Origin: Tridacna crocea | Lineage: Eukaryota; Mollusca; Bivalvia; Cardiida; Cardiidae | NCBI GenBank assembly: GCA_943736015.1 | Contig: OX031071.1 | Span: forward strand, 31,218,619-31,282,618 | Direction: 5' to 3' | Length of the DNA stretch: 64,000 nt | In this document: in pieces, positions 1 to 64,000 of the stretch | How positions within the stretch are numbered: the stretch's first letter is position 1 | Layout: each line of letters opens with the position of its first letter | Notes under the pieces: model-generated | Told to the model about the DNA's origin: nothing | The model's database searches: none | What the model saw: only the letters and a program-made list of their open reading frames with translations | Translations under genes and position numbers: made by a program

Positions 1-4
1 ATGG

Positions 5-1106
5 TTATTCAAAACACTCCAGGGTATGCTCAATGCACCTCTGATGCCTATGTACGCACGGATTAAAACAGTTTTTGAAGTCTGATGATAGAATGTTCCT
101 TATACATTCCCTGACCACGGCTGGAAGGTCATCGACGTCGTTGAAACCGTGACCGCGTCAGTAACGCTTGAAAGTGGGGAATAACAAAAAATTACACTGT
201 GCGAGTCAGAGGAGTTTGGTGGGTGTTCAATAGTGCTACTCTGTCTATCAGAGGGTACTTATTTAGTAGTTGATGAAGTATAAGGTGTGGCGTTGCTGTG
301 ATGTAAGTAGAATGTGCCGGGTTCCTTTGGTCGTTTCTCCTATACAGCCCTGATTAACTCATGTTGGTGCACTTGAACGAGCTTATGGTTGAACCTATGC
401 ATCTATAAACATGTAACAACGAAATTATGTTTATGAATCACTGGTTTCACCAAGCGATTCTGTCATCATAATAAATAAGAATATCAATTTATGGTACAAT
501 GTAGTTCAAAAATCGAGTAATACTGTGCTGTGACTGTCTTCCCAATCGGCAGTGTGCGGCAGACAATAACTCCGTTCATTTCAATAAAATAAAATGTTTC
601 ACTATTGCTTTTGTAGGCGAGGGTGATTTAGGGGTTTTTCCACACAGAACTGTCTTGCTTGGTCTCTGGATCGTACAAACCAATCCAAGTTACATCGGCC
701 TTAATAATGAAAACCAAGAACCTTTCACCACGTTCTCTGTACTGTTGCTTGAAATTCTTACTGTCGGCGTCTCATTGTAGCTTTTGATGGCAGATAGTAG
801 AAGGTGCACCCTGCGGGCGAATACCTTTTTCATACACAATTCAAAAACATACTGGAGTGCTTATTGTGATCGATACTTGCCATTAAAAAGAACTTATTTA
901 TTGAAGTAACGTCAAGGTGCCCCGCTCACGTCGACATGACATTGCTATAGTGACCATTCATCATGTGTGGCGTATATCCTCGTTTATTTGTTTCGTTTAA
1001 CATTTAGAATACGGTCGTAGCTATTATTACCGAAAAACTCATTAAAAATATCAAAATATGAAAAAATGGCAGCACTTGTCCCGAAACTTTTCGAACACCC
1101 CTCATA
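5..1106 (-). pseudogene. Degenerate mariner-family transposase with one terminal inverted repeat
   Basis: On the minus strand, broken frames read as a mariner (Tc1/mariner, cut-and-paste) transposase. About 700-620 gives a DVTW..YDPETK..SSVWK block, the family's first catalytic region, where the usual motif is DETW. About 560-500 gives GVIVCRTLPIGKTVTAQYY, and about 300 gives a relic of the HHDNA.PH block. About 220-190 gives a relic of HPPYS.DLAPCDFF. The C-terminal FNDVDDLPAVVRECI leads to a stop at 5-7. Frames shift several times and internal stops are present, so it is dead. A 30-bp end at 1077-1106 (minus strand: TATGAGGGGTGTTCGAAAAG...) looks like a mariner terminal inverted repeat. The partner end would lie left of the window. 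The N-terminal helix-turn-helix part (about 750-1050) is poorly recognisable. Confidence 0.85.
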
Positions 1107-2521
1107 ATTGCTTTGTTACAGAAACATCCAATTTATTTAGACTATAAGTCTATGTTAGCGAACTCGTCTGTTACCGAAACATCCGTAAATCGTCGTTTCG
1201 ACCCCGTTCATTTTCCTCGTCCCGAATATTGAGCAAAAAAATGTGTTTTTGTTTGCACAGTATGTTGTAAATATTTCAATATTATTTTTTTGCAGTATAT
1301 AGTGAAAAGTGCCTCTTCACCGATGTTTATGTTTACTTTTTTTGTTCTACTATTGCAGAAACATTATCATCTTGATACACACAGCGGTGGAATTGTATTT
1401 GCGGATATTGGTAATTGAAGAAGATAAAAATGTGTTATTATGTGTTCTAAGAACAGAATCTCTGTGTCCTTTTATGTTTTTTCATGTTGCTTGAAAAAAT
1501 GCTAATTATGATACAAAATGTTTGTTAGTTGTAATTAATTGTGTCTTTTGATTTGTTTGAATTTGATAATTGTATTTCGCAAATTATACCCACTGATAGA
1601 TTGTTTGCTTCAATTTGTATACCGTTGTCAACAGTTTCTTTAAAAAATGTTATTTATTTAAAAACAGATAAAAAGTATTGGTAATTCATTTGAGTAGGCC
1701 TACATGTATTCAAAGAGTTATCTAAATAGGGGTATCCCAAAAAGTATTTAATGCAGATGCAATTGAAATTCAGCTACATACGATAAAAAATTACTTTGTA
1801 GAAATTTTCATTTTTTCCCTCCACTGAAATAAACTACAGAAATCAATATCTGACTACACGAACCTTACCGTCCGATCTTTCATCTACTGCACAAATAATC
1901 TCCCTTACCCTTTACCACACAATCCCAAGTTGTAACGACCTTCAGTTACAAGCCTTTTGGACATATTGTAAAAAAAAAACACACACATTTTATCCTTTAC
2001 ACACAATGTTTTTAACCATATGATCAAAGAAAAACTCCATCATATTGAGTCACGTTGAATTTGTTGCCTGCAAATGATTTCAAGAAGTACACGCACACGT
2101 CGTCAAATGTTGTGATCGAGTCAGAATTCTTGTCCTTTGTTGTGTACTCTTAGACAATCAACCGCCTTCATAGTATCAGTGGAAAAGCTTGGCTTACCAT
2201 TAATTGTACTTATCGAGTTTACACCGTATCCCGCTAAATAATTGATATGTAAATTCAAAACCAAAGGTAAAATCCTAACGTTAATTAAGAGATATTACAG
2301 GATACTTCAAGACGTTATAGATTTTAATCATTTTAGAAGAAAAATGTGTTTTAGTCGATCAAAAAAATTTCCCTTCTGAATCCTATATGACAGGCCGTTA
2401 TCGGAAATCCTTTCGGACCAGATAATCGATAAGTTCCAAGGAGAGTAACTCTTGCTCGACCTGCAGCTGAAAGTTGGGGATGGCTTCTGATATGAATTTG
2501 GTCCCTTCCCGATGTTCCTGT
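1107..2521. other. Gene-free AT-rich intergenic stretch
   Basis: I see no gene, RNA or clear repeat here. The sequence is AT-rich with short A and T runs. A sequence at about 1727-1746 (AGGGGTATCCCAAAAAGTAT) faintly resembles a mariner end, but no partner was found. Confidence 0.5.
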
Positions 2522-2680
2522 TGTAATGTGCAACGACTTGGTCACCCATCCAGGCACTAACCTAATGCAACGTTGCTTAACTATCACGGAGAGAAATACA
2601 CCAAACCGCATCACTGTAAAAACTAGCTCAACAGCAAGGCCGGTTTCAAGTGCTTATATATCTAACCTCTCTCCGTGAGA
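2522..2680 (-). repeat. 3' LTR of the 5S-bearing TRIM
   Basis: This copy of the direct repeat contains the 5S-like segment at about 2538-2590 on the minus strand. It keeps GTTAAGCAACGT, GGTTAGT and TGGATGGGTGACC in 5S order. Its first bases (TCTCACGG) have drifted from the TGCCACGG seen at the other end. Confidence 0.7.
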
Positions 2681-2683
2681 TTA

Positions 2684-2700
2684 CTCCCCCCTTTGAGAAG
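2684..2700 (-). promoter_or_regulatory. Polypurine tract of the 5S-bearing TRIM
   Basis: The minus strand reads CTTCTCAAAGGGGGGAG directly upstream of the 3' LTR. This is where the plus-strand primer of reverse transcription lies in LTR elements. Confidence 0.6.
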
Positions 2701-2792
2701 TCTCGACCCCGAGACCTATATACAAGCATGTATATGCAGAAACACCAGGGGAATATACATGGGTAAGGCAACTCCTGTGTGGCAGTTGTCAT

Positions 2793-2814
2793 TATCCCAC
2801 CTCTGCCACCACCA
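2793..2814 (-). promoter_or_regulatory. Primer-binding-site-like sequence of the 5S-bearing TRIM
   Basis: The minus strand reads TGGTGGTGGCAGAGGTGGGA two bases after the 5' LTR. Skipping the first three bases, TGGTGGCAGAGG matches the initiator-methionine primer site TGGTAGCAGAGG with one change. Identity of the primer tRNA is inferred. Confidence 0.5.
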
Positions 2815-2816
2815 AA

Positions 2817-2974
2817 TGTAACGTGCAACAACCTGGTCACCCATCCAGGCACTAACCTAATGCACGTTGCTTAACTGTCACGGAGAGAAATACACCAAAC
2901 CGCATCGCTGTAAAAGCTAGCTCTACAGCAAGGCAGGTTTCAAGTGCATATATATCTAACCTCTCTCCGTGGCA
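2817..2974 (-). repeat. 5' LTR of the 5S-bearing TRIM
   Basis: This LTR runs from TGCCACGG (2974) to TTACA (2817) on the minus strand. Its downstream third (about 2884-2832) matches eukaryotic 5S rRNA over the internal control region. The A-box part is GTTAAGCAACGT, the intermediate element is GGTTAGT, and the C-box part is TGGATGGGTGACC. The 5' and 3' thirds of a real 5S gene are not preserved, so this is not a 5S gene. Confidence 0.7.
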
Positions 2975-4568
2975 CTGTTTTTTTTCAAATTTATAGAATC
3001 GTCTTTGAAATACGGTTCGTTCATATTTTCCACTTTTTCCATACTCCTGAAAAAGATCCTTTTTTCTTCCATTCAGTTTATGTTCTATTGTCTGCGCATA
3101 CCATATTCTTCGAAGATTCGACCTGTCTTATATGACGCATCACCATGTCTCCCTGATATTCGGGAAACTGTAGTAATTAGCTCTATAACGTAGCAATGGA
3201 GAAAATGGCTTTAATCAATAAGTTTAAGGAGAAATCAGGCCTGTTTTAGCTCCAGATTTCTCTAAACTGCTGATCATAGCTGAATGAATCGCCCCAGGCA
3301 GCGTACGTTTTATTGAGCAAACATTTATTTTAGTTTGAAATTCAAAGTCACGGTTGTCACGTAGAAAACTAGTCCGATTCTGTACCCAGGATGACAAAAT
3401 TTAAATTAGATACTGTATATGAGTATCGGTAATTGTAGAATGCCATCTTGTGGGAGATAATGGTTCTTTTCTGACGATTCCTAAGTCTGACATTTGATGT
3501 TTCTGATGATGTTTTGGTCCCTTCCCAGTTTTCCCATATATTCTTCAGTCCCTTGGAAGGCTGGCTGTTCCTGAAGGTCTGTTTCGACCTTTCCATATTA
3601 GAATATCAAACATAGTTCCATATCCTTTTGTGTCCATTCTAATGATTTCCTCATCCATCATCAGATGGTAATGATTAAGTTTTAAGTCCATTAACATTTT
3701 TTTTCTATTTATTTTTAATGTCCATTGTTTTTTTATCCAAGGCTCCATTTCGGTTTTTTCATATTCAAAATACCAGATCTTTTCAACTCAGTTCATGTTC
3801 ATTCTCACGTTTCAGAAGTAAGGTGTTTGTTGTTTCTGTAAACATATCGTAGGTTATATAGGTTCTTCCTTTAGGGTCCGGTCTGGCTTTTCCATATTCG
3901 GACATCAGATGATTTCACTTCAAGTCGTTTTAAAACTCAACGGTTGTTCTCTTTGTCAAATATTTCATTTTTTTTTCTTAGTATTCGCTTTCAAGGGTCA
4001 CTTTAAGTCAATTAAGGTTTTTGCTAACTTTAATTCAGATTTTTTTATTAATTCCAATGTCTTATCTGATGTATATAAAGTCGTATACAAACTATTTTTT
4101 CCTTCAAGATAAAGGTCCCTTCCATGTAGCCTGATTTCGTGCAAGTTCCTCTTTTAGCTTACATGAATATGTTCAAGATCTTTTCCAATTGCAATAATAA
4201 AGTTATTGTTTGTTTTTGTAACAGTTTTCAAAGTATTTTCAGGTCTATTCTGGTCCATTGCGGTCCGTTACGTTATATTCCGGTTTATTCCGGTTCATAT
4301 CGGTATTTCTATGCACCCATCATGATACGCCCTCTGTGAATGAATGTCAATAATGGATGCCGTCCTCCTGTTGTACGAAGTTCTTACCGAGTCTTTTCAC
4401 TAGATTATTTTTCTGTGGTTACTTTGACAATCGCGTTAGAAGTGATTACGTGATTTGGACATAATTAATCCATCAGATTATAGCCTTGAAAGGTAAAGTA
4501 CATAGCTTATATGTAATCCTGAATCGATTTCATTACCCGGAAGTAAATTGTACTAGTTATATGCCCAA
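2975..4568. other. Gene-free stretch with degenerate T-rich repeats
   Basis: No gene is visible. From about 3500 to 3910 a phrase like CCTTCCCAGTTTTTCCATAT recurs in degenerate form. From about 4240 to 4300 there are clustered 'tccggtt/ggtcc' motifs. Neither allows a family call. Confidence 0.4.
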
Positions 4569-5412
4569 GACTCATACATTCGTTACGTCCCATACATTCG
4601 TTACGTTGTATATTTAAAGAATTTTTTCGCGCACCCGACTATCTTTCCATCTGAGTATCGATACAGTTTTTGCCAAATGATGAAATATGTATTTACATTG
4701 AAGAAGAAAGCTGAAATGCGTAAAAAATAGATATAGTGTGGTTTTAAAATCGTACCTTATTTCAATATTTCTCTTTTTTATTGAGAAACGTGTTATTTTA
4801 TGGTAAAATAACTAATTTGCCAATACCAAAACATGTCGTAACCATTTTAGGTGCTCTTGTCTACATTCTTTTGCACACGGGCCAAAGATACTGGAATAAA
4901 ATACGGTTAAGTTCACCAGTTTTGATCCACCACGCAACAAATCAATCTGGCGAGTGTATGTCTGATTGACGTTTCGCTTAACCCTATCTTTATATAAAGT
5001 ATCTTTGATCTAATCGAGTTTGCTTTTTTTTCTTACCACTTTGGAAAAACAGTATAAATAAACGTATGCCGAGTTTCCATCTACTTTCTCAGTTGCATTA
5101 GGTGGAAGACATTTGATGAACCTAACTGTAGCATGAAAATTTACCCGGGAAATGACGTCAGTTTGATGTTGTAGTCTGACCAATCAGAGGGAACGAATGT
5201 ATGAGTCCTTCGCTCGAGTGATTCAGCTCAAAACATACACAAGTAAAAAAAAAGTTTAAGTTGTTGTTAAGTTGTTTTTGTCAGATTTTTTCGCGTTTGA
5301 GATCTGTAAATATGTTCAATGTCATATTTTTATAAAGTTTGATCAAATCAGCTACTAAGTGATAACTCGCATGCGCAAAAATATGGTGTTAGAGTAACGA
5401 ATGTATGGGTCC
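4569..5412. repeat. Crossed pair of inverted repeats, possible foldback element
   Basis: The left side carries two tandem motifs, GACTCATACATTCGTTAC (4569-4586) and CCCATACATTCGTTACG (4589-4605). The right side carries their separate reverse complements, AACGAATGTATGAGTC (5192-5207) and GTAACGAATGTATGGG (5394-5409). The outer left motif matches the inner right one and the inner left matches the outer right. The roughly 590 bp between contain no recognisable gene. Confidence 0.5.
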
Positions 5413-7885
5413 ACAGGCTATATCCTGACATTACTTATAAATATTTTGCCAATAATTTGTATAAAACTGTTGGAATTCATTATATTTTGGGGCAAATGAC
5501 GTGCGTCACAATGATGCCTTAGAATATAAACTAGATACATATCTACACAGGGTATACACATATTTACTGGTATTTTCGTTCTCGGGTTATTTTGTTGTTA
5601 AAGTCTAGGCCTCCTACCTTCAGTCTGAGGGATTGCTCCTACAGTATTAATCGGTCCGGCTTGAGCTGGATGATTTGGAAGATCACAGATTTCAAAAATC
5701 CGTCTGCTGAAGGCAAACTGATCTAACTGCAACCCAAGACAGCTTTTCTTACAGTCCTACAACACTATAGCTGTTGTGATCTAATTACATTGAACTTGAT
5801 AACTTATGACTGAAATAAGAGAGATCAAGGAGTATGAAATTATGTAAGCACATCTTCTAGTTGTCTGCTGTCCATATTATTTGCCAAACTTCGAGTGATC
5901 CGTTGATCAGATTATACATTATTACGGCCGAGTTTTGACGAGTGTTGTTTGTATATGTTGAAAAGATTACAGGTCATTTGGTCTTGAGCCGAGATAAAAG
6001 ATTGCAGTGGAACAGGGTTTTTATTGTAACATTGGTTGAAGATAATTTAAACATTTAGATTGTTTTGCCTTAGAGTAAATTGGCGTACATGTGTTGCCGT
6101 ATATGCAACTGTAAACAGCTGTATGTTTAAATAGTATTCGTCTGTTGGTCATTTATTGTAAAGCGAGGTGAAGGAATGAGGGACAAAGGATGTAGAGATA
6201 TGAAAATCCCCAGTCACATACTCACTGAAGACCGCCATGGAAGACCTAAGTTCTAATCGTTCACGGATGAATAAATTCTGTAGTCCGCTATGCTTCCAAT
6301 AGACATTTATGAATGAACATGGATGTGGAGATGGACAACGGAATACATGTTTCATTCAATAGGGTTTTTTCTCAAAGTAACTTTGCCATTATGTATATAG
6401 GCCAAAGAAAAAGACATCACGGTTTAAGGTCTACAACCCCCCCCCCCCCCACACCCATTAATCACATTAAAAGAAGAAAGCTGCCAAGATTGGCTGAATA
6501 GCCTGTATAAAAACATTGATCTTATAGATCTATGCGATATACCGATGAGTTAGGGATTGTAGTCCTTAACATTTTTTTGTTCAGAGCTTCTGATACAACT
6601 CATTGATCAAATTTTTGAATAAGCATCAACATTTTCAGAACTGCAACTCATTGTTTTTGGCTTCCTCATTTACCACACAACATTGCAACATTGTTGCTCT
6701 GTAGAAACATAGTGCTTCTGTGATTGTTCATGTTGATGGCATCATTTTCCACTTAGATTCTTTAACTGTGTTGTTTTATGTAGGTATCTCACCAGAGTGA
6801 AATGTGATATATGAATCAATTGATGTCTGGTCTTTATGACACTTTTCAAAGGTATTTAGGCTTGTATGTGATTGCATAATGGTCGACCTGACGAGGAAAC
6901 TAAAATAAAATTGGGATGGTTGTCGGTGCAATGGATGGAGGCAACCAGTTACCATACATTTAACTAGCGGGCGGTTCACCATCCAGCCATATCAGAACAA
7001 GTTCCTGGTGGAGCTCAAACCTTAGAACTCCCGTTCCAAGCAGCAGTGGTTCCTACAATTTTGTACTGTGTCGTGTTGCAATGTAGTAAACCGTAAAAGA
7101 ACATGCGAATCCTTGCTTCTCCATATAGTACAACATATTAATTTTGTGACTTTTCGTGACAAATCCGTATCATAGCCGTAGTTAATATGTAGTGTAACCA
7201 TGCTAATACGTAGTTCTCCTTACCAAATCCTCAAAGAAAAATTGTGCCTACAAATAAGTACTGATTGATACGGTTTTCATATGGACCAGAACGTATCAGT
7301 ACGGTCTAATATGAACTAGTAAGGATACGCTACAGTTGTTTGATCCTTAGCAAATTTTTGTGCATGTTCAAAATTTGTCATGGATCGGATATATAAGGAC
7401 TACTACGAATGACTACGGTTACAACACGGAGAGCTACTGACTAGTGCGAGTAGTTATGGACGATGCCGGAACAAACCTGTAGCTCTTCCGTAGCGGTCTT
7501 TCGTGAATATGTGACCGGGATATAAGGAATATGACCCTAGTGGAGAGGTCATTATGTAAACATTTCCTGAATGAACTGGTTATAATCTCACCTTTGCAAT
7601 CTCAGTAACCAGACTGTTCCTTCACAATACTGACCAGCATAGATCTGATTAAGCATCCTTCAGCTTAGGATGTTTTAACCCTTGGGGTGCTAAGCGCTAC
7701 TTTATGACCTTTTGTGGCCAGTGTAGATCAAGATCAGACTACACACTACATGCTATCTGATTTTGGATCTATTCAGTCCAATGAGTAGTTTTTTTTTCTT
7801 TAAAATGTAGTGAGAAAAACTGAATGTATTCAGCATGTTATCATCATTTGAATGAATTTGAACATCCTTTGTGTTGAAGAGGAGA
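5413..7885. other. Gene-free intergenic stretch
   Basis: No gene is recognised. There is a run of C at about 6437-6450. The sequence at 7180-7560 is rich in 'tacgg/ggata' motifs and may be an unclassified repeat; it shares a GCATGTTCAAAATTT phrase with 29590-29610. Confidence 0.4.
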
Positions 7886-8006
7886 GAAAACATTGTGGGA
7901 AAAGGAGAAAATGCTGGTTACCAGCATTTTCTCCTTTTACCACAATGTTTTCTAAAGGCTTCTTTCACATGGGCGTCAAAAGTAGGGATTGTGTGGTAAT
8001 GGGTTA
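7886..8006 (-). mobile_element. HE1 hairpin element, partial copy
   Basis: HE1 is the commonest repeat here. It is a non-autonomous element of about 210-245 bp. Its ends read TTAACCCTTTACCACACAA...(inverted)...GGTAAAGGGTTAA. A near-perfect central palindrome opens GAAAACATTGTGGGAAAAGG and turns at GCTGGTTACCAGC. This copy has the palindrome at 7886-7952 and one end at about 7990-8006 (GTGGTAATGGGTTAA). The other end is not recognisable. Confidence 0.75.
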
Positions 8007-8449
8007 AAAGATTGATAGGTACTGTTATTCAGGATGAGTGAAAGCTTGATGATGGTACTACTGATCAGAATTAATTTTCAAGTGTCAACTCTTCCTGGTT
8101 GAAGAATTATCTCCACTTGAACTTGACACTGTTTCCTGTCAAAACGCTGGCCGGGATATTAAGTCACATTCAGTGACAGCTCTAGTTTAAAACTATTTCT
8201 TTCTGCTAGGAAGTAGTACTAGTACTTTGACTAGGAGGTTCAATATTATAATTATTGTCATCTTCAAATAAATTCACATACTATTGAAAGGTATGATTTA
8301 CATTCAAATACAATTCTACACCTTATTGTTTACCCATGGCTGTTACTGAGCCTTTAAGCCTTCAACAAATGACAATATTTTAGACTCATCCACTTGTGAA
8401 TGATAAAGTAAAAGTGGCTCTTTTTATAGATGTCTCTTTGTTTAGGGTA

Positions 8450-8573
8450 GAAAACATTGTGGGTAAAGGAGAAAATACTGCTTACCAGCATTTTCTCCTT
8501 TCTTCTCAATGTTTTTGAAATATTTTCTCTATAGAGTTATCAAAACTTCGTATTGTGTGGCAAAGGACTTTTA
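8450..8573 (-). mobile_element. HE1 hairpin element, partial copy
   Basis: The palindrome lies at 8450-8516. The end 'attgtgtggcaaaggactttaa' has drifted from the consensus. The opposite end is missing. Confidence 0.65.
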
Positions 8574-8597
8574 ATTACTCTTGGAAAGAAGCCCATT

Positions 8598-8755
8598 GAA
8601 ACATTGTGGGAAAAGGAAAAATATTATTTCTCCTTTTTCCACAATGTTTCTACCCTATCAAAGAAAAGTTGCACCATTTGAGCCACATTGAAATTGTCAT
8701 CTGCAAATACTTTCAATTTAGACAAGGTTAAAAATTTGTCGTGCAGTAAAGGGTT
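8598..8755 (+). mobile_element. HE1 hairpin element, 5'-truncated copy
   Basis: A shortened palindrome (8598-8650) has lost the CTGGTTACCAG turn. It is followed by the normal HE1 right half (CATTGAAATTGTCATCTGCA...), ending at CAGTAAAGGGTT. Confidence 0.7.
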
Positions 8756-8964
8756 GTATTCAGACTTGTTCAGATTATTTCAGACCATCCCTAAAGTTAA
8801 TACCCAGTATATAGTTAGGAAGGATGAGGAAATTATAGTTTCAATGGTGACAGAACATTTATTGGAAAAGAAAGAGTACTTTGCAGTAGGCAAATGCTTC
8901 TTTCTCTATAATGTAACAGTTTTTACGGTGGAATAAAAAGCCAATTTCCTTGGTAAATGCAAAG

Positions 8965-9192
8965 TTAACCCATTACCACACAATTACCTACTTTTGACAA
9001 CCCTGAGAAAGAAGCCTTTAGAAAAGATTGTGGGAAAAGGAGTAAATGCTGGTAACCAGCATTTACTCTTTCCCACAATGTTTTCTACCCTTCACAAAAC
9101 ACATTTCAAAATTACAGTCACCCTTATTTTGTTGTTTACAAATGTATTGGATTTGGACAAGCCTGAAATATTGACGTATGGTAATGAGTTAA
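8965..9192 (+). mobile_element. HE1 hairpin element, full length
   Basis: This 228-bp copy is bounded by TTAA at both ends (TTAACCCATTACCACAC... ...GGTAATGAGTTAA), with the palindrome complete. The TTAA target and CCC-type ends suggest mobilisation by a piggyBac-like transposase, which is an inference. It lies about 280 bp upstream of the TRIM-like coding exon, probably inside an intron. Confidence 0.8.
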
Positions 9193-9197
9193 TATAT

Positions 9198-9425
9198 TTA
9201 ACACTTTACCCAAATGAAAAAAATATACTTGTCCAAAGCATTTGGAGACAACAATTTAAATGGGGCTGGAACGATGGAATTTCTCTTTGATTTGATAGAA
9301 ATTATTGTGGGAAAAGGATAAAACACTGGCTTCCTGTATTTTCTCCTTTTCACAAAATGTATTCTAAAGGCCTTTATATACATGTATAAGGTTTGGTAAA
9401 AGTCAGTTTTATGTTTAAGGGTTAA
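9198..9425 (-). mobile_element. HE1 hairpin element, full length, inverted neighbour
   Basis: This 228-bp copy starts five bases after the previous one and lies in the opposite orientation. Its ends read TTAACACTTTACCCAAA and AAGGGTTAA. It abuts the pyrimidine tract of the splice acceptor at 9449. Confidence 0.75.
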
Positions 9426-9427
9426 TG

Positions 9428-9449
9428 TTTGTTTCCTTTCTATTTATAG
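9428..9449 (+). promoter_or_regulatory. Likely 3' splice site ahead of the TRIM-like coding exon
   Basis: A pyrimidine tract, TTTGTTTCCTTTCTATTTATAG, ends in AG at 9449, 24 bases before the ATG. This suggests one or more non-coding 5' exons further left, which I could not locate. A weaker acceptor, TTGCAG, ends at 9465. Confidence 0.55.
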
Positions 9450-9473
9450 ACGTGACATCTTGCAGCTGGCATT

Positions 9474-11225
9474 ATGGAAGTGTCAGGACGAAATCAGACA
9501 GGGAGTGACGACACAACAACAGGTGTTCAATGTGATCCTTGTTTATTATTGAACAAAAATATAAATGCTAAACATTATTGTGTGGAGTGTGACGAATATT
9601 TCTGTGACAATTGTTCTTCTGCTCATAAACTGTTTAAAGTATCAAGAAATCACAAGTTATTATCCAGGGATAAGATACCTTCACAGAAACTTACTTCAGC
9701 ACAGCAAAATGTCTGTTCTAAACACAAAGGGAAACATTTGGAGTACTTTTGTAAGATTCATAAGAACTTTTACTGCACAGTTTGTATAACTCTGGAGCAC
9801 AAGAATTGTACCATTGAATATATAGATGATATTGCACAAGACTTTGAGACAAGTCCAGAGTATACAACTTTAACAGAGAAATTATCAAGTCTTCTACAGC
9901 TGTTAAAAGATATAAAGAAAACTTCCACAAGACACAGTCAAGACTTACAAACAGTGCACACCCAGTTTGTATCAAGTGTGAAATCCTTTCGTACAGAAAT
10001 CAACAACCTTCTAGATTCCATGGAAACAACCATTTTGAAGGAAGCCCAGGATGTGAAGGAGTTGGATACAAAATCTGCTCAAACTGTGTCTACAACGTGT
10101 GATACAATGACCACAGACATCAATGAAATTGTCTCTAACTTAGACAAACATAAACAATACAAACAACAGCGACAGTTGGTGATTTCTGCAAAGAAAGCTG
10201 AAACCCTGATTTCTGACATAGAAAATAAAATGGCTGACATATCCAGTCAAAACAAAATTAGAAATTATAAATTTCACAGAAATGAGGAAATCCTGCATTT
10301 ACTCCAATCTATGTGCAATCTTGGTACATTAGTGGATAGAGAGAAGGAGGGAGGAAAAACAGAAATGGAGAGAAAGGAGAAAGAAAAGGTAAAGCTTGTC
10401 AACAAAGATCCCAAATCTGTCAGAGCCAGTTATATAGGACAAATCAATGTTAAACATTCAAAAGATAAATATAACTGTTGGATTACAGGCAGTGTAATGA
10501 TAGATCCATACAGAATAGTTCTAACAGATTATGACAACAACAGTGTAAAACTTGTAAATGTTGACAGTAACAGTATTCTATCTGATCTAAAACTTTACAC
10601 AGAACCATGGGATGTTACTTGTATTGATAAAAGTCAGCTTGTCATTACATGTAACAATAAATTAGTTTTTGTAAATGTTGGACAGACTTTGACTGTAAAC
10701 AAACAACTTCAAGTTAATGGAGACTGTAGAGGAATTATTTTTAATGATAATCAATTATTTGTGTCATTTGTTACACCAGAACCTGCTGTTAAATTAATCA
10801 GTCTACATGGAGAAATATTGAAAACATTTTCTACAGACCAAAATGGACAACCTCTGTTTAAACGTCCCTGGTATATTTGTCTTAGTAATTCCAAGTCTAC
10901 ACTATTTGTTAGTGACTGTGGGACAAACACTGTGACAAGTGTGGATTTACTGGGTAAAGTTCAAAATGTTTACAGAGATACTAACCTGAAGTGTCCATAT
11001 GGTCTGACTGTAGATAGATATGATAATATTTATATAGCTGGACGTCACTCACACAACATACACCAGATATCTACACAGTGTAGACCCATACAAATATTAC
11101 TGGATCAAACACAAGGAATGGAAGTTCCACAGTCAGTGACATATTGTGAAACAGAAAACAAACTTTATATCAGCCATTTTAGTATATCTAAAGGAAATGT
11201 TTTGTCAGTTTATCAACTACAGTAG
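9474..11225 (+). CDS. RING-less TRIM-like protein: two B-boxes, coiled coil, NHL-like beta-propeller
   Basis: A 583-residue protein is encoded in one exon. B-box 1 ligands are C20, C23, C36, C39, C44, C47, H51 and H60. B-box 2 ligands are C81, H84, C93, H96, C101, C104 and H109, with C112 where a His is usual. Residues about 130-280 are heptad-like and Q/K/E-rich, a likely coiled coil for dimerisation. A charged linker (about 288-308) leads to about 315-583, with repeats such as PYGLTVDRYDNIYIAG and STLFVSDCGTNTVTSVD typical of NHL-like propeller blades. There is no N-terminal RING, because only 19 residues precede B-box 1. Direct ubiquitin-ligase activity is therefore doubtful. Bivalves have very many such genes, often linked to innate immunity, but this gene's role is unknown. 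The start fits well (A at -3, G at +4) and no earlier in-frame ATG is available in this exon. Confidence 0.92.
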   Translation: MEVSGRNQTGSDDTTTGVQCDPCLLLNKNINAKHYCVECDEYFCDNCSSAHKLFKVSRNHKLLSRDKIPSQKLTSAQQNVCSKHKGKHLEYFCKIHKNFYCTVCITLEHKNCTIEYIDDIAQDFETSPEYTTLTEKLSSLLQLLKDIKKTSTRHSQDLQTVHTQFVSSVKSFRTEINNLLDSMETTILKEAQDVKELDTKSAQTVSTTCDTMTTDINEIVSNLDKHKQYKQQRQLVISAKKAETLISDIENKMADISSQNKIRNYKFHRNEEILHLLQSMCNLGTLVDREKEGGKTEMERKEKEKVKLVNKDPKSVRASYIGQINVKHSKDKYNCWITGSVMIDPYRIVLTDYDNNSVKLVNVDSNSILSDLKLYTEPWDVTCIDKSQLVITCNNKLVFVNVGQTLTVNKQLQVNGDCRGIIFNDNQLFVSFVTPEPAVKLISLHGEILKTFSTDQNGQPLFKRPWYICLSNSKSTLFVSDCGTNTVTSVDLLGKVQNVYRDTNLKCPYGLTVDRYDNIYIAGRHSHNIHQISTQCRPIQILLDQTQGMEVPQSVTYCETENKLYISHFSISKGNVLSVYQLQ

Positions 11226-11253
11226 AAAACAACACATACTGATGACCTGCTGT

Positions 11254-11262
11254 AAGGGTAAG
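11254..11262 (+). promoter_or_regulatory. Possible 5' splice site in the 3' UTR
   Basis: AGGGTAAGT is a strong donor match about 30 bases after the stop codon. No AATAAA is visible within the next several hundred bases. A spliced 3' UTR is therefore possible, though unproven. Confidence 0.4.
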
Positions 11263-11296
11263 TCTATTTAATCTTGTACCACACTGTTTTGTGTTT

Positions 11297-11456
11297 TTAA
11301 CCCTTTACTACACCAACTTCACTTTTAATGACCCTGATAAATAATTGTTTGTGAAACAATGTGGAAAAAGAAGAAAATGCTGGTTACCAGCATTTTCTTC
11401 TTTTCCCACAATGTTTTCTACAATATCAAAGACAGAATTTATCACTTGAACTTTGT
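11297..11456 (+). mobile_element. HE1 hairpin element, 3'-truncated by a second copy
   Basis: TTAACCCTTTACTACACCAA starts the copy and the palindrome is intact. The element stops after the TTATCACTTGAACTTTG segment, where the next HE1 copy begins. Confidence 0.75.
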
Positions 11457-11660
11457 TTAACTCTTTACCACACAATCCCGACTTTTCACTATCCTAAGAG
11501 AGAAAGATTTTGAAAACACTGTGGGAAAAGGAGAAAATGTTCTAACTAGCAATTTCTCCTTCTCCCGCAATATTTTATCTCCATTCAATGAAAAATTTTG
11601 TGATTTCAGCAACATTTAATAGGAGAAATTGTAAAAATAGTAGATTTGGACAGATTTTAG
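11457..11660 (+). mobile_element. HE1 hairpin element, interrupted by a SINE
   Basis: TTAACTCTTTACCACACAAT starts the copy. The palindrome is worn. The right half reaches TAGATTTGGACAGATTTTAG, where a tRNA-headed SINE follows directly. Confidence 0.65.
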
Positions 11661-11760
11661 CATGGTTCTGTGGCTCAGTGGTAATGTGTAGGACTCGTGA
11701 TCTGGAGGTCCCATGTTCGAACCTCGCTGGCTCCAATTTTTTTTCACAGGAGTGTCCTCA
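11661..11760 (+). mobile_element. tRNA-derived SINE (head plus T-rich tail)
   Basis: The A-box-like TGGCTCAGTGG and B-box-like TGTTCGAACCTCG lie about 45 bases apart, as in a tRNA. The acceptor ends do not pair well and a T-run follows. This is a SINE head rather than a tRNA gene. Confidence 0.65.
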
Positions 11761-11795
11761 ACTCCCAGCAACGTTTATGTATTACTGTACATTGT

Positions 11796-11830
11796 GTAGA
11801 TCAAGATCAGCCTGCACAGAACATAAAGTT
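11796..11830 (+). repeat. Fragment of the dispersed 'GATCAAGATCAG' hairpin
   Basis: GTAGATCAAGATCAGCCTGC is one arm of a short dispersed palindrome that also seeds the 92-bp satellite at 59895-61105. Confidence 0.5.
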
Positions 11831-11951
11831 TGACCCTAGATATAAATAGTTGTATAAAATAGAAATGTTTTGTCTGCTAATCATGAAATGTTGTATGGAT
11901 ATGTTTATTTTCATCATCAATTGTTAACTGTAGTAGTAGCAGGAATGATAT

Positions 11952-12186
11952 TTAACCCTTTACTAAACATTCCTGAATTTTAACGACCCTGAGAAATAAG
12001 CCCTTTGAAAACATTGTGGAGAAAAGGAGAAAATGCTGGTAACCAGCATTTTTTCCTTTACTTTTCCCACAAAGTTTTCTGACCGATTAAAGAACATGTG
12101 TGTCATTTGGGCCACTATGAATGTGTTGCCTGCAAATGCTTTCAATTTGGAAAGGTCTAAAATGTTGTTGTGTTGTAAATGGTTAA
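11952..12186 (+). mobile_element. HE1 hairpin element, full length
   Basis: A 235-bp copy bounded by TTAA at both ends. The right arm of the palindrome has a short insertion (CTTTACTTTTCCC). The next HE1 fragment shares its terminal TTAA. Confidence 0.75.
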
Positions 12187-12490
12187 CCCTTTGCTTCACA
12201 ATTTGGAATTTTAATAGAATTGAAAGAGGCGGCTTTTAATTGTCTGTTTTTGTATTAGCCTTCATTTGTTTAACCAAATCTAACACACTGAAGGCTTCTG
12301 TTTGTTCCACAACAGGTCACTTTTGAAAACAATGTAGTGAAAGCAGAAATTTATTCAATTGTACTTAATTATTCATTCTAAGACAATTTACTGTATATCC
12401 TTACCAAGCATTCCCTAGTTATTATGATGCTGTTAAAGAAAATAGAAACCATTGAGGGAAAAAGGGAAAATTATGGTAACCAACATTTTT
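12183..12490 (+). mobile_element. Two worn HE1 fragments
   Basis: One fragment is at 12183-12240 (TTAACCCTTTGCTTCACAAT...). A second is at about 12400-12490 (ATTGAGGGAAAAAGGGAAAATTATGGTAACCAACATTTTT). The second is cut off exactly where the tandem-core element at 12491 starts. Confidence 0.5.
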
Positions 12491-13769
12491 AGCTCTACTG
12501 GCTTTCAGCCAGCAGAGCTTATGTCATAGCTTGGTTTCCTCGTCCGTCCGTCCGTCCTTCCGTTAGCAATTTCTTGTGTGTGCAACTCCTCCTATAGTTT
12601 CCATCGGAATTATTTGAAACTTGCCATAATAAATCTCCATGATGTCTAGTTGTGCCCCTGGTCTTAGAATTTGGATCGCTGTTTGCGTTCTAAAATTATC
12701 TGTCCCTGATTTCTGGAATAATCAACTTTTCACTTTGAATTTTTGCTCAGGCTATAACTTCCATACTATAAAAGGTATCAATTTGAAACTGCATACACTG
12801 ATAGAACACATTATGGACAAGTGCAGGGCACATGAACCATAACTCTGCCACCGTTATTTTTTGAGTTATTGCCCTTTTTTATTTTTCAGTTTGAATTTTT
12901 GTCCAGGCCATAACTTCTAAAATATAAAAGCTATCAACTTGGAACTTCATACACCGAAATAACTCATTATGGAAAAGTGCACTGCACATGAACCATAACT
13001 CTGCCACTTATATTGTTTGTGTTATTGCCCTTTGTTAATTTTCACTTTGAATTTTTGTCCAGGCCATAACTTCCAAACTGTAAAAGGTATCAGCTTGAAA
13101 CTACATACACTGATAGAACATATTATGGAAAGGTGCAGTGCACATGTACCATAACTCTGCCACCGTTATTTTTTGAGTTACTGCCCTTTGTTAATTTTCA
13201 GTTTGAATTTCTGTTCAGGCCATAACTTCTAAACTATAAAAGCTATTAACTTGGAACGTCATACACTTATAGAACTCATTATGGAGAAGTGCATTGCACA
13301 TGAACCATAACTCTTCCACTTTTATTTTTTGAGTTATTGCCCTTAGTTAATTTTCAGTTTGAATTTTTGTGAAGACCATAACTTCCAAACTTCAAAATCC
13401 ATCATCTTGAAACTTCAAAGACTAATAGAACACATTATGAAGAAGTGCATTGCACAAGAACCATAACTCTGCCATCCTTCCTTCTGAGTTATTGCCATTT
13501 TCACTTTGAATTTTCGTCTGGGCCATAATTTCTGAAATATAAAAGATATGATCTGGTACCTTCAAAGACAGATAGAACACATTGTGGATAAGAGCAATTC
13601 ACAAAATTTGTAACTTTGCCACCCTTATTTTTTTAGTTATTGCCCTGTAATATTTTTCACATGTCATGGAGAATAACTACTCTTCATTCATGGCCCATCC
13701 ATCAATGCAACTCATTTTACTGACAAGCCCCTTTGGGTGTCTATGCGCCGCTCTGCGAAGCTCTTGTTA
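12491..13769 (+). mobile_element. Tandem-core element, 156-bp unit (Helentron/pearl-like)
   Basis: It starts AGCTCTACTGGCTTTCAGCC, followed by a GTCC microsatellite. It ends CGAAGCTCTTGTT. In between, GGCCATAACTT recurs at 12754, 12910, 13066, 13222, 13378 and 13525, a 156-bp period with six copies. Each unit carries TTGAGTTATTGCCCTTTG. Short inverted AGAGCTT/AAGCTCT motifs mark the ends. There is no coding capacity. The design (tandem core, microsatellite, short inverted ends) fits non-autonomous Helentron-like elements such as bivalve pearl. Confidence 0.7.
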
Positions 13770-14054
13770 GTTCTGGTAAAGGTTTGTTGACCTACTGGTG
13801 ACCTAGTACAAAGAGGGACAGGGCTTTACTGTTGTGATAAGGCATTTTGTTATCCAATCAAACTGATCCTGCAACTTCAATAAAACAATTGCCACAATGC
13901 ATATTTTTTTCTGTATTTTGATGTTTCCCCAGCAAAAATGGTTTGTAACAAGACCCTCTTTAACTGTAAACAGAAGACAAAATTTTTATAACTGGCCATA
14001 ATTGAAAGATGTTGCAGACAAGATAAATCTTCAAATTAGTAAAACTTTTATCAA

Positions 14055-14135
14055 AAAGGGTAGATATTATTGTGTAAAACTAAGAAAATGTAGGTTACTA
14101 TTATTTTCTTCTTTTGTCACAATGTTTTTCATAGC
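14055..14135 (+). mobile_element. HE1 palindrome fragment
   Basis: GTGTAAAACTAAGAAAATG...TTTTCTTCTTTTGTCACAATG is a worn HE1 core without ends. It abuts the next tandem-core element. Confidence 0.45.
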
Positions 14136-14140
14136 TTTTT

Positions 14141-15721
14141 AGCTCACCTGAGCACAACGTGCTAAAAGGGAGCTTTTAGGATCACTCAGTGTCCGTCGTG
14201 CGTAGTGCGTCGTGCGTCGTCAACAATTCTTTAAACATCAACTCCTCCTAAACCGCTGGGCGGATTTGGACCAAACTTGGCAGGAATGTTTCTTGGGCGG
14301 TCGTCTTTAAAAATTGTTCACAGAATTTGATTCCATCAAAAACTCTGGTTGCCATGGCATTTTTTAGCAAATTCTCTAAAAAATCTTCTCCTCTGAAACC
14401 GCTTGGTCGGATTTTGAAATAATTTCACAGATATGTTCCTAGGGTAACCCTTTGCAGAAATTGTTTGTGAAATTTTGATCTGTCAAAAAATGTGGCTCTG
14501 GTGAATGGGGGCTACTTGCACTATACAGAAATGAAGGAATTCTTCAAAAATCTTCTCCTCTGAAACCGCTGGTCGGATTTTGAAATAATTTCACAGACAT
14601 GTTCCTTGCGTGACCCTTTTCAAAAATTGTTCGTGAAATTTTGATCGGTCAAAAAATGTGGCTCTGGTGAATGGGGGCTTCTTGCACTATACAGAAATGA
14701 AGAAATTCTTAAAAATTCTTCTTCTCTGAAACAGATGGTTAGATTTTGAAATAATTTCACAGAGTTGTTCCTTGGGTGACCCTTTTCAAAAATTGTTCGC
14801 GAAATTTTGATTGGTCAAGAAACATGGCTCTGGTGAATGGGGGCTACTTGCAGTATACAGAAATGAAGAAATTCTTAAAAATTCTTCTTCTCTGAAACCG
14901 CTGGTTAGATTTTGAAATGATTTCACAGACTTGTTCCTTGGGTGACCTTTTTCAAAAAGTGTTCGCGAAATTTTGATTGGTCAAGAAACATGGCTCTGGT
15001 GAATGGGGGCTTCTTGCACTATACAGAAATGAAGAAATTCTTGAAAATCCTTCTTCTCTGAAATGGCTGGACAGATTTTGAATTAATTTCACAGAGATGT
15101 TCCTTGGGTGATCCTTTTCTAAAATTGTTCGCCAAATTTGGATTGGCCAAGAAATATGGCTCTGGTGAATGGGGGCTACTTGCACTATATGGAAATGAAG
15201 GAATTCTTGAAAATTCTTCTTCTCTGAAACCAATTGTCAGATTTTAAAATAATCTGACAGAGATGTTCCTTGAGTGACCCTTTTCAAAAGCTGTACATAT
15301 AATTTTGATCCGTCAAGAAACATGGCTCTGGTGAATGTGGGCTACTTGCACTATATGGACATGATGAAATTCTGGAAAATTCTCTTTCTCTGAAACCCCT
15401 TGTCAGATTTTAAAAGAAATTTTCCGAAATGTTCCTTGGGTGACCCTTTTCAAATCTTATTCGTAAATTTTGATCCATCAAGAAACATGGCTCTTGTGGA
15501 TGGGGGCTACCTGCTCTTATACAGAAATGAAGAATTCTTAATCATTCTTATTTTTGAAACTGATGGTCAGATTTCGAAATGACTTTTACAGGTGACCTTT
15601 TGAAAATTGCTTGGCAAAATTATAAATTTGGTTCCAATGTTTCAATACCTCAAAAAAAAATAGACTATGGTCATCTCAAAAATCAAGGTGAGCGATCCAG
15701 GGCCATCTTGGTCCTCTTGTT
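14141..15721 (+). mobile_element. Tandem-core element, 166-bp unit (Helentron/pearl-like)
   Basis: It starts AGCTCACCTGAGCACAACGT and has a CGTCGTGCG-type microsatellite. It ends GGTGAGCGATCCAGGGCCAT...CCTCTTGT. GGCTCTGGTGAATGG recurs at 14494, 14660, 14826, 14992, 15158, 15324 and about 15489, seven copies of a very even 166-bp unit. The ends carry inverted GCTCACCT/AGGTGAGC and a small GGGCCATCTTGGTCC hairpin. Confidence 0.75.
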
Positions 15722-15782
15722 TTTTTTAGTGACCTAAAATGCAGGAATGAATGGTAATTGTTAAAAACTTCTCTTTACCTTT

Positions 15783-16101
15783 ACAGAAAAATCAGGCCTG
15801 TGGAGCGATACAGGTGCTCAAGCGCCTCTAGTATTTTGTACTTTGTGATTGTGTAGTGTTTGGTGTCCGGCGTGTGTCATGCGACATGCGTGTTTCGTCA
15901 TCAACTTTTACTTTGTGTACGTTCTAGAGACCACATCTTCTTTCTATACCTATGAAACTTAGTCAGAATGTGAGTCTTGATTATATCTTGGACGACTTTG
16001 AAAATGGGTTATGTTTGGTGAAAAACTAGGGCACCATGTCAAAATCTTGAAAGAACCTTGAGTATCCTCTAGAAGCCACATTATTTTTAAGTCCAAAACT
16101 T
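15783..16101 (+). mobile_element. Fragment of a tandem-core element
   Basis: The phrases 'gtggagcgatacaggtgctcaagcgcctct' and 'ggtgtccggcgtgtgtcatgcgacatgcg' match the end and start styles of neighbouring tandem-core elements. Only one or two worn core units follow before an HE1 copy. Confidence 0.45.
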
Positions 16102-16251
16102 TTAACCCTTTACCACACAATGCCAACTTTTAATGACCCTGAGAAAAAACCTTATAAAAACATTGTGGAAAAAGAAAAAAATGCTGGTCACTGGCGTTTT
16201 ATCCTTTTCGGACAATGTTTTCTAGCCTTCCCGTAACAAATTTCAAATTTT
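16102..16251 (+). mobile_element. HE1 left half, split by a tandem-core insertion
   Basis: TTAACCCTTTACCACACAAT and the palindrome are present, up to AAATTTCAAATTTT. The right half of the same copy resumes at about 17331. Confidence 0.75.
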
Positions 16252-17330
16252 TATACGCCCATCGAAGACGGGACGTATTATGGGATCACCAGTGGCGGGC
16301 GGGCGGGCGGGTGGGCGGCGTCCAGTTCTTTGTCCGGAGCATATCTCCAAAACTATTCTAGCTAGGGTTATGAAATTTCATGGGTGGATAGATCTCATCA
16401 AGGGGGAGTGCAGTGCACAGGAATCATAACTCTTGCTTGCTTAATTTTTGAGTTATTGCCCTTTGTTTTTTTTTCATACTTGAATTTTGTCCGGAGCATA
16501 TCTCCAAAACTATACTAGCTAGGGTTATGAAATTTCATGGGTAGATAGATCTCATCGAGGGGGAGTGCAGTGCACAGGAATCATAACTCTAGCTTGCTCA
16601 ATTTTTGAGTTATTGCCCTTTGTTGTTTTTCATACTTGAATTTTGTCCGGAGCATAACTCCAAAACTATACTAGCTAGGGTTATGAAATTTCATGGGTGG
16701 ATAGATCTCATTGAGGGGGAGTGCAGTGCGCAGGAATCATAACTCTTGCTCACTTAATTTTTGAGTTATTGCCCTTTGTCGTTTTCCATACTTGAATTTT
16801 GTCCGGAGCATATCCCCAAAACTATACTAGCTAGGGTTATGAAATTTCATGGGTGGATAGATCTCACCGAGGGGGAGTGCAGCGCGCAGGAATCATAATT
16901 CTTGCTTGCTTAATTTTTGAGTTATTGCCCTTTGTCGTTTTCCATACTTGAATTTTGTCCGGAGCATATCTTCAAAACTATATATGCTAGGGTTATGAAA
17001 TTTCATGGGTGGATAGATCTTACATAGGGGCAGTGCAGTGCACAGGAATCATAATCCTTGCTTGCTTAATTTTTGAGTTATTGCCCTTTGTTGTTTTTCA
17101 TACTTGAATTTTGTCCGGAGCATATCTCCAAAACTATACTAGCTAGGGTTTTGAAATTTCATAGGTGGATAGATCTCATCAAGGGGGAGTGCAGTGCACA
17201 GGAATCATAACTCTTGCTTGCTTTATTTTTGTTTTTCATACTTGAATTTTGTCCAGTGCATGCCCCAGCTTTACAACTTGGGGTAAGACGGGCGTATCTT
17301 GCGACAATTTGCCGCTCTTGTTAGCAATTA
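16252..17330 (+). mobile_element. Tandem-core element, 156-bp unit, nested in HE1
   Basis: It starts TATACGCCCATCGAAGACGG with a GGGCGGGC run. It ends AAGACGGGCGTATCTT...GCTCTTGTTA. GTCCGGAGCAT recurs at 16332, 16489, 16645, 16801, 16957 and 17113, about 156 bp apart. The last unit is shortened. ATACGCCC/GGGCGTAT form the inverted ends. The flanking HE1 halves fix the borders to within a few bases. Confidence 0.75.
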
Positions 17331-17396
17331 TTGACTCGTCTGTAACTGTTTTTAATTTGGACTACTCTAAAATTTTATCCGTTGGTAAAGAATTAA
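17331..17396 (+). mobile_element. HE1 right half of the split copy
   Basis: ATTTGGACTACTCTAAAATTTTATCC and GTTGGTAAAGAATTAA are the expected continuation of the copy begun at 16102. Confidence 0.7.
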
Positions 17397-18089
17397 GGAG
17401 GGTCAGAATGTCTTGATGATATCTAGGATGACCTGGAAAATGGGTCATGTTAGGTGTTCTTTACATGTTTTACAGGTTGTTCTTTTACAAACGAATTGAA
17501 TGTCTTCATTGACTGACGCAACCAGAGCAAAAGCGTGCACTCATGAAAGTCCCTGATCAGTCTTAATATATCACGGTACCCAATGGAAAATTAAATACAG
17601 TATCTCTTATACGGATCACATGAATTGTCTATTGTATAAGTTTGTTTTTGTGTGCAGTGTATGGTATAAGTTTGTTATTGTATGCAGTGTAGTATGTAAA
17701 TTTTGAATAGCTGTAAATAGTATATGTTGAATTTGTTCATCACCAAACCTTATTATTGTAATCACCATTATCATTAATTGTGCTTTTTCTTTGATTATCT
17801 TTGTTTATTTTTAACTCTATTCTAGATCAGAATGCACTTTAACTCTATTCTAGATCAGAATGCACTTTATTTATACATTGTCTTTGATTATTTATTTGTT
17901 AAAAAAATATGTGTAATTTGTCAACTTTTAACATGTCACCCATGACAACAGCTCACCTTTGCAGTAAGTGTGGACATAGATCAGCTAACGCATTTGCATT
18001 GCCAGAACTTCGACCACACTTCCTGGGAGTTTATAGGAAGCATGGATTTGAGGAGATATTATTCGTTATGATCGATTTCTCGTTTAACT
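17397..18089. other. Gene-free stretch with a short tandem duplication
   Basis: No gene is seen. A 28-bp unit (AACTCTATTCTAGATCAGAA...) occurs twice in a row at about 17813-17868. Confidence 0.45.
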
Positions 18090-19214
18090 CATTATCTGTT
18101 ATGAATTTTGATAAAACTTTATAGAAATGATCCTGGCATAGTTGTCTTCGGAATTTCTTCAATGTGATTCCTTCAAAACCTGTGGCTGTCATGGCAACAC
18201 AGCTGAAAAAATATTGAAAATCTTGGAAGCTCTTCAGGTTTGAAACCATAAGGCTTTGGGCAACTAAATTTGGCATGTAGCTTTATCTGGTAGACCCCTT
18301 CCAAGTTCATTCAATTATTGGCCCTGGGATCAAAACTAATCCAGTCCCAGGGACACCCTGGGGGCTTATACAGAAAAAAACACTTTAAAATCTATCTGGT
18401 ATCTAGCCATAAGACGCTAGGTTACCAAATTTGACTTGTAGCTTTATCTAATAAAGACTGCCCAAATTATAGCCCTGGGGTCAAATTTAGCTCCGCCCTG
18501 GGGGATCAGAAGTTTTATATGGGTTCTTGTATCTAGCTATCAGGCCTGGGGATACCATACTTGGCATGTGGCTTTATGTAGTGGATGTCTACAAAAGGGG
18601 CCAAATTTATAGCCCTTAGGTCTAATTTGGCCCAATGCCAGAGGTCACAAGTTTTACATGGGTTTGAGCAGGAAACACTTCAAAAATCCAATTTTATTTG
18701 CATGAAGCCTAGGGCTACCAAATTGTGCATGTAACTTTGTCTAGTGGACATCTACCAGGAGGACTTAGATTATGGCCATGGGGTCAAGTTTGTTCATACA
18801 CTGGGGTCACAAGTTTTGCAATGGCATTCATTGCGAAAACGTTATAAATCTTCACCTCGCTAGCCATAAGGCCTACGACTGTCAAAATTAGCCCTGATCA
18901 GGACCCTTATGTTGTACAGGGTCTTTTATTGAGGAAGATTTAAAAATCTTTAAGTTTATAACCACACATTCGAGATGTGTATTGTTTGGGCTAGGGTTTT
19001 ATCTTGTGGACGACCACCAGGATTCAAGTTATTATAGATTTGTGGTAAAAGAAAGTGTTGCCCTGGGGTCATAACTTTCTCAAGGGGTTTTATAGAAAAA
19101 AAAACTCTTTATTTCTTTCAGTTTGAAACCAATTTACCAAGTATTGTAATGTTTGGCTAGTAGTGTTTTTACTTATTAACCAGTGGAGCAATACAATGCT
19201 ATCACCGTCCTCTT
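18090..19214 (+). mobile_element. Tandem-core element, about 160-bp irregular unit
   Basis: TTTGATAAAACTTTATAGAAATGATCCTGG opens the recognisable part. Units carrying GTAGCTTTATCT and GCCCTGGGGTCAAA recur at 18278, 18438, 18568 and 18731 (130-163 bp). It ends GTGGAGCAATAC...CGTCCTCTTGTT. It is the same family as 22663-23905. Confidence 0.6.
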
Positions 19215-20092
19215 GTTTTCAACACTATTACCATTTTTCAACACATTGAACCTGGTAAGATGGGAAAAAGAGATAGGATTCATTCAACTTGGACCGTAAT
19301 GATTATGAGGTAATAAACAATGTTCGTTAAACATTCCGAATAAAATCAGTTAATACAACTCTGAAATGAAAATGAATGCAGATTCAGGACTAGAAATATG
19401 CCAGATATTTACAAAGTGATTATGTTAGCTAGTACACTTGACCATTTCCAAATATATGGAAAAATCTGATACATATTTGTAAACAGTAATCAAGCAATCA
19501 AGAAACAAGACCTTGATATCAATTATGCCAAAATCATGAAATCAGAGTCATATTATTCTGCATTAGAATGCATATTCTATGCAGTCTGATCTTGACCTAC
19601 ACAGTCAGTTAAAGTGTCCATAAATAGTCTCTAGCACTGCAAGGGTTACTTAGAAATGCAAAATATTGAATTTGAGAGATTTCACCACTGCAAACAATCT
19701 TTGAATGGTCTCTACTTGATAAGAGTTACAATAATTTATTTTAAATTTGTAAACTTGTTAAATTTGTAAAAGTTGTAGACTATTTTTGAAAAGTTTCTGT
19801 ATATTGTGCTGCTGTATTAGAATTTAATCTGTTGATTTTTAAAAGCACTGACGGAAAAGATGTACAGAAATGATAGTCATATTAAATCGTAGACAAGAAT
19901 GTGTTGTGGGTAATGGAGCGGTTGCTCATTATGAGTGATGCCTACTTTTCCTTAAATGTTTTCCAGGACTATAGTTACTGATACATCTTTGTGTTGGACT
20001 TTATTTGTTTGTTGATTTAATCTAAATTTAAAAAAATATTGAAAAAAATGTTTCAGATAAGTTAGATATGGATTGTAAAATAATAAAGGGCA
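19215..20092. other. Gene-free stretch
   Basis: No gene is visible. A fragment of the GATCAAGATCAG-type hairpin lies at about 19565-19605. A very worn HE1-like core may lie at about 19895-19965. Confidence 0.4.
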
Positions 20093-20309
20093 TAAACCCT
20101 GTGCCACACAATTCCGACTTTCAACAAGTCTTTCAAGAACATTGTGAGAAAAAGAGAACATGCTGATAACAGTATTTTCTCCTTTTTTCCACAATCTTTC
20201 CTTCTCAAGCAAAGAAAATGTCCTTCATTTTAGCCACAGAAATTTTCATCTGCAAATGTTTTCAACTTGTATGGGTCTAAAGTTTTGTCATGTGGGAAAA
20301 ATGGTGAAA
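20093..20309 (+). mobile_element. HE1 hairpin element, worn full-length copy
   Basis: It runs from TAAACCCTGTGCCACACAAT to GTCATGTGGGAAAAATGG. Palindrome arms are recognisable but mismatched, and the terminal TTAA is lost. Confidence 0.65.
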
Positions 20310-20475
20310 AAATCATGTGTATATACATGTGTTATTTACAAGTAATAGCCACACCCATTTATGTATTTTTGTTTTTTCATTTAGAACAAGAGAGAAATAA
20401 GAAAATACTTTTATTTGTAGAAATAAGAGAAGACTTATTTGTATAGTTATAGTTACTAGAAAGAGTAGATATGAC

Positions 20476-20720
20476 TTAACTCATTATCAAACAACAAAGT
20501 TTTAGGCTTGTTCACATGGAAGGCATTTGCAGATGACAAAATGAAAGTTCTGAAACTTTGATTTTTTTTTTTTTTTTTTTTTTTTTTTGTGAAGGGTAGA
20601 AAACATTGTGGAAAAAGGAGAAAATGCTGGTTACCAGCATTTTCTCCTTTTTCCACAAAGTTTTCTAAATGCTTCTTTCACAGGGTCATCAAAAGTAGAA
20701 TTTGTGTGGTAATGGGTTAA
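20476..20720 (-). mobile_element. HE1 hairpin element, full length, with T-run
   Basis: A 245-bp copy bounded by TTAACTCATTATCAAACAAC and GTGGTAATGGGTTAA. The palindrome is nearly perfect. A run of about 27 T at 20562-20588 sits inside one shoulder and accounts for the extra length. Confidence 0.8.
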
Positions 20721-20810
20721 AATTCAAAGAAAAACAATTGAAAACAACAGTTTTTAACTCTATGTCGTGGTCGGGTGTCTGTCATGCGTCCGTCTGTGAG
20801 TGTGTCCGTC

Positions 20811-21275
20811 CATACGTTCAAGTGTCCGTAACAAAGAAACAAATGAATAAATTCATGGCAGAAATAAGGGACCGGCGGGATTCGAATTCCAGAACTCCTG
20901 GACAAGCGGCCAAAGCCATAACCACTGAGCCAAAGAGATATCTCCCTGACGCAATAGTCAGGTATTGGATTTAAATTGGGACGAAGCTATGCAGGAAGGA
21001 GTGGTCTCCCGTAACACACCCCCTCTTATTTATTGATGATTCAAAGCCTTATTAGAGAGGACATATGATTTTGGACAACGAATGGGATTAAGGGCTCAAT
21101 GGCCAATCACGGACGAGCCGCTATCCTACGAACAACGTCCGTAACAAAGAAACAAATAAATGCATAGCTCAAATACCAACCGCATCTGGAGGGATTCTAA
21201 ACCGTGCGGACAAGATCCTCGTTTTTCGAGGATTAATGTACCAATACTATAACCACTGAGCCAAAGAGATACTAG
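20811..21275 (-). mobile_element. tRNA-bearing TRIM, second copy (5' LTR truncated)
   Basis: On the minus strand the truncated 5' LTR (about 21275-21124) is followed by a worn primer-binding site, TAGCGGCTCGTCCGTGAT (21123-21106). A non-coding interior of about 90 bp, the purine tract AAGAGGGGGTG (about 21026-21017) and a complete 3' LTR (21016-20811, TGTTACGGGAG...) follow. The tRNA-like segment sits in each LTR. It is more diverged than the copy at 23951. Confidence 0.72.
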
Positions 21276-22454
21276 TAATACTAGTATCTCTCTTCTTTTT
21301 TTTCCATTTGTAATTTTAATTTTTCTTACTCAATATTACTTTTAAAGTCTGTCTGAGACACAAGAATAAGAGACAGAGCAGACGAGTCAAGTATTTCTTT
21401 ATCAACTAAAAACTGAACAACATTGTACTTTTAATCGCAGTCAGTTTATGATGAGAAGCAAGATCTAATGCTACTCTCTCACTATTGCGTATTAGCGGCG
21501 TATTTCTTTCTGAGACACAAGAATAAGAAACAGAGCAATCGAGTCAAGTATTTCTTCATCAACTAAAAACTGAACAACAGAGTTCTTAAACTCATGCTTT
21601 AAAGGTGGCCCTTCAGATTTTGGGACGACAATTTTACAAAAATGGAAAAAAATCACCCTTATACTCTCATAGCCTTTTAATTTGCATTCGTAAAACTCCA
21701 GTAATCGAAAAGCTTCCGATAACACGAGAAATTAGAGATTTATTACGGACCAGGTTGACAGCAACGGGAGACACGTTCTATTTTTAGATTATCAATTTTC
21801 TCATTTAAATACAGGAAAACATACAAAGCTTCAAACATCCGTCCGAAGAAGACATTATGGAAAATAATTATTACATGTTTGTTATATAATGGAATTTAAG
21901 CGTTAGTAGTCATGTGCCAGTCACTTGATATTCCCACAATGCTTTATTGATTTTTGGTGCAAAATCTAAATATAGCTTAAGAGGCTACGTAGCCTTTTAA
22001 GGAAATACCATCAAAACAATTTTTTTATGTAATTTTATGATTCTTAATTATTGATGATTTTATTGTTTTTTCATATAAATTTCAATAATATATATATTTT
22101 TTAATTTGGTGTGATGTGAAAATTCTAAATACCCACCTTTAACATAGTACTTTTAATCGCAGTCAGTTTATAATGAGAAGCAAGATCTAATAATTCAGAC
22201 CTTTTTGACAAATATATCAATCCTTGTGATTGCTCAGCAATAATTTTTTCAAGATCAAAAGACGCGATTGCTTTCTGCTGGTTCAGTAGAATAAAATTCA
22301 AATTTAAATTCTAATTTTATTATTATTCTAACCCTAACCCTTATATATATTTGTTATCTAATAAAATTCAATACTGTGACAAGTTCAAAATAATTTCAAG
22401 TATACTAGTATCCAAAAGTACTAGATGATCAATCCCGAAAGAGCCCCCAATTTC
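21276..22454. other. Gene-free stretch with a local duplication
   Basis: A block (GAGACACAAGAATAAGAGAC...AACTGAACAAC) at 21353-21422 recurs at 21512-21580. The phrase TTTTAATCGCAGTCAGTTTA recurs at 21430 and 22151. Two telomere-like TAACCC units occur at 22331. No gene is seen. Confidence 0.45.
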
Positions 22455-22662
22455 TGTTACGAGAAAAAGTCCGTAACAAAGAAACAAATGAATAAATGCA
22501 TGGTAGAAATTAAGGGAGCCAGAGGGATTTGAACCCCAGAACTCCCGGACTAGAGGCCAATACCTTAACTACTGAGCTAAAGAGATATCTCCCTGATACA
22601 GTAGTCAAGTGTGTATTTAAATTGGGAGGAAGACATGCAGGAAGGAGTAGTCTCCCGTAACA
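22455..22662 (-). mobile_element. Solo LTR of the tRNA-bearing TRIM
   Basis: This single 208-bp LTR has intact inverted ends (minus strand TGTTACGGGAG...CTCGTAACA). It shows that the true LTR end is CGTAACA, drifted to CGTAAGA in the full copy. The A-box and B-box of the tRNA-like part are recognisable. It sits directly at the truncated left edge of a tandem-core element. Confidence 0.72.
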
Positions 22663-23905
22663 GTTAACTTTTATTTAAAACATCTTCCTCTCTAAAACTA
22701 CCCATCCGATTTTGATGAAACTTCACAGAAATGATCCTGACATGGTCCTCTCTAGAATTCCTTGAAAAAAATTCATTCCTTCAAAAACTCTTGTTGCTAT
22801 GGCAACAAAATTGAAAAATATTGAGAATCTTTGAAAATATTTTTGTCTGAAATGATAAGGCCAAGGGATACCAATTTTAGCATGTAGCTTTATCAAGTGG
22901 ACGTCTACCAACTTCCTTCAAATGATAGCCCTGGGGTCAAAATTGGCCCACCCTGGGGGTCACAAGTTTTTTATCGGCTTATATAGGGAAAACTCCCTCT
23001 ACTACCTTGCCATAGTGTGTCTACCAAGAATGCCCAAAGTAATAGCTCTGAGCTCAAATTTGGCCTGGCCCTGGGGATCACAAGTTTTATATGGGCTTAT
23101 ATAGGGAAACTTTAAAAAATATTTTATTACGTATCGATAAGGCATAGAGCTACCAAAATTGGAATATAGCTTAATCTAGCAGGTGTCTACAAAAGGTGCC
23201 CAAATTTGGTACCGCCACAGGGGGTCACAAGTTCTACATGGTCTTCTATTGAGAAAACTTTCAAAAACTACTTGTACTTACGCGTAAGGCCTAGACTACA
23301 AACTTTTGTTTGTAGCTTTTGTCGTGGGCCTCTACCAAGAGGCCCCCAAATGATAGTATTGGGGTCAAGTTTGTCCCGAGACCAGGAGTCACAAGCTACT
23401 TGCACCTAGCCTTAAGGCCTAGACTACCAAATTTTGCATGTAGCTTTTTTTAGTGGGCCTCTACCAAGAGTACCCCAAAGGATAGTATTTGGGTCAAGTT
23501 TGTCCCGACACCAGGGTTCATAGGTTTAACAGAGCTTTTGTGGTGAAAACTTTATAAATCCTCCTCTTACTAACCATAATAAGACCTCGGGCTACTAAAT
23601 TTAGCATTGTCTCATGAGTCCCTGGTTTTATAGGGCCTTTTATTGAGGAACCTTGGCAATCTTCTTGTTTATAACCACATATTCTAGACCTGTATTATTT
23701 GGTATGGGGTTTTATCTAATGGACCTCCACCAGGATTCAAGTAATTTTAGCTTTGTGGTCAAAAGGGGGATCATAACTTCTCAAATTTTATGGAAAAGAA
23801 ATTTAGTATGTCTTTAAATATGAAACAAATTGGCCAAGTATTGTAATGTTTTGTTTGTAGTGTTATTACTTATTAGCCAGTGGGGCGATACAGGGCCATC
23901 ATTTC
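22663..23905 (+). mobile_element. Tandem-core element, same family as 18090-19214
   Basis: CCGATTTTGATGAAACTTCACAG opens the recognisable part. Units with CATGTAGCTTTATC, CTACCAAG and CCTGGGGGTCACAAGTTTT repeat irregularly. It ends AGTGGGGCGATACAGGGCCATCA. The left end is missing, bordered by the solo LTR. Confidence 0.6.
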
Positions 23906-23950
23906 TATCAATATAAATGTCTATCTATAAAATTAAACCGGTGTTTAAAA

Positions 23951-24156
23951 TGTTACGGGAGACCACTCCTTCCTGCATGGCATACTCCCGATTTAAATAC
24001 AATACCTGGCTAGTGCGTCAGGGAGATATCTCTTTGGCTCAGTGGTTAGGGTATTGGCTTTGCGTCCGGGAGTTCGGAGTTCGAATCCCGCTCCGATCCT
24101 TATTTCTGCCATGCATTTATTCATTTGTTTCTTTGTTACGGACTTCGTTCGTAAGA
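23951..24156 (+). repeat. 5' LTR of the tRNA-bearing TRIM
   Basis: It runs TGTTACGGGAG...TTCGTAAGA. The tRNA-like segment spans about 24025-24098. A second GTTACGGA motif lies near the 3' end. Confidence 0.82.
24025..24098 (+). promoter_or_regulatory. tRNA-like pol III promoter inside the 5' LTR
   Basis: A-box TGGCTCAGTGG (24044-24054) matches the consensus TRGYNNARNNG. B-box AGTTCGAATCC (24078-24088) matches RGTTCRANNCC. Their spacing of about 35 bp is right for pol III. Whether it is transcribed is unknown. Confidence 0.7.
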
Positions 24157-24174
24157 TGGGGGCTCGTCCGGGAT
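24157..24174 (+). promoter_or_regulatory. Primer-binding site, tRNA-Pro type
   Basis: TGGGGGCTCGTCCGGGAT lies immediately after the 5' LTR and matches the known tRNA-Pro primer site at all 18 positions. Confidence 0.85.
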
Positions 24175-24238
24175 TGGCCATTGAACCATTAATCCCATTT
24201 GTTGTCCAAAATCGGACTTCCTGCCTAATAAGGCTTTG

Positions 24239-24259
24239 AGTCATCAATAAATGATGACT
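24239..24259 (+). other. Small perfect hairpin in the TRIM interior
   Basis: AGTCATC / GATGACT arms (7 bp) enclose AATAAAT, just upstream of the polypurine tract. A role in RNA packaging or stability is only a guess. Confidence 0.45.
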
Positions 24260-24272
24260 TTAAGAGGGGGTG
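24260..24272 (+). promoter_or_regulatory. Polypurine tract
   Basis: TTAAGAGGGGGTG lies directly upstream of the 3' LTR's TGTTACGG. Confidence 0.75.
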
Positions 24273-24478
24273 TGTTACGGGAGACCACTCCTTCCTGCAT
24301 GGCATACTCCCAATTTAAATACAATACCTGGCTACTGCGTCAGGGAGATATCTCTTTGGCTCAGTGGTTAGGGTATTGGCTTTGCGTCCGGGAGTTCGGA
24401 GTTCGAATCCCGCTCCGATCCTTATTTCTGCCATGCATTTATTCATTTGTTTCTTTGTTACGGACTTCGTTCGTAAGA
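24273..24478 (+). repeat. 3' LTR of the tRNA-bearing TRIM
   Basis: It differs from the 5' LTR by G-to-A in CCCGATTT/CCCAATTT and G-to-C in CTAGTGCG/CTACTGCG. An A-rich stretch follows. Confidence 0.82.
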
Positions 24479-24540
24479 AAAAAAAAATAAAAAAAAAACG
24501 TCCTAATGGCAACTTTGGAATTAATTGCAAACAAAGAAAG

Positions 24541-24605
24541 CCATTAAAAAAGAGCAAATGCTGGTTACCAGCGTTTTCTCCTTTCTCCTTAATGTTTTCT
24601 ACCCT
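24541..24605 (+). mobile_element. HE1 palindrome fragment
   Basis: It holds the core turn GCTGGTTACCAGC and the right arm only. The left end is replaced by A-rich sequence. Confidence 0.55.
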
Positions 24606-24626
24606 AAGAACTTCCAAAATGCAGAG

Positions 24627-24928
24627 TAACTGATTACCACATAATCCCTGCTTTTGACGACCCTGAAAAAGAAGCCTTTAAAAAACATTGTGGGAAAAGG
24701 AGGAAATAACCAGCATTTCCTCCTTTTCCTACAATGTTTTCTACCCTTCACTAAATAAATTTCAAATTTTCACTCACTTTTATTTCGTCGTCTCCAAATG
24801 CTTTTGATTTTGACAAGCCTAAAATATTGTCGTTTGGTAACGAGTTCAGTATAACTTTCAATTTGTCATCTGCAAATGTTTTCAGTGTGAGCAAGGCTAA
24901 GATTTTGTCGTTGAGTAAACAGTTAATT
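24627..24928 (+). mobile_element. HE1 copy followed by an extra HE1 right end
   Basis: 24627-24848 is a full-length copy with a shortened turn (GAGGAAATAACCAGCATTTCCTC). 24849-24928 repeats the right-hand segment (CAATTTGTCATCTGCAAATG...CAGTTAA), as if another copy lost its left part. Confidence 0.7.
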
Positions 24929-25001
24929 TGAACAAAACAAACCACTATAATTATTTATTATCCATGTTAGATATTGATCTAATTACACTTGAATTATCGT
25001 T

Positions 25002-28000
25002 TTAACACCTGAGCACGAATTGTTCAAGGTGAGCTTTTGAGATCGCCCAATGTCCGTTGTCGTCCACAATTCCTTTGTGTATCCTCTCCTAAATCACTGA
25101 GCCAGTATTGATGAAACTTTGCATGGATATTCCTTCGGTGAAACTCTACCAAAGTTGTTCAATGAATATAATTCCACCCGTAACTCTGGTTGCTATGGCA
25201 ACCAAAAGAAAAAAAACCAGCGAAATCTTTGAAAATCTTCTTTTCTAAAAATAAAAGTCGAAGAGCTTTGGTATTTGGTACGAAGTATCTCCTAGTGGAC
25301 CTCTACCAAGTTTGTTTATATGATGCTCCTGGGGTCAATGGTCCCGCCTCTGGGGTCACAGGTTCGAAACATACAAACAAAGAAGGAAAACTTAATTCTT
25401 CTTTGAAAGTAGAAGGTGTAGGGCTTCGATATTTGGTATGTAGCATCTCCTAGTGGACCTCTATAAAATTTGTTTACTAGTATATGATGCCCCTGGGGTC
25501 AAAACTTGCCCTGCCCGGGGGAAAACAATTTCGAAACATTGGAACAAAAAAGGAAAACTTTAAAATTCTTCTTGTCTGAAACTGGAAAGAGTAGTGCTTT
25601 GATATTTGGTATGTGGCATTTCTTTAGTGGACCTCTACCATGTTTGTTCATACGATGACCCTGGAGTCCAAAATGGTCCCCACCCTAGGGGTCACAAGTT
25701 TAAACATGGGAACAAGAAAGGAAAACTTTTTAAAGTCTTCTGTGAAACTAGAAGGTCTGGAGATTTGATATTTAGTATGAAGCATCTCCAAGTGGACCTT
25801 CACCAAATTTGTTCATATGATGCCCCTGAGATCAAAACTCGCCCCACCCCAGGCCAGTTACATGTTCAAAAACAGTAACTTAGAAGGAGAATGTTGAAAT
25901 TCTTCTACCCTGAATCTAGACCATGTACAGCCTTGATATTTGATATGAAGCATCTCCTAGTGCACTTCTACCAAGTTTGTTCATGTGATGCCCCTGGGGA
26001 CAAAACTGGCTCGCCCCGGAGGTCACAAATGTGAAACATAGGAACTTAGAAGGAAAACTTTATAATTCTCCTCTGAAACAAGAAGGCATAGAGCTTTGAT
26101 GTTTGGTATGTACTGTCTCCTAGTGGACCTCTACCAATTTGTTCATATGATGCTCCTGGGGTCAAAACTAGCCCGACCCTTGAGGTCACAGTTTCGAAAG
26201 ATAGGAATTTTGAGGGAACAATATTAAAATTCTTCCCTGAAACAAGAAGGCATAGAGCTTTGATATTTGGCAAGTAGGGTCTCTTAGTGGACCTCTACCA
26301 AGGTTGTCCATGTGTGCAGTGGGAGTCACAAGTTCGAAACAAAGGAACTAAAAAGAAGAATTATGAAATTCTTCTTCTCTGAAACTAGAAGGCATAGAGC
26401 TGTGATATTTAATATGTAGCATCTCCCTGTGGACCTCTACTAAGTTTTTTCGTATAATGCCCCTAGGGTCAAAATTGGCCCCATTCCTGGAGTCACAATT
26501 TTGAAACATGGATAGTATGAAGGAAACATTTAAAATTCTTCTTCTCTGAAACAGGAAGGAGTAGAGCTTTGATATTTTGTATGTTGTATCTCCTAGTTGA
26601 GCTCTATCAAATTTATGATGCTCTTGGAGTCAGAACTGGCCACGCCTTTGGGACCACAAGTTTGAATATGGGAACAAAAATGGAAAACTTTAGAAGTCTT
26701 CTTCTCAGAAACTGGAAGGCATAGAGCTTTGATATTTTGTATATTGCATCTCCTGATAGACCTCTACCAAGATTGTTCATACGATGCACCTGAAGCCAAA
26801 ACTGGCCCCGAGGGTCACAAGTTCAAAGAAGGAAACAAGGCAGGAAAATTTTTATTTTTTTTTCTGAAACTGGTTCCAAGGCGTAGCTTTGATATTTGAT
26901 ATGTAGTGAAGTTTCTAAATTTGATAGCCCGCATGAGCACAACATGTTTAGTAAGTTCAAGATTGGATCATCTGGGGTAAAAAACTAGGTCACTAGGTTA
27001 ATTTAAAGAAATACCTTTGAACACTCTAGCGGCCATATGTTTTGCTCAATCTATTTGAAAATTGGTCTGGATGTTTGTTTTGGTAGAATCTGACAGGATT
27101 CTGAATTTTGGTCAACTAGGGTCAAAAGCAATGTCACTAGGTCAAAGAAATTTAAATTTAGAGCCCTCTGAGACCACAATATGTTCCACTGATTTAAGAA
27201 TTGGGTAAAATGTTTGTCTTGGTGAAATCTAAGACGAGTTCAAAGTTGGGTCACCCGAGTTCATAATCTAGGTCACTAGGTCAAATGAAAGAAATACCTT
27301 TAGCCACATTTTTTGCTCAATTGACTTGAAGATTGGTCAGGATGTTTGTCTTTATAAGATAAGTTCAAAATTGGATCACCCGGGGTCATAAACTAGGTCA
27401 CAAGGTCAAATTGAATAAATACCTTGTGGGAACTTTAGATGCCTCATTTTCTTGCTCAAATGATCTTAAATTTGTTCAGAATGTTTGTGTTGATGAAATC
27501 TGGAATGAGTTTGGATTTGGCTCACCTAAAGTCATAAACTAGGTCAATATGTTAAATTAAAGAAATATGTGAGCACTCTAGAGGCCACATTTTTTGCTCA
27601 ATTGACTTGCAAAGTGGTCGGAATATTTGTCTTGAGAAAATCTCACATGAGTTTGAATTTGGGTTAACTGGGGTCTAAAACAAGGCTAGCAGGTCAATTT
27701 AAAGAAATATCTCTGGGCACTCTGGATGCCACATTCATTGTTTAATCCAACTCAGTTGACTTGAAAATTGGTCAGAATGTTTGTCTTGATAAAAATATTG
27801 GATGAGTTTGAAAATGGGTCAACTGGTTTCATAATGTAGGTCACCAAGTCAAATTAAATAAATACCTTGTGGGCATTTTAGAGGCCATATATTTGCTCAA
27901 ATAACTTGAAAACTCCGGAATGTTTTTCTTGGTCAATTTTTCATGAGTTCTCAATTGGAACATCTATGGTGATAAAGTAAGTCACTATGCCAACTTAACT

Positions 28001-28131
28001 AAAAATCCTTGTGGACTCTCTAGATGCCACATTTTAAACTCAATTGGCCTGACAATTGAATTATGCACGTGGAGTGAAATTTTGCCTAATGATTCAGGTG
28101 AGCTATTCAGGGCCACCATGGTCCTCTTGTT
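25002..28131 (+). mobile_element. Large composite tandem-core element with two core types
   Basis: It starts TAACACCTGAGCACGAATTG...GGTGAGC and ends AGGTGAGCTATTCAGGG...CCTCTTGTTT. The first core (about 25200-26900) has ten units of about 165 bp marked by CTCCTAGTGGACCTCTACC (tagtgg at 25293, 25451, 25625 and so on). The second core (about 26940-28060) has eight looser units of about 125-156 bp marked by AACTAGGTCACTAGGTCAA. It may be one long element or two fused ones. The ends match the 166-bp-unit element at 14141. Confidence 0.65.
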
Positions 28132-28194
28132 TGTGTTGTTGTAAAATTGTCGTCAATAAACAATAACAATACAAATATTTGGTTTTATTGTTGT

Positions 28195-28285
28195 ATAAAT
28201 GTCATCATGGTGCCTCAGTGGTGAGTTGGGTGTGGCGGTTGTGAGTTTAATATCCGGTTGAGGCGAACTTTCATTTAGGCGTATG
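28195..28285 (+). mobile_element. tRNA-like SINE head
   Basis: An A-box-like TGCCTCAGTGGTGAG and a weak B-box (GAGTTTAATATCCGG) are spaced like a tRNA. The remainder up to about 28400 is uncharacterised. Confidence 0.45.
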
Positions 28286-28584
28286 ATGAAGCATATGAGA
28301 AAAGTAGTCGGTGGCTTTGGAAAGAAAGTTGTGTTAATACCGATGTGATAAAGCCAGGAAACACATGTGCGTGACTGACCCCACTTTAACAGCTTATCCA
28401 CACATTATGCTTTACAAACCAATGGCTGCCTAGTTTAAAACGAAAACCACACTTAAAAGGTAGTTGTCACTACTTGGTTGATTCCGTAACTACATCTAAC
28501 CTTCCATCAAGGAAGTTTCTATTTCATACTGCCAGACACATCTTAAACATGGAGGTTAAAAAAGAAAATATAGTTAACATTTAG

Positions 28585-28793
28585 TTAAACTTTTTACCAA
28601 ACAATTCCGACTTTTAACATTTGAAAACATTGTGGGAAAAGGAGAAAATGCTGGTTACCAGCATTTCCTCATTTTCCCCACAATGTTTTCTACCTTTCTC
28701 AAAACAAACTTCAAATTTTCAATCACATTTTGTCGTCAACTAATGCTTTCAATTTGGACCAGTCTAAAATTTTGTCGTTTGGTAATGAGTTAA
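28585..28793 (+). mobile_element. HE1 hairpin element, full length
   Basis: A 209-bp copy bounded by TTAAACTTTTTACCAAACAA and TTGGTAATGAGTTAA. The segment between the left end and the palindrome is shortened. Confidence 0.78.
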
Positions 28794-28869
28794 ACATACT
28801 TATTTTACATCGATTGAGAGACAACTTCTTACAACTTATTATAACCTCTCTCGATTCTGCTTCCCGGAA

Positions 28870-28990
28870 ACTACACCAGTACTCGCGCCAAAAGTGTGGG
28901 GCAATGAACAATCCGAAAGTTGACACTCGAACTTGGGACCTTACGATCACGAGCCGGACGCTATACCTCACAACCACAAACACCACATTG
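28870..28990 (-). mobile_element. tRNA-derived SINE head
   Basis: The minus strand reads TGGTTGTGAGG (A-box-like), then GCTCGTGATCGTAAGGTCC and AAGTTCGAGTGTC (B-box-like). It resembles the SINE at 11661 in its middle. Confidence 0.55.
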
Positions 28991-29219
28991 CTAATATAAG
29001 TCTCGCAACCTTCACGCTAAATTCTTCCAAAACACACATATGTCAAAATAACAAACTAGAACAAATATTTGGGTATAAATTCACTAAACATGATTTATTC
29101 ATTCAAAAGAAAAAAAAATACAAAAACATATGAACTTAACTCCATCCCATTCTTTCATTCACTCATTCCATCCAATGTTAAAAGACCACTTTTTAAAATG
29201 AAAAAAGAAAAACTTTAAT

Positions 29220-29420
29220 CTGTTACCCCTAAATCCACTTTTAACGACCAGAGAAAATCTGGCTTTTGAAAACATCATGGAAAAAGGAGAAAATGCTGGT
29301 ATCTACCATTTGCTCCTTTTCCCGGCATTTTCTACCCTTTAACAGAACATTTAGTTCACCTGTAACACTCTCATTTATTTTATCGGCATATGTTTTCAAA
29401 TTTGTGAGAGTAAACAAAAC
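29220..29420 (+). mobile_element. HE1 hairpin element, worn copy
   Basis: The palindrome is at about 29265-29330. The left end has decayed to GTTACCCCTAAATCC. The right half fades after TTCAAATTTGTGAGAG. Confidence 0.55.
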
Positions 29421-29489
29421 AGCATGTTTGAAAGAGCTAAGCCTTGGTCAGATCGAGCTAATGGACGAGTCCCGGATTAAAAAAAAATA

Positions 29490-30331
29490 ATTTTATCCAT
29501 TCGTGTCCATTCTTATCCGTTTCTTATCGGATGAATCCACTACTTATCCGGCGACGTCCGGTGATGTCCGTTCCGTCCTGTGGGAAGTTTTGAGCATGTT
29601 CAAAATTTCTACCAGACAAAACGGACAAAGACGTGCAAATAAGAGGCTAAGTTGGTTATTTCCGTTTATTTATCGTCGCTACCGGTTGCCCATCTGAGCA
29701 ACGCCCCCAGAGGACGGTTAGTTGTAACGGGGATAGTGCAAGGATACAGGTCGAAACTACTGAGAACTTCGCCTGGTGCTCGGCGTATAGAACCGTCACA
29801 CTAGACTCGGTTTAATGTGCCATCGGAAAGACTATTAGTAATTTTAGTTGGCCAGCCGGGATTTTGGGTGCATCTGACTATTTATAGCCTCGATATATCA
29901 CGTGATCGGTACGTTCCTCGTACGTTGGTGCTTGGTGTATTTCCGTTCATCAGATGTTGGAAAAACGTTTTATCCGCTTCTTATGCATTGCAGTTCCGTT
30001 TTATCCGGTACAAGTTCGTTTCTCGAATGGTGATATCCTTTAATGGGCCTGTTTGTTATCCAGAACATACCCGGTAAACATGCGTTTTTTCATTACATGT
30101 GCTGTACTCGTGCGGACATTGTGTGGCTTATTCGCTCCACATACCGATCACGTGAGCCGCGGGCGGCAGAGATGAATTTCGTCACCAGATAACCAAAATT
30201 CTACATATTTTTGTCCGTTTCTCCTCTGTTACATATCTGTTAGCCGGTCTGACCAAGCCTTTAAACTGCTATACATAATGTATAAATCGAAAATTTTCAG
30301 CTTGCTGTAAAAATAAACCAAAACCGTTGTG
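29490..30331. repeat. Unclassified repeat-like region rich in 'tccgt/tatcc' motifs
   Basis: The region is dense in TTATCCG, GTCCGTT and TCCGG. It shares GAGCATGTTCAAAATTTCT with the 7370 region. No coding signal or ends were found. From 30080 to 30330 nothing is recognised. Confidence 0.35.
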
Positions 30332-30558
30332 TTAACCGGTTACCACACAGCAAAATTTTAGACCTATCCAAATTGAAAGTATTTGTAGACAACCATTTTG
30401 TGGTGACTCACATGGTGCAGTTTTGCTGTTACGGTAGAAAACCTTGTGGGAAAAGGAGAAAATACTCGTTAACAGCATTTACTCCTTTTCCCACAATGTT
30501 TTCAAAAGGCTTGTTCCTCAGGGTCGTTAAAAGTTGTCATTGTGTGGTAAAGGGGTAA
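30332..30558 (-). mobile_element. HE1 hairpin element, full length
   Basis: A 227-bp copy from TTAACCGGTTACCACACAGC to GTGGTAAAGGGGTAA. One terminal TTAA is mutated. Confidence 0.75.
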
Positions 30559-30579
30559 AGCTTTCAAAGATCTTTTGTT

Positions 30580-30720
30580 AGACCAGCATTTTTTCCTTTT
30601 ATCACACAGTTTTCTACCCTTTCTATACAAATTTTTACTTTATGAGCCACATTTAATTTGTCATCTGCAAATACTTTCAATTTGGACTGGTCTATAATTT
30701 GTTGTCTGGTAAGGAGGTAA
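30580..30720 (+). mobile_element. HE1 hairpin element, 5'-truncated
   Basis: It begins inside the palindrome (GACCAGCATTTTTTCCTTTT) and continues to TCTGGTAAGGAGGTAA. Confidence 0.65.
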
Positions 30721-30799
30721 GGTAAATTTATGAACACAAGATAGATGAATGCCTCTTACGTGATAAAAAAATCGAATTTAATCGTAAGTATGTATCCAC

Positions 30800-31305
30800 T
30801 TGTATTATTTCACGCTTTCCGGTAGGAGAAATATCGGTGAAGATATTTTGCAATATCCCATGGGTAGGACCAGTGAAAATTCCGATTTTTAACTTCAAAT
30901 TACCAAGGTAAAATGCGCGTGACTTCACAACCAGATGGAAATATGACGTTATTTACCTTACACTTGTCGCGATTGACGTAATATTTTAATGCGTTTCTGT
31001 ACAGAGGGGATACACCTCGGGGAATAACTGAAAAGAACTGTACTAGATTTTGATAAAGTTCTTCCGAGAAAGGGTTTAAAGCTTGAAATGAATTAATATA
31101 TATATTTTTTTGTGAAAGATCGAAATTTATTTCATCTCATGAACACCATCGGTAATATTTTCACTCATGGCACAATTTCGATATTTCACCGAAAAAAAAA
31201 AACAAGCGCCGCTTGTGAACATAATAATTACTGAAGTTGTTCACTATATGAAATAAATTTCGATCTTTCACCGAAAAAGAAATACCAAATATCCTCTATA
31301 TCCTG
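30800..31305 (-). mobile_element. Unclassified element, inverted partner of 36394-36831
   Basis: On the minus strand it starts near ATAGAGGATATTTGG and CGGTGAAAGATCGAAATTTA. It passes a repeated GATGAAATAAATTTCGATCTTTCACCG and ends near CCGGAAAGCGTGAAATAATA. It contains a self-complementary part at about 31110-31280. There is no coding capacity. The family is unknown to me. Confidence 0.55.
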
Positions 31306-31310
31306 TCTGA

Positions 31311-32050
31311 ATGACCCATCAATCCTCGGAAAAAAATGGCCAAGCCAGGACTCAACCCAACACCCTGTTATCAAATCCTGCACGCTACCAACTGAGCTAC
31401 TGGCGCTCAGCTAAGTTTGTAATGGAGAATCCGGGGGGGGGGGTATCAATTTTAATAGATGTAATAATTTTACATTTGGTACATAAAATGACTAATTGCT
31501 CATAACAACAACTTGTCACCGAAAAAAAGCAATCGCCGAAAAGAAAATGGCCGAGCCAGGAATCAACCCAAACCCCCTGTTCACAAATCCTGCACCCTAC
31601 CAACTGAGTTACTGGTGCTCAGCTAAGTTTGTAATGGAGAATCTCGCCGCAAATAAAATGGCCGAGCCAGGAATCAACCCAAACCCCCTGTTCACAAATC
31701 CTGCACGCTACCAATAGAGCTACTGGTGCTGAGCTAAGTTTGTAATGGAGAATCTCGCCGCAAAGAAAATGGCCGAGCCAGTAATCAACCTAAACCCCAT
31801 GTTCACAAATCCTGCACGCTACCAACTGAGCTACTGGTGCTTAGCTAAGTTATTAATGACTCATTAATCGCCGCAAAGAAAATGGCCGAGCCAGTAATCA
31901 GCCCAAACCTCCTGTTCTCAAATCCTGCACGCTACCAACTGAGCTACTGGTGCTCAGCTAAGTTTGTAATGGAGGATCTCGTTTCTTTTTATCAATTTTA
32001 ATAGATCTAAGGATGTTCCACTTGGTAAATAAAATGACTAATTGCTCATA
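31311..32050 (-). mobile_element. tRNA-derived SINE with tandemly multiplied head
   Basis: On the minus strand each head has an A-box (TAGCTCAGTTGG) and B-box (GGGTTGATTCCTGGC). One head at about 31333-31415 is followed by a tail (TATCAATTTTAATAGATGTA..., to about 31510). Four more heads start at 31544, 31655, 31767 and 31879, giving a 111-112-bp unit. The last ends with a second copy of the same tail (about 31990-32055). A G-run occurs at 31432-31443. These are SINE-derived units, not tRNA genes: the acceptor stems do not close. Confidence 0.7.
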
Positions 32051-32082
32051 ACAACATCTTAATCTTTTTATTGCCTGTTCAC

Positions 32083-32235
32083 CCGTAACCTTTACCAAAT
32101 AATCCCTGGTCTTTTTTACGATGCTGAGATCAAAGGGTTTTGAAAAAAAATGTGGGAAAAGGAGAAAATGCTAGTAACCAGCATTTTCTCCTTTTCCCAC
32201 AATTCTACTCTAAAATGTTGTCGTTTGGTAAACTC
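32083..32235 (+). mobile_element. HE1 hairpin element, internally shortened
   Basis: Palindrome and both ends are present, but most of the right half is missing, so TTCCCACAATTC runs almost straight into AAAATGTTGTCGTTTGG. Confidence 0.7.
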
Positions 32236-32583
32236 TTTACCAAACGACAGAATTTTAGACAGGTCCAAATGGAAAGCACTTACAGACGACAAAATTAACG
32301 TAATTCATTGAACCACTGGTTACCAGCATTTTCTCCTTTTCCCACAATGTTTTCAAAAGGCTTATATCCCACAATGTTTTCTACCCTGCTGGATACAAAT
32401 TTCAATTTTTGACTACAAAGTTAACGTGACTCAAAAAATGAAATTGTTTCCAGCAGGGTAGAAAACAATGTGGAATAGGAAAAAATGCTGGTTACCAGCA
32501 TTTTCTCCTTTTCCCACAATGTTTTCAATAGGCTTTTATTTCATGGTCGTAAACACCAGGAAATGGTTGGTAAAGGGTTACGG
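32236..32583 (-). mobile_element. Two overlapping HE1 copies
   Basis: One copy starts TTTACCAAACGACAGAATTTTAG and loses its left arm. A second has a complete palindrome at about 32458-32530 and an end at GTTGGTAAAGGGTTA. Between them lies a duplicated 'cccacaatgttttctaccctgctgg' piece. Confidence 0.65.
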
Positions 32584-32840
32584 TCAACACTAATACATAC
32601 TTCCACAGTAATTAAACTTATCACAAACCTGCATCTGGTACAGATAACAGTGCTGCAACAGCTCTCATTGCTGAAAGCTTAAGCTCATCTTGTTTTTCAA
32701 ATTCCTCTTTCACAGATTTGGCTTTCACTTTTGTTGTGCACGTACATGTAGCTCTAAGTAGCTCCACCAGTCAATCTAGTCCTTGATACGGATAAAAAAG
32801 TGATTTTATATGCCTCCCTTTCATATTTTTTGTCGACACT

Positions 32841-32866
32841 TAGAAAGGAGAAAAATCTGCTAACCA
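32841..32866 (+). mobile_element. HE1 palindrome left arm, split at its loop
   Basis: AGAAAGGAGAAAAATCTGC followed by TAACCA is the left arm and loop of an HE1 core. The right arm resumes at 33050 (TAACCAGCTATTTCTTTTTT). Confidence 0.6.
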
Positions 32867-33049
32867 CAGAGCTCCAGATAGAGGGAGTGATTTTGATTTT
32901 AAAACAGAAAATATTGATATTTCTCCACTAAACCCTATGTTGTGAGAACTCATTAGAATCTTGTCATCGAGTAACCACAACATAGGGTTTTGTAGTGAAA
33001 AAATGAATTTAGATTACCATCACTCCCTCGGTCTTGTCTGGAGCTCTGT
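32867..33049. mobile_element. Foldback MITE with 6-bp target duplication
   Basis: Ends CAGAGCTCCAGATAGAGGGA and its inverted partner TCTGGAGCTCTG begin arms of about 75 bp. The inner arms read AACCCTATGTTGTG and CACAACATAGGGTT. The spacer is only about 32 bp. TAACCA is duplicated on both sides (32861-32866 and 33050-33055). Confidence 0.75.
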
Positions 33050-33189
33050 AACCAGCTATTTCTTTTTTTCTTTAAGTTTTTAACCAAGAGCCACGCTCGG
33101 CGGATGTTGCTTTACCCTGTGTTTATTTGCCTTGGACTTAAATGCCATTTCAACAGCTTCAGTCATATCACAGCGGTAAGAGAACCTAT

Positions 33190-33966
33190 CTAGGACTCCA
33201 AAAGGATTAGGTACATACACAACAATGATGCCCACCCTAAATAGATTGGGTCAGCAAAACAGAAATGAGAACTCTAAAGAGTTTAGGCAGATATACAACA
33301 TTGTACTATATAAAGGTTATATACATTACAACAGTGACTAAGACTCTAAAGAGATTTGGTACACACACAACAGTGACTAAGACTCCAAAGAGATTAGGGA
33401 CATACACAACAGTGACTAAAACTCTACAGAGATTAGGAACATACACAACAGTGACTAAGACTCCAAAGCGATTAGGTTTCCTACACAACACCGACTAAGA
33501 ACCAAAAGAGATAAGTAACATACATAACAGTGACTAAGAATCTAAAGAGTTTAGGTAAAAACACAACAGTGACTAAGACTCCAAAAAGATTAGGTACAAA
33601 CACAGCAGTGACTAAGACTCCAAAGAGATAGGGTACATACACAACAGTGACTAAGACTCTAAAGAGATTAGGTTCATACACAACAGTGACTAAGACTCCA
33701 AAAGAATTAGGTACATACACAACAGTGAGTAAGACTCCAAAAAGATAAGGTACATACTCAGCAGTGACTAAGACTCAAAAGAGATAGAGTACATACACAA
33801 CAGTGACTAAAACTCTAAAGATATTAGATTCATACACAACAGTGACTAAGACTCCAAACAGATTAGGTTCATACACAACAGTGACTATAACTCCAAAGAG
33901 ATTAGGTACATACACAACAGTGACAAAGAATCCAAAAAGATTAGGTACATACACAGCTGACTTCAA
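33190..33966. repeat. 39-bp minisatellite, about 20 copies
   Basis: The unit CAGTGACTAAGACTCCAAAG AGATTAGGTACATACACAA repeats at 33332, 33371, 33410, 33449 and onward with almost no length change. Because 39 is divisible by 3, long frames stay open on both strands and would encode 13-residue repeats (minus strand type LVTVVYVPNLFGV). I treat it as non-coding. Confidence 0.8.
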
Positions 33967-34375
33967 ATTGATAACTAGATGACAGGTCCGCTAAAAGATG
34001 TTATCTACAGTACACTCCTCGCGTTTTTTGCTCAAGTCCGCGATCCGCGTCGGACCAATTTGACCGCGACAAATCTGCTGTACAGGTATCGGCCGCGGAA
34101 ATGCAGCGGACGTGTCACCGCTGCCTCAGAAAATATCGGGTAGCTTTACAGCAGGAGGTAAACGCGGTGATTCGCGGCAAATATTGTGAGGGATCGCGGG
34201 GGAATATTTGCCCGGATGACTGTAAATTTTTATACTTAAATATCTGTAATTTTCCCCACTGTTTCGGGAACCAGAAACTAATTCTTCCATTACGACCGCA
34301 ACATTTTCGTACCATTAAATGCGGATATAAGCTTTGCCAACAGGGATTACTTAAGTTTAGATGCCACAATCGGAC
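33967..34375. other. GC-richer stretch with open frames, no recognisable gene
   Basis: It contains CGCG-rich sequence (GTCCGCGATCCGCGTCGG). Frames of 94 and 162 codons overlap on opposite strands here, extending to 34603. Neither resembles a family I know, and the minus frame runs across the hairpin at 34381. Probably repeat-derived. Confidence 0.4.
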
Positions 34376-34572
34376 ATTTGCGTAAAGTGTCGTCTCAGAT
34401 CTGCCTGCATGGACTAATTTGAGACGACACTTTACGAATTCATTAGATTTTGTTCTACAGTAGACTTGCGCAAAACAGAAAATTACATAAAAATGGAAAG
34501 TGTCGTTTTGGATTATCCAGCAGTGCGCGGACTGTGTAGGATGATCCGAGGCGACAAAATATGCAAATGTCC
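34376..34572. mobile_element. Dispersed hairpin repeat (GTGTCGTCTCAGAT type)
   Basis: Perfect 17-bp arms CGTAAAGTGTCGTCTCA (34381-34397) and its complement (34420-34436). A second worn pair, AAAGTGTCGTTTTGGAT...ATCCGAGGCGACA, lies at about 34497-34558. I recall this repeat as common in heterodont bivalves and related to the MITE2 core. Confidence 0.6.
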
Positions 34573-34708
34573 AAATACCCCTTTTTCGCATGTTGCAAGC
34601 CAATTATGAGATTAAATCAGTCATCCTGCTTTAGTGACAAACTGCTTTTGTCTGTAAGGAATTTGTGTGTCGTAATTTTGAAAGGTAAAATTCAGATCTT
34701 AACAATAT

Positions 34709-34935
34709 TGTTTAATTGATTGGTGTTTCACGCCAACTCTTACTTTATTTCAGTCATGCCAGGGCGATAGCTCACATATTCATGTGTTTTCCATGTTTCA
34801 CCAATACTACGCTTAGTCTCTGAAGTGTCTTGCCCAAGGACACTCCCACAAGAAACCTAGTGGATCCAACGAGACTCCAACCTGAGCCTTCAAGGCACTT
34901 TGCAACTGAGCCTCGCAGGATCCTTTAAATCATAA
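34709..34935 (-). mobile_element. SINE with V-type/TTTCACGCC body
   Basis: GATTGGTGTTTCACGCCAAC and ATTTCAGTCAT are the body landmark. The far end carries a decayed tRNA-like head on the minus strand (TGCGAGGCTCAGTTGCAAAG). Confidence 0.5.
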
Positions 34936-35118
34936 AAAAACTGACTTTAATCAGAACACATCGAAATTAATTCGGAAACATAATTCACAAAACTCACTAT
35001 AAAGGCACTTGTAATTTCAAGACGCTGGATTTCATTCGAAACTATTGCAGTAAGCATGTTATGAAGACTAATTTTGGACGAAAATCAGTGAAACCTTTTG
35101 TTTATAATAATAATACTA

Positions 35119-35349
35119 ATCTTTAAAACACAATCCCACCTTCTTAAGACCCTGACGATGAGGCCTTTTAAAAGAACTAGGAGAAAAAGAGAAAATACTG
35201 GTAAGCAGAATTTTCTCCTTATCCTACGATGTTCTTTATCCTTTCAAAAACAACAATTTCACCCATTTAAGCCCTTTTTTCTGTACACATACTTTTTTTT
35301 TCCACTTTGAATTTAGAAAAGTTCCACATTGTCGTTTGCCAAAGAATTA
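35119..35349 (+). mobile_element. HE1 hairpin element, worn full-length copy
   Basis: It runs from CTTTAAAACACAATCCCACC to GTTTGCCAAAGAATTAA, with the palindrome degraded. Confidence 0.6.
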
Positions 35350-36393
35350 ATTTGCTTGTATAGGAAATGTACTATGGTCTGTACATGTAGGTCTAGATAT
35401 CCTGCAAATGGTCGACATTCGTCTTCCAGTCATGCGCAAATTCAAGTTATATTTTCTTTACCACACGATAAAGGTGTTGTAACATAATCAATGGTTGATG
35501 GGCCTTGATATTTCGGTTATGAAGAAACGGGAATGTATTTAGCCGTATCCATAGTCCGATCTTCAAATATCCAATAAGCAGTTTCCTGCTGGTCAATCAA
35601 TTCTAAGAGCCGCATGGTCTGCGTTAATAATGTTTTGCGTAGATATTCCGTGACGGAGAACCAATGCAATGGCAATATAATATGAATTGTAAATATAATG
35701 TATGTCTAATATGATATGGAATGATGATTAAAACTGAACAGAACGTGCTTGAGAAGGGGAGATAGGTACCGTCAGGTTTTCGTAAAATGTTCAAGTTATT
35801 CAAAATATATAACATTTCATTACACCCTTGTTTATTTCTTTTACGCCACTGTCAACAATGTTTCATTCGAAATCATCACAATGACGAGCAAGATATTTCC
35901 TGTTGTCCACCAGGACCAGGTGCGGGCTCTTCAATGCCTTGACCGTGTACATCCCTACTGAAACCAGGTGCAGTCGTTGAGTAATATAAGCACTTGAGTT
36001 ATAGATGCCAGTAATTTATTTATTTTTTATACGCATGCACTTTGCTTGTAGGTTTTGCATTTTGCACTTATTTATCAAAGTACTTTGCGGGTGTATTACA
36101 TAACCCAATGGCAAATCTAAACGTAATATCTTTTAAACACGTGTTTTATTAAAGTACTAGACGGTTGTATTACATGGCAAATCTTAACACGTTTTATTTT
36201 GGAATGAATTTTAACATTTTCTTTTGCAAAAAAATATCGACACAGGTCAACTTTCGCAGTTCGCGCAGGCTGACTTGGCCGAAACTTTTCGCTATTGTTG
36301 AAAAAAAAAAAGTGTATATTGTGGGTACATAAGTATATGACGACTTGTTTTGTACCATTGTTTAGGGAGATACGTTAGCCCTTTTTTGTCAAA
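35350..36393. other. Gene-free stretch
   Basis: No gene is recognised. Around 36240-36390 there is a decayed MITE2-like segment (GCGCAGGCTGACTTGGCCGA and TTAGCCCTTTTTTGTCAAAG). Confidence 0.4.
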
Positions 36394-36831
36394 GAAATAG
36401 AGGATATTTGTTTTTTTTTTTTCGGTGAAAGATCGGAAATATTACCTATGGTGTTTACGAAGTATTACCTATGGTAAAATATTACCTATGGTGATTACGA
36501 GATGAAATAAATTTCGATCTTTCACCAAAAAAAATCTATTTATTTCATGTTTTTAACCATTTCTGGGAAGAGCTGTATCAAAATCCAGTGCAGTTCTTTT
36601 CCGTTATTCCCCGTGGCGTACCCTTCCCGCATAGCAACGCATTGCAATATTACGTCAAGTGCGAGAAATGTAAGGTAAATGACGTCATATTTCCCACCTG
36701 GTTGTCAGGCAAGCGCAATTTACGCGACAGGAATATGAAAATCGGTATTTTCATTGGTAGTTTCCAGTGTAAGATCGAAAAAAACAACTCCGCTATTTCT
36801 CGATATCCTACCGGAAAGCATGAAATAATAC
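36394..36831 (+). mobile_element. Unclassified element, inverted partner of 30800-31305
   Basis: It starts AAATAGAGGATATTTG and CGGTGAAAGATCGGAAATAT, has a short TTACCTATGGT triplication, and ends CCGGAAAGCATGAAATAATA. It lies opposite to the copy 5.1 kb to the left. Confidence 0.55.
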
Positions 36832-37134
36832 AGTAGCTCACATGTACATGTATTTAACATAAATCTACACTACATTTTATGTGTCGTCTGCTAATGGTCT
36901 TAAATATAGACCAAGGTAACATTTTGTCATCTAGTATTGTAAATAGTCAAATTGATACAGTTTAACTTATAAAGAAATTATTTGAGGATCACAAAGAGCA
37001 GACAGAGATCAGAAAGTATGGAAATTTGGTCGATCTTAGTCTATAATTCTCGTGAATGACATCACAAATCGCATAAGGCTAGATTTTTCTATGACTCGTC
37101 CAAAACAAAAAAAATGCAGACGACAAATTCCGTA

Positions 37135-37556
37135 TCACTTAAACTTATCAGAAAACGTTTGAAAACAATACGGAGGTGAAAATGTTGGTAAACCAGCATT
37201 ATTTTCTACCCTTCCAAGACAAATGAGCAATGCTGTGTGAAAAAGGGGCCTAAGGTCAGGAAAAGTATCGGTCCAGATTAGTCTGCGCAGATCGCGGACG
37301 CTGATCTGGGCCGAAACTTTTTGCTATCGGTCAAGTTTCTGTATGTCAAACGATGTGTCTACCTCATGATTAAGACGTCTGTTTATAAACGTCTCTAATA
37401 TGAAACCATAATTATGTGATGATTTGTCACAGAGATGCATTAAGCCCCCTTTTGTCAGAGAACGGCTAAAATATACTGGTTTAGTCACATTTATTTTGTT
37501 CTCTGTGTTTATCATTTGGACAAGTCTAAATTGCTGGCGTGTGGTAAAACGTTAAA
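37135..37556 (+). mobile_element. HE1 with MITE2 inserted (composite)
   Basis: The HE1 palindrome lacks the stretch between CAGCATTATTTT and CTACCC. This deletion is shared with the composites at 43333, 48197 and 49248, so all derive from one founder. MITE2 occupies 37224-37468. Confidence 0.65.
37224..37468 (+). mobile_element. MITE2 (GAGCC...GGCTC inverted ends)
   Basis: Ends of type GAGCCATGCTCTGTGAAAAG and CTTTTGTCAGAGCACGGCTC are inverted partners. The interior holds a short palindrome (AGATTAGTCTGCGCAG...CTGATCTGGGCCGAAAC). There is no coding capacity. Confidence 0.65.
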
Positions 37557-38135
37557 AAGCTGAAGTATTCTGTAAGAGGGCAGAAACATTGCAGTAACGG
37601 TAAAACTTTAATTTGCAGTAACGGGAAAATATTCAGGTAGGATTGTTAGATTGGACATGCGTCAAACAGTCACGTGGATTTTTGAGAGAGCACAGCATAA
37701 ATAGAATTGAAAGTTGATATATACGCACCTGACTTAATTTTTTTAATCTAATTTACGACCAGTAATAAGAGGTATAGCTTTAAGGCCCGGGGAGGATTTA
37801 TAAAGAAAAAAAAAGGCGGCTTTACTTAGTTTCAATATAAGGTTTTATTCCGCTTTCAGCTATATTATGGTTATATCCCTGCTACACCTCATTTGTTGAT
37901 GTGTGCCCTGGTTTCAATATGTACTTTGGTACAATACGATCGTATCATTATGCCGTCGCGACACACACGTTTTTATTGTAATTTACCAGAAACTCTGCGA
38001 AAATCACACTCCAAGGGGACTCTACTGTTTATCATACGCCACGTTGACTTCTAATCTAACTAACCCAGTCCTAAAATTGCATTTCATTTACTTCACGAAC
38101 TTGATAATACTGATCACGATGGGCTGTAGTTAAAT

Positions 38136-38361
38136 TTAACTCTTTCCCAAACAATCCCTGGTTTTTACGGGTCTAGAATAGTAGCCTTTTAAAAACATTG
38201 TGGGAAAAGGAGAAAATGCTGGTCAGCATTTTCTCCTTTTCCCACAATGTTTTCTACCCTATCATAGACAGAAATCATCTTTTCAGCAAGAGTTGAATTG
38301 TCGTCTGCAAATGCTTTCCATTTGGTCCAGTCTAAAAGTTTGTTGTTTGGGAAAGGGTTAA
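38136..38361 (+). mobile_element. HE1 hairpin element, full length
   Basis: A 226-bp copy bounded by TTAACTCTTTCCCAAACAAT and TTGGGAAAGGGTTAA. The palindrome turn is shortened to GCTGGTCAGC. Confidence 0.8.
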
Positions 38362-38395
38362 TGAACATACGGACCCGTGCTCTGTGAAAAGATGG

Positions 38396-38662
38396 CTAAG
38401 CACTTTCCCAAACGATCCCGAGTAATCTTCACAACTTTGAAAAATAGGCCTTTTGAAAATTTTCTTCACAACTTTGAAAGACAGGCCTTTTGAAAACATT
38501 GTGAGAAAAGGAGAAAATGCTGCTTACCAGTATTTTTTTCCTTCTCTAACAATGTTTCCTACCCTTCCAAAAACAAGATTCAGCTTATGAGTCACCTTTA
38601 TCTTTTCTCTGAAAACGTTTTGAACTTTGGGACAGTTTATAATGTTGTTTAGTAAAGAATTT
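38396..38662 (+). mobile_element. HE1 with a 55-60-bp internal duplication
   Basis: The segment TCTTCACAACTTTGAAA.A.AGGCCTTTTGAAAA occurs twice in a row (38434 and 38463) ahead of the palindrome. Ends are worn. Confidence 0.6.
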
Positions 38663-38669
38663 ATGCTTA

Positions 38670-38800
38670 TGCAAGAAGTTTCGACCTAGATCAGCCTGTA
38701 CAGTCCTCGCAGGCTGACGTGGATCGAAGTTTTTGCTGTTAGTCAATTTTACGCATATCAAAGGACCAGTCTGCCTCATGATTCAGTTATAGATCCACAG
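38670..38800 (+). mobile_element. MITE2 fragment
   Basis: The core hairpin GATCAGCCTGTACAGTCCTC / GCAGGCTGACGTGG is followed by TTTTACGCATATCAAAGGAC and CCTCATGATTCAG. Both ends are missing. Confidence 0.5.
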
Positions 38801-40089
38801 CTAATTGATGATCTAATTGATATAACTTATTTGTAGCATGTAGTAACTGATCACAGGGAGACCCAGAAAAACAGACACCTGAACCATTAGACAGTCTGAT
38901 CTGAATCTACACCCATTGCTAAACAGCACTGAATCGTGTCTGACCTTCAGTGGGTTATGTTAAGAGAACACAAATATAATGGAGATAAAATGTCACTTTT
39001 CCATGAAAAGCAGACGGATATGTTTTTAATCAGATCATGTTTCATTTCTTGTAACCTGGTTAAATGCAAAGTTTGACTGAACTTCTCCTGATCACGTGGT
39101 ACAGATATGACAGAAAATATAGCAGGGATTTCTAAATCTAAAGTTGGTCAACCAAAGCCTTTGTTGATACATGTAAACTTATATATGCAACAATAAATTG
39201 TTAATTTAATTTTCTTTTAATTTTTTATGGTATTTTTGTACATTATAGTTATCTAATGCACTGTCTTGTTGACATCCATTCTTGCTTTCTCTGTTTAACC
39301 CTTTTCAGCGAAATGTAGAAAAAAATATCTTTTTTTTTTGCTGATGACACGGACCAAGATCAGACATCACATACCTGTAACATGAAATCTGATCTTTAAT
39401 CAATATACTGGTCGCCTATTTACTCAAGCGTACACGGTCAAACTCAACCTGATTTTCAAAATGTTATGTTTTAGCTATTAAAGTTTTGTCTGATCTTGAT
39501 CTGTGCAGCCAAATTACCTAGACGAGCCTCAAAGATAAAAAGAAGAAATAAAAGAGCCAAAGCTGCCTCAGCTTTGATGGATTGTAAGAGTTGGTTTTGT
39601 TGAAATCAGAACGAGTCGGAAGACGTAACACTATTAAAAGCCTTGGTTTGCTTTCTTATTTACCAGATTTTTTCTTATATCTATATGTATCATTAGACAG
39701 CTATATCTATGTCTATCATTAGACAGCTATATCTATAGGTATCATTAGACAGATATATCAAATAGATATCTCCAGATAGAATATCTTAACATTGTAAATA
39801 CAGTTTTTTTTTTTCTTTGCTGTAATGTTTCACAATATAGTGCCAGTGTCGAACCAAGACAAAACTGCAGGTTGAACATTTTAAATGTGATTTATCAAGT
39901 CGTCTTCAGGCCGTCGTTTGATATTTATATACATGGAGTCACAAGTATTCCCACGGATTTCCCTTCAAAGAGTGACAGGGTGCAATTTCCTCCTGCCTGA
40001 ATTTTATGGGGACAGTTCCATTCAAGCTAGGGGCCAACACTGTCCAACACGAATAGAAATCATCAATGAGGGCCAATATCTTAGTCCAA
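38801..40089. other. Gene-free stretch with a 26-bp triplet repeat
   Basis: No gene is seen. ATCATTAGACAGCTATATCT repeats three times with a 26-bp period at 39689-39766. A GATCAGACATCAC fragment of the dispersed hairpin lies at about 39355. Confidence 0.45.
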
Positions 40090-40175
40090 TAAGGCAAGAC
40101 TACAATTTTGTTGTTTGGTAGTTATATAACTCTTCACTCTTTAACCAATGACAGAAGTTTTGATTTGCTCGAAGC

Positions 40176-40198
40176 AAATACAGTTGTTGTTGTTATTA

Positions 40199-40233
<35 letters not shown>

Positions 40234-40330
40234 ATTTGGTAGCGTTATATAACCCTTCACTCTTTTGTAAATGACAGAAGTTTTGAGTTGCTCGAAGCAA
40301 ATACAGTTGTTGTTGTTGTTGTTGTTGTAT
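40176..40330. repeat. (TTG)n microsatellite tracts
   Basis: Two TTG-rich tracts (about 40180-40232 and 40305-40328) bracket a repeat of the preceding 90 bp (CACTCTT...GACAGAAGTTTTGA). Confidence 0.8.
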
Positions 40331-40635
40331 GGTGATTAACGCCGTTATCAACATTATTTCATTTATATCGCGAGGCGGCCTGCGCACTTATACATGCTTC
40401 CTCAAGTCTCTTTTTATCAATACTCCGCACAATTTTATTTCTAAGCCACTGGCTGCTTTTCCACGTACCCATCGTCGAAACAATGGTCAGCGGTGGGAGA
40501 GGAATCAATCCTGTCGCAATGACTATAATTAATCCTCAGAAAGAAATTGGCCGAGCCAGGGATCGCACCAAGAACTCCCTGTTCTCAAGTCCAGCACGCT
40601 AGCGACTGAGCTAGCGGGGCTCTGCAGCAAATAAA
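40329..40635 (-). mobile_element. tRNA-headed SINE with TTTAACGCCG-type body
   Basis: The minus strand starts with a tRNA-like head (TAGCTCAGTCGCTAGCGTGC; GGTGCGATCCCTGGC). It then has a body ending at GTTGATAACGGCGTTAATCACC, and the 3' tail is the CAA/TTG microsatellite. About 300 bp. Related copies lie at 49570 and 58466. Confidence 0.7.
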
Positions 40636-40756
40636 GACGACAATTGCTGTCCAAATGATGAAGCTTGCCAATGAATGAATAAACAACATTGTTGGAAAAG
40701 TAGAAAAATCTGATAACAGCATTCTCTCTCATCCCATCATATTCTTAAAATCTTTA

Positions 40757-40964
40757 ATACCTTTACAACACAACTGTGACTTTTCACGACGTCGACGAAT
40801 AACGCCTCAGAAAACATTATGAGAAAATGCTGGTTACCTTTCCCCATAATACTCTCTTCCCCTATCAAGGGTTAATCTCACCTTTTCATCCATCTTTGGG
40901 TTGTCGTTTGCAAATGTTTTCTATTTGGACAAATGTAAATTTTTGTGGTTTGGTAAAGAGTTAA
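40757..40964 (+). mobile_element. HE1 hairpin element, palindrome partly deleted
   Basis: It runs from AATACCTTTACAACACAACT to TTTGGTAAAGAGTTAA. The core is reduced to GAGAAAATGCTGGTTACCTT. Its duplicate is at 49955. Confidence 0.6.
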
Positions 40965-41755
40965 GCCTAAGGTATACTTTAATATGTGGGTACGCAATTC
41001 AATTTCGAAAGACAATTGAACTGCTCTGTGGCGGATTTTGTACCCACCTTTGTGATTGCAATGATTTCAGTAGTTTTGTAGTTGTTTGATTTATTCTTGC
41101 TTTCTTGTCGTCATTTTTATTAAATGACATTATCAACAGATCGTCTTAGTATTTTAATTTAACCTTCAATATTGCCTCACAAATGAACGAACGCCAGATG
41201 TGTATAAGTATCCGAGAAGGGAATTGAACCTTTATAATCTGGAATGGACAGCTGCTACTCAGAGACAGGGACGATTCAAAAAAGATCAAATCATTGTAAT
41301 ACCAAAACCTATTTCATTTGCAATATATTACATGTAAAACTAGCATCTCCTGTGTAGATCCTAGATCAGACTGCATATTCTGTGCAGTTTGATTTGTGCC
41401 TGCATAATTTAATTTCACTGGTTTCAAAAAAAAAGAAACATACAAAAAAACGACTCTTTTTGTCAAAATGTATAAGAAAAAAAACTTTGTGAAAGATGTT
41501 GAAAATGATGCAAAAATTCCTTTTCTCACAATTGACGGAAAAAATGTCTGGCCTGTGGTCGTCGACCTGAAAAGAACAAAATTCCCCGTATCCGTCTCCT
41601 ATTACAGGTACGATGTTACTTTATCTCGTCTTAAAAACCCATCTTTATTTTAAACGTTGTACTAAACTAAATCAGAGTCTTTAAAATAAGAGAAAAACTA
41701 GACTCGTCAATACCGCAGATGACAAGTTGACTGTTCGTTACAATACAGATGTCCC
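40965..41755. other. Gene-free stretch within segment Y
   Basis: No gene is seen. The dispersed hairpin GATCCTAGATCAGACTGC...GCAGTTTGATTTGTG lies at about 41357-41405. Confidence 0.45.
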
Positions 41756-41947
41756 TTAACCCTGTCCAAAACAATCCCTGGATTTTACGGGCCTAGAATA
41801 GTAGCCTTTTGAAAACATTGTGGGAAAAGGAGAAAATACTGGTAACCAGCATTTGGAAAATCATCTTTTCAGTAAGAGTTGAATTGTCGTCTGCAAATGC
41901 TTTCAATTTGGTCTAGTCCAAAAGTTTGTCGTTTGGGAAAGGGTTAA
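41756..41947 (+). mobile_element. HE1 hairpin element with the right arm deleted
   Basis: It keeps TTAACCCTGTCCAAAACAAT and TTGGGAAAGGGTTAA but jumps from ACCAGCATTTGG into the right half. It is closest to the copy at 38136. Confidence 0.7.
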
Positions 41948-42326
41948 TACTTTATCACACAATACAAACGACTCTAAAACTGTAGTAGTTAAATTTTATC
42001 GTGGCAAAAGGGGAATTTGCTGGTAACAGGAATTTTCTCTTTTTTCCAAATTGTTTTCACGTGCTTTCAAAGACAGCTTTTGTCATTTGAACTAAACATT
42101 ATCCTTTACCAAACAATCCATGGTTTTTACGACCCTGAGATGGAACCCTCTTAAAATCATTGTGGGAAAAGGAGAAAATGCTGGTAACCCGCATTTTCTC
42201 CTATTTCCATAATGTTTTCTACCCTGCTAGAAACAAATTCCAAATTCTCTAGTAATGTTTATTTTGTCGTCTGCATATGCCTTAATTTGGAACAGTCTAA
42301 AATTTTGTCGTTTGGTAATGGATTAA
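41948..42326 (+). mobile_element. Two adjoining HE1 copies
   Basis: 41948-42096 is worn (GGGGAATTTGCTGGTAACAGG...). 42097-42326 is nearly full length, from ATTATCCTTTACCAAACAAT to TTTGGTAATGGATTAA. Confidence 0.65.
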
Positions 42327-42589
42327 GTTGTCGTACTTTCAATTTTGACGAGTCGAACATTTTAATAATGTGGTACTGCAGTTTCCTTTTAGTGTTGTAG
42401 GTACGGTGGTAGGCGCCCTTTTAAACTTTATTTCATTTAAATGATGTCCGTCCGAGCACCTATCCATGTGTTTCCAGACTTCGAAGTCTTCATATTATCT
42501 TCTGACCGAGCCATTCAGGGATATCGGTTTTAGGTATAATTGACCGTTAACATTAAAGATGGAAATAGGAATTTCTGCGGAAGACAAAT

Positions 42590-42780
42590 CAAGATCAAAC
42601 ATCACAAACTGTAAAGTCTTGTTTGAAACCTGTACTGTCCGGTTGTTTAGTAAAGCCTCTAGGGGTAAAAATCATGCACAGATCAAGATCAGACTGCACA
42701 AAATGTAAAGTCTGATGTGAAACCTATGCAGTCAGATTATTCAGTCAAGTCCCAGAGATAAAAAGAAAATCTGTAAAAAA
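42590..42780. repeat. Two tandem fragments of the GATCAAGATCAG hairpin family
   Basis: AATCAAGATCAAACATCAC...GTCCGGTTGTTTAGTAAAGC and AGATCAAGATCAGACTGCAC...CAGTCAGATTATTCAGTCAAG are laid out like the 92-bp satellite unit at 59895-61105. They are about 80 bp apart. Confidence 0.6.
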
Positions 42781-42790
42781 GGACATAAAT

Positions 42791-43042
42791 GAGCCATGCT
42801 CTGGGAAAAGGGGGCTTAATGCATCTGCGAAATGTATCGACTCAGATCAGCCTGCACTGTCCGCGTAGGCTGATCTGGGCCGCCACTTTTCGCTATTGAA
42901 CAATTTTCTGTATGTCAAAGGACTGGTCTAATTAATGATTCAGTTGGTTGTTAAATGAAATGGATATTATGAGTCTATAAGTATGTAATGGTTTATTTGG
43001 TACCATGGATGTATTAAGCTTCCTTTTGTCACAGCATAACTC
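42791..43042 (+). mobile_element. MITE2, full length
   Basis: Both ends are present (GAGCCATGCTCTGGGAAAAG and TTTTGTCACAGCATAACTC). The core hairpin is well kept: CAGATCAGCCTGCAC...GTAGGCTGATCTG. It starts segment X copy 2. Confidence 0.7.
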
Positions 43043-43735
43043 ACATGTATTCAACATAGATCTACGCCACATGTTTTGTCGTCTGTTAACGGTCTTAAAT
43101 ATAGATCTGGGTAATATTTTGTCATCTAAATAGTTTAGTGGATACAATGGAAGTTTTAAGAATTGATAAACTGTTTGATTACCAAAAAGGGCAGATAAAG
43201 ATCAGACAGCATGGAAATTCAGCTGATCTTTGTCTATTACCTTCGCAAAGTATATCGGAGTTTGTAATAGACTGGATTTTTCTATGACTATTCCATAATG
43301 GAAGAAATTGTAGACAATAAATTTCATGTTGCTTAACCTTTACCACACAGCGACCCTGAGAAAACAATGTGGGAAAAGAAGAAAATACTGATAACCAACA
43401 TAATTTTCTACCCTTCCAAACACAAATGAAAAATCCTCTCTGAATAGGTAACTTAATGGATTTGCTAAAAGGTTTGGCCCAGATCAATTTCCGTATGTCA
43501 AAGGAAATGTCTACCTCATGATTAAGACGGCTGTTTAAAAAAGTCGCTAATATAAACAATAATGGATCCATCATACATCATAGAGAAAAGCCCCCTTTTG
43601 TCAGAGCACGGAATTTAGTCATATTTATTTTGTTCTCTGCAATTTGCTTTCAGTTTGAAAGAGTCTAAACTGGTAGCGTGTGGTAACGAGACAAAGAACA
43701 GAGAATTCATTCAAGTACTTAGGCCTCCGGCCCAT
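43043..43735. repeat. Segment X, copy 2
   Basis: It is collinear with 36840-37560 and 47897-48600, including the HE1/MITE2 composite at 43333-43690 (MITE2 at 43428-43612, lacking the core hairpin). Confidence 0.65.
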
Positions 43736-44585
43736 AATACTACACAGTACTACCTTATCATCATAATGTAAGAGTGAAAATATCTAAACACATATATGTT
43801 GAATTTACCAAACGACAAAATGTAGACTTGACAAAATTAAAGGCCCTTGCAGACGACAATTTAGTTGTTTATAATTGCAATGATTGAACTTGTCTAAATA
43901 AAACGATAGGAAAGATAGTGAGAAAAGGAAAAAAAAACAATGGTTACCCATGTAACATGCATACATTTGTTAACTATCAAACAACAAAACTGTAGACTTG
44001 ACTAAATTCAAAGCGTCACTATACGACAATCTAGATGTAAGTGTAATCACTAAACTTGTCTTTTGAATGCTTTAAAATAACCGTCGGATGCTGAGAGAAT
44101 GCTGGATACCTATACACATATTTTCTCCCCCCCCACAATGTTTTCAAAAGACTTTTATTTAAGCGTCGTTAAAACTCAGAATGGTATGGTAAACAGGATA
44201 CAGCCATTTCTATACTTAGACCTTTGGCCCATGATACAACACAATACAACATTTTCCTCATAATGTACAGACTGAAAAGATATATATACATATATTATAT
44301 GTTAACTTTACCACACGACAAAATATAGACTTAAACTAAATTAAAAGCATTTGCAGACGACAATATAGTTGTATCTGTAATGAATGAGCTTATCTTTAAT
44401 ACGATAGAAAACATTGTGAGAAAAGGAGAAAACAATGGTTACCCGTGTTTTTTCCTCTCCCTCAATGTCTTCAAAACGCTTTTCCCAAAGGGTCGTCAAG
44501 ACTCGGTATGGTATAGTCAACAGAACAGAATGGAACACTCATTTAAATACTTAGACCTCCGGCCCATAATGTAATACCCCCATTC
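43736..44585 (-). repeat. Three diverged HE1-containing tandem blocks
   Basis: Blocks starting near 43725, 43975 and 44205 share ACTTAGRCCTYYGGCCCATRAT, CATCATAATGTAAGAGTGAA-like spacers and an HE1 left part (TTTACCAAACGACAAAATGTAG). Palindromes are worn. The best is at about 44405-44475. Confidence 0.5.
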
Positions 44586-44594
44586 CACTAGGCC

Positions 44595-44640
44595 GCGATC
44601 TACGGCGCTCTGTGCGCTCATACAGAGCGCCGTAGATCGC
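44595..44640. repeat. Perfect 19-bp-arm hairpin
   Basis: GCGATCTACGGCGCTCTGT (44595-44613) and its exact complement (44622-44640) surround an 8-base loop, GCGCTCAT. Confidence 0.85.
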
Positions 44641-45164
44641 CTCAGATCGCTGCCGGATTGGTGATTATGAGGACACTCCCGCTCAGATAACAACCAGATG
44701 ACGCTCCACCGGCGATCAAGAAACGACCATTGAGATCCGATAGCGATTGAACAGTACATAGTCACTATCGTAGCTTCGCTGGGTGTTGCGACCTTATGCG
44801 ACCTGTTTTCGCTCCGTTAGCGACCCGAGGCTTTGACGCTCCTTTCACTCCTTCCCCTGGGTGGCATACTGTAGTTGACTACAGAATTTATTGTACCTAC
44901 GCCAGGTGGTCTCTAAATGCGAAATGCTGATATGATGACTTTGTAGGATTAAGGTCCCTCTGTGCTCGAGACATATACATGTATGGTATGGACCATTAGA
45001 GAAAAAGAATCGGATACAAGGAAATCCGGGTACAAGCCCCAGGCTCTTCTTCGAATATACATGTACCTCCTTGGTATGCCCAGTGTAAAGCACCGACAGA
45101 CGCAAAGCTACCTCTCGGTTCCAAACCAGTCCACCTTGTGGGAAACACAAGGAGTCTCAGAAAG

Positions 45165-45242
45165 GTCCTGGTTGGGCCGGGTATCAAACTTCGGGCTTCA
45201 GGATTGAAAGTCCAGTATTTTACCACTGCACTACCGGTCTTA
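45165..45242 (-). mobile_element. tRNA-like SINE head
   Basis: The minus strand reads GGTAGTGCAGTGGTAAAATAC (A-box) and AAGTTTGATACCCGG (B-box-like). Confidence 0.55.
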
Positions 45243-45283
45243 GAGACAGACATTCTGTTATGTGGTCCTCCAAAAGCGCGATC

Positions 45284-45425
45284 GGAGCGCCATCATATCT
45301 CCACTTGATTGTAATGGAGCGCTATCCTATCGCCGCTTGATCCTAACAGGCCGCTATCATATCGCCGCTTGATCGTATGGGAGCGCGATCATATCGCCAC
45401 TTGATCGCAACGGAGCGCTACTGCA
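45284..45425. repeat. 32-bp minisatellite, about 4.5 copies
   Basis: GGAGCGCTATCATATCGCCG-type units start at 45284, 45316, 45349, 45380 and 45412. Confidence 0.7.
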
Positions 45426-45470
45426 TCTCTGATGGTCGCTATCGGATCACATAGGAGCGAAAAGAAAACA

Positions 45471-47019
45471 TTAACTTCACTTACCGTGTAAACTCAATTT
45501 CCAAGAATCAAGTGACATTTCGCCACTGTACAGACTCTCAAGTGACATACAATCTCAAACACTGTAAACTTCCGGTCCTACAGTGTGATGAAACATATGC
45601 CTAGGTGCACTGACTGCCATTATGCAAAATGTTAAAAATGGCGTCAAACTTCAATGCGATACAATATGCATATACATTCAAGCCTGAAAATAACTTCCCC
45701 TAACTATTTATATACGTAGGTTAATTCTATGGTCTTGTAAATGCAGCCACATAGCTTCGGGATGAATTAGCAATTATTTCCTTTCAATAATTAACCTTTA
45801 CGTGAAAATTTGAAATGATCAATAAAACCAAACTTTGCCATATGGCCAGGACCATTTTTGAGTCGCCTATTTGCTCTCATTGTTGTCGTCCTGATCTATG
45901 GGGTGACGTAAGCATACGTCCGGCTTTGTACTGCTTCCTGTCCCAAGTTCCGGTTACGAGATAAACATAGTTTTCTAATTATTCGGTGAACAATCCAGTT
46001 TTTTTCTGTTGTAAATAATTTACAATTGTGCCTCTGTGATGATGAATATGTCTATAAAGACTGAGTTCTTTAACGGTTCAAACCTTTAAAACAATCATTT
46101 TGTCTGTGTAAGACATCATCTCCAAAAATAGCGCATTACATATATATGTAAAAATAGCTGCCGTCTGCGGACACGCTGAGAAATCTTCAACTACAAGCAT
46201 CTCTTCCGCTTCTATTTGTGGAAAATTCTCAGTGAAAATTGTTTGATAATTACCTATTAGAAGTACACTCTTACTCTCACGATCTTACAAATCCTAACTG
46301 CAAGCCTTAATTATTTCAATTCAACGCTCAACCTGCTGAACTGGCCTTTACTTTCAGCGTGCACCAACCTATGTAGAGAGAGTGCATTGAAGTTCACTAT
46401 GTTTAATTGGTTTTCGTTCATAAAGACAGCCAAATTTGTTAAAATCTGCTGTTTTTCTTTCAATGAGCGATTAATCTAGATCTAGTATTTATTAAACAAC
46501 AATTTATTAGTGCAAGTGCTAGAACGCAAGGTGCTTTTGTAACTGCCAAAATCTGAATTTACACTACGCAGTTCTAACAACCAGCAATCTGAGAAAGTGA
46601 CTTTTTACTCGGCTATAATTCAAATATAATGGAACAGATCAGTGTTTACCCGCTCGAACAACAAGTTCTTTATTGGAGTGTTTGTAATCTTGTAAAGGGT
46701 TTTTGTAACGGGTAATAAAGCGAATCGCAAACATTTAATTTACACCAAAGCTATATAAATGTAGACAAATTTCGATTGGTGTGGAAGAATTAATCCCTGG
46801 GACGTTATAAAACGCAGACAAAGATTAAAGGCTGATGATCATGCTGTTGGGTTATAGATTTTCTTGAGTTGTAGCAGCCACATTCATAGAGTCCATTGCG
46901 GTCAAAACCTCAACCTGGACAACGGCAAAAACAAATTATTTCCAAAGGACAGGTAGATTACGGAGTCAAATATTTGTTTGTGCTCCAAAGGCTACAGTTC
47001 AGTCCAATGGTCATGAAAC
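45471..47019. other. Gene-free stretch, low in repeats
   Basis: I see no gene, RNA or known repeat. It is one of the cleanest single-copy-looking parts of the window and might hold unrecognised non-coding exons. Confidence 0.4.
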
Positions 47020-47290
47020 TGCCCGGCTGTTTGTCTCCATACTATTTTTGATAAAACTGAATATATAGGTCACCTGGGGTGTCATTAGGTCAAAAGGTTG
47101 TCATTAGGTCAAATCAGACGAAACCGTAATTGAGCTGTAGAATCCATTTATATTCAGTCTAATACTTATGAAACTTTGTCAGACCGGGAAGATTAGATAT
47201 GAGCTAGTTGCAAAAGGGCATTTTTGGTCACCAGATCCTATACCAGAAGATAATCTGGTCTTTACTTGTAAAGGGTTGTTGTCTGTGAGT
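47020..47290 (+). mobile_element. Fragment of a tandem-core element
   Basis: GGTCACCTGGGGTGTCATTAGGTCAAA and ...GAAACTTTGTCAGACCGGG are in the style of the 26940-28060 core units. No ends are seen. Confidence 0.4.
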
Positions 47291-47694
47291 AAAAAACGTT
47301 GAACTGATTAAAGCTGGTCCTGGTGCCTAAATTTTAATTTCCATCACAATTTTTTAAAATTTTTTATTGGGACGATGACAATCTGTTATTGTACAGCCGG
47401 ATATTTTGAATTTTAGGATGACAACTCAGAAATATGCTTGCATATAATACTGTCTTGTGATTAAGTTATTTTGTATCTTGAATGCTTTTAATAAATTTGA
47501 ACAAAAAAGGGTAAAAAGGTCTAACCAATTACCCTCCAGGCGACTCTCAGGACTATCAGTCCTTTGATTTCTTATTTTTATCTTAAAGGCGCTGTGTTTT
47601 CAAGACCCTAAAGAAGAAAACTAGTTATCACCATTTTCAAGCTTTTACAAGGTGATTTCTACCCTTATCTTTGCCTTTCAAATTATAAATACAT

Positions 47695-48975
47695 GAACCA
47701 TGCTCTGTTAAATCAGGGCTTAATGCAACTGCAAAAAGTATCGACCTGAACCGTAACTTAATTTTCTGTATGTGAAAGGACCAGTCTATTTCATGATTAT
47801 GTTGGTTGTTAAATGAAGTGGATGTTTTGAGTCCATAAGTACGTAATGGCTTGTTCTCGGAGATGTATTATGCTCCCTTTTGTCAAAGCATAGCTCACAT
47901 GTATTCAACATACATCTACTCTACATATTTTATCGTCTGTTAACGGTCTTAAATATAGACCTGGGTAATATTTTGTCATCTAAAATTGTAAATAGGTAAG
48001 TGAATACAATGACGTTTTAAAGAATAAATATAGTGCTTGATTATCAAACAGAGCAGATAAAAATCAGACAGCATGGAAATTCGGCTGATCTTAGTCTATA
48101 ATCCTCGCGAAGGATATCAGATATCACATAAGAATGGATTTTTTTATATGACTATTTCATAATGGAAGAGATTGTAGACAACAAATTTCATTTCACTTAA
48201 CCTTTACCACACAACAATCCTGAGAAAACTTCTCAAAAAACAATGTGGGAAAAGGAGAAAATACTGGTAACCAGCATTATTTTCCACTCTTCCAGAACCA
48301 AAAGAACAATCCTCTGTGAAATGAGGGCTTAATGCATCAGCTAAAAGTTTCGGCAAAGATCAATTTGTGTATGTCAAAGGAAATGTCTACCTCATGATTA
48401 AGACGGCTGTTCAAAAAAGTGGCTAATATAAATAATAACGGATCCATCATTATGTGATGACTTGTCAGGTATCATACATCACAGAGAGAAGCCCCCTTTT
48501 GTCAGAGCACGGCTCGAGTTTTAGTATTTTAGTCACATTTATTTTGTTCTCTGCAATTGCTTTTAATCTGCACGAGTCTAAACTGGTGGTGTGATTTAAA
48601 CAAATTGTCTTTAAGAGGCCAGAAACACTGCGGTAAAGGGAAAATATTCCGGTAGGAGTGTTTGACTGGGTAGGGTAAAAAATTCGCGTGCATTTCTAAG
48701 AGAGCACTGCAACAAAAGATCTGAAAGTTGATATACGCCTACCTGACCTTATTTTTTCTTTGTAATTTACAATCATGAATACAGTAAATGGTATACCTTC
48801 AAGGCCCGGGGAAGATTTATAAAGAAAACAAGAAGGGCTGTTTTTAGTTTCAATAATGCGTCATTCCACTTTCAGCAATATTTTGGTTATATCACCGCCA
48901 CAGTTCATTTATTGATGTGTTTCCTGGTTTCCATAAGTACTTTGGCACTATAGCAATAAGCGGTCCCTGCACACG
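47695..48975. repeat. Segment X, copy 3, with MITE2 at its head
   Basis: MITE2 (47695-47896) lacks its core hairpin. An HE1/MITE2 composite follows at 48197-48600 (MITE2 48304-48514). The tail to 48975 matches the copy 1 tail at 37560-37950. Confidence 0.65.
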
Positions 48976-48989
48976 CATGGTCTTTATTT

Positions 48990-49066
48990 TATTATCCCCC
49001 GCCGTAGGCGGATGGATATAGTTTTAGCGTTGTCCGTCCTTTCGTCCGTCCGTCCATCCGTCCGTC
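48990..49066 (+). mobile_element. 5' end of a tandem-core element
   Basis: TTATCCCCCGCCGTAGGCGG, a small terminal hairpin, and a TCCGTCCG microsatellite are the start of such an element. It stops abruptly where segment X copy 4 begins. Confidence 0.5.
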
Positions 49067-49448
49067 CTTTTTAAGAATCAATAAACTGTTTGATTATCAA
49101 ACAGAGCAGATAAAGATCAGACAGTATGGAAATTCAGCTGATCTTTGTCTATAATCCTCGCGAAGTATATCAAAGGTTTTATAAGACTGGATTTTTCTAT
49201 GACTATTCCATAATGGAAGAAATTGTAGACAATAAATTTCATGTCGCTTAACCTTTACCACACAACCTTAACCTTTACCTTTACAACACAGCGACCCTGA
49301 GAAAACTTTCTGAAAAAAATGTGGGAAAAGGAGAAAATACTAGTAACCAGAATAACTTTCTGCCCTTCCAAACACCACGAACAATCCTCTGTGAAAAGGG
49401 GACGTAATGCATCTGCTAACAGTTTGGCCCAGGTCAATTTCCGTATGT
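49067..49448. repeat. Segment X, copy 4, truncated
   Basis: It matches 43145-43490. The HE1 start is stuttered (AACCTTTACC repeated at 49249 and 49268). MITE2 begins at 49379 but is cut off at CCGTATGTAT. Confidence 0.6.
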
Positions 49449-49454
49449 ATATCT

Positions 49455-51530
49455 TGGCAAAATAAGGTAAGATTACAATTTTGTTGTTTGGTAGAGTTAA
49501 ATGACCCTTGACTCTTTACCAAATGACAGAGGTTATGATTTGTTCAAAGCAAATACATCTGTTGTTGTTGTTGTATGGTGTTTAACGCCGTTTTCAACAT
49601 TATAACAGTTATATCGCGGCGGCCAGTACATCTATCCATGGTTTTTACGAGTCTTTACCTACCAATTATCCGCGCAATTTTATTTCCAAGCAACTGGCTG
49701 CTTTCCCACATAACCATCTTCAAATCAATGATCAGCGGTGGGAGGGGAATGAAATATGTCGCAATAAACCTAGGACTCGCTGTTCTCAAGTTCCGCACAT
49801 TACCGACCGAGGTATCGGGGCTTTGCAGCAAATAAAGACGTAAAATGGTGGTCAATGATGAAGCTTACCAATGAATATAAAAACAACAATGTTGGAAAAA
49901 TAGAAAAATCCCTCATAAGCGCATTATCTCCCATCCATGATGTTCTTAAAATATTTTATTCCTGTACAGCACAACCCTGACTTTTAACGACTGGTAATCA
50001 GCATTTTATCCTTTCCCCACAATGTTTTCCTGCTCCATCAAGGGTAAATATCACGATTTCTTCTGTGTTTGGGCTGTCGCTTGCAAATGTTTTCTATTTG
50101 GCCAAATGTAAAATACTGTCGCTTAGTAAAGAGTCAAACCAAAGGTACTTTAATAGTAAAAAAATAAACAAACCAAATCAGTGCACTCTAAAAAGTATTT
50201 CATTTGGAATATCTTACATATAAGATAGCAAAAAAAGTATATGATCTGGAATGTCTTACATATAAAATAACATAAAAGTATTTCATTTGGAATATCTTAC
50301 ATATAAAATAGCATCTCCTATCTGTGAAGATACAAGATCAGACTGCATGTTCTGTGTAGTTTGATTTGCGGCTGCATAACTGAATTTCACGGGTTTTTAA
50401 AAGAAAAAAAAACTCTTTATGTTGAAAAATGTAAGTAAAAAAAAACACACTGTGAAAGATGGTGAAAATGATTGAGAATAAATGTTCTCTTTTTCTCACA
50501 ATTGTTATTTTTACCGTCATTCGATCCGAAAACACGTTGAGGCATGCAATTCGTTAAATATTTATAACTTTATATAGTCCTCGACCTGAAAAGAATTACG
50601 TCCTTGGGTTATACACAGTCGCACCATATAAGGATAACAGCATGTTTGAAAAACTGTATGGCGTGATCAGTGTAATAGGAGAAAATCAGTTTCACAATTA
50701 AGAATTCAGTTATACAAAAACTCCCGTATCCGTCCTCTATTACAGGTACAGTGTGACCTTTTCTTATCCTATCAACCTATCTTTCATTTTATGCTGTACT
50801 AAACTGAATCAGAGTCTTTACAAGAAGAGAAAAACTAGACTCCTTAATACCGTAAATAACAAATTGAATGTAGCTTAAAATGCACTTATCCATTATCAAA
50901 ATACTGTTATCCTTTAACATTTTATCGCACAATCCAAAACATGACTTTAAAAAAAAGTTGTATTTCAACTTTATAGTAGGAAAAGGGAAATCTGCTGGTA
51001 ACAAGAAGTTTCTCTTTTTCCACAATGTTTTCTATCTTTGCAAAGACAGCCTCCGTCATTTGAACAATAATTTGTCTAAAATGTTGATATGTAATGGGGC
51101 TTTTAGTTTTAGAAAGGATTATAGGTAGATGTAATGCCTTCAAATGTCTAGAAATTGACCAGCCTGAAATACGTTCATCTTTTATAAAGATATTTAAAAA
51201 GACTTTATTCTTCGAGTGATGAAGTTAACGCTACATAAATTTATCATCGGAGACTTTTTGTTATCTACTGTTATCTATTCAGTGGTATCAGTTTTCTTGT
51301 AACTGACCATTAACATTAAAGATGGAAAAAGGAACTTTTGTAGAAGACAGATCAAGATCAGACACCAAAGATTGTAAAGTCTAGTTTGGAACCTAAGCTG
51401 CTGGGCAAAAAGATCTAAGAAATATACAGATCAAATCAGACTCCGAAAACTATAAAGTTTGATTTGGAATCTTTACTGTCTCCTGGTTTAATCAAGCTTC
51501 TGAGATGGACCGAATTGTTGTGTAATGTAA
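49455..51530. repeat. Segment Y, copy 2
   Basis: It is collinear with 40090-42780. Contents: reversed SINE 49570-49850, HE1 at 49955-50135, a 41-bp triplet repeat (GGAATATCTTACATATAA at 50206, 50248, 50289), and a worn HE1 at 50895-51115. Confidence 0.65.
49570..49850 (-). mobile_element. tRNA-headed SINE, copy in segment Y2
   Basis: The body landmark GGTGTTTAACGCCGTTTTCA sits next to a TTG tract. The decayed head is at 49770-49840. It is orthologous within the duplication to 40329-40635. Confidence 0.65.
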
Positions 51531-52178
51531 AAAGCAAACAGTTACAAGAATTCGAAACTCAAAATTATAGATATGACCATTGAAACCCCCAATGGCGGCC
51601 CCAAATACTGGGGGCAATAGTGGGCAACAGTCAACGCATTTTTAGTATGGAAATCATTTATTTTGTAGATGACAGTTTATTGTTGCACTATTGATCCAAA
51701 AGTTAGTTGCTGGCAGAAGAATTACTTATTAAACGACCGTAAAACAATACATTGTCATCTTCAAAAATGTTTTCCATACTTTTAAAAGGTACCATTTAAA
51801 TTGAAATATATTTCAACACCCGCGTTATCATTATTTTTAGGCTGGAATAATGGTTTTTAGAACTGCTGATATGAATTAATTGTTCCTACTTTACCTGAAA
51901 TGTGGTGAACGATTGAACAAGACCATTGTATCTGTAGGTTAAAACAAAACAAAAAATCCTCCCCGAAAATAAAACATATAAGCCTACAGTATAATTACTA
52001 GGGGTGTCCCAAAACTCCGTGACAAATTTTACAAACGAGCATTTTTTAGCGTCAGGACATTCATTTTCACACATTTCATTCATGGTGATGTTATTTCACT
52101 TTCTATTAAGTCTCCAACGAAATTTTAGCTTTATTTTTTATTTTAAATTCACCAAATTGATTAAAGAAAGTGTCATTT
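51531..52178. other. Gene-free stretch
   Basis: No gene is seen. TAGGGGTGTCCCAAAACTCC at about 51999 resembles a mariner-type end, without transposase or partner. Confidence 0.4.
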
Positions 52179-52331
52179 GCCGGTGTAATGCAGAGAAATG
52201 ACCCCCATTACAAAATGACCCATTGTCATTTTTCGACTTAGAATAATGACCCGGGTCATTTTTGGCTCTACGTCGAGAAATGACCCGTGGGTCATTTTGT
52301 AATGGGGGTCATTTCTCTGCATTACACCGGC
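52179..52331. mobile_element. Foldback MITE with perfect 44-bp terminal inverted repeats
   Basis: GCCGGTGTAATGCAGAGAAA... (52179-52222) and its exact complement (52288-52331) enclose 65 bp that contain more GGGTCATTT/AAATGACCC palindromes. There is no coding capacity. I could not identify a target-site duplication. Confidence 0.75.
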
Positions 52332-52680
52332 GTATACGCCATTTTCTGTACATATGTTTTTGTATATACTCCAATCATGTTTGAATATTTTCGATATTTG
52401 AAATCAATTCTGCTTCATGTTACATGGACGGTTTTTTTTATGAAATTTTGATGTAATCGCAGAAAATTCGAATGTGATCGAGTAAATATCAGACACCATA
52501 CAAACAAATGAACGAAAAAGACAAGTAGAAAATCCGAAATTTGAAATTATGTCGCCAGAAAATTGCGCGCTGCAGCCAACAGTTAATAACTTTTGCATCG
52601 ATCTCAGTGTTACACTCGACTAGACTATAGAACAAATTTGGCATTCTGAAAAGTTTAAAAAATATTACCCGAGCACTGGC

Positions 52681-53120
52681 TTACAAGTGCCATTGCAGTA
52701 AAACAGACTTAAGGGCAGGTGAACGCTGGAAATAGGAGAAAGCAAGACGTGGTTGCCGATTTCTGTAGATGAAAATTCGTGTGATTTTGTGCATTTTTGC
52801 AGATCGGAAACTAACAGTCAGAGAGGCACCGTCCTCAACCTCCATTTCAAGGTCTTTTTTACACAGAATATTTAAATACAAACTGAACATGTCACAAGTC
52901 TGGGCTCCACGTCTGATACCTGATGATAAAAAAAGAAGAAGGTTCACACGTTCCTAGAATTTCTAGCTTGAGTTGAAGCAGACGACGCTCTGTTGGATCC
53001 TCTTTTTATAGCAGATGAGAGACGGTTTAATTTCTTCAAATCAGGAGGAAAGCGAAAGTCCGGTATATGGAAGACACCTCGGACCCCTCCATCCAAGAAG
53101 TTAAAAATTTCTGCACGGAC
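52681..53120 (-). pseudogene. Possible coding exon(s) of unknown identity
   Basis: The minus strand is open from 53120 to a stop at 52944-52946 (about 58 codons), with plausible composition (FLDGGVRGVFHIPDFRFPPD, then KKLNRLSSAIKRGS). A second open frame (52943-52681, 87 codons) follows a good acceptor, TTTTTTTATCATCAG. I recognise no family and see no clean donor linking them. It could be an old transposon protein or chance. Confidence 0.25.
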
Positions 53121-53914
53121 TTACTACTTTGCCTGTCAACCAATAGTCTCCCTGTACTAATGCACAAACATCAATAGTACCGGTCAGAAAATGATGAAAA
53201 ATGAAAAAGGAAAAAAAAGAAAATCTAACTTTGTCCGCTCTTCCCACTTCACTTTCGCGTACAGAAAGCAATAGAATCATTTTGTCCCAATTTCTACTTC
53301 GTGCAGGGACAATTGAACCTTGTCATGTATGAATTCGTACCTTGCCCGACAAAATGAGAATTCCTACTTTGGCTGCTGAGAATAAACTAGATGGGTTTAA
53401 CAGATAATAGAGATCAGTTTTCAAAAGCGCAGTCGATCCACACTGTCCGATACTGTGAGATTTTCTCTGGTAAAAAAAAGAAACCCTTGATATTGCATTA
53501 TTTTGTAGTTTTACCGATTACCATAAAACCACAATTTTTACCAGTCCAGGCCCGTATTTCAATCAGAAGTTGTTTTGTTTTCAAATTTAGAATATTCTTG
53601 AGACTGAGACTAAGAACGTTCTTAAAAATGGTTGGCGAATACGAATCCCGAACTGTAATGATTTGCCGACAGACAACAGATAGATATTCATTAAACGATG
53701 GGATTTCCGTGAAAGTTGGTTAGACGTATGTTTTCAAAGTTTAACAAGAAAGTGTTGATCTACACCTTCGTCGTCGATTGAGCTTTGTTGCTTCATGTGG
53801 GAATGGAAAAATATCTTCATTTGTAAGACAGACCATTCACGTTTTCTGTTTCTTTACTTTTTTTTTAAGAAATCCTTTTGGTTATTCTTATGGTATCCAT
53901 CTCACTTTGCACTG
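53121..53914. other. Gene-free stretch
   Basis: A 110-codon frame (53391-53723) overlaps the repeat-like phrase TTCTTGAGACTGAGACTAAG and shows no family resemblance, so I do not call it a gene. Confidence 0.4.
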
Positions 53915-54108
53915 CCCTTCGAACTCGTTCTTTGTCCAGATCTATTCCTACTTTGCGCCCTCATTTTCAAGGAACACCCTTCGAACTCGTTCTTTGTCCA
54001 GACCTATTCCCACTTTTCTCCCTCATTTCAAAGGAATACCCTTCGAACTCGTTCTTTGTCCAGACCTATTCCCACTTTGCTCCCTCATTTCCAAGGAAAA
54101 CCAATGTT
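53915..54108. repeat. 62-bp tandem repeat, three copies
   Basis: CTTCGAACTCGTTCTTTGTC starts units at 53918, 53980 and 54042. All three frames stay open for a while, producing chance ORFs. Confidence 0.75.
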
Positions 54109-55515
54109 GTCAGTCTTATTTTTTAATGTAAAACTCTTGATTAGTCAGTGAATGCCCAGGTACTCAATATCATATTTTATGCACATTAAAAAATGGCACA
54201 TATTTCTTCTTCACTTAAGTACTTTTTACTATCAACCCTTCAAACCCTTTTATCACATTCTTACCTTTTATCATTTAAAACTTTTGAGTAGATTGGGATT
54301 GCCCTGTGACTCAATATTGCCCTTTATGAATATGCAGATCACACAAAATACTTTTTAATTCAATTCTTTTATTATCATTATGTATTCAAAATTTATTCGG
54401 TTTAAACGATTCCACTTTTATTATCTTTTAACAAAGATATGCACGCTAAATGACCAAAGCTGTAGATGCTCCATAAAACAACATTCATTAATTCATTCAT
54501 TTATTCCTACTTTGCTCACAAACCATATCTGACCATAATACGATAGATCTACTTGCACAAATCTAAAATTGTCCGGTACAATTACGGAATCGGCGGACTA
54601 AGTAGGAATTTCTATTTTTCACAGGACAATTCCGGATTTGTACCGATTCTTACTTTGCATATAAATATACAGTATACATTTCTGAAGTATACCAGTAGGA
54701 GGGAAAAAACTGAAAATAATATTTTATTCAGTAGTCAAACAGTGTATCTTGTCAAACATGCAGGAAAAATGGTGGTCACAACTTATTTGTCCTTAAAGAC
54801 GTTTTCTACAGTTTTGTGAAAATTTAATCCTTCAATAGAATTTTCTAATTGTTTCATATGTTTGGTAAAATTCAATGTCAAACTTAAAAATGAAAAGAAA
54901 AAAGGTATGTTGCCGAGTTAGATTTTCTGCAAAATGGCTGTTTCTATGGTAACTGTTTGTATCAAAACACCTAAAATGACTCTATCTTCATAAAAGACAG
55001 TAATATACTGATAGAAAGTTTATTATACAATGCAAATATTATTTTCCATATTTAATATATTATTTCTTGATTCTATATGAATGAAATAATAATCTAAATT
55101 CATTTTCTTTTTAGAAAATTATTTTTCCTATTTCTTGATTCGCCAAAATATAGGCAAAATCAACGTGTAGTCTTCAATCAATTTAAAATTTTGAAAAAAA
55201 AAAAAACCCTTTCATAGAGTGTTCTAATTTTTTGGTATATACAGTAAAAATTAATGGTAAGTACAAAACTGAAAAGAAAAAGATACGTTGCCGTGTTAGA
55301 TTCGTTGTAAAATGGCCGTTTCCATAGTAACTGTTTAGGCGCTCAGACCGATCGGCACTGTCATGCTCAGTAGACTCTAGTCTCTGTGACAGTCCATACC
55401 GCCGAAAACTTTCCTGTATTCTTCTGATTTTTTCCCCTAAAATATATCTTTTTGCAAAATGTCCATTAAGTTGATATTGTAGACTCATTCTTCGCTTCGA
55501 AACGTATCCGAAATT
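54109..55515. repeat. Gene-free stretch with a diverged direct duplication
   Basis: 54810-54980 and 55175-55345 share AAAAGAAAAAGRTAYGTTGC, GTTAGATT and AATGGC(T/C)GTTTC(T/C)AT. This is a duplication of about 170 bp at 365-bp spacing. No gene is seen. Confidence 0.45.
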
Positions 55516-57787
55516 CAAGGTATTGTCCGAACGATTTACAAGTACCTCCTTTGAGAAGAGTTACTGTCTGTTATTGTCTTCCTTGAAATCGCCAAAGTGA
55601 TGTGCAGAAATTTCTACCGAAAACGTCCTTCATCGAATTAATTGCACTTAGTTTGAGGTTTAAGAAGACTACAAAAGTCTAGAATTCTCCAAAGTCAGAG
55701 CGAAACAGTAAAAAATGTTTAAAAGGACAGTGGTTTGTCTTTGAAAGGAAATAAAACGATGTGGAAATTAGAGAAAGTGGTGGTTATCATATTTTTTTCC
55801 TTGCTCCACCATAATTATTTTCAAAGTTTATCTTCTGCAAGGTCGTTTAAACACATGATCGTCCAATGCAAAGATTAGCACATGTGCAAAATTTTCAGTA
55901 AATTGCGATTCTTCACGGGTCAAGGCAATGCCCTTCATTTTTCTTAGGCAGAAACCATAAAGATATTGTCTAACTGCAAGTCCTTGTAACAATATCATAG
56001 TACATAAAGTTACTATACAAAGTAACTTGCTTCAATGGGAAATGCCATGTACATAAAGAATCTCAGCAACTTCTCCATTTGTTACTATGTTTCTGTGTTT
56101 ACTACTAGTATATATAGATTCTGCATCAGCTACCTTCACGATAAAGGTTAAACACATCCCCAAACACTTACACGTCACATGTTTACTCAAATACGATTGG
56201 ATAATTACAACTGCTCAACTCGGTGCTATATATTCACTGTCTCAGCACTAGGCCCGCAGAGGTACTTGCTAAATTTATTACGTTTTCATCGTTTCTGTAC
56301 TGCAAAATCTTACATCGTCACCGCTGCCTCAAAAGATTCCCAGAAAAACTTATGCACTATATTCATAGCTAAATACCGCAGTCGCAACCAAAAGGTAGGA
56401 TTTTTCCTATTTTATTTGATACACATTTAATAATTTTGAATCTTATCGTTATGTAGCTCGCATTTCGAGTTAGCTGTACAATTACAGAGTATCAAGGTTA
56501 CTAAGTTTTACTGTTTGTTTAAAGGACAAGTTCTTGTGTTTATCTGGCCAATCAAATATGTTTTTGTGTTTATCTGGCTTGTAAAACTTAATACTAATGT
56601 CGAACATGTTATTTTGATTAAAGCAATATGGCAGCCGCTCTGATTGTTTGTCATGATGAACATTCAGAACTGTTGTTTTACCGTTTTCTAAAGCATTTCT
56701 GTTCCAACAAACAGTTGAAATTCTCCAATATATTTGAAAGTGAACAACGTATCAGATTGCTCAGATCAAAGACACCCAAGTATTTAATAGTTACGTGTTA
56801 GCATAATCCATATTTGATATACGTCAGACCAACATTGTTGAAGTCTAGGTATAGATCAGACTTCCCACAATTGAGTCACAGGTGTAAATCTATTATATTG
56901 CTTTCAGTATGTATGTAGTTTTTGGGGGCGGAGGGGATGGTGGTCAAAAGTGATAGATTAAACAGTGTCTTTATTCTGTCACAGATAGCCAATTTCAAAC
57001 CTGTCAAATAGGAAGATTTGCAAATGACAAAATAACTGTGACTGGAATTATTTGATTAGACATTTTCAGGGTACAAACTCTTGAAAAACGTGAGAGTATT
57101 GGTTCAAAATATTCCCCAAGGTCATTAGAACCCTGGTTTATGTGGTAAACGGTAAACTGTCAATGCTGTGTATACGTGTCTTTCGATGCCTGAATGAACT
57201 GTGTAGATGCTCATCAGACAGGTCAATAATCTATTCATTTGATAAGTACTCGTATCTAATGTTTAATCAGTATTTCACTACATTATCCGATTACAAAATG
57301 TAATCAAAATTCCTTCCGAAGAATAGCGAGAATCATTGTAACTAGTATCAATAAAAATATGCAACTGTCGACCGGTGATTTGCTGTATTGCAAAATTATG
57401 AGAGTTTAAACTTCTCCGCAAAATCTGTACGGAGTTTTCAACTGATTTTGTCTTACTCTTCTCTGTACCCAGAGGCTACCCAGAGGCGACCAGTCAAAAA
57501 GTAGCATTTGTTTGTTCTACTTTGCAACAAGATTCATATATCTTGCATTCTTGGTTATTTTCTCTACTTTGCTAATGTTTAAAAGAAGCCATTTTCTGGG
57601 TAAATCTACCTCAGTATAACAAATCACAGAGATGCATTAGGCCCCCTTCTGTCAGAACATATATAAATGTATGTTAGGGATAAGTTATTGTTATGGTAAT
57701 TTATTTATTCACCTGTCCTCGGAATTCACACCTTTTAGTTTTGGAATCCTACTTCTTTGCAATCTTTTACGATATTTTTGTTTTTAT
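55516..57787. other. Gene-free stretch
   Basis: A worn HE1-like core lies at about 55735-55850. A MITE2 end fragment lies at about 57630-57660 (GCATTAGGCCCCCTTCTGTC). No gene is recognised. Confidence 0.4.
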
Positions 57788-58455
57788 GAATGACAAAAAC
57801 ATGTCATTTCTGGTCATCAGCATTTTCTCTGTTCCAGACAATGTTTCTATCTAATCAAAGACAAGTTTCAAGATTTAAATTGACCACATTTAAATTGTCG
57901 TCGCCAAATGGTTTGAATGTTTTGCTAGTATGGTTAAGAGATGGTATGAATGACAAAAACATATCATTTCTGGTGATCATTTCATTTTCTCTGTTCCAGA
58001 CAATGTTTTCTGTCTTATCAAAGACAAGTTTCAAGATTTGGGCCTCATTTAAATTGTCGTCGCCAAATGGTTTGAATCTGGAAAGTCCATGTTTTGATAG
58101 TGTAGTTAAGAGATGGTATGAATGACAAAAACATCATTTCTGGTCATCAGCATTTTCTCCGTTCCGGGCAATGTTTTCTATCTTATCAAAGACAAGTTTC
58201 AAGATTTGCGCCTCATTCAAATTGTCGTCGCCAAATGGTTTAAGTCTGGAAAGTCCATGTTTTGCTAGTGTGGTTAAAAGATGGTAAGAATGACAAAAAC
58301 ATATCATTTGTGGTCACTAGCATTTTCCCTGTTCCAGACAATGTTTTCTGTCTGATCACAGACAAATTTCATGTTTTGGGCCACATTTAAAAATGTCGTC
58401 GGCAAATGCTTTGAATTTGGACAAGTCCATGTTTTATTCTAGTGTTATAGAGATG
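57788..58455 (+). repeat. Four tandem copies of an HE1-derived unit (160-172 bp)
   Basis: Units begin GAATGACAAAAACAT at 57788, 57948, 58120 and 58288. Each holds the right arm of the HE1 core (TCATCAGCATTTTCTCTGTTCC...ACAATGTTTTCT) and the HE1 right half (AAATTGTCGTCGCCAAATGG), but lacks the left arm. Confidence 0.75.
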
Positions 58456-58465
58456 ATATGTTTGA

Positions 58466-58800
58466 TTGATTGATTTACGGTATTTAACGCCGTTTTCAAC
58501 ATTTCTGTTATATCGCGGCGGTCAGTGCACCCATCGATGCTTTTCTGGAGTTTCTTTTACCACTCCGTACAATATTCTTTCCAAGCCACCGGCTGCTTTC
58601 CAACAAAACAATGTGGTAAAGAACGAATTACTATTATCAATCTTCCGAAAGAAATTAACCGAGCTGGGATCGAACCAGCGACCCCCGTTCTTTATTCCTG
58701 TGCGGTACCGGATGTATACGGGTGCTCGGCGAGATGGTATAAACTGACCTCGGGAACACGCCGAGTCCGCTACCTTACAACTGACAAGATTGTAGCAGTT
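58466..58800 (-). mobile_element. tRNA-headed SINE with TTTAACGCCG-type body
   Basis: GGTATTTAACGCCGTTTTCA is the body end. The tRNA-like head on the minus strand includes GGGTCGCTGGTTCGATCCCA (B-box GGTTCGATCCC). This is the best-preserved B-box of this SINE family here. Confidence 0.7.
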
Positions 58801-59491
58801 CAAACTTAGTGCATATCAATTTTATTGTTGGACTTGGTGTCAATGTTGCTGATCACGTGGACAACACACTTTAGATCAGCTCTCTGGTATTTGTTATTCC
58901 TTGGAAAATTTGAAGTGTCAGTTTCGAACCCCCACTTGAAGTGCTGCAATTTTTATGAAAGCATCCTTGAGCTATAGCCTAGTTCTGATGAAACTAAGGA
59001 CATGTATAAACTAGCGAGTTGTAGCGCTGACTTTTGCTATAAAAAATGCAAATGTGCTGGTATGAATGGCTAACAGTCAAAACTACACATGGATTATATC
59101 AGATCATTAAAAACTAAAACGATGACGGCAAAAGAAATCACCTAAAACAGACGTAATTCCAGATTTGGTAATGGACCGTCCCGTTATTTTAACGGCAAAA
59201 AATAAAATTTCTCTTATTGTACATAACCTTTAGACTCGTCCATGGATATCGTAAAACATGTAACACAAGACAAATCAAACCAGGTTCAAATCACCGAATT
59301 TTTGTATAATTCCAAACCACTATGAGGATTTGTAAAAAAAAAAGAAATTCTTAACTGACCGCTGCTGGCACTTTGGGCAAGACATTGCAAAGCCAACCAT
59401 TAATCCACTAGAAAGATAAAAAGGGATCTACAAACCTGAAACAAGTTTTTTTGTTACTGTACCCTTCAGTTTAGTCGATCACGTTCACAGT
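58801..59491. other. Gene-free stretch
   Basis: I see no gene or recognisable repeat. Confidence 0.4.
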
Positions 59492-59670
59492 TTAACCCTT
59501 TACCACACAATGACGACTTTTAACACCACTGAAAGAGAAGGCTTTTGAAAACTTTGTGGGAAAAGGAGAAAATGCTGGTAACTCATTTCATATGAGCCAC
59601 ATTGAAACTGTCATTAGCCAATGTTTTCAATTCGTACAGGTCTAAAATCTTGTCGTGTGGTAAAGGGTTT
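59492..59670 (+). mobile_element. HE1 hairpin element with the right arm deleted
   Basis: The ends TTAACCCTTTACCACACAAT and GTGTGGTAAAGGGTTT are well kept. The core stops at GCTGGTAACTCATTTC, so it cannot form the hairpin. Confidence 0.75.
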
Positions 59671-59714
59671 ACCCTTATGCTGCGTAGCGAGACTCACTGG
59701 CCTCTTGCGGACAG

Positions 59715-59770
59715 TGTAGATCAAGATCAGATTGCAAAAAACTTGCAGTCTGATCTAGGATCTACATTGT
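59715..59770. repeat. Dispersed GATCAAGATCAG hairpin
   Basis: GTGTAGATCAAGATCAGATTGC and GCAGTCTGATCTAGGATCTACA are near-complementary arms with a short AAAAAACTT loop. The neighbouring satellite unit derives from this motif. Confidence 0.65.
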
Positions 59771-59894
59771 TATTCCCAAAATCATAACTTTGAAATGGCA
59801 ATATTTTGGGTTTTACTGTCGAAATGAAAATTTCATTTTAGTTATTTAGTAGCGTGTGGGTTTATCGATTTATTACCATAGACGGAAACAGGGA

Positions 59895-61105
59895 ATATTG
59901 CGTACATGAAAGTCAAGGTCAGACTGGATAGAACATGCAGTCTGATCTTATATCTATACAGTCCGGTTGTTTAGTCAAGCACACGAGAAAAAATATTGTG
60001 GACATAAAGAAGAGACTGAATAGAACATGCAGTCTGACCTTATATCTATACAGTCCGGTTGTTTAGTCAAGCACACGAGAAAAAATATTGTGGACATAAA
60101 GAAGAGACTGGATAGAACATGCAGTCTGACCTTATATCTATACAGTCCGGTTGTTTAGTCAAGCACACGAGAAAAAATATTGTGGACATAAAGAAGAGAC
60201 TGGATAGAACATGCAGTCTGACCTTATATCTATACAGTCCGGTTGTTTAGTCAAGCACACGAGAAAAAATATTGTGGACATAAAGAAGAGACTGGATAGA
60301 ACATGCAGTCTGACTTTATATCTATACAGTCCGGTTGTTTAGTCAAGCACACGAGAAAAAATATTGTGGACATAAAGAAGAGACTGGATAGAACATGCAG
60401 TCTGATCTTATATCTATACAGTCCGGTTGTTTAGTCAAGTACACGAGAAAAAATATTGTGGACATAAAGAAGAGACTGGATAGAACATGCAGTCTGATCT
60501 TATATCTATACAGTCCGGTTGTTTAGTCAAGTACACGAGAAAAAACATTGTGGACATAAAGAAGAAACTGGATAGAACATGCAGTCTGATCTTATATCTA
60601 TACAGTCCGGTTGTTTAGTCAAGTACACGAGAAAAAACATTGTGGACATAAAGAAGAAACTGGATAGAACATGCAGTCTGATCTTATATCTATACTGTCC
60701 AGTTGTTTAGTCAAGCACAGGAGAAAAATATTGTGGACATGTAGATCAAGATCAGACTGGATAGAACATACAGTCTGATCTTATATCTATACTGTCCGAT
60801 TGTTCAGTCAAACACACGAGAAAGATATTGTGGACATGAAGAAGAAACTGGATAGAACATGCAGTCTGATCTTATATCTTTACTGTCCGGTTGTTTAGTC
60901 AAGCACAGGAGAAAAATATTGTGGACATGTAGATCAAGATCAGACTGGATAGAACATACAGTCTGATCTTATATTTATACAGTCTGGTTGTTTGGTCAAA
61001 CATACGAGAAAAATATTGTGGACATGAAGAAGAAACTGGATAGAACATGCAGTCTGATCTTATATCTATACTGTCTGATTGTTTAGTCAAGCACCCGAAA
61101 AAAAC
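59895..61105. repeat. 92-bp satellite array, 13 units, changing to a 188-bp dimer
   Basis: GAACATGCAGTCTGATC recurs at 59931, 60023, 60115, 60207, 60299, 60391, 60483, 60575 and 60667, exactly 92 bp apart. It then recurs at 60764, 60855, 60952 and 61043 with alternating 97 and 91 bp. The 97-bp units contain GTAGATCAAGATCAGACTGG where the others have GAAGAAACTGG. Confidence 0.9.
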
Positions 61106-61293
61106 CCCCGAGTTTCATTACATCGTATTTCCGGAAGTCAAGACACTTTGCGTCTGTTTATTTGGTACTGAAAGAGCTTAATTAGAGGGTAGACTGGTCC
61201 GTATTCGCAGTTTGGCCATTTGCTTTCCGGGAGTTGATTTACAGTTATTGCGACATGATTCATTCATTTAAGCAAAAGTCCTATATGCTTGTT

Positions 61294-61509
61294 TTAACCA
61301 TTTACCAGTAGTGTGTCTGAACTTCCCCCGAAACATAGGCCTACAGCCTTTGAAAACGTCGTGAGAAATGCAGATAATGCTGGTATCGATTTTTTTAAGT
61401 CCTTTTTAGGACAATTTTCATAATTTAGGACACAATCATGTATATTGTCGTCTGATAATGCTTTCAATTTGGACTGATCTAAAATTTTGCCGACTGATAA
61501 AGGTTTAAT
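61294..61509 (+). mobile_element. HE1 hairpin element, worn
   Basis: TTAACCATTTACCAGTAGTG to GACTGATAAAGGTTTAA. The palindrome is largely lost, but the right half (GTCGTCTGATAATGCTTTC) is clear. Confidence 0.6.
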
Positions 61510-61845
61510 TCGCTAGAAAACAACATGAGATTAGACTCGTCCAAAGTGAAAACAACTTACACAGATAGTATAGACTAAGATCAGGCTTCACAGAGCGTAC
61601 GGACTGACCCTAAATCTACACCTTTCGTTTACTGTACTAGGAAAAAATCACTCGTTACTAGATCTATCATTGATGATGGTTATTGATAAATTTTTCTCTT
61701 ACCGTGGAACATTGTCTTTGTGAGAAAGCAGCAAGATCTAGGAGCTTGTAAAGACCATTGATTGTAGATTAGGATTAGAAACGTTCAGATTCATGGCTTG
61801 TCTAGTCCGGTAAAAAGTTAATTTTACACTGTAAATTGTTCCTAG

Positions 61846-62098
61846 CAATACTAAGACAGACTTAAGGTACTTACGTAAATAGTATAGGTTAGACTCGTTC
61901 CCAACAATACTAAGACAGACTTAAGGTACTTACGTCCTAACAATACTAAGACAGACTTAAGGTACTTACGTAAATAGTATAGGTTAGACTCGTTCCCAAC
62001 AATACTAAGACAGACTTAAGGTACTTACGTCCTAACAATACTAAGACAGACTTAAGGTACTTACGTAAATAGTGTAGGTTAGACTCGTTCCCAACAAT
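61846..62098. repeat. Higher-order tandem repeat of 59 + 36 bp
   Basis: CAATACTAAGACAGACTTAAGG begins units at 61846, 61905, 61941, 62000 and 62036, with the next boundary at 62095. Spacings are 59, 36, 59, 36, 59. Long units add AAATAGTATAGGTTAGACTC. Confidence 0.88.
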
Positions 62099-62650
62099 AG
62101 GGTCCGAAAGTCTCGTCACGTGACCGCGAGAGTTCATCACTTCCGGGATCGACCGTAAATTTATTGCCTTTACATCACAGTATGTTGAGAGATACACGAA
62201 GCAATTACGAATGATGAAGTAAGATTTAAGAAGTCCGAGCAATTTGAAAATTTCGGTAGTCGATCAGAGAACGATATGTGACTATGAATACGCCACAGTA
62301 AAGAAGAGACCGTGTTCAGCGCAGGTAAACAGGTTGATGGTTCAACCTACTTTCGGTTTCGTATTCAATAGAATCATGCTTTTTTGACAGAGTTAAATCA
62401 AAAAAGGTGAATCACGTTTCTTTCACAAAACTACAGCTGTGTGAAGGCATAAAATGAAAGCAAAAGTACGACACAAGACGTTTTAAAGCAGATATTTATA
62501 GATCTATTTGTAATCCGCAATTTGCCGAGGGTGATCGTGCAGCGAGATCTACGTTGAGCCGCTGTTAATTTCAGCCTTAGGTAATATTCAAGTATTTTCA
62601 AGACAGCCACTCCAGTATTATGTCTTTAAATATCAAATATAAGAGAGATC
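62099..62650. other. Gene-free stretch with an E-box palindrome
   Basis: GTCACGTGAC at 62115-62124 lies in a short CpG-richer patch next to the tandem repeat. No downstream gene is recognised. Confidence 0.35.
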
Positions 62651-62654
62651 AAAT

Positions 62655-62706
62655 TCAAGATCAGACTGCATGTTCATTGCAATCTGATCTAGATCGACAC
62701 TTTGTT
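62655..62706. repeat. Dispersed GATCAAGATCAG hairpin
   Basis: TCAAGATCAGACTGCATG and CATTGCAATCTGATCTAGAT form imperfect arms, as at 59715. Confidence 0.6.
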
Positions 62707-62725
62707 GAAAAGTATGTAATTATCT

Positions 62726-62963
62726 TCTTAGCACAAGACAGAATCTTTGACTGATCCAAATTAAAAGGATTTGCAGATGACAATTAATGCCGTATAGAAT
62801 AAAGATCTAGTACTCAAATGATGGAAATTTATTTGAGAGGGTAGAAAATATTATTGGAAAAGGAAAAAAATGCTGGTTACCAGCATTTAATCCTTTTCCT
62901 ACAATGTTTTCATAAGGCTTCCTCCGGGTCTTTAAAAATCAGGATTGTGTTGTAAAGGATTAA
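62726..62963 (-). mobile_element. HE1 hairpin element, near full length
   Basis: From CACAAGACAGAATCTTTGAC to TTGTGTTGTAAAGGATTAA, with a good palindrome (GGAAAAAAATGCTGGTTACC). One terminal TTAA is kept. Confidence 0.72.
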
Positions 62964-63100
62964 TTGTGCTTCAAAAGCCAAGGGTCATTTAAGAAAAATG
63001 CAGTATGCTTGTTCACCATGCACACTGAATATTACCTTTGTGCATAGTACTTTGGAAAGATACCCATGACCAATTGCACTAACTGGCACATGAATGAAAT

Positions 63101-63487
63101 GTTTAACCCTTTCTGTACAGAAAACAGTTTATGAAAACAATATGGAAATAAGTGAAAATGCTGGTAACCAGACCAGCATGTCTTCTTTTTCTTAGGGTAT
63201 TATCAACCATTCCATAAATAAATTTCAACTTTATAGCCACTCTTACATTTTTGTCTGCTAGTGCTTTCAATTTGTACAAGTCATTTACCCTAGTGCTTTC
63301 AAGGAAGAAGCCTTTTGATAACATCGTTGGTAAAGGAGAAAATGCTGGTTACCATCATTTCCTCCCTTTTCCACAATGTTTTCTACTCATTCAAAGACAA
63401 ATTCCATTCTTCCAGCCCCATTTAAATTGTTGTTTCCTAATGTTTTCAATTGGAAAAGTTTAGGATCTGTCCTGTGATAAAGAATTA
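63101..63487 (+). mobile_element. Two adjoining HE1 copies
   Basis: 63101-63284 starts TTTAACCCTTTCTGTACAG and has a duplicated turn (GGTAACCAGACCAGCATG). It runs into 63285-63487, which lacks the left end but has a full palindrome and ends GTGATAAAGAATTAA. Confidence 0.68.
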
Positions 63488-63519
63488 AGCAATTTTTGCT
63501 CTACTTAGCTGAAAACTTG

Positions 63520-64000
63520 TACAGTGCACTCCGGATACAGCGAGATCGCAGGGACAAGACGTATTACCTCGTTGTAACCGGGTTTCGTTATAACCAAATC
63601 AGAAATTAAACATCGTAAGGATACAGACTTTCATAATGTTTAGTTTCGTTTACACCGGAAGTAGCTAATTACCTTCTTTTTAAAGAGCATACAAAGACAG
63701 ATAACTCTATCGATTTACTGTACAGTGTATTATATGTATTTACGAGATATTTACATGAATGTTAGCATTCTAAAAATTAAATATACACCTATCTGAAGAA
63801 TGCTATTATTTTAGATTGCCTTTTTTGTTTTTGACTTTATTCTCCAGTAATTGTTCAATACTCGCTAAGTTTGAAAATGTGCTCTGATCGATGTCCGACT
63901 CGCACTCAAAGAACCGGCGTTAAGTTTTCAATTCATCCATCAGAAATGGTCAGTAATAAGCTGCATGTGTAAACTGCTAAAAATATGTGTGATAACATTT
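63520..64000. other. Gene-free right edge
   Basis: ACAGTGCACTCCGGATACAG...CCTCGTTGTAACCGGGTTTCGTTATAACC at 63522-63596 resembles a dispersed short repeat found in several animals, by memory only. Nothing else is recognised. Confidence 0.35.

What the first reader, a model, noticed from the sequence alone, without database searches (positions are those of the whole stretch)
23951..24478. Young TRIM with tRNA-type pol III promoter inside each LTR and a perfect tRNA-Pro primer site
Seen: 206-bp LTRs with two differences, an 18/18 match to the proline PBS, a purine tract, a 116-bp interior, and A-box and B-box at normal spacing inside the LTR. Known: ordinary LTRs use pol II, while SINE heads use tRNA promoters. 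Inference: the LTR may have captured a SINE or tRNA, giving a hybrid between TRIM and SINE that could make RNA from pol III. Near-identical LTRs suggest recent activity.
Basis: partly seen in the sequence, partly recalled or inferred. Interest (0 to 1): 0.92.

Follow-up and report, generated by a model that had tools for sequence, protein, structure and literature searches.

The report
tRNA-promoter mini-retrotransposon (Helenus type)
This is a recently active, very small retrotransposon with a tRNA-like promoter in its end repeats, a kind described in 2024; its genome also holds fold-back by-products that seem to record where its RNA starts and which larger element helps it move.

Summary
The host genome (1.05 Gb, probably a bivalve) holds a dispersed young family: 36 of 43 listed matches are 95-100% identical over the full length. 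Of 22 single copies read closely, 21 have target duplications of 4 bp or more; 6 of 26 measured LTR pairs are identical. The tRNA-like part belongs to the LTR. This is Helenus (Kojima 2024, PMC10886601), so the kind is known.

Not in what I read of it: (1) a fold-back junction at LTR 77|78 occurs at 44 places (a control palindrome: 0). In 16 of 27 loci read, two R-U5 copies lie head to head, the shape of joined strong-stop DNAs; 8 of 10 bare pairs have 4-bp duplications. They put the RNA 5' end near LTR 73-78, 7-12 nt before the A box. (2) One locus runs 21 nt past the primer site into tRNA-Pro. (3) Two recombinant loci join the TRIM at its primer site to a Gypsy-like element with the same primer site, the likely helper.

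Pol III transcription is inferred, not shown; a TATA-like site fits pol II as well.

The parts
23951..24156 (+). 5' LTR of copy A (206 bp, TG...GA ends)
24273..24478 (+). 3' LTR of copy A (2 differences from the 5' LTR)
24157..24174 (+). primer binding site, 18/18 to tRNA-Pro
24157..24272 (+). 116-bp interior; no ORF of 150 aa or more
24262..24272 (+). polypurine tract AAGAGGGGGTG
   Evidence: same in copy B
24035..24045 (+). A box in the 5' LTR (LTR 85-95)
24078..24088 (+). B box in the 5' LTR (LTR 128-138)
24357..24367 (+). A box in the 3' LTR
24400..24410 (+). B box in the 3' LTR
24023..24032 (+). palindrome GAGATATCTC (LTR 73-82); fold-back centre, inferred RNA 5' end
23992..23999 (+). TATA-like TTTAAATA (LTR 42-49)
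24111..24143 (+). LTR 161-193, T-rich without TTTT; second least variable of 174 windows of 33 nt
22457..22662 (-). copy C: LTR of the TRIM type (84-85% to copy A) with a Gypsy-type end (CTCGTAACA), then spacer and primer site to about 22430
22130..22290 (-). degraded start of a Gag like that of the helper, downstream of copy C
   Evidence: likeness seen by eye; weak DNA match, 65-70%; no Pfam or protein-database hit
20824..21271 (-). copy B: truncated 5' LTR from LTR 77 on, interior, 3' LTR

Best explanation
Copy A is a young member of a Helenus-type TRIM family. Shown: LTR-PBS-PPT-LTR anatomy, dispersal with 4-bp target duplications, near-identical LTRs, and two loci in which the TRIM's R-U5 and primer site run straight into a Gypsy-like element that has the same tRNA-Pro primer site. 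Inferred: RNA starts in the 5' LTR near position 73-78, just before the A box, most likely by pol III through the A and B boxes; with hardly any T4 stop in young copies the polymerase runs through the interior and the 3' LTR into the flank. The RNA enters the helper's particles, is primed by tRNA-Pro, reverse transcribed and inserted by the helper's integrase. By-products are inserted too: strong-stop DNAs joined head to head at the palindrome at the RNA 5' end, and a cDNA in which the enzyme ran on into the primer tRNA.
For: Dispersal: 36 of 43 listed matches at 95-100% over 528 bp. Target duplications of 4 bp or more: 21 of 22 single copies and 7 of 7 distinct tandem arrays among L001-L030. 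Identical LTR pairs: 6 of 26 measured. Helper: L045, L050, L052, L055 share the primer site; the one frame scanned at length (L045, 435 aa) has a SCAN domain above Pfam's cut-off and a zinc knuckle below it. L069 and L072 run from TRIM R-U5-PBS into 1.38 kb (to the end of the DNA held) of that element at 91-95%. RNA 5' end: 44 fold-back places, reversed control 0, control palindrome 0; in 16 of 27 loci read both arms are 129-130 nt and end at the U5 terminus. Primer: L051 carries 39 nt identical to the tRNA-Pro primer of PMC12217144, 21 beyond the PBS. Pol III side: boxes at tRNA spacing, 29 of 30 copies without TTTT, no AATAAA or ATTAAA in the LTR of copy A; helper LTRs hold 13-16 TTTT and no box match.
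Against: The inferred start is also 31-36 nt after the first base of TTTAAATA, so pol II fits. In 42 LTRs the A box is not unusually conserved (50 of 196 windows as good or better) nor is the B box (130 of 196). Avoidance of TTTT is not significant by substitution test (2 seen, 4.14 expected, P = 0.20); array L023 and copy C hold TTTT. No transcript data. The control palindrome has 8 nt, the real one 10. Without a clean 4-bp duplication: L004, L037, L040, L041, L051, bare pairs L068 and L084. In 7 of 27 fold-back loci one or both arms could not be delimited, and 17 of 44 places were not read. No reverse transcriptase or integrase of the helper was looked at.
Confidence: 0.8

Rival explanations
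1. Same TRIM, but transcribed by pol II from the TATA-like site; the tRNA-like part is a passenger or has another role.
For: TTTAAATA at LTR 42-49 begins 31 nt before LTR 73; box conservation within the family is not exceptional.
Against: No AATAAA or ATTAAA in the LTR of copy A, while 3 of 4 helper LTRs have AATAAA; A and B boxes at spacing 44 remain in copies B3 and C, 12-16% diverged, though B3's B box has 2 mismatches; few T4 stops in young copies.
Confidence: 0.3
2. A tRNA-derived SINE moved by a LINE that happens to lie in direct repeats.
For: A-rich stretch directly after copy A.
Against: The other 29 loci of L001-L030 show no A tail at this place; the short duplications, PBS and PPT are those of an LTR element.
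Confidence: 0.02
3. The fold-back loci are inversions or hairpin repair products in DNA, not strong-stop DNA.
For: The centre is the longest palindrome of the LTR, 10 nt; 7 of 27 loci are not clean.
Against: Both arms stop at the U5 end in 16 of 27, 8 of 10 bare pairs have 4-bp duplications, arms differ by 0-8 bases as if often from two RNAs, and L058 has the tRNA-Pro 3' end where an arm starts.
Confidence: 0.15
4. The element is biv-TRIM of bivalves rather than Helenus.
For: TDR length 202-218 bp in biv-TRIM (PMC6934838).
Against: biv-TRIM has a 77-80 bp interior, no clear PBS, PPT GGGGAGA in most and a conserved 14-mer; that 14-mer is absent from the window at up to 2 mismatches.
Confidence: 0.03

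Closest known systems
Helenus (Kojima 2024, PMC10886601)
   Same: TRIM with tRNA-like sequence in the LTR, PBS, PPT, 4-bp duplications in animals, tRNA-Pro among bivalve primers, Gypsy helper inferred there too
   Different: TG...GA ends here; fold-backs, primer read-through and helper recombinants are not in the sections I read. The published consensus sequences are in a supplement I could not read, so no sequence comparison was made.
Cassandra (5S rRNA TRIM of plants)
   Same: Small-RNA promoter in the LTR; tandem arrays (PMC7215508 passages)
   Different: 5S, not tRNA; plants; pol III terminators conserved there, T4 mostly absent here
biv-TRIM (PMC6934838)
   Same: Bivalve TRIM of like LTR length, with arrays
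   Different: Shorter interior, no clear PBS, no tRNA-like part of the TDR reported in the parts read
Bivalve Gypsy with tRNA-Pro PBS (Gypsy-13_CGi, named in PMC10886601)
   Same: Primer type of the helper found here
   Different: Not compared by sequence

Membership tests
TRIM | Two short LTRs, short non-coding interior, PBS and PPT | tested here: met
Helenus | tRNA-like sequence with A and B box inside the LTR across the family | tested here: met
Helenus | 4-bp target duplication in animals | tested here: met
   21 of 22 single copies (4 bp or more) and 7 of 7 arrays among L001-L030; 8 of 11 of L031-L041
Helenus | tRNA primer and Gypsy helper | tested here: met
   PBS-Pro; L069 and L072. The helper is placed in Gypsy by Gag features and recall; its polymerase was not read.
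Helenus | Sequence relation to a published Helenus family | not testable with these tools
   consensus sequences lie in a supplement that cannot be read here
TRIMp3 | Transcription by pol III | not testable with these tools
   no RNA data; sequence signs only
Cassandra | 5S rRNA-derived LTR part | tested here: not met
   no 5S match listed in Rfam scans
SINE | Tail and LINE-type insertion, no LTR machinery | tested here: not met
biv-TRIM | 77-80 bp interior with conserved 14-mer | tested here: not met

The most novel reading that the evidence does not exclude
A palindrome at the RNA 5' end lets strong-stop DNAs, often from two co-packaged RNAs, join head to head, and the helper's integrase inserts these 258-bp inverted pairs as a class of mobile derivative of their own: genomic fossils from which the RNA start of a tRNA-promoter TRIM can be read. 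The joins between primer tRNA and the LTR's own tRNA-like part (L051, L058) suggest that tRNA sequences may enter LTRs by template switching from the primer rather than by SINE insertion.
Probability: 0.5. Interest if true: 0.78.

Novelty: new member of a known kind. Interest (0 to 1): 0.55.

Why it matters
It gives a young, high-identity Helenus family with a helper candidate in the same genome, so that movement of tRNA-promoter TRIMs in trans becomes testable. If the fold-backs are what they seem, they locate the RNA start from DNA alone and show that incomplete reverse transcripts integrate in numbers. Joins with the primer tRNA offer an alternative to SINE capture for the origin of tRNA-like LTRs.

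Tried and rejected
Nested SINE or local duplication: rejected. tRNA gene: no ARAGORN hit in the window, no Rfam tRNA match in copy A; in copy C the only tRNA match listed is tRNA-Sec at 16.6 bits against a gathering score of 47. Selection against TTTT: suggestive, not significant; 1.9% of 528-bp pieces of the rest of the window also lack TTTT. Box conservation as proof of promoter use: not exceptional. Copy B's 5' boundary at LTR 77 as an RNA 5' end: another palindromic stretch lies at the junction, so I do not use it. Gag-like peptides near copy C: no Pfam or database hit. Helper Gag: first 198-216 aa of two loci gave only weak hits below cut-off; the longer L045 frame gave SCAN; that SCAN is at home in Gypsy-type Gag is recalled. 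Viral contigs: 3 patterns, 0 hits. Host: a B-box protein gene gives best named hits in Mya arenaria at 29-32% and unnamed ones up to 69%, so probably a bivalve, perhaps a heterodont; not settled.

Papers: PMC10886601: abstract, methods, results, discussion, tables and legends and passages; PMC6934838: abstract, first part of results and passages; PMC5356446, PMC7215508, PMC12859917, PMC12217144, PMC4587795: passages only; others in search listings only. That the fold-backs are unreported rests on the sections read and on the listings only.

Full report
What is there. The window holds, at 23951-24478, two 206-bp direct repeats with two differences around a 116-bp interior. The interior starts with 18 bases that match the tRNA-Pro primer site and ends in a purine tract. 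Each LTR has an A box at 85 and a B box 43 nt on; such pairs are rare by chance. Two older copies on the minus strand, B and C, carry the tRNA-like part at the same place.

Genome. The window lies in a genome of 1.05 Gb. The search listed 43 matches (658 first-look candidates, 40 scored): 36 are 95-100% identical over all 528 bases and 7 are 85-89%; some overlap within one array. Loci came with the best 30; I fetched the others. Among L001-L030, 22 loci are single elements, of which 21 have a target duplication of 4 bp or more (copy A's own, AAAA, is uninformative; L004 has none). The other 8 loci are 7 distinct tandem arrays, each bracketed by a 4-bp duplication. Of L031-L041, 8 of 11 have one; of eight further loci tested, seven do and L051 does not. 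LTR pairs were measured in 26 of 30 loci; 6 are identical. All 30 end TG...GA. In 42 LTRs, one per locus, the stretch between the boxes is among the most variable parts and LTR 161-193 ranks 2nd of 174 windows for constancy.

Stops. Copy A has no TTTT, and 29 of 30 of L001-L030 have none. Four thymidines suffice for pol III in humans (passage of PMC5356446). Young segments with TTTT are 3 of 123, old ones 11 of 26, but the substitution test gives P = 0.20, and 1.9% of like-sized pieces of the rest of the window lack TTTT as well. The LTR has no AATAAA or ATTAAA; the only AATAAA of copy A is in the interior at 24246.

Helper. A pattern of the primer site that shuts out the commonest TRIM interior gave 76 hits, control 0. 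I read 20: 16 have a TRIM-type LTR before the site, and four (L045, L050, L052, L055) a different LTR of 493-561 bp, TGTTATG...CTCGTAACA, and a 5-base spacer. Downstream of it a Gag-like frame starts, broken in L052; in L045 it stays open for 435 aa to the end of the DNA held, with a SCAN domain (42.5 bits, cut-off 27) and a sub-threshold zinc knuckle. I call it Gypsy-like from this and from recall; its polymerase was not read. Its LTRs hold 13-16 TTTT and no A or B box match. Copy C in the window has a TRIM-type LTR with this element's end, spacer and primer region (33 bp, 94%). L069 and L072 run from TRIM R-U5 and primer site into 1.38 kb of it at 91-95%, to the end of the DNA held, as expected if both were copied in one particle. 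L078 also carries its sequence, rearranged.

Fold-backs. L058 is a 413-bp element with AAAG on both sides: LTR 1-140, the tRNA-Pro 3' end, then R-U5 in antisense and, around the palindrome GAGATATCTC, an identical sense copy of 130 nt. The junction CCAAAGAGATATCTCTTTGG occurs at 44 places, reversed control 0; the fold-back expected at the LTR's other palindrome of 8 nt or more occurs at none. I read 27 of the 44 (L073 is L058 again; L071 and L072 lie 3 kb apart). Both arms could be delimited in 20, and in 16 both are 129-130 nt, from the palindrome to the U5 end. Ten are bare pairs; 8 have 4-bp duplications (7 of these with 129-130-nt arms), 2 do not. L066 and L088, with an added interior and LTR, have them too. 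Arms differ by 0 to 8 bases in the 16. Minus-strand strong-stop DNA runs from the primer site to the RNA 5' end, so this is what two such DNAs joined at their ends would leave. The RNA start would be at LTR 73-78, 7-12 nt before the A box. The same place is 31-36 nt after the first base of TTTAAATA, so pol II is not excluded.

Primer. L051 continues from the primer site to give 39 nt identical to a published tRNA-Pro primer, 21 beyond the site, then switches to the antisense of the LTR's tRNA-like part; it lacks a 4-bp duplication. L058 joins the primer site directly to the antisense of the B box, where both read GGGATT. A pattern for such joins found these two places only. They support tRNA-Pro as primer and show that primer and LTR sequences can be joined. 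The host's own tRNA-Pro genes were not read.

Known. Kojima (PMC10886601) named tRNA-bearing TRIMs Helenus, in fungi, animals and one plant, with 4-bp duplications and Gypsy-like primer sites in animals, and proposed pol III use and SINE insertion without experiment. The present family meets every feature I could test. Its table lists bivalves of Pteriomorphia only; the host here is probably a bivalve, perhaps a heterodont, which would widen the range, but this is not settled.

Judgement. What adds interest is the record of its life cycle in the genome: helper, primer, likely RNA start and inserted by-products.

Noticed in passing
window 31340-31981, minus strand: Tandem array of about four 111-bp units with tRNA-like A/B-box pairs, and one more pair beside it.
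   Followed up: no
window 9474-11225, plus strand: 583-aa open frame, a B-box protein gene with relatives in bivalves.
   Followed up: partly
window 24547-24900 and many other places: Abundant dispersed repeat with an inverted core; it also lies downstream of copy B.
   Followed up: no
L003, L005, L010, L018, L023, L024/L028, L029, L034, L038: Tandem LTR-interior arrays bracketed by single 4-bp target duplications.
   Followed up: partly
L059 and window copy B: An older LTR subfamily with a CCTCGAAAAACGAGG hairpin in the tRNA-like part.
   Followed up: no
L001-L030; L045, L050, L052, L055: LTR end GA in the TRIM where the helper has CA.
   Followed up: partly
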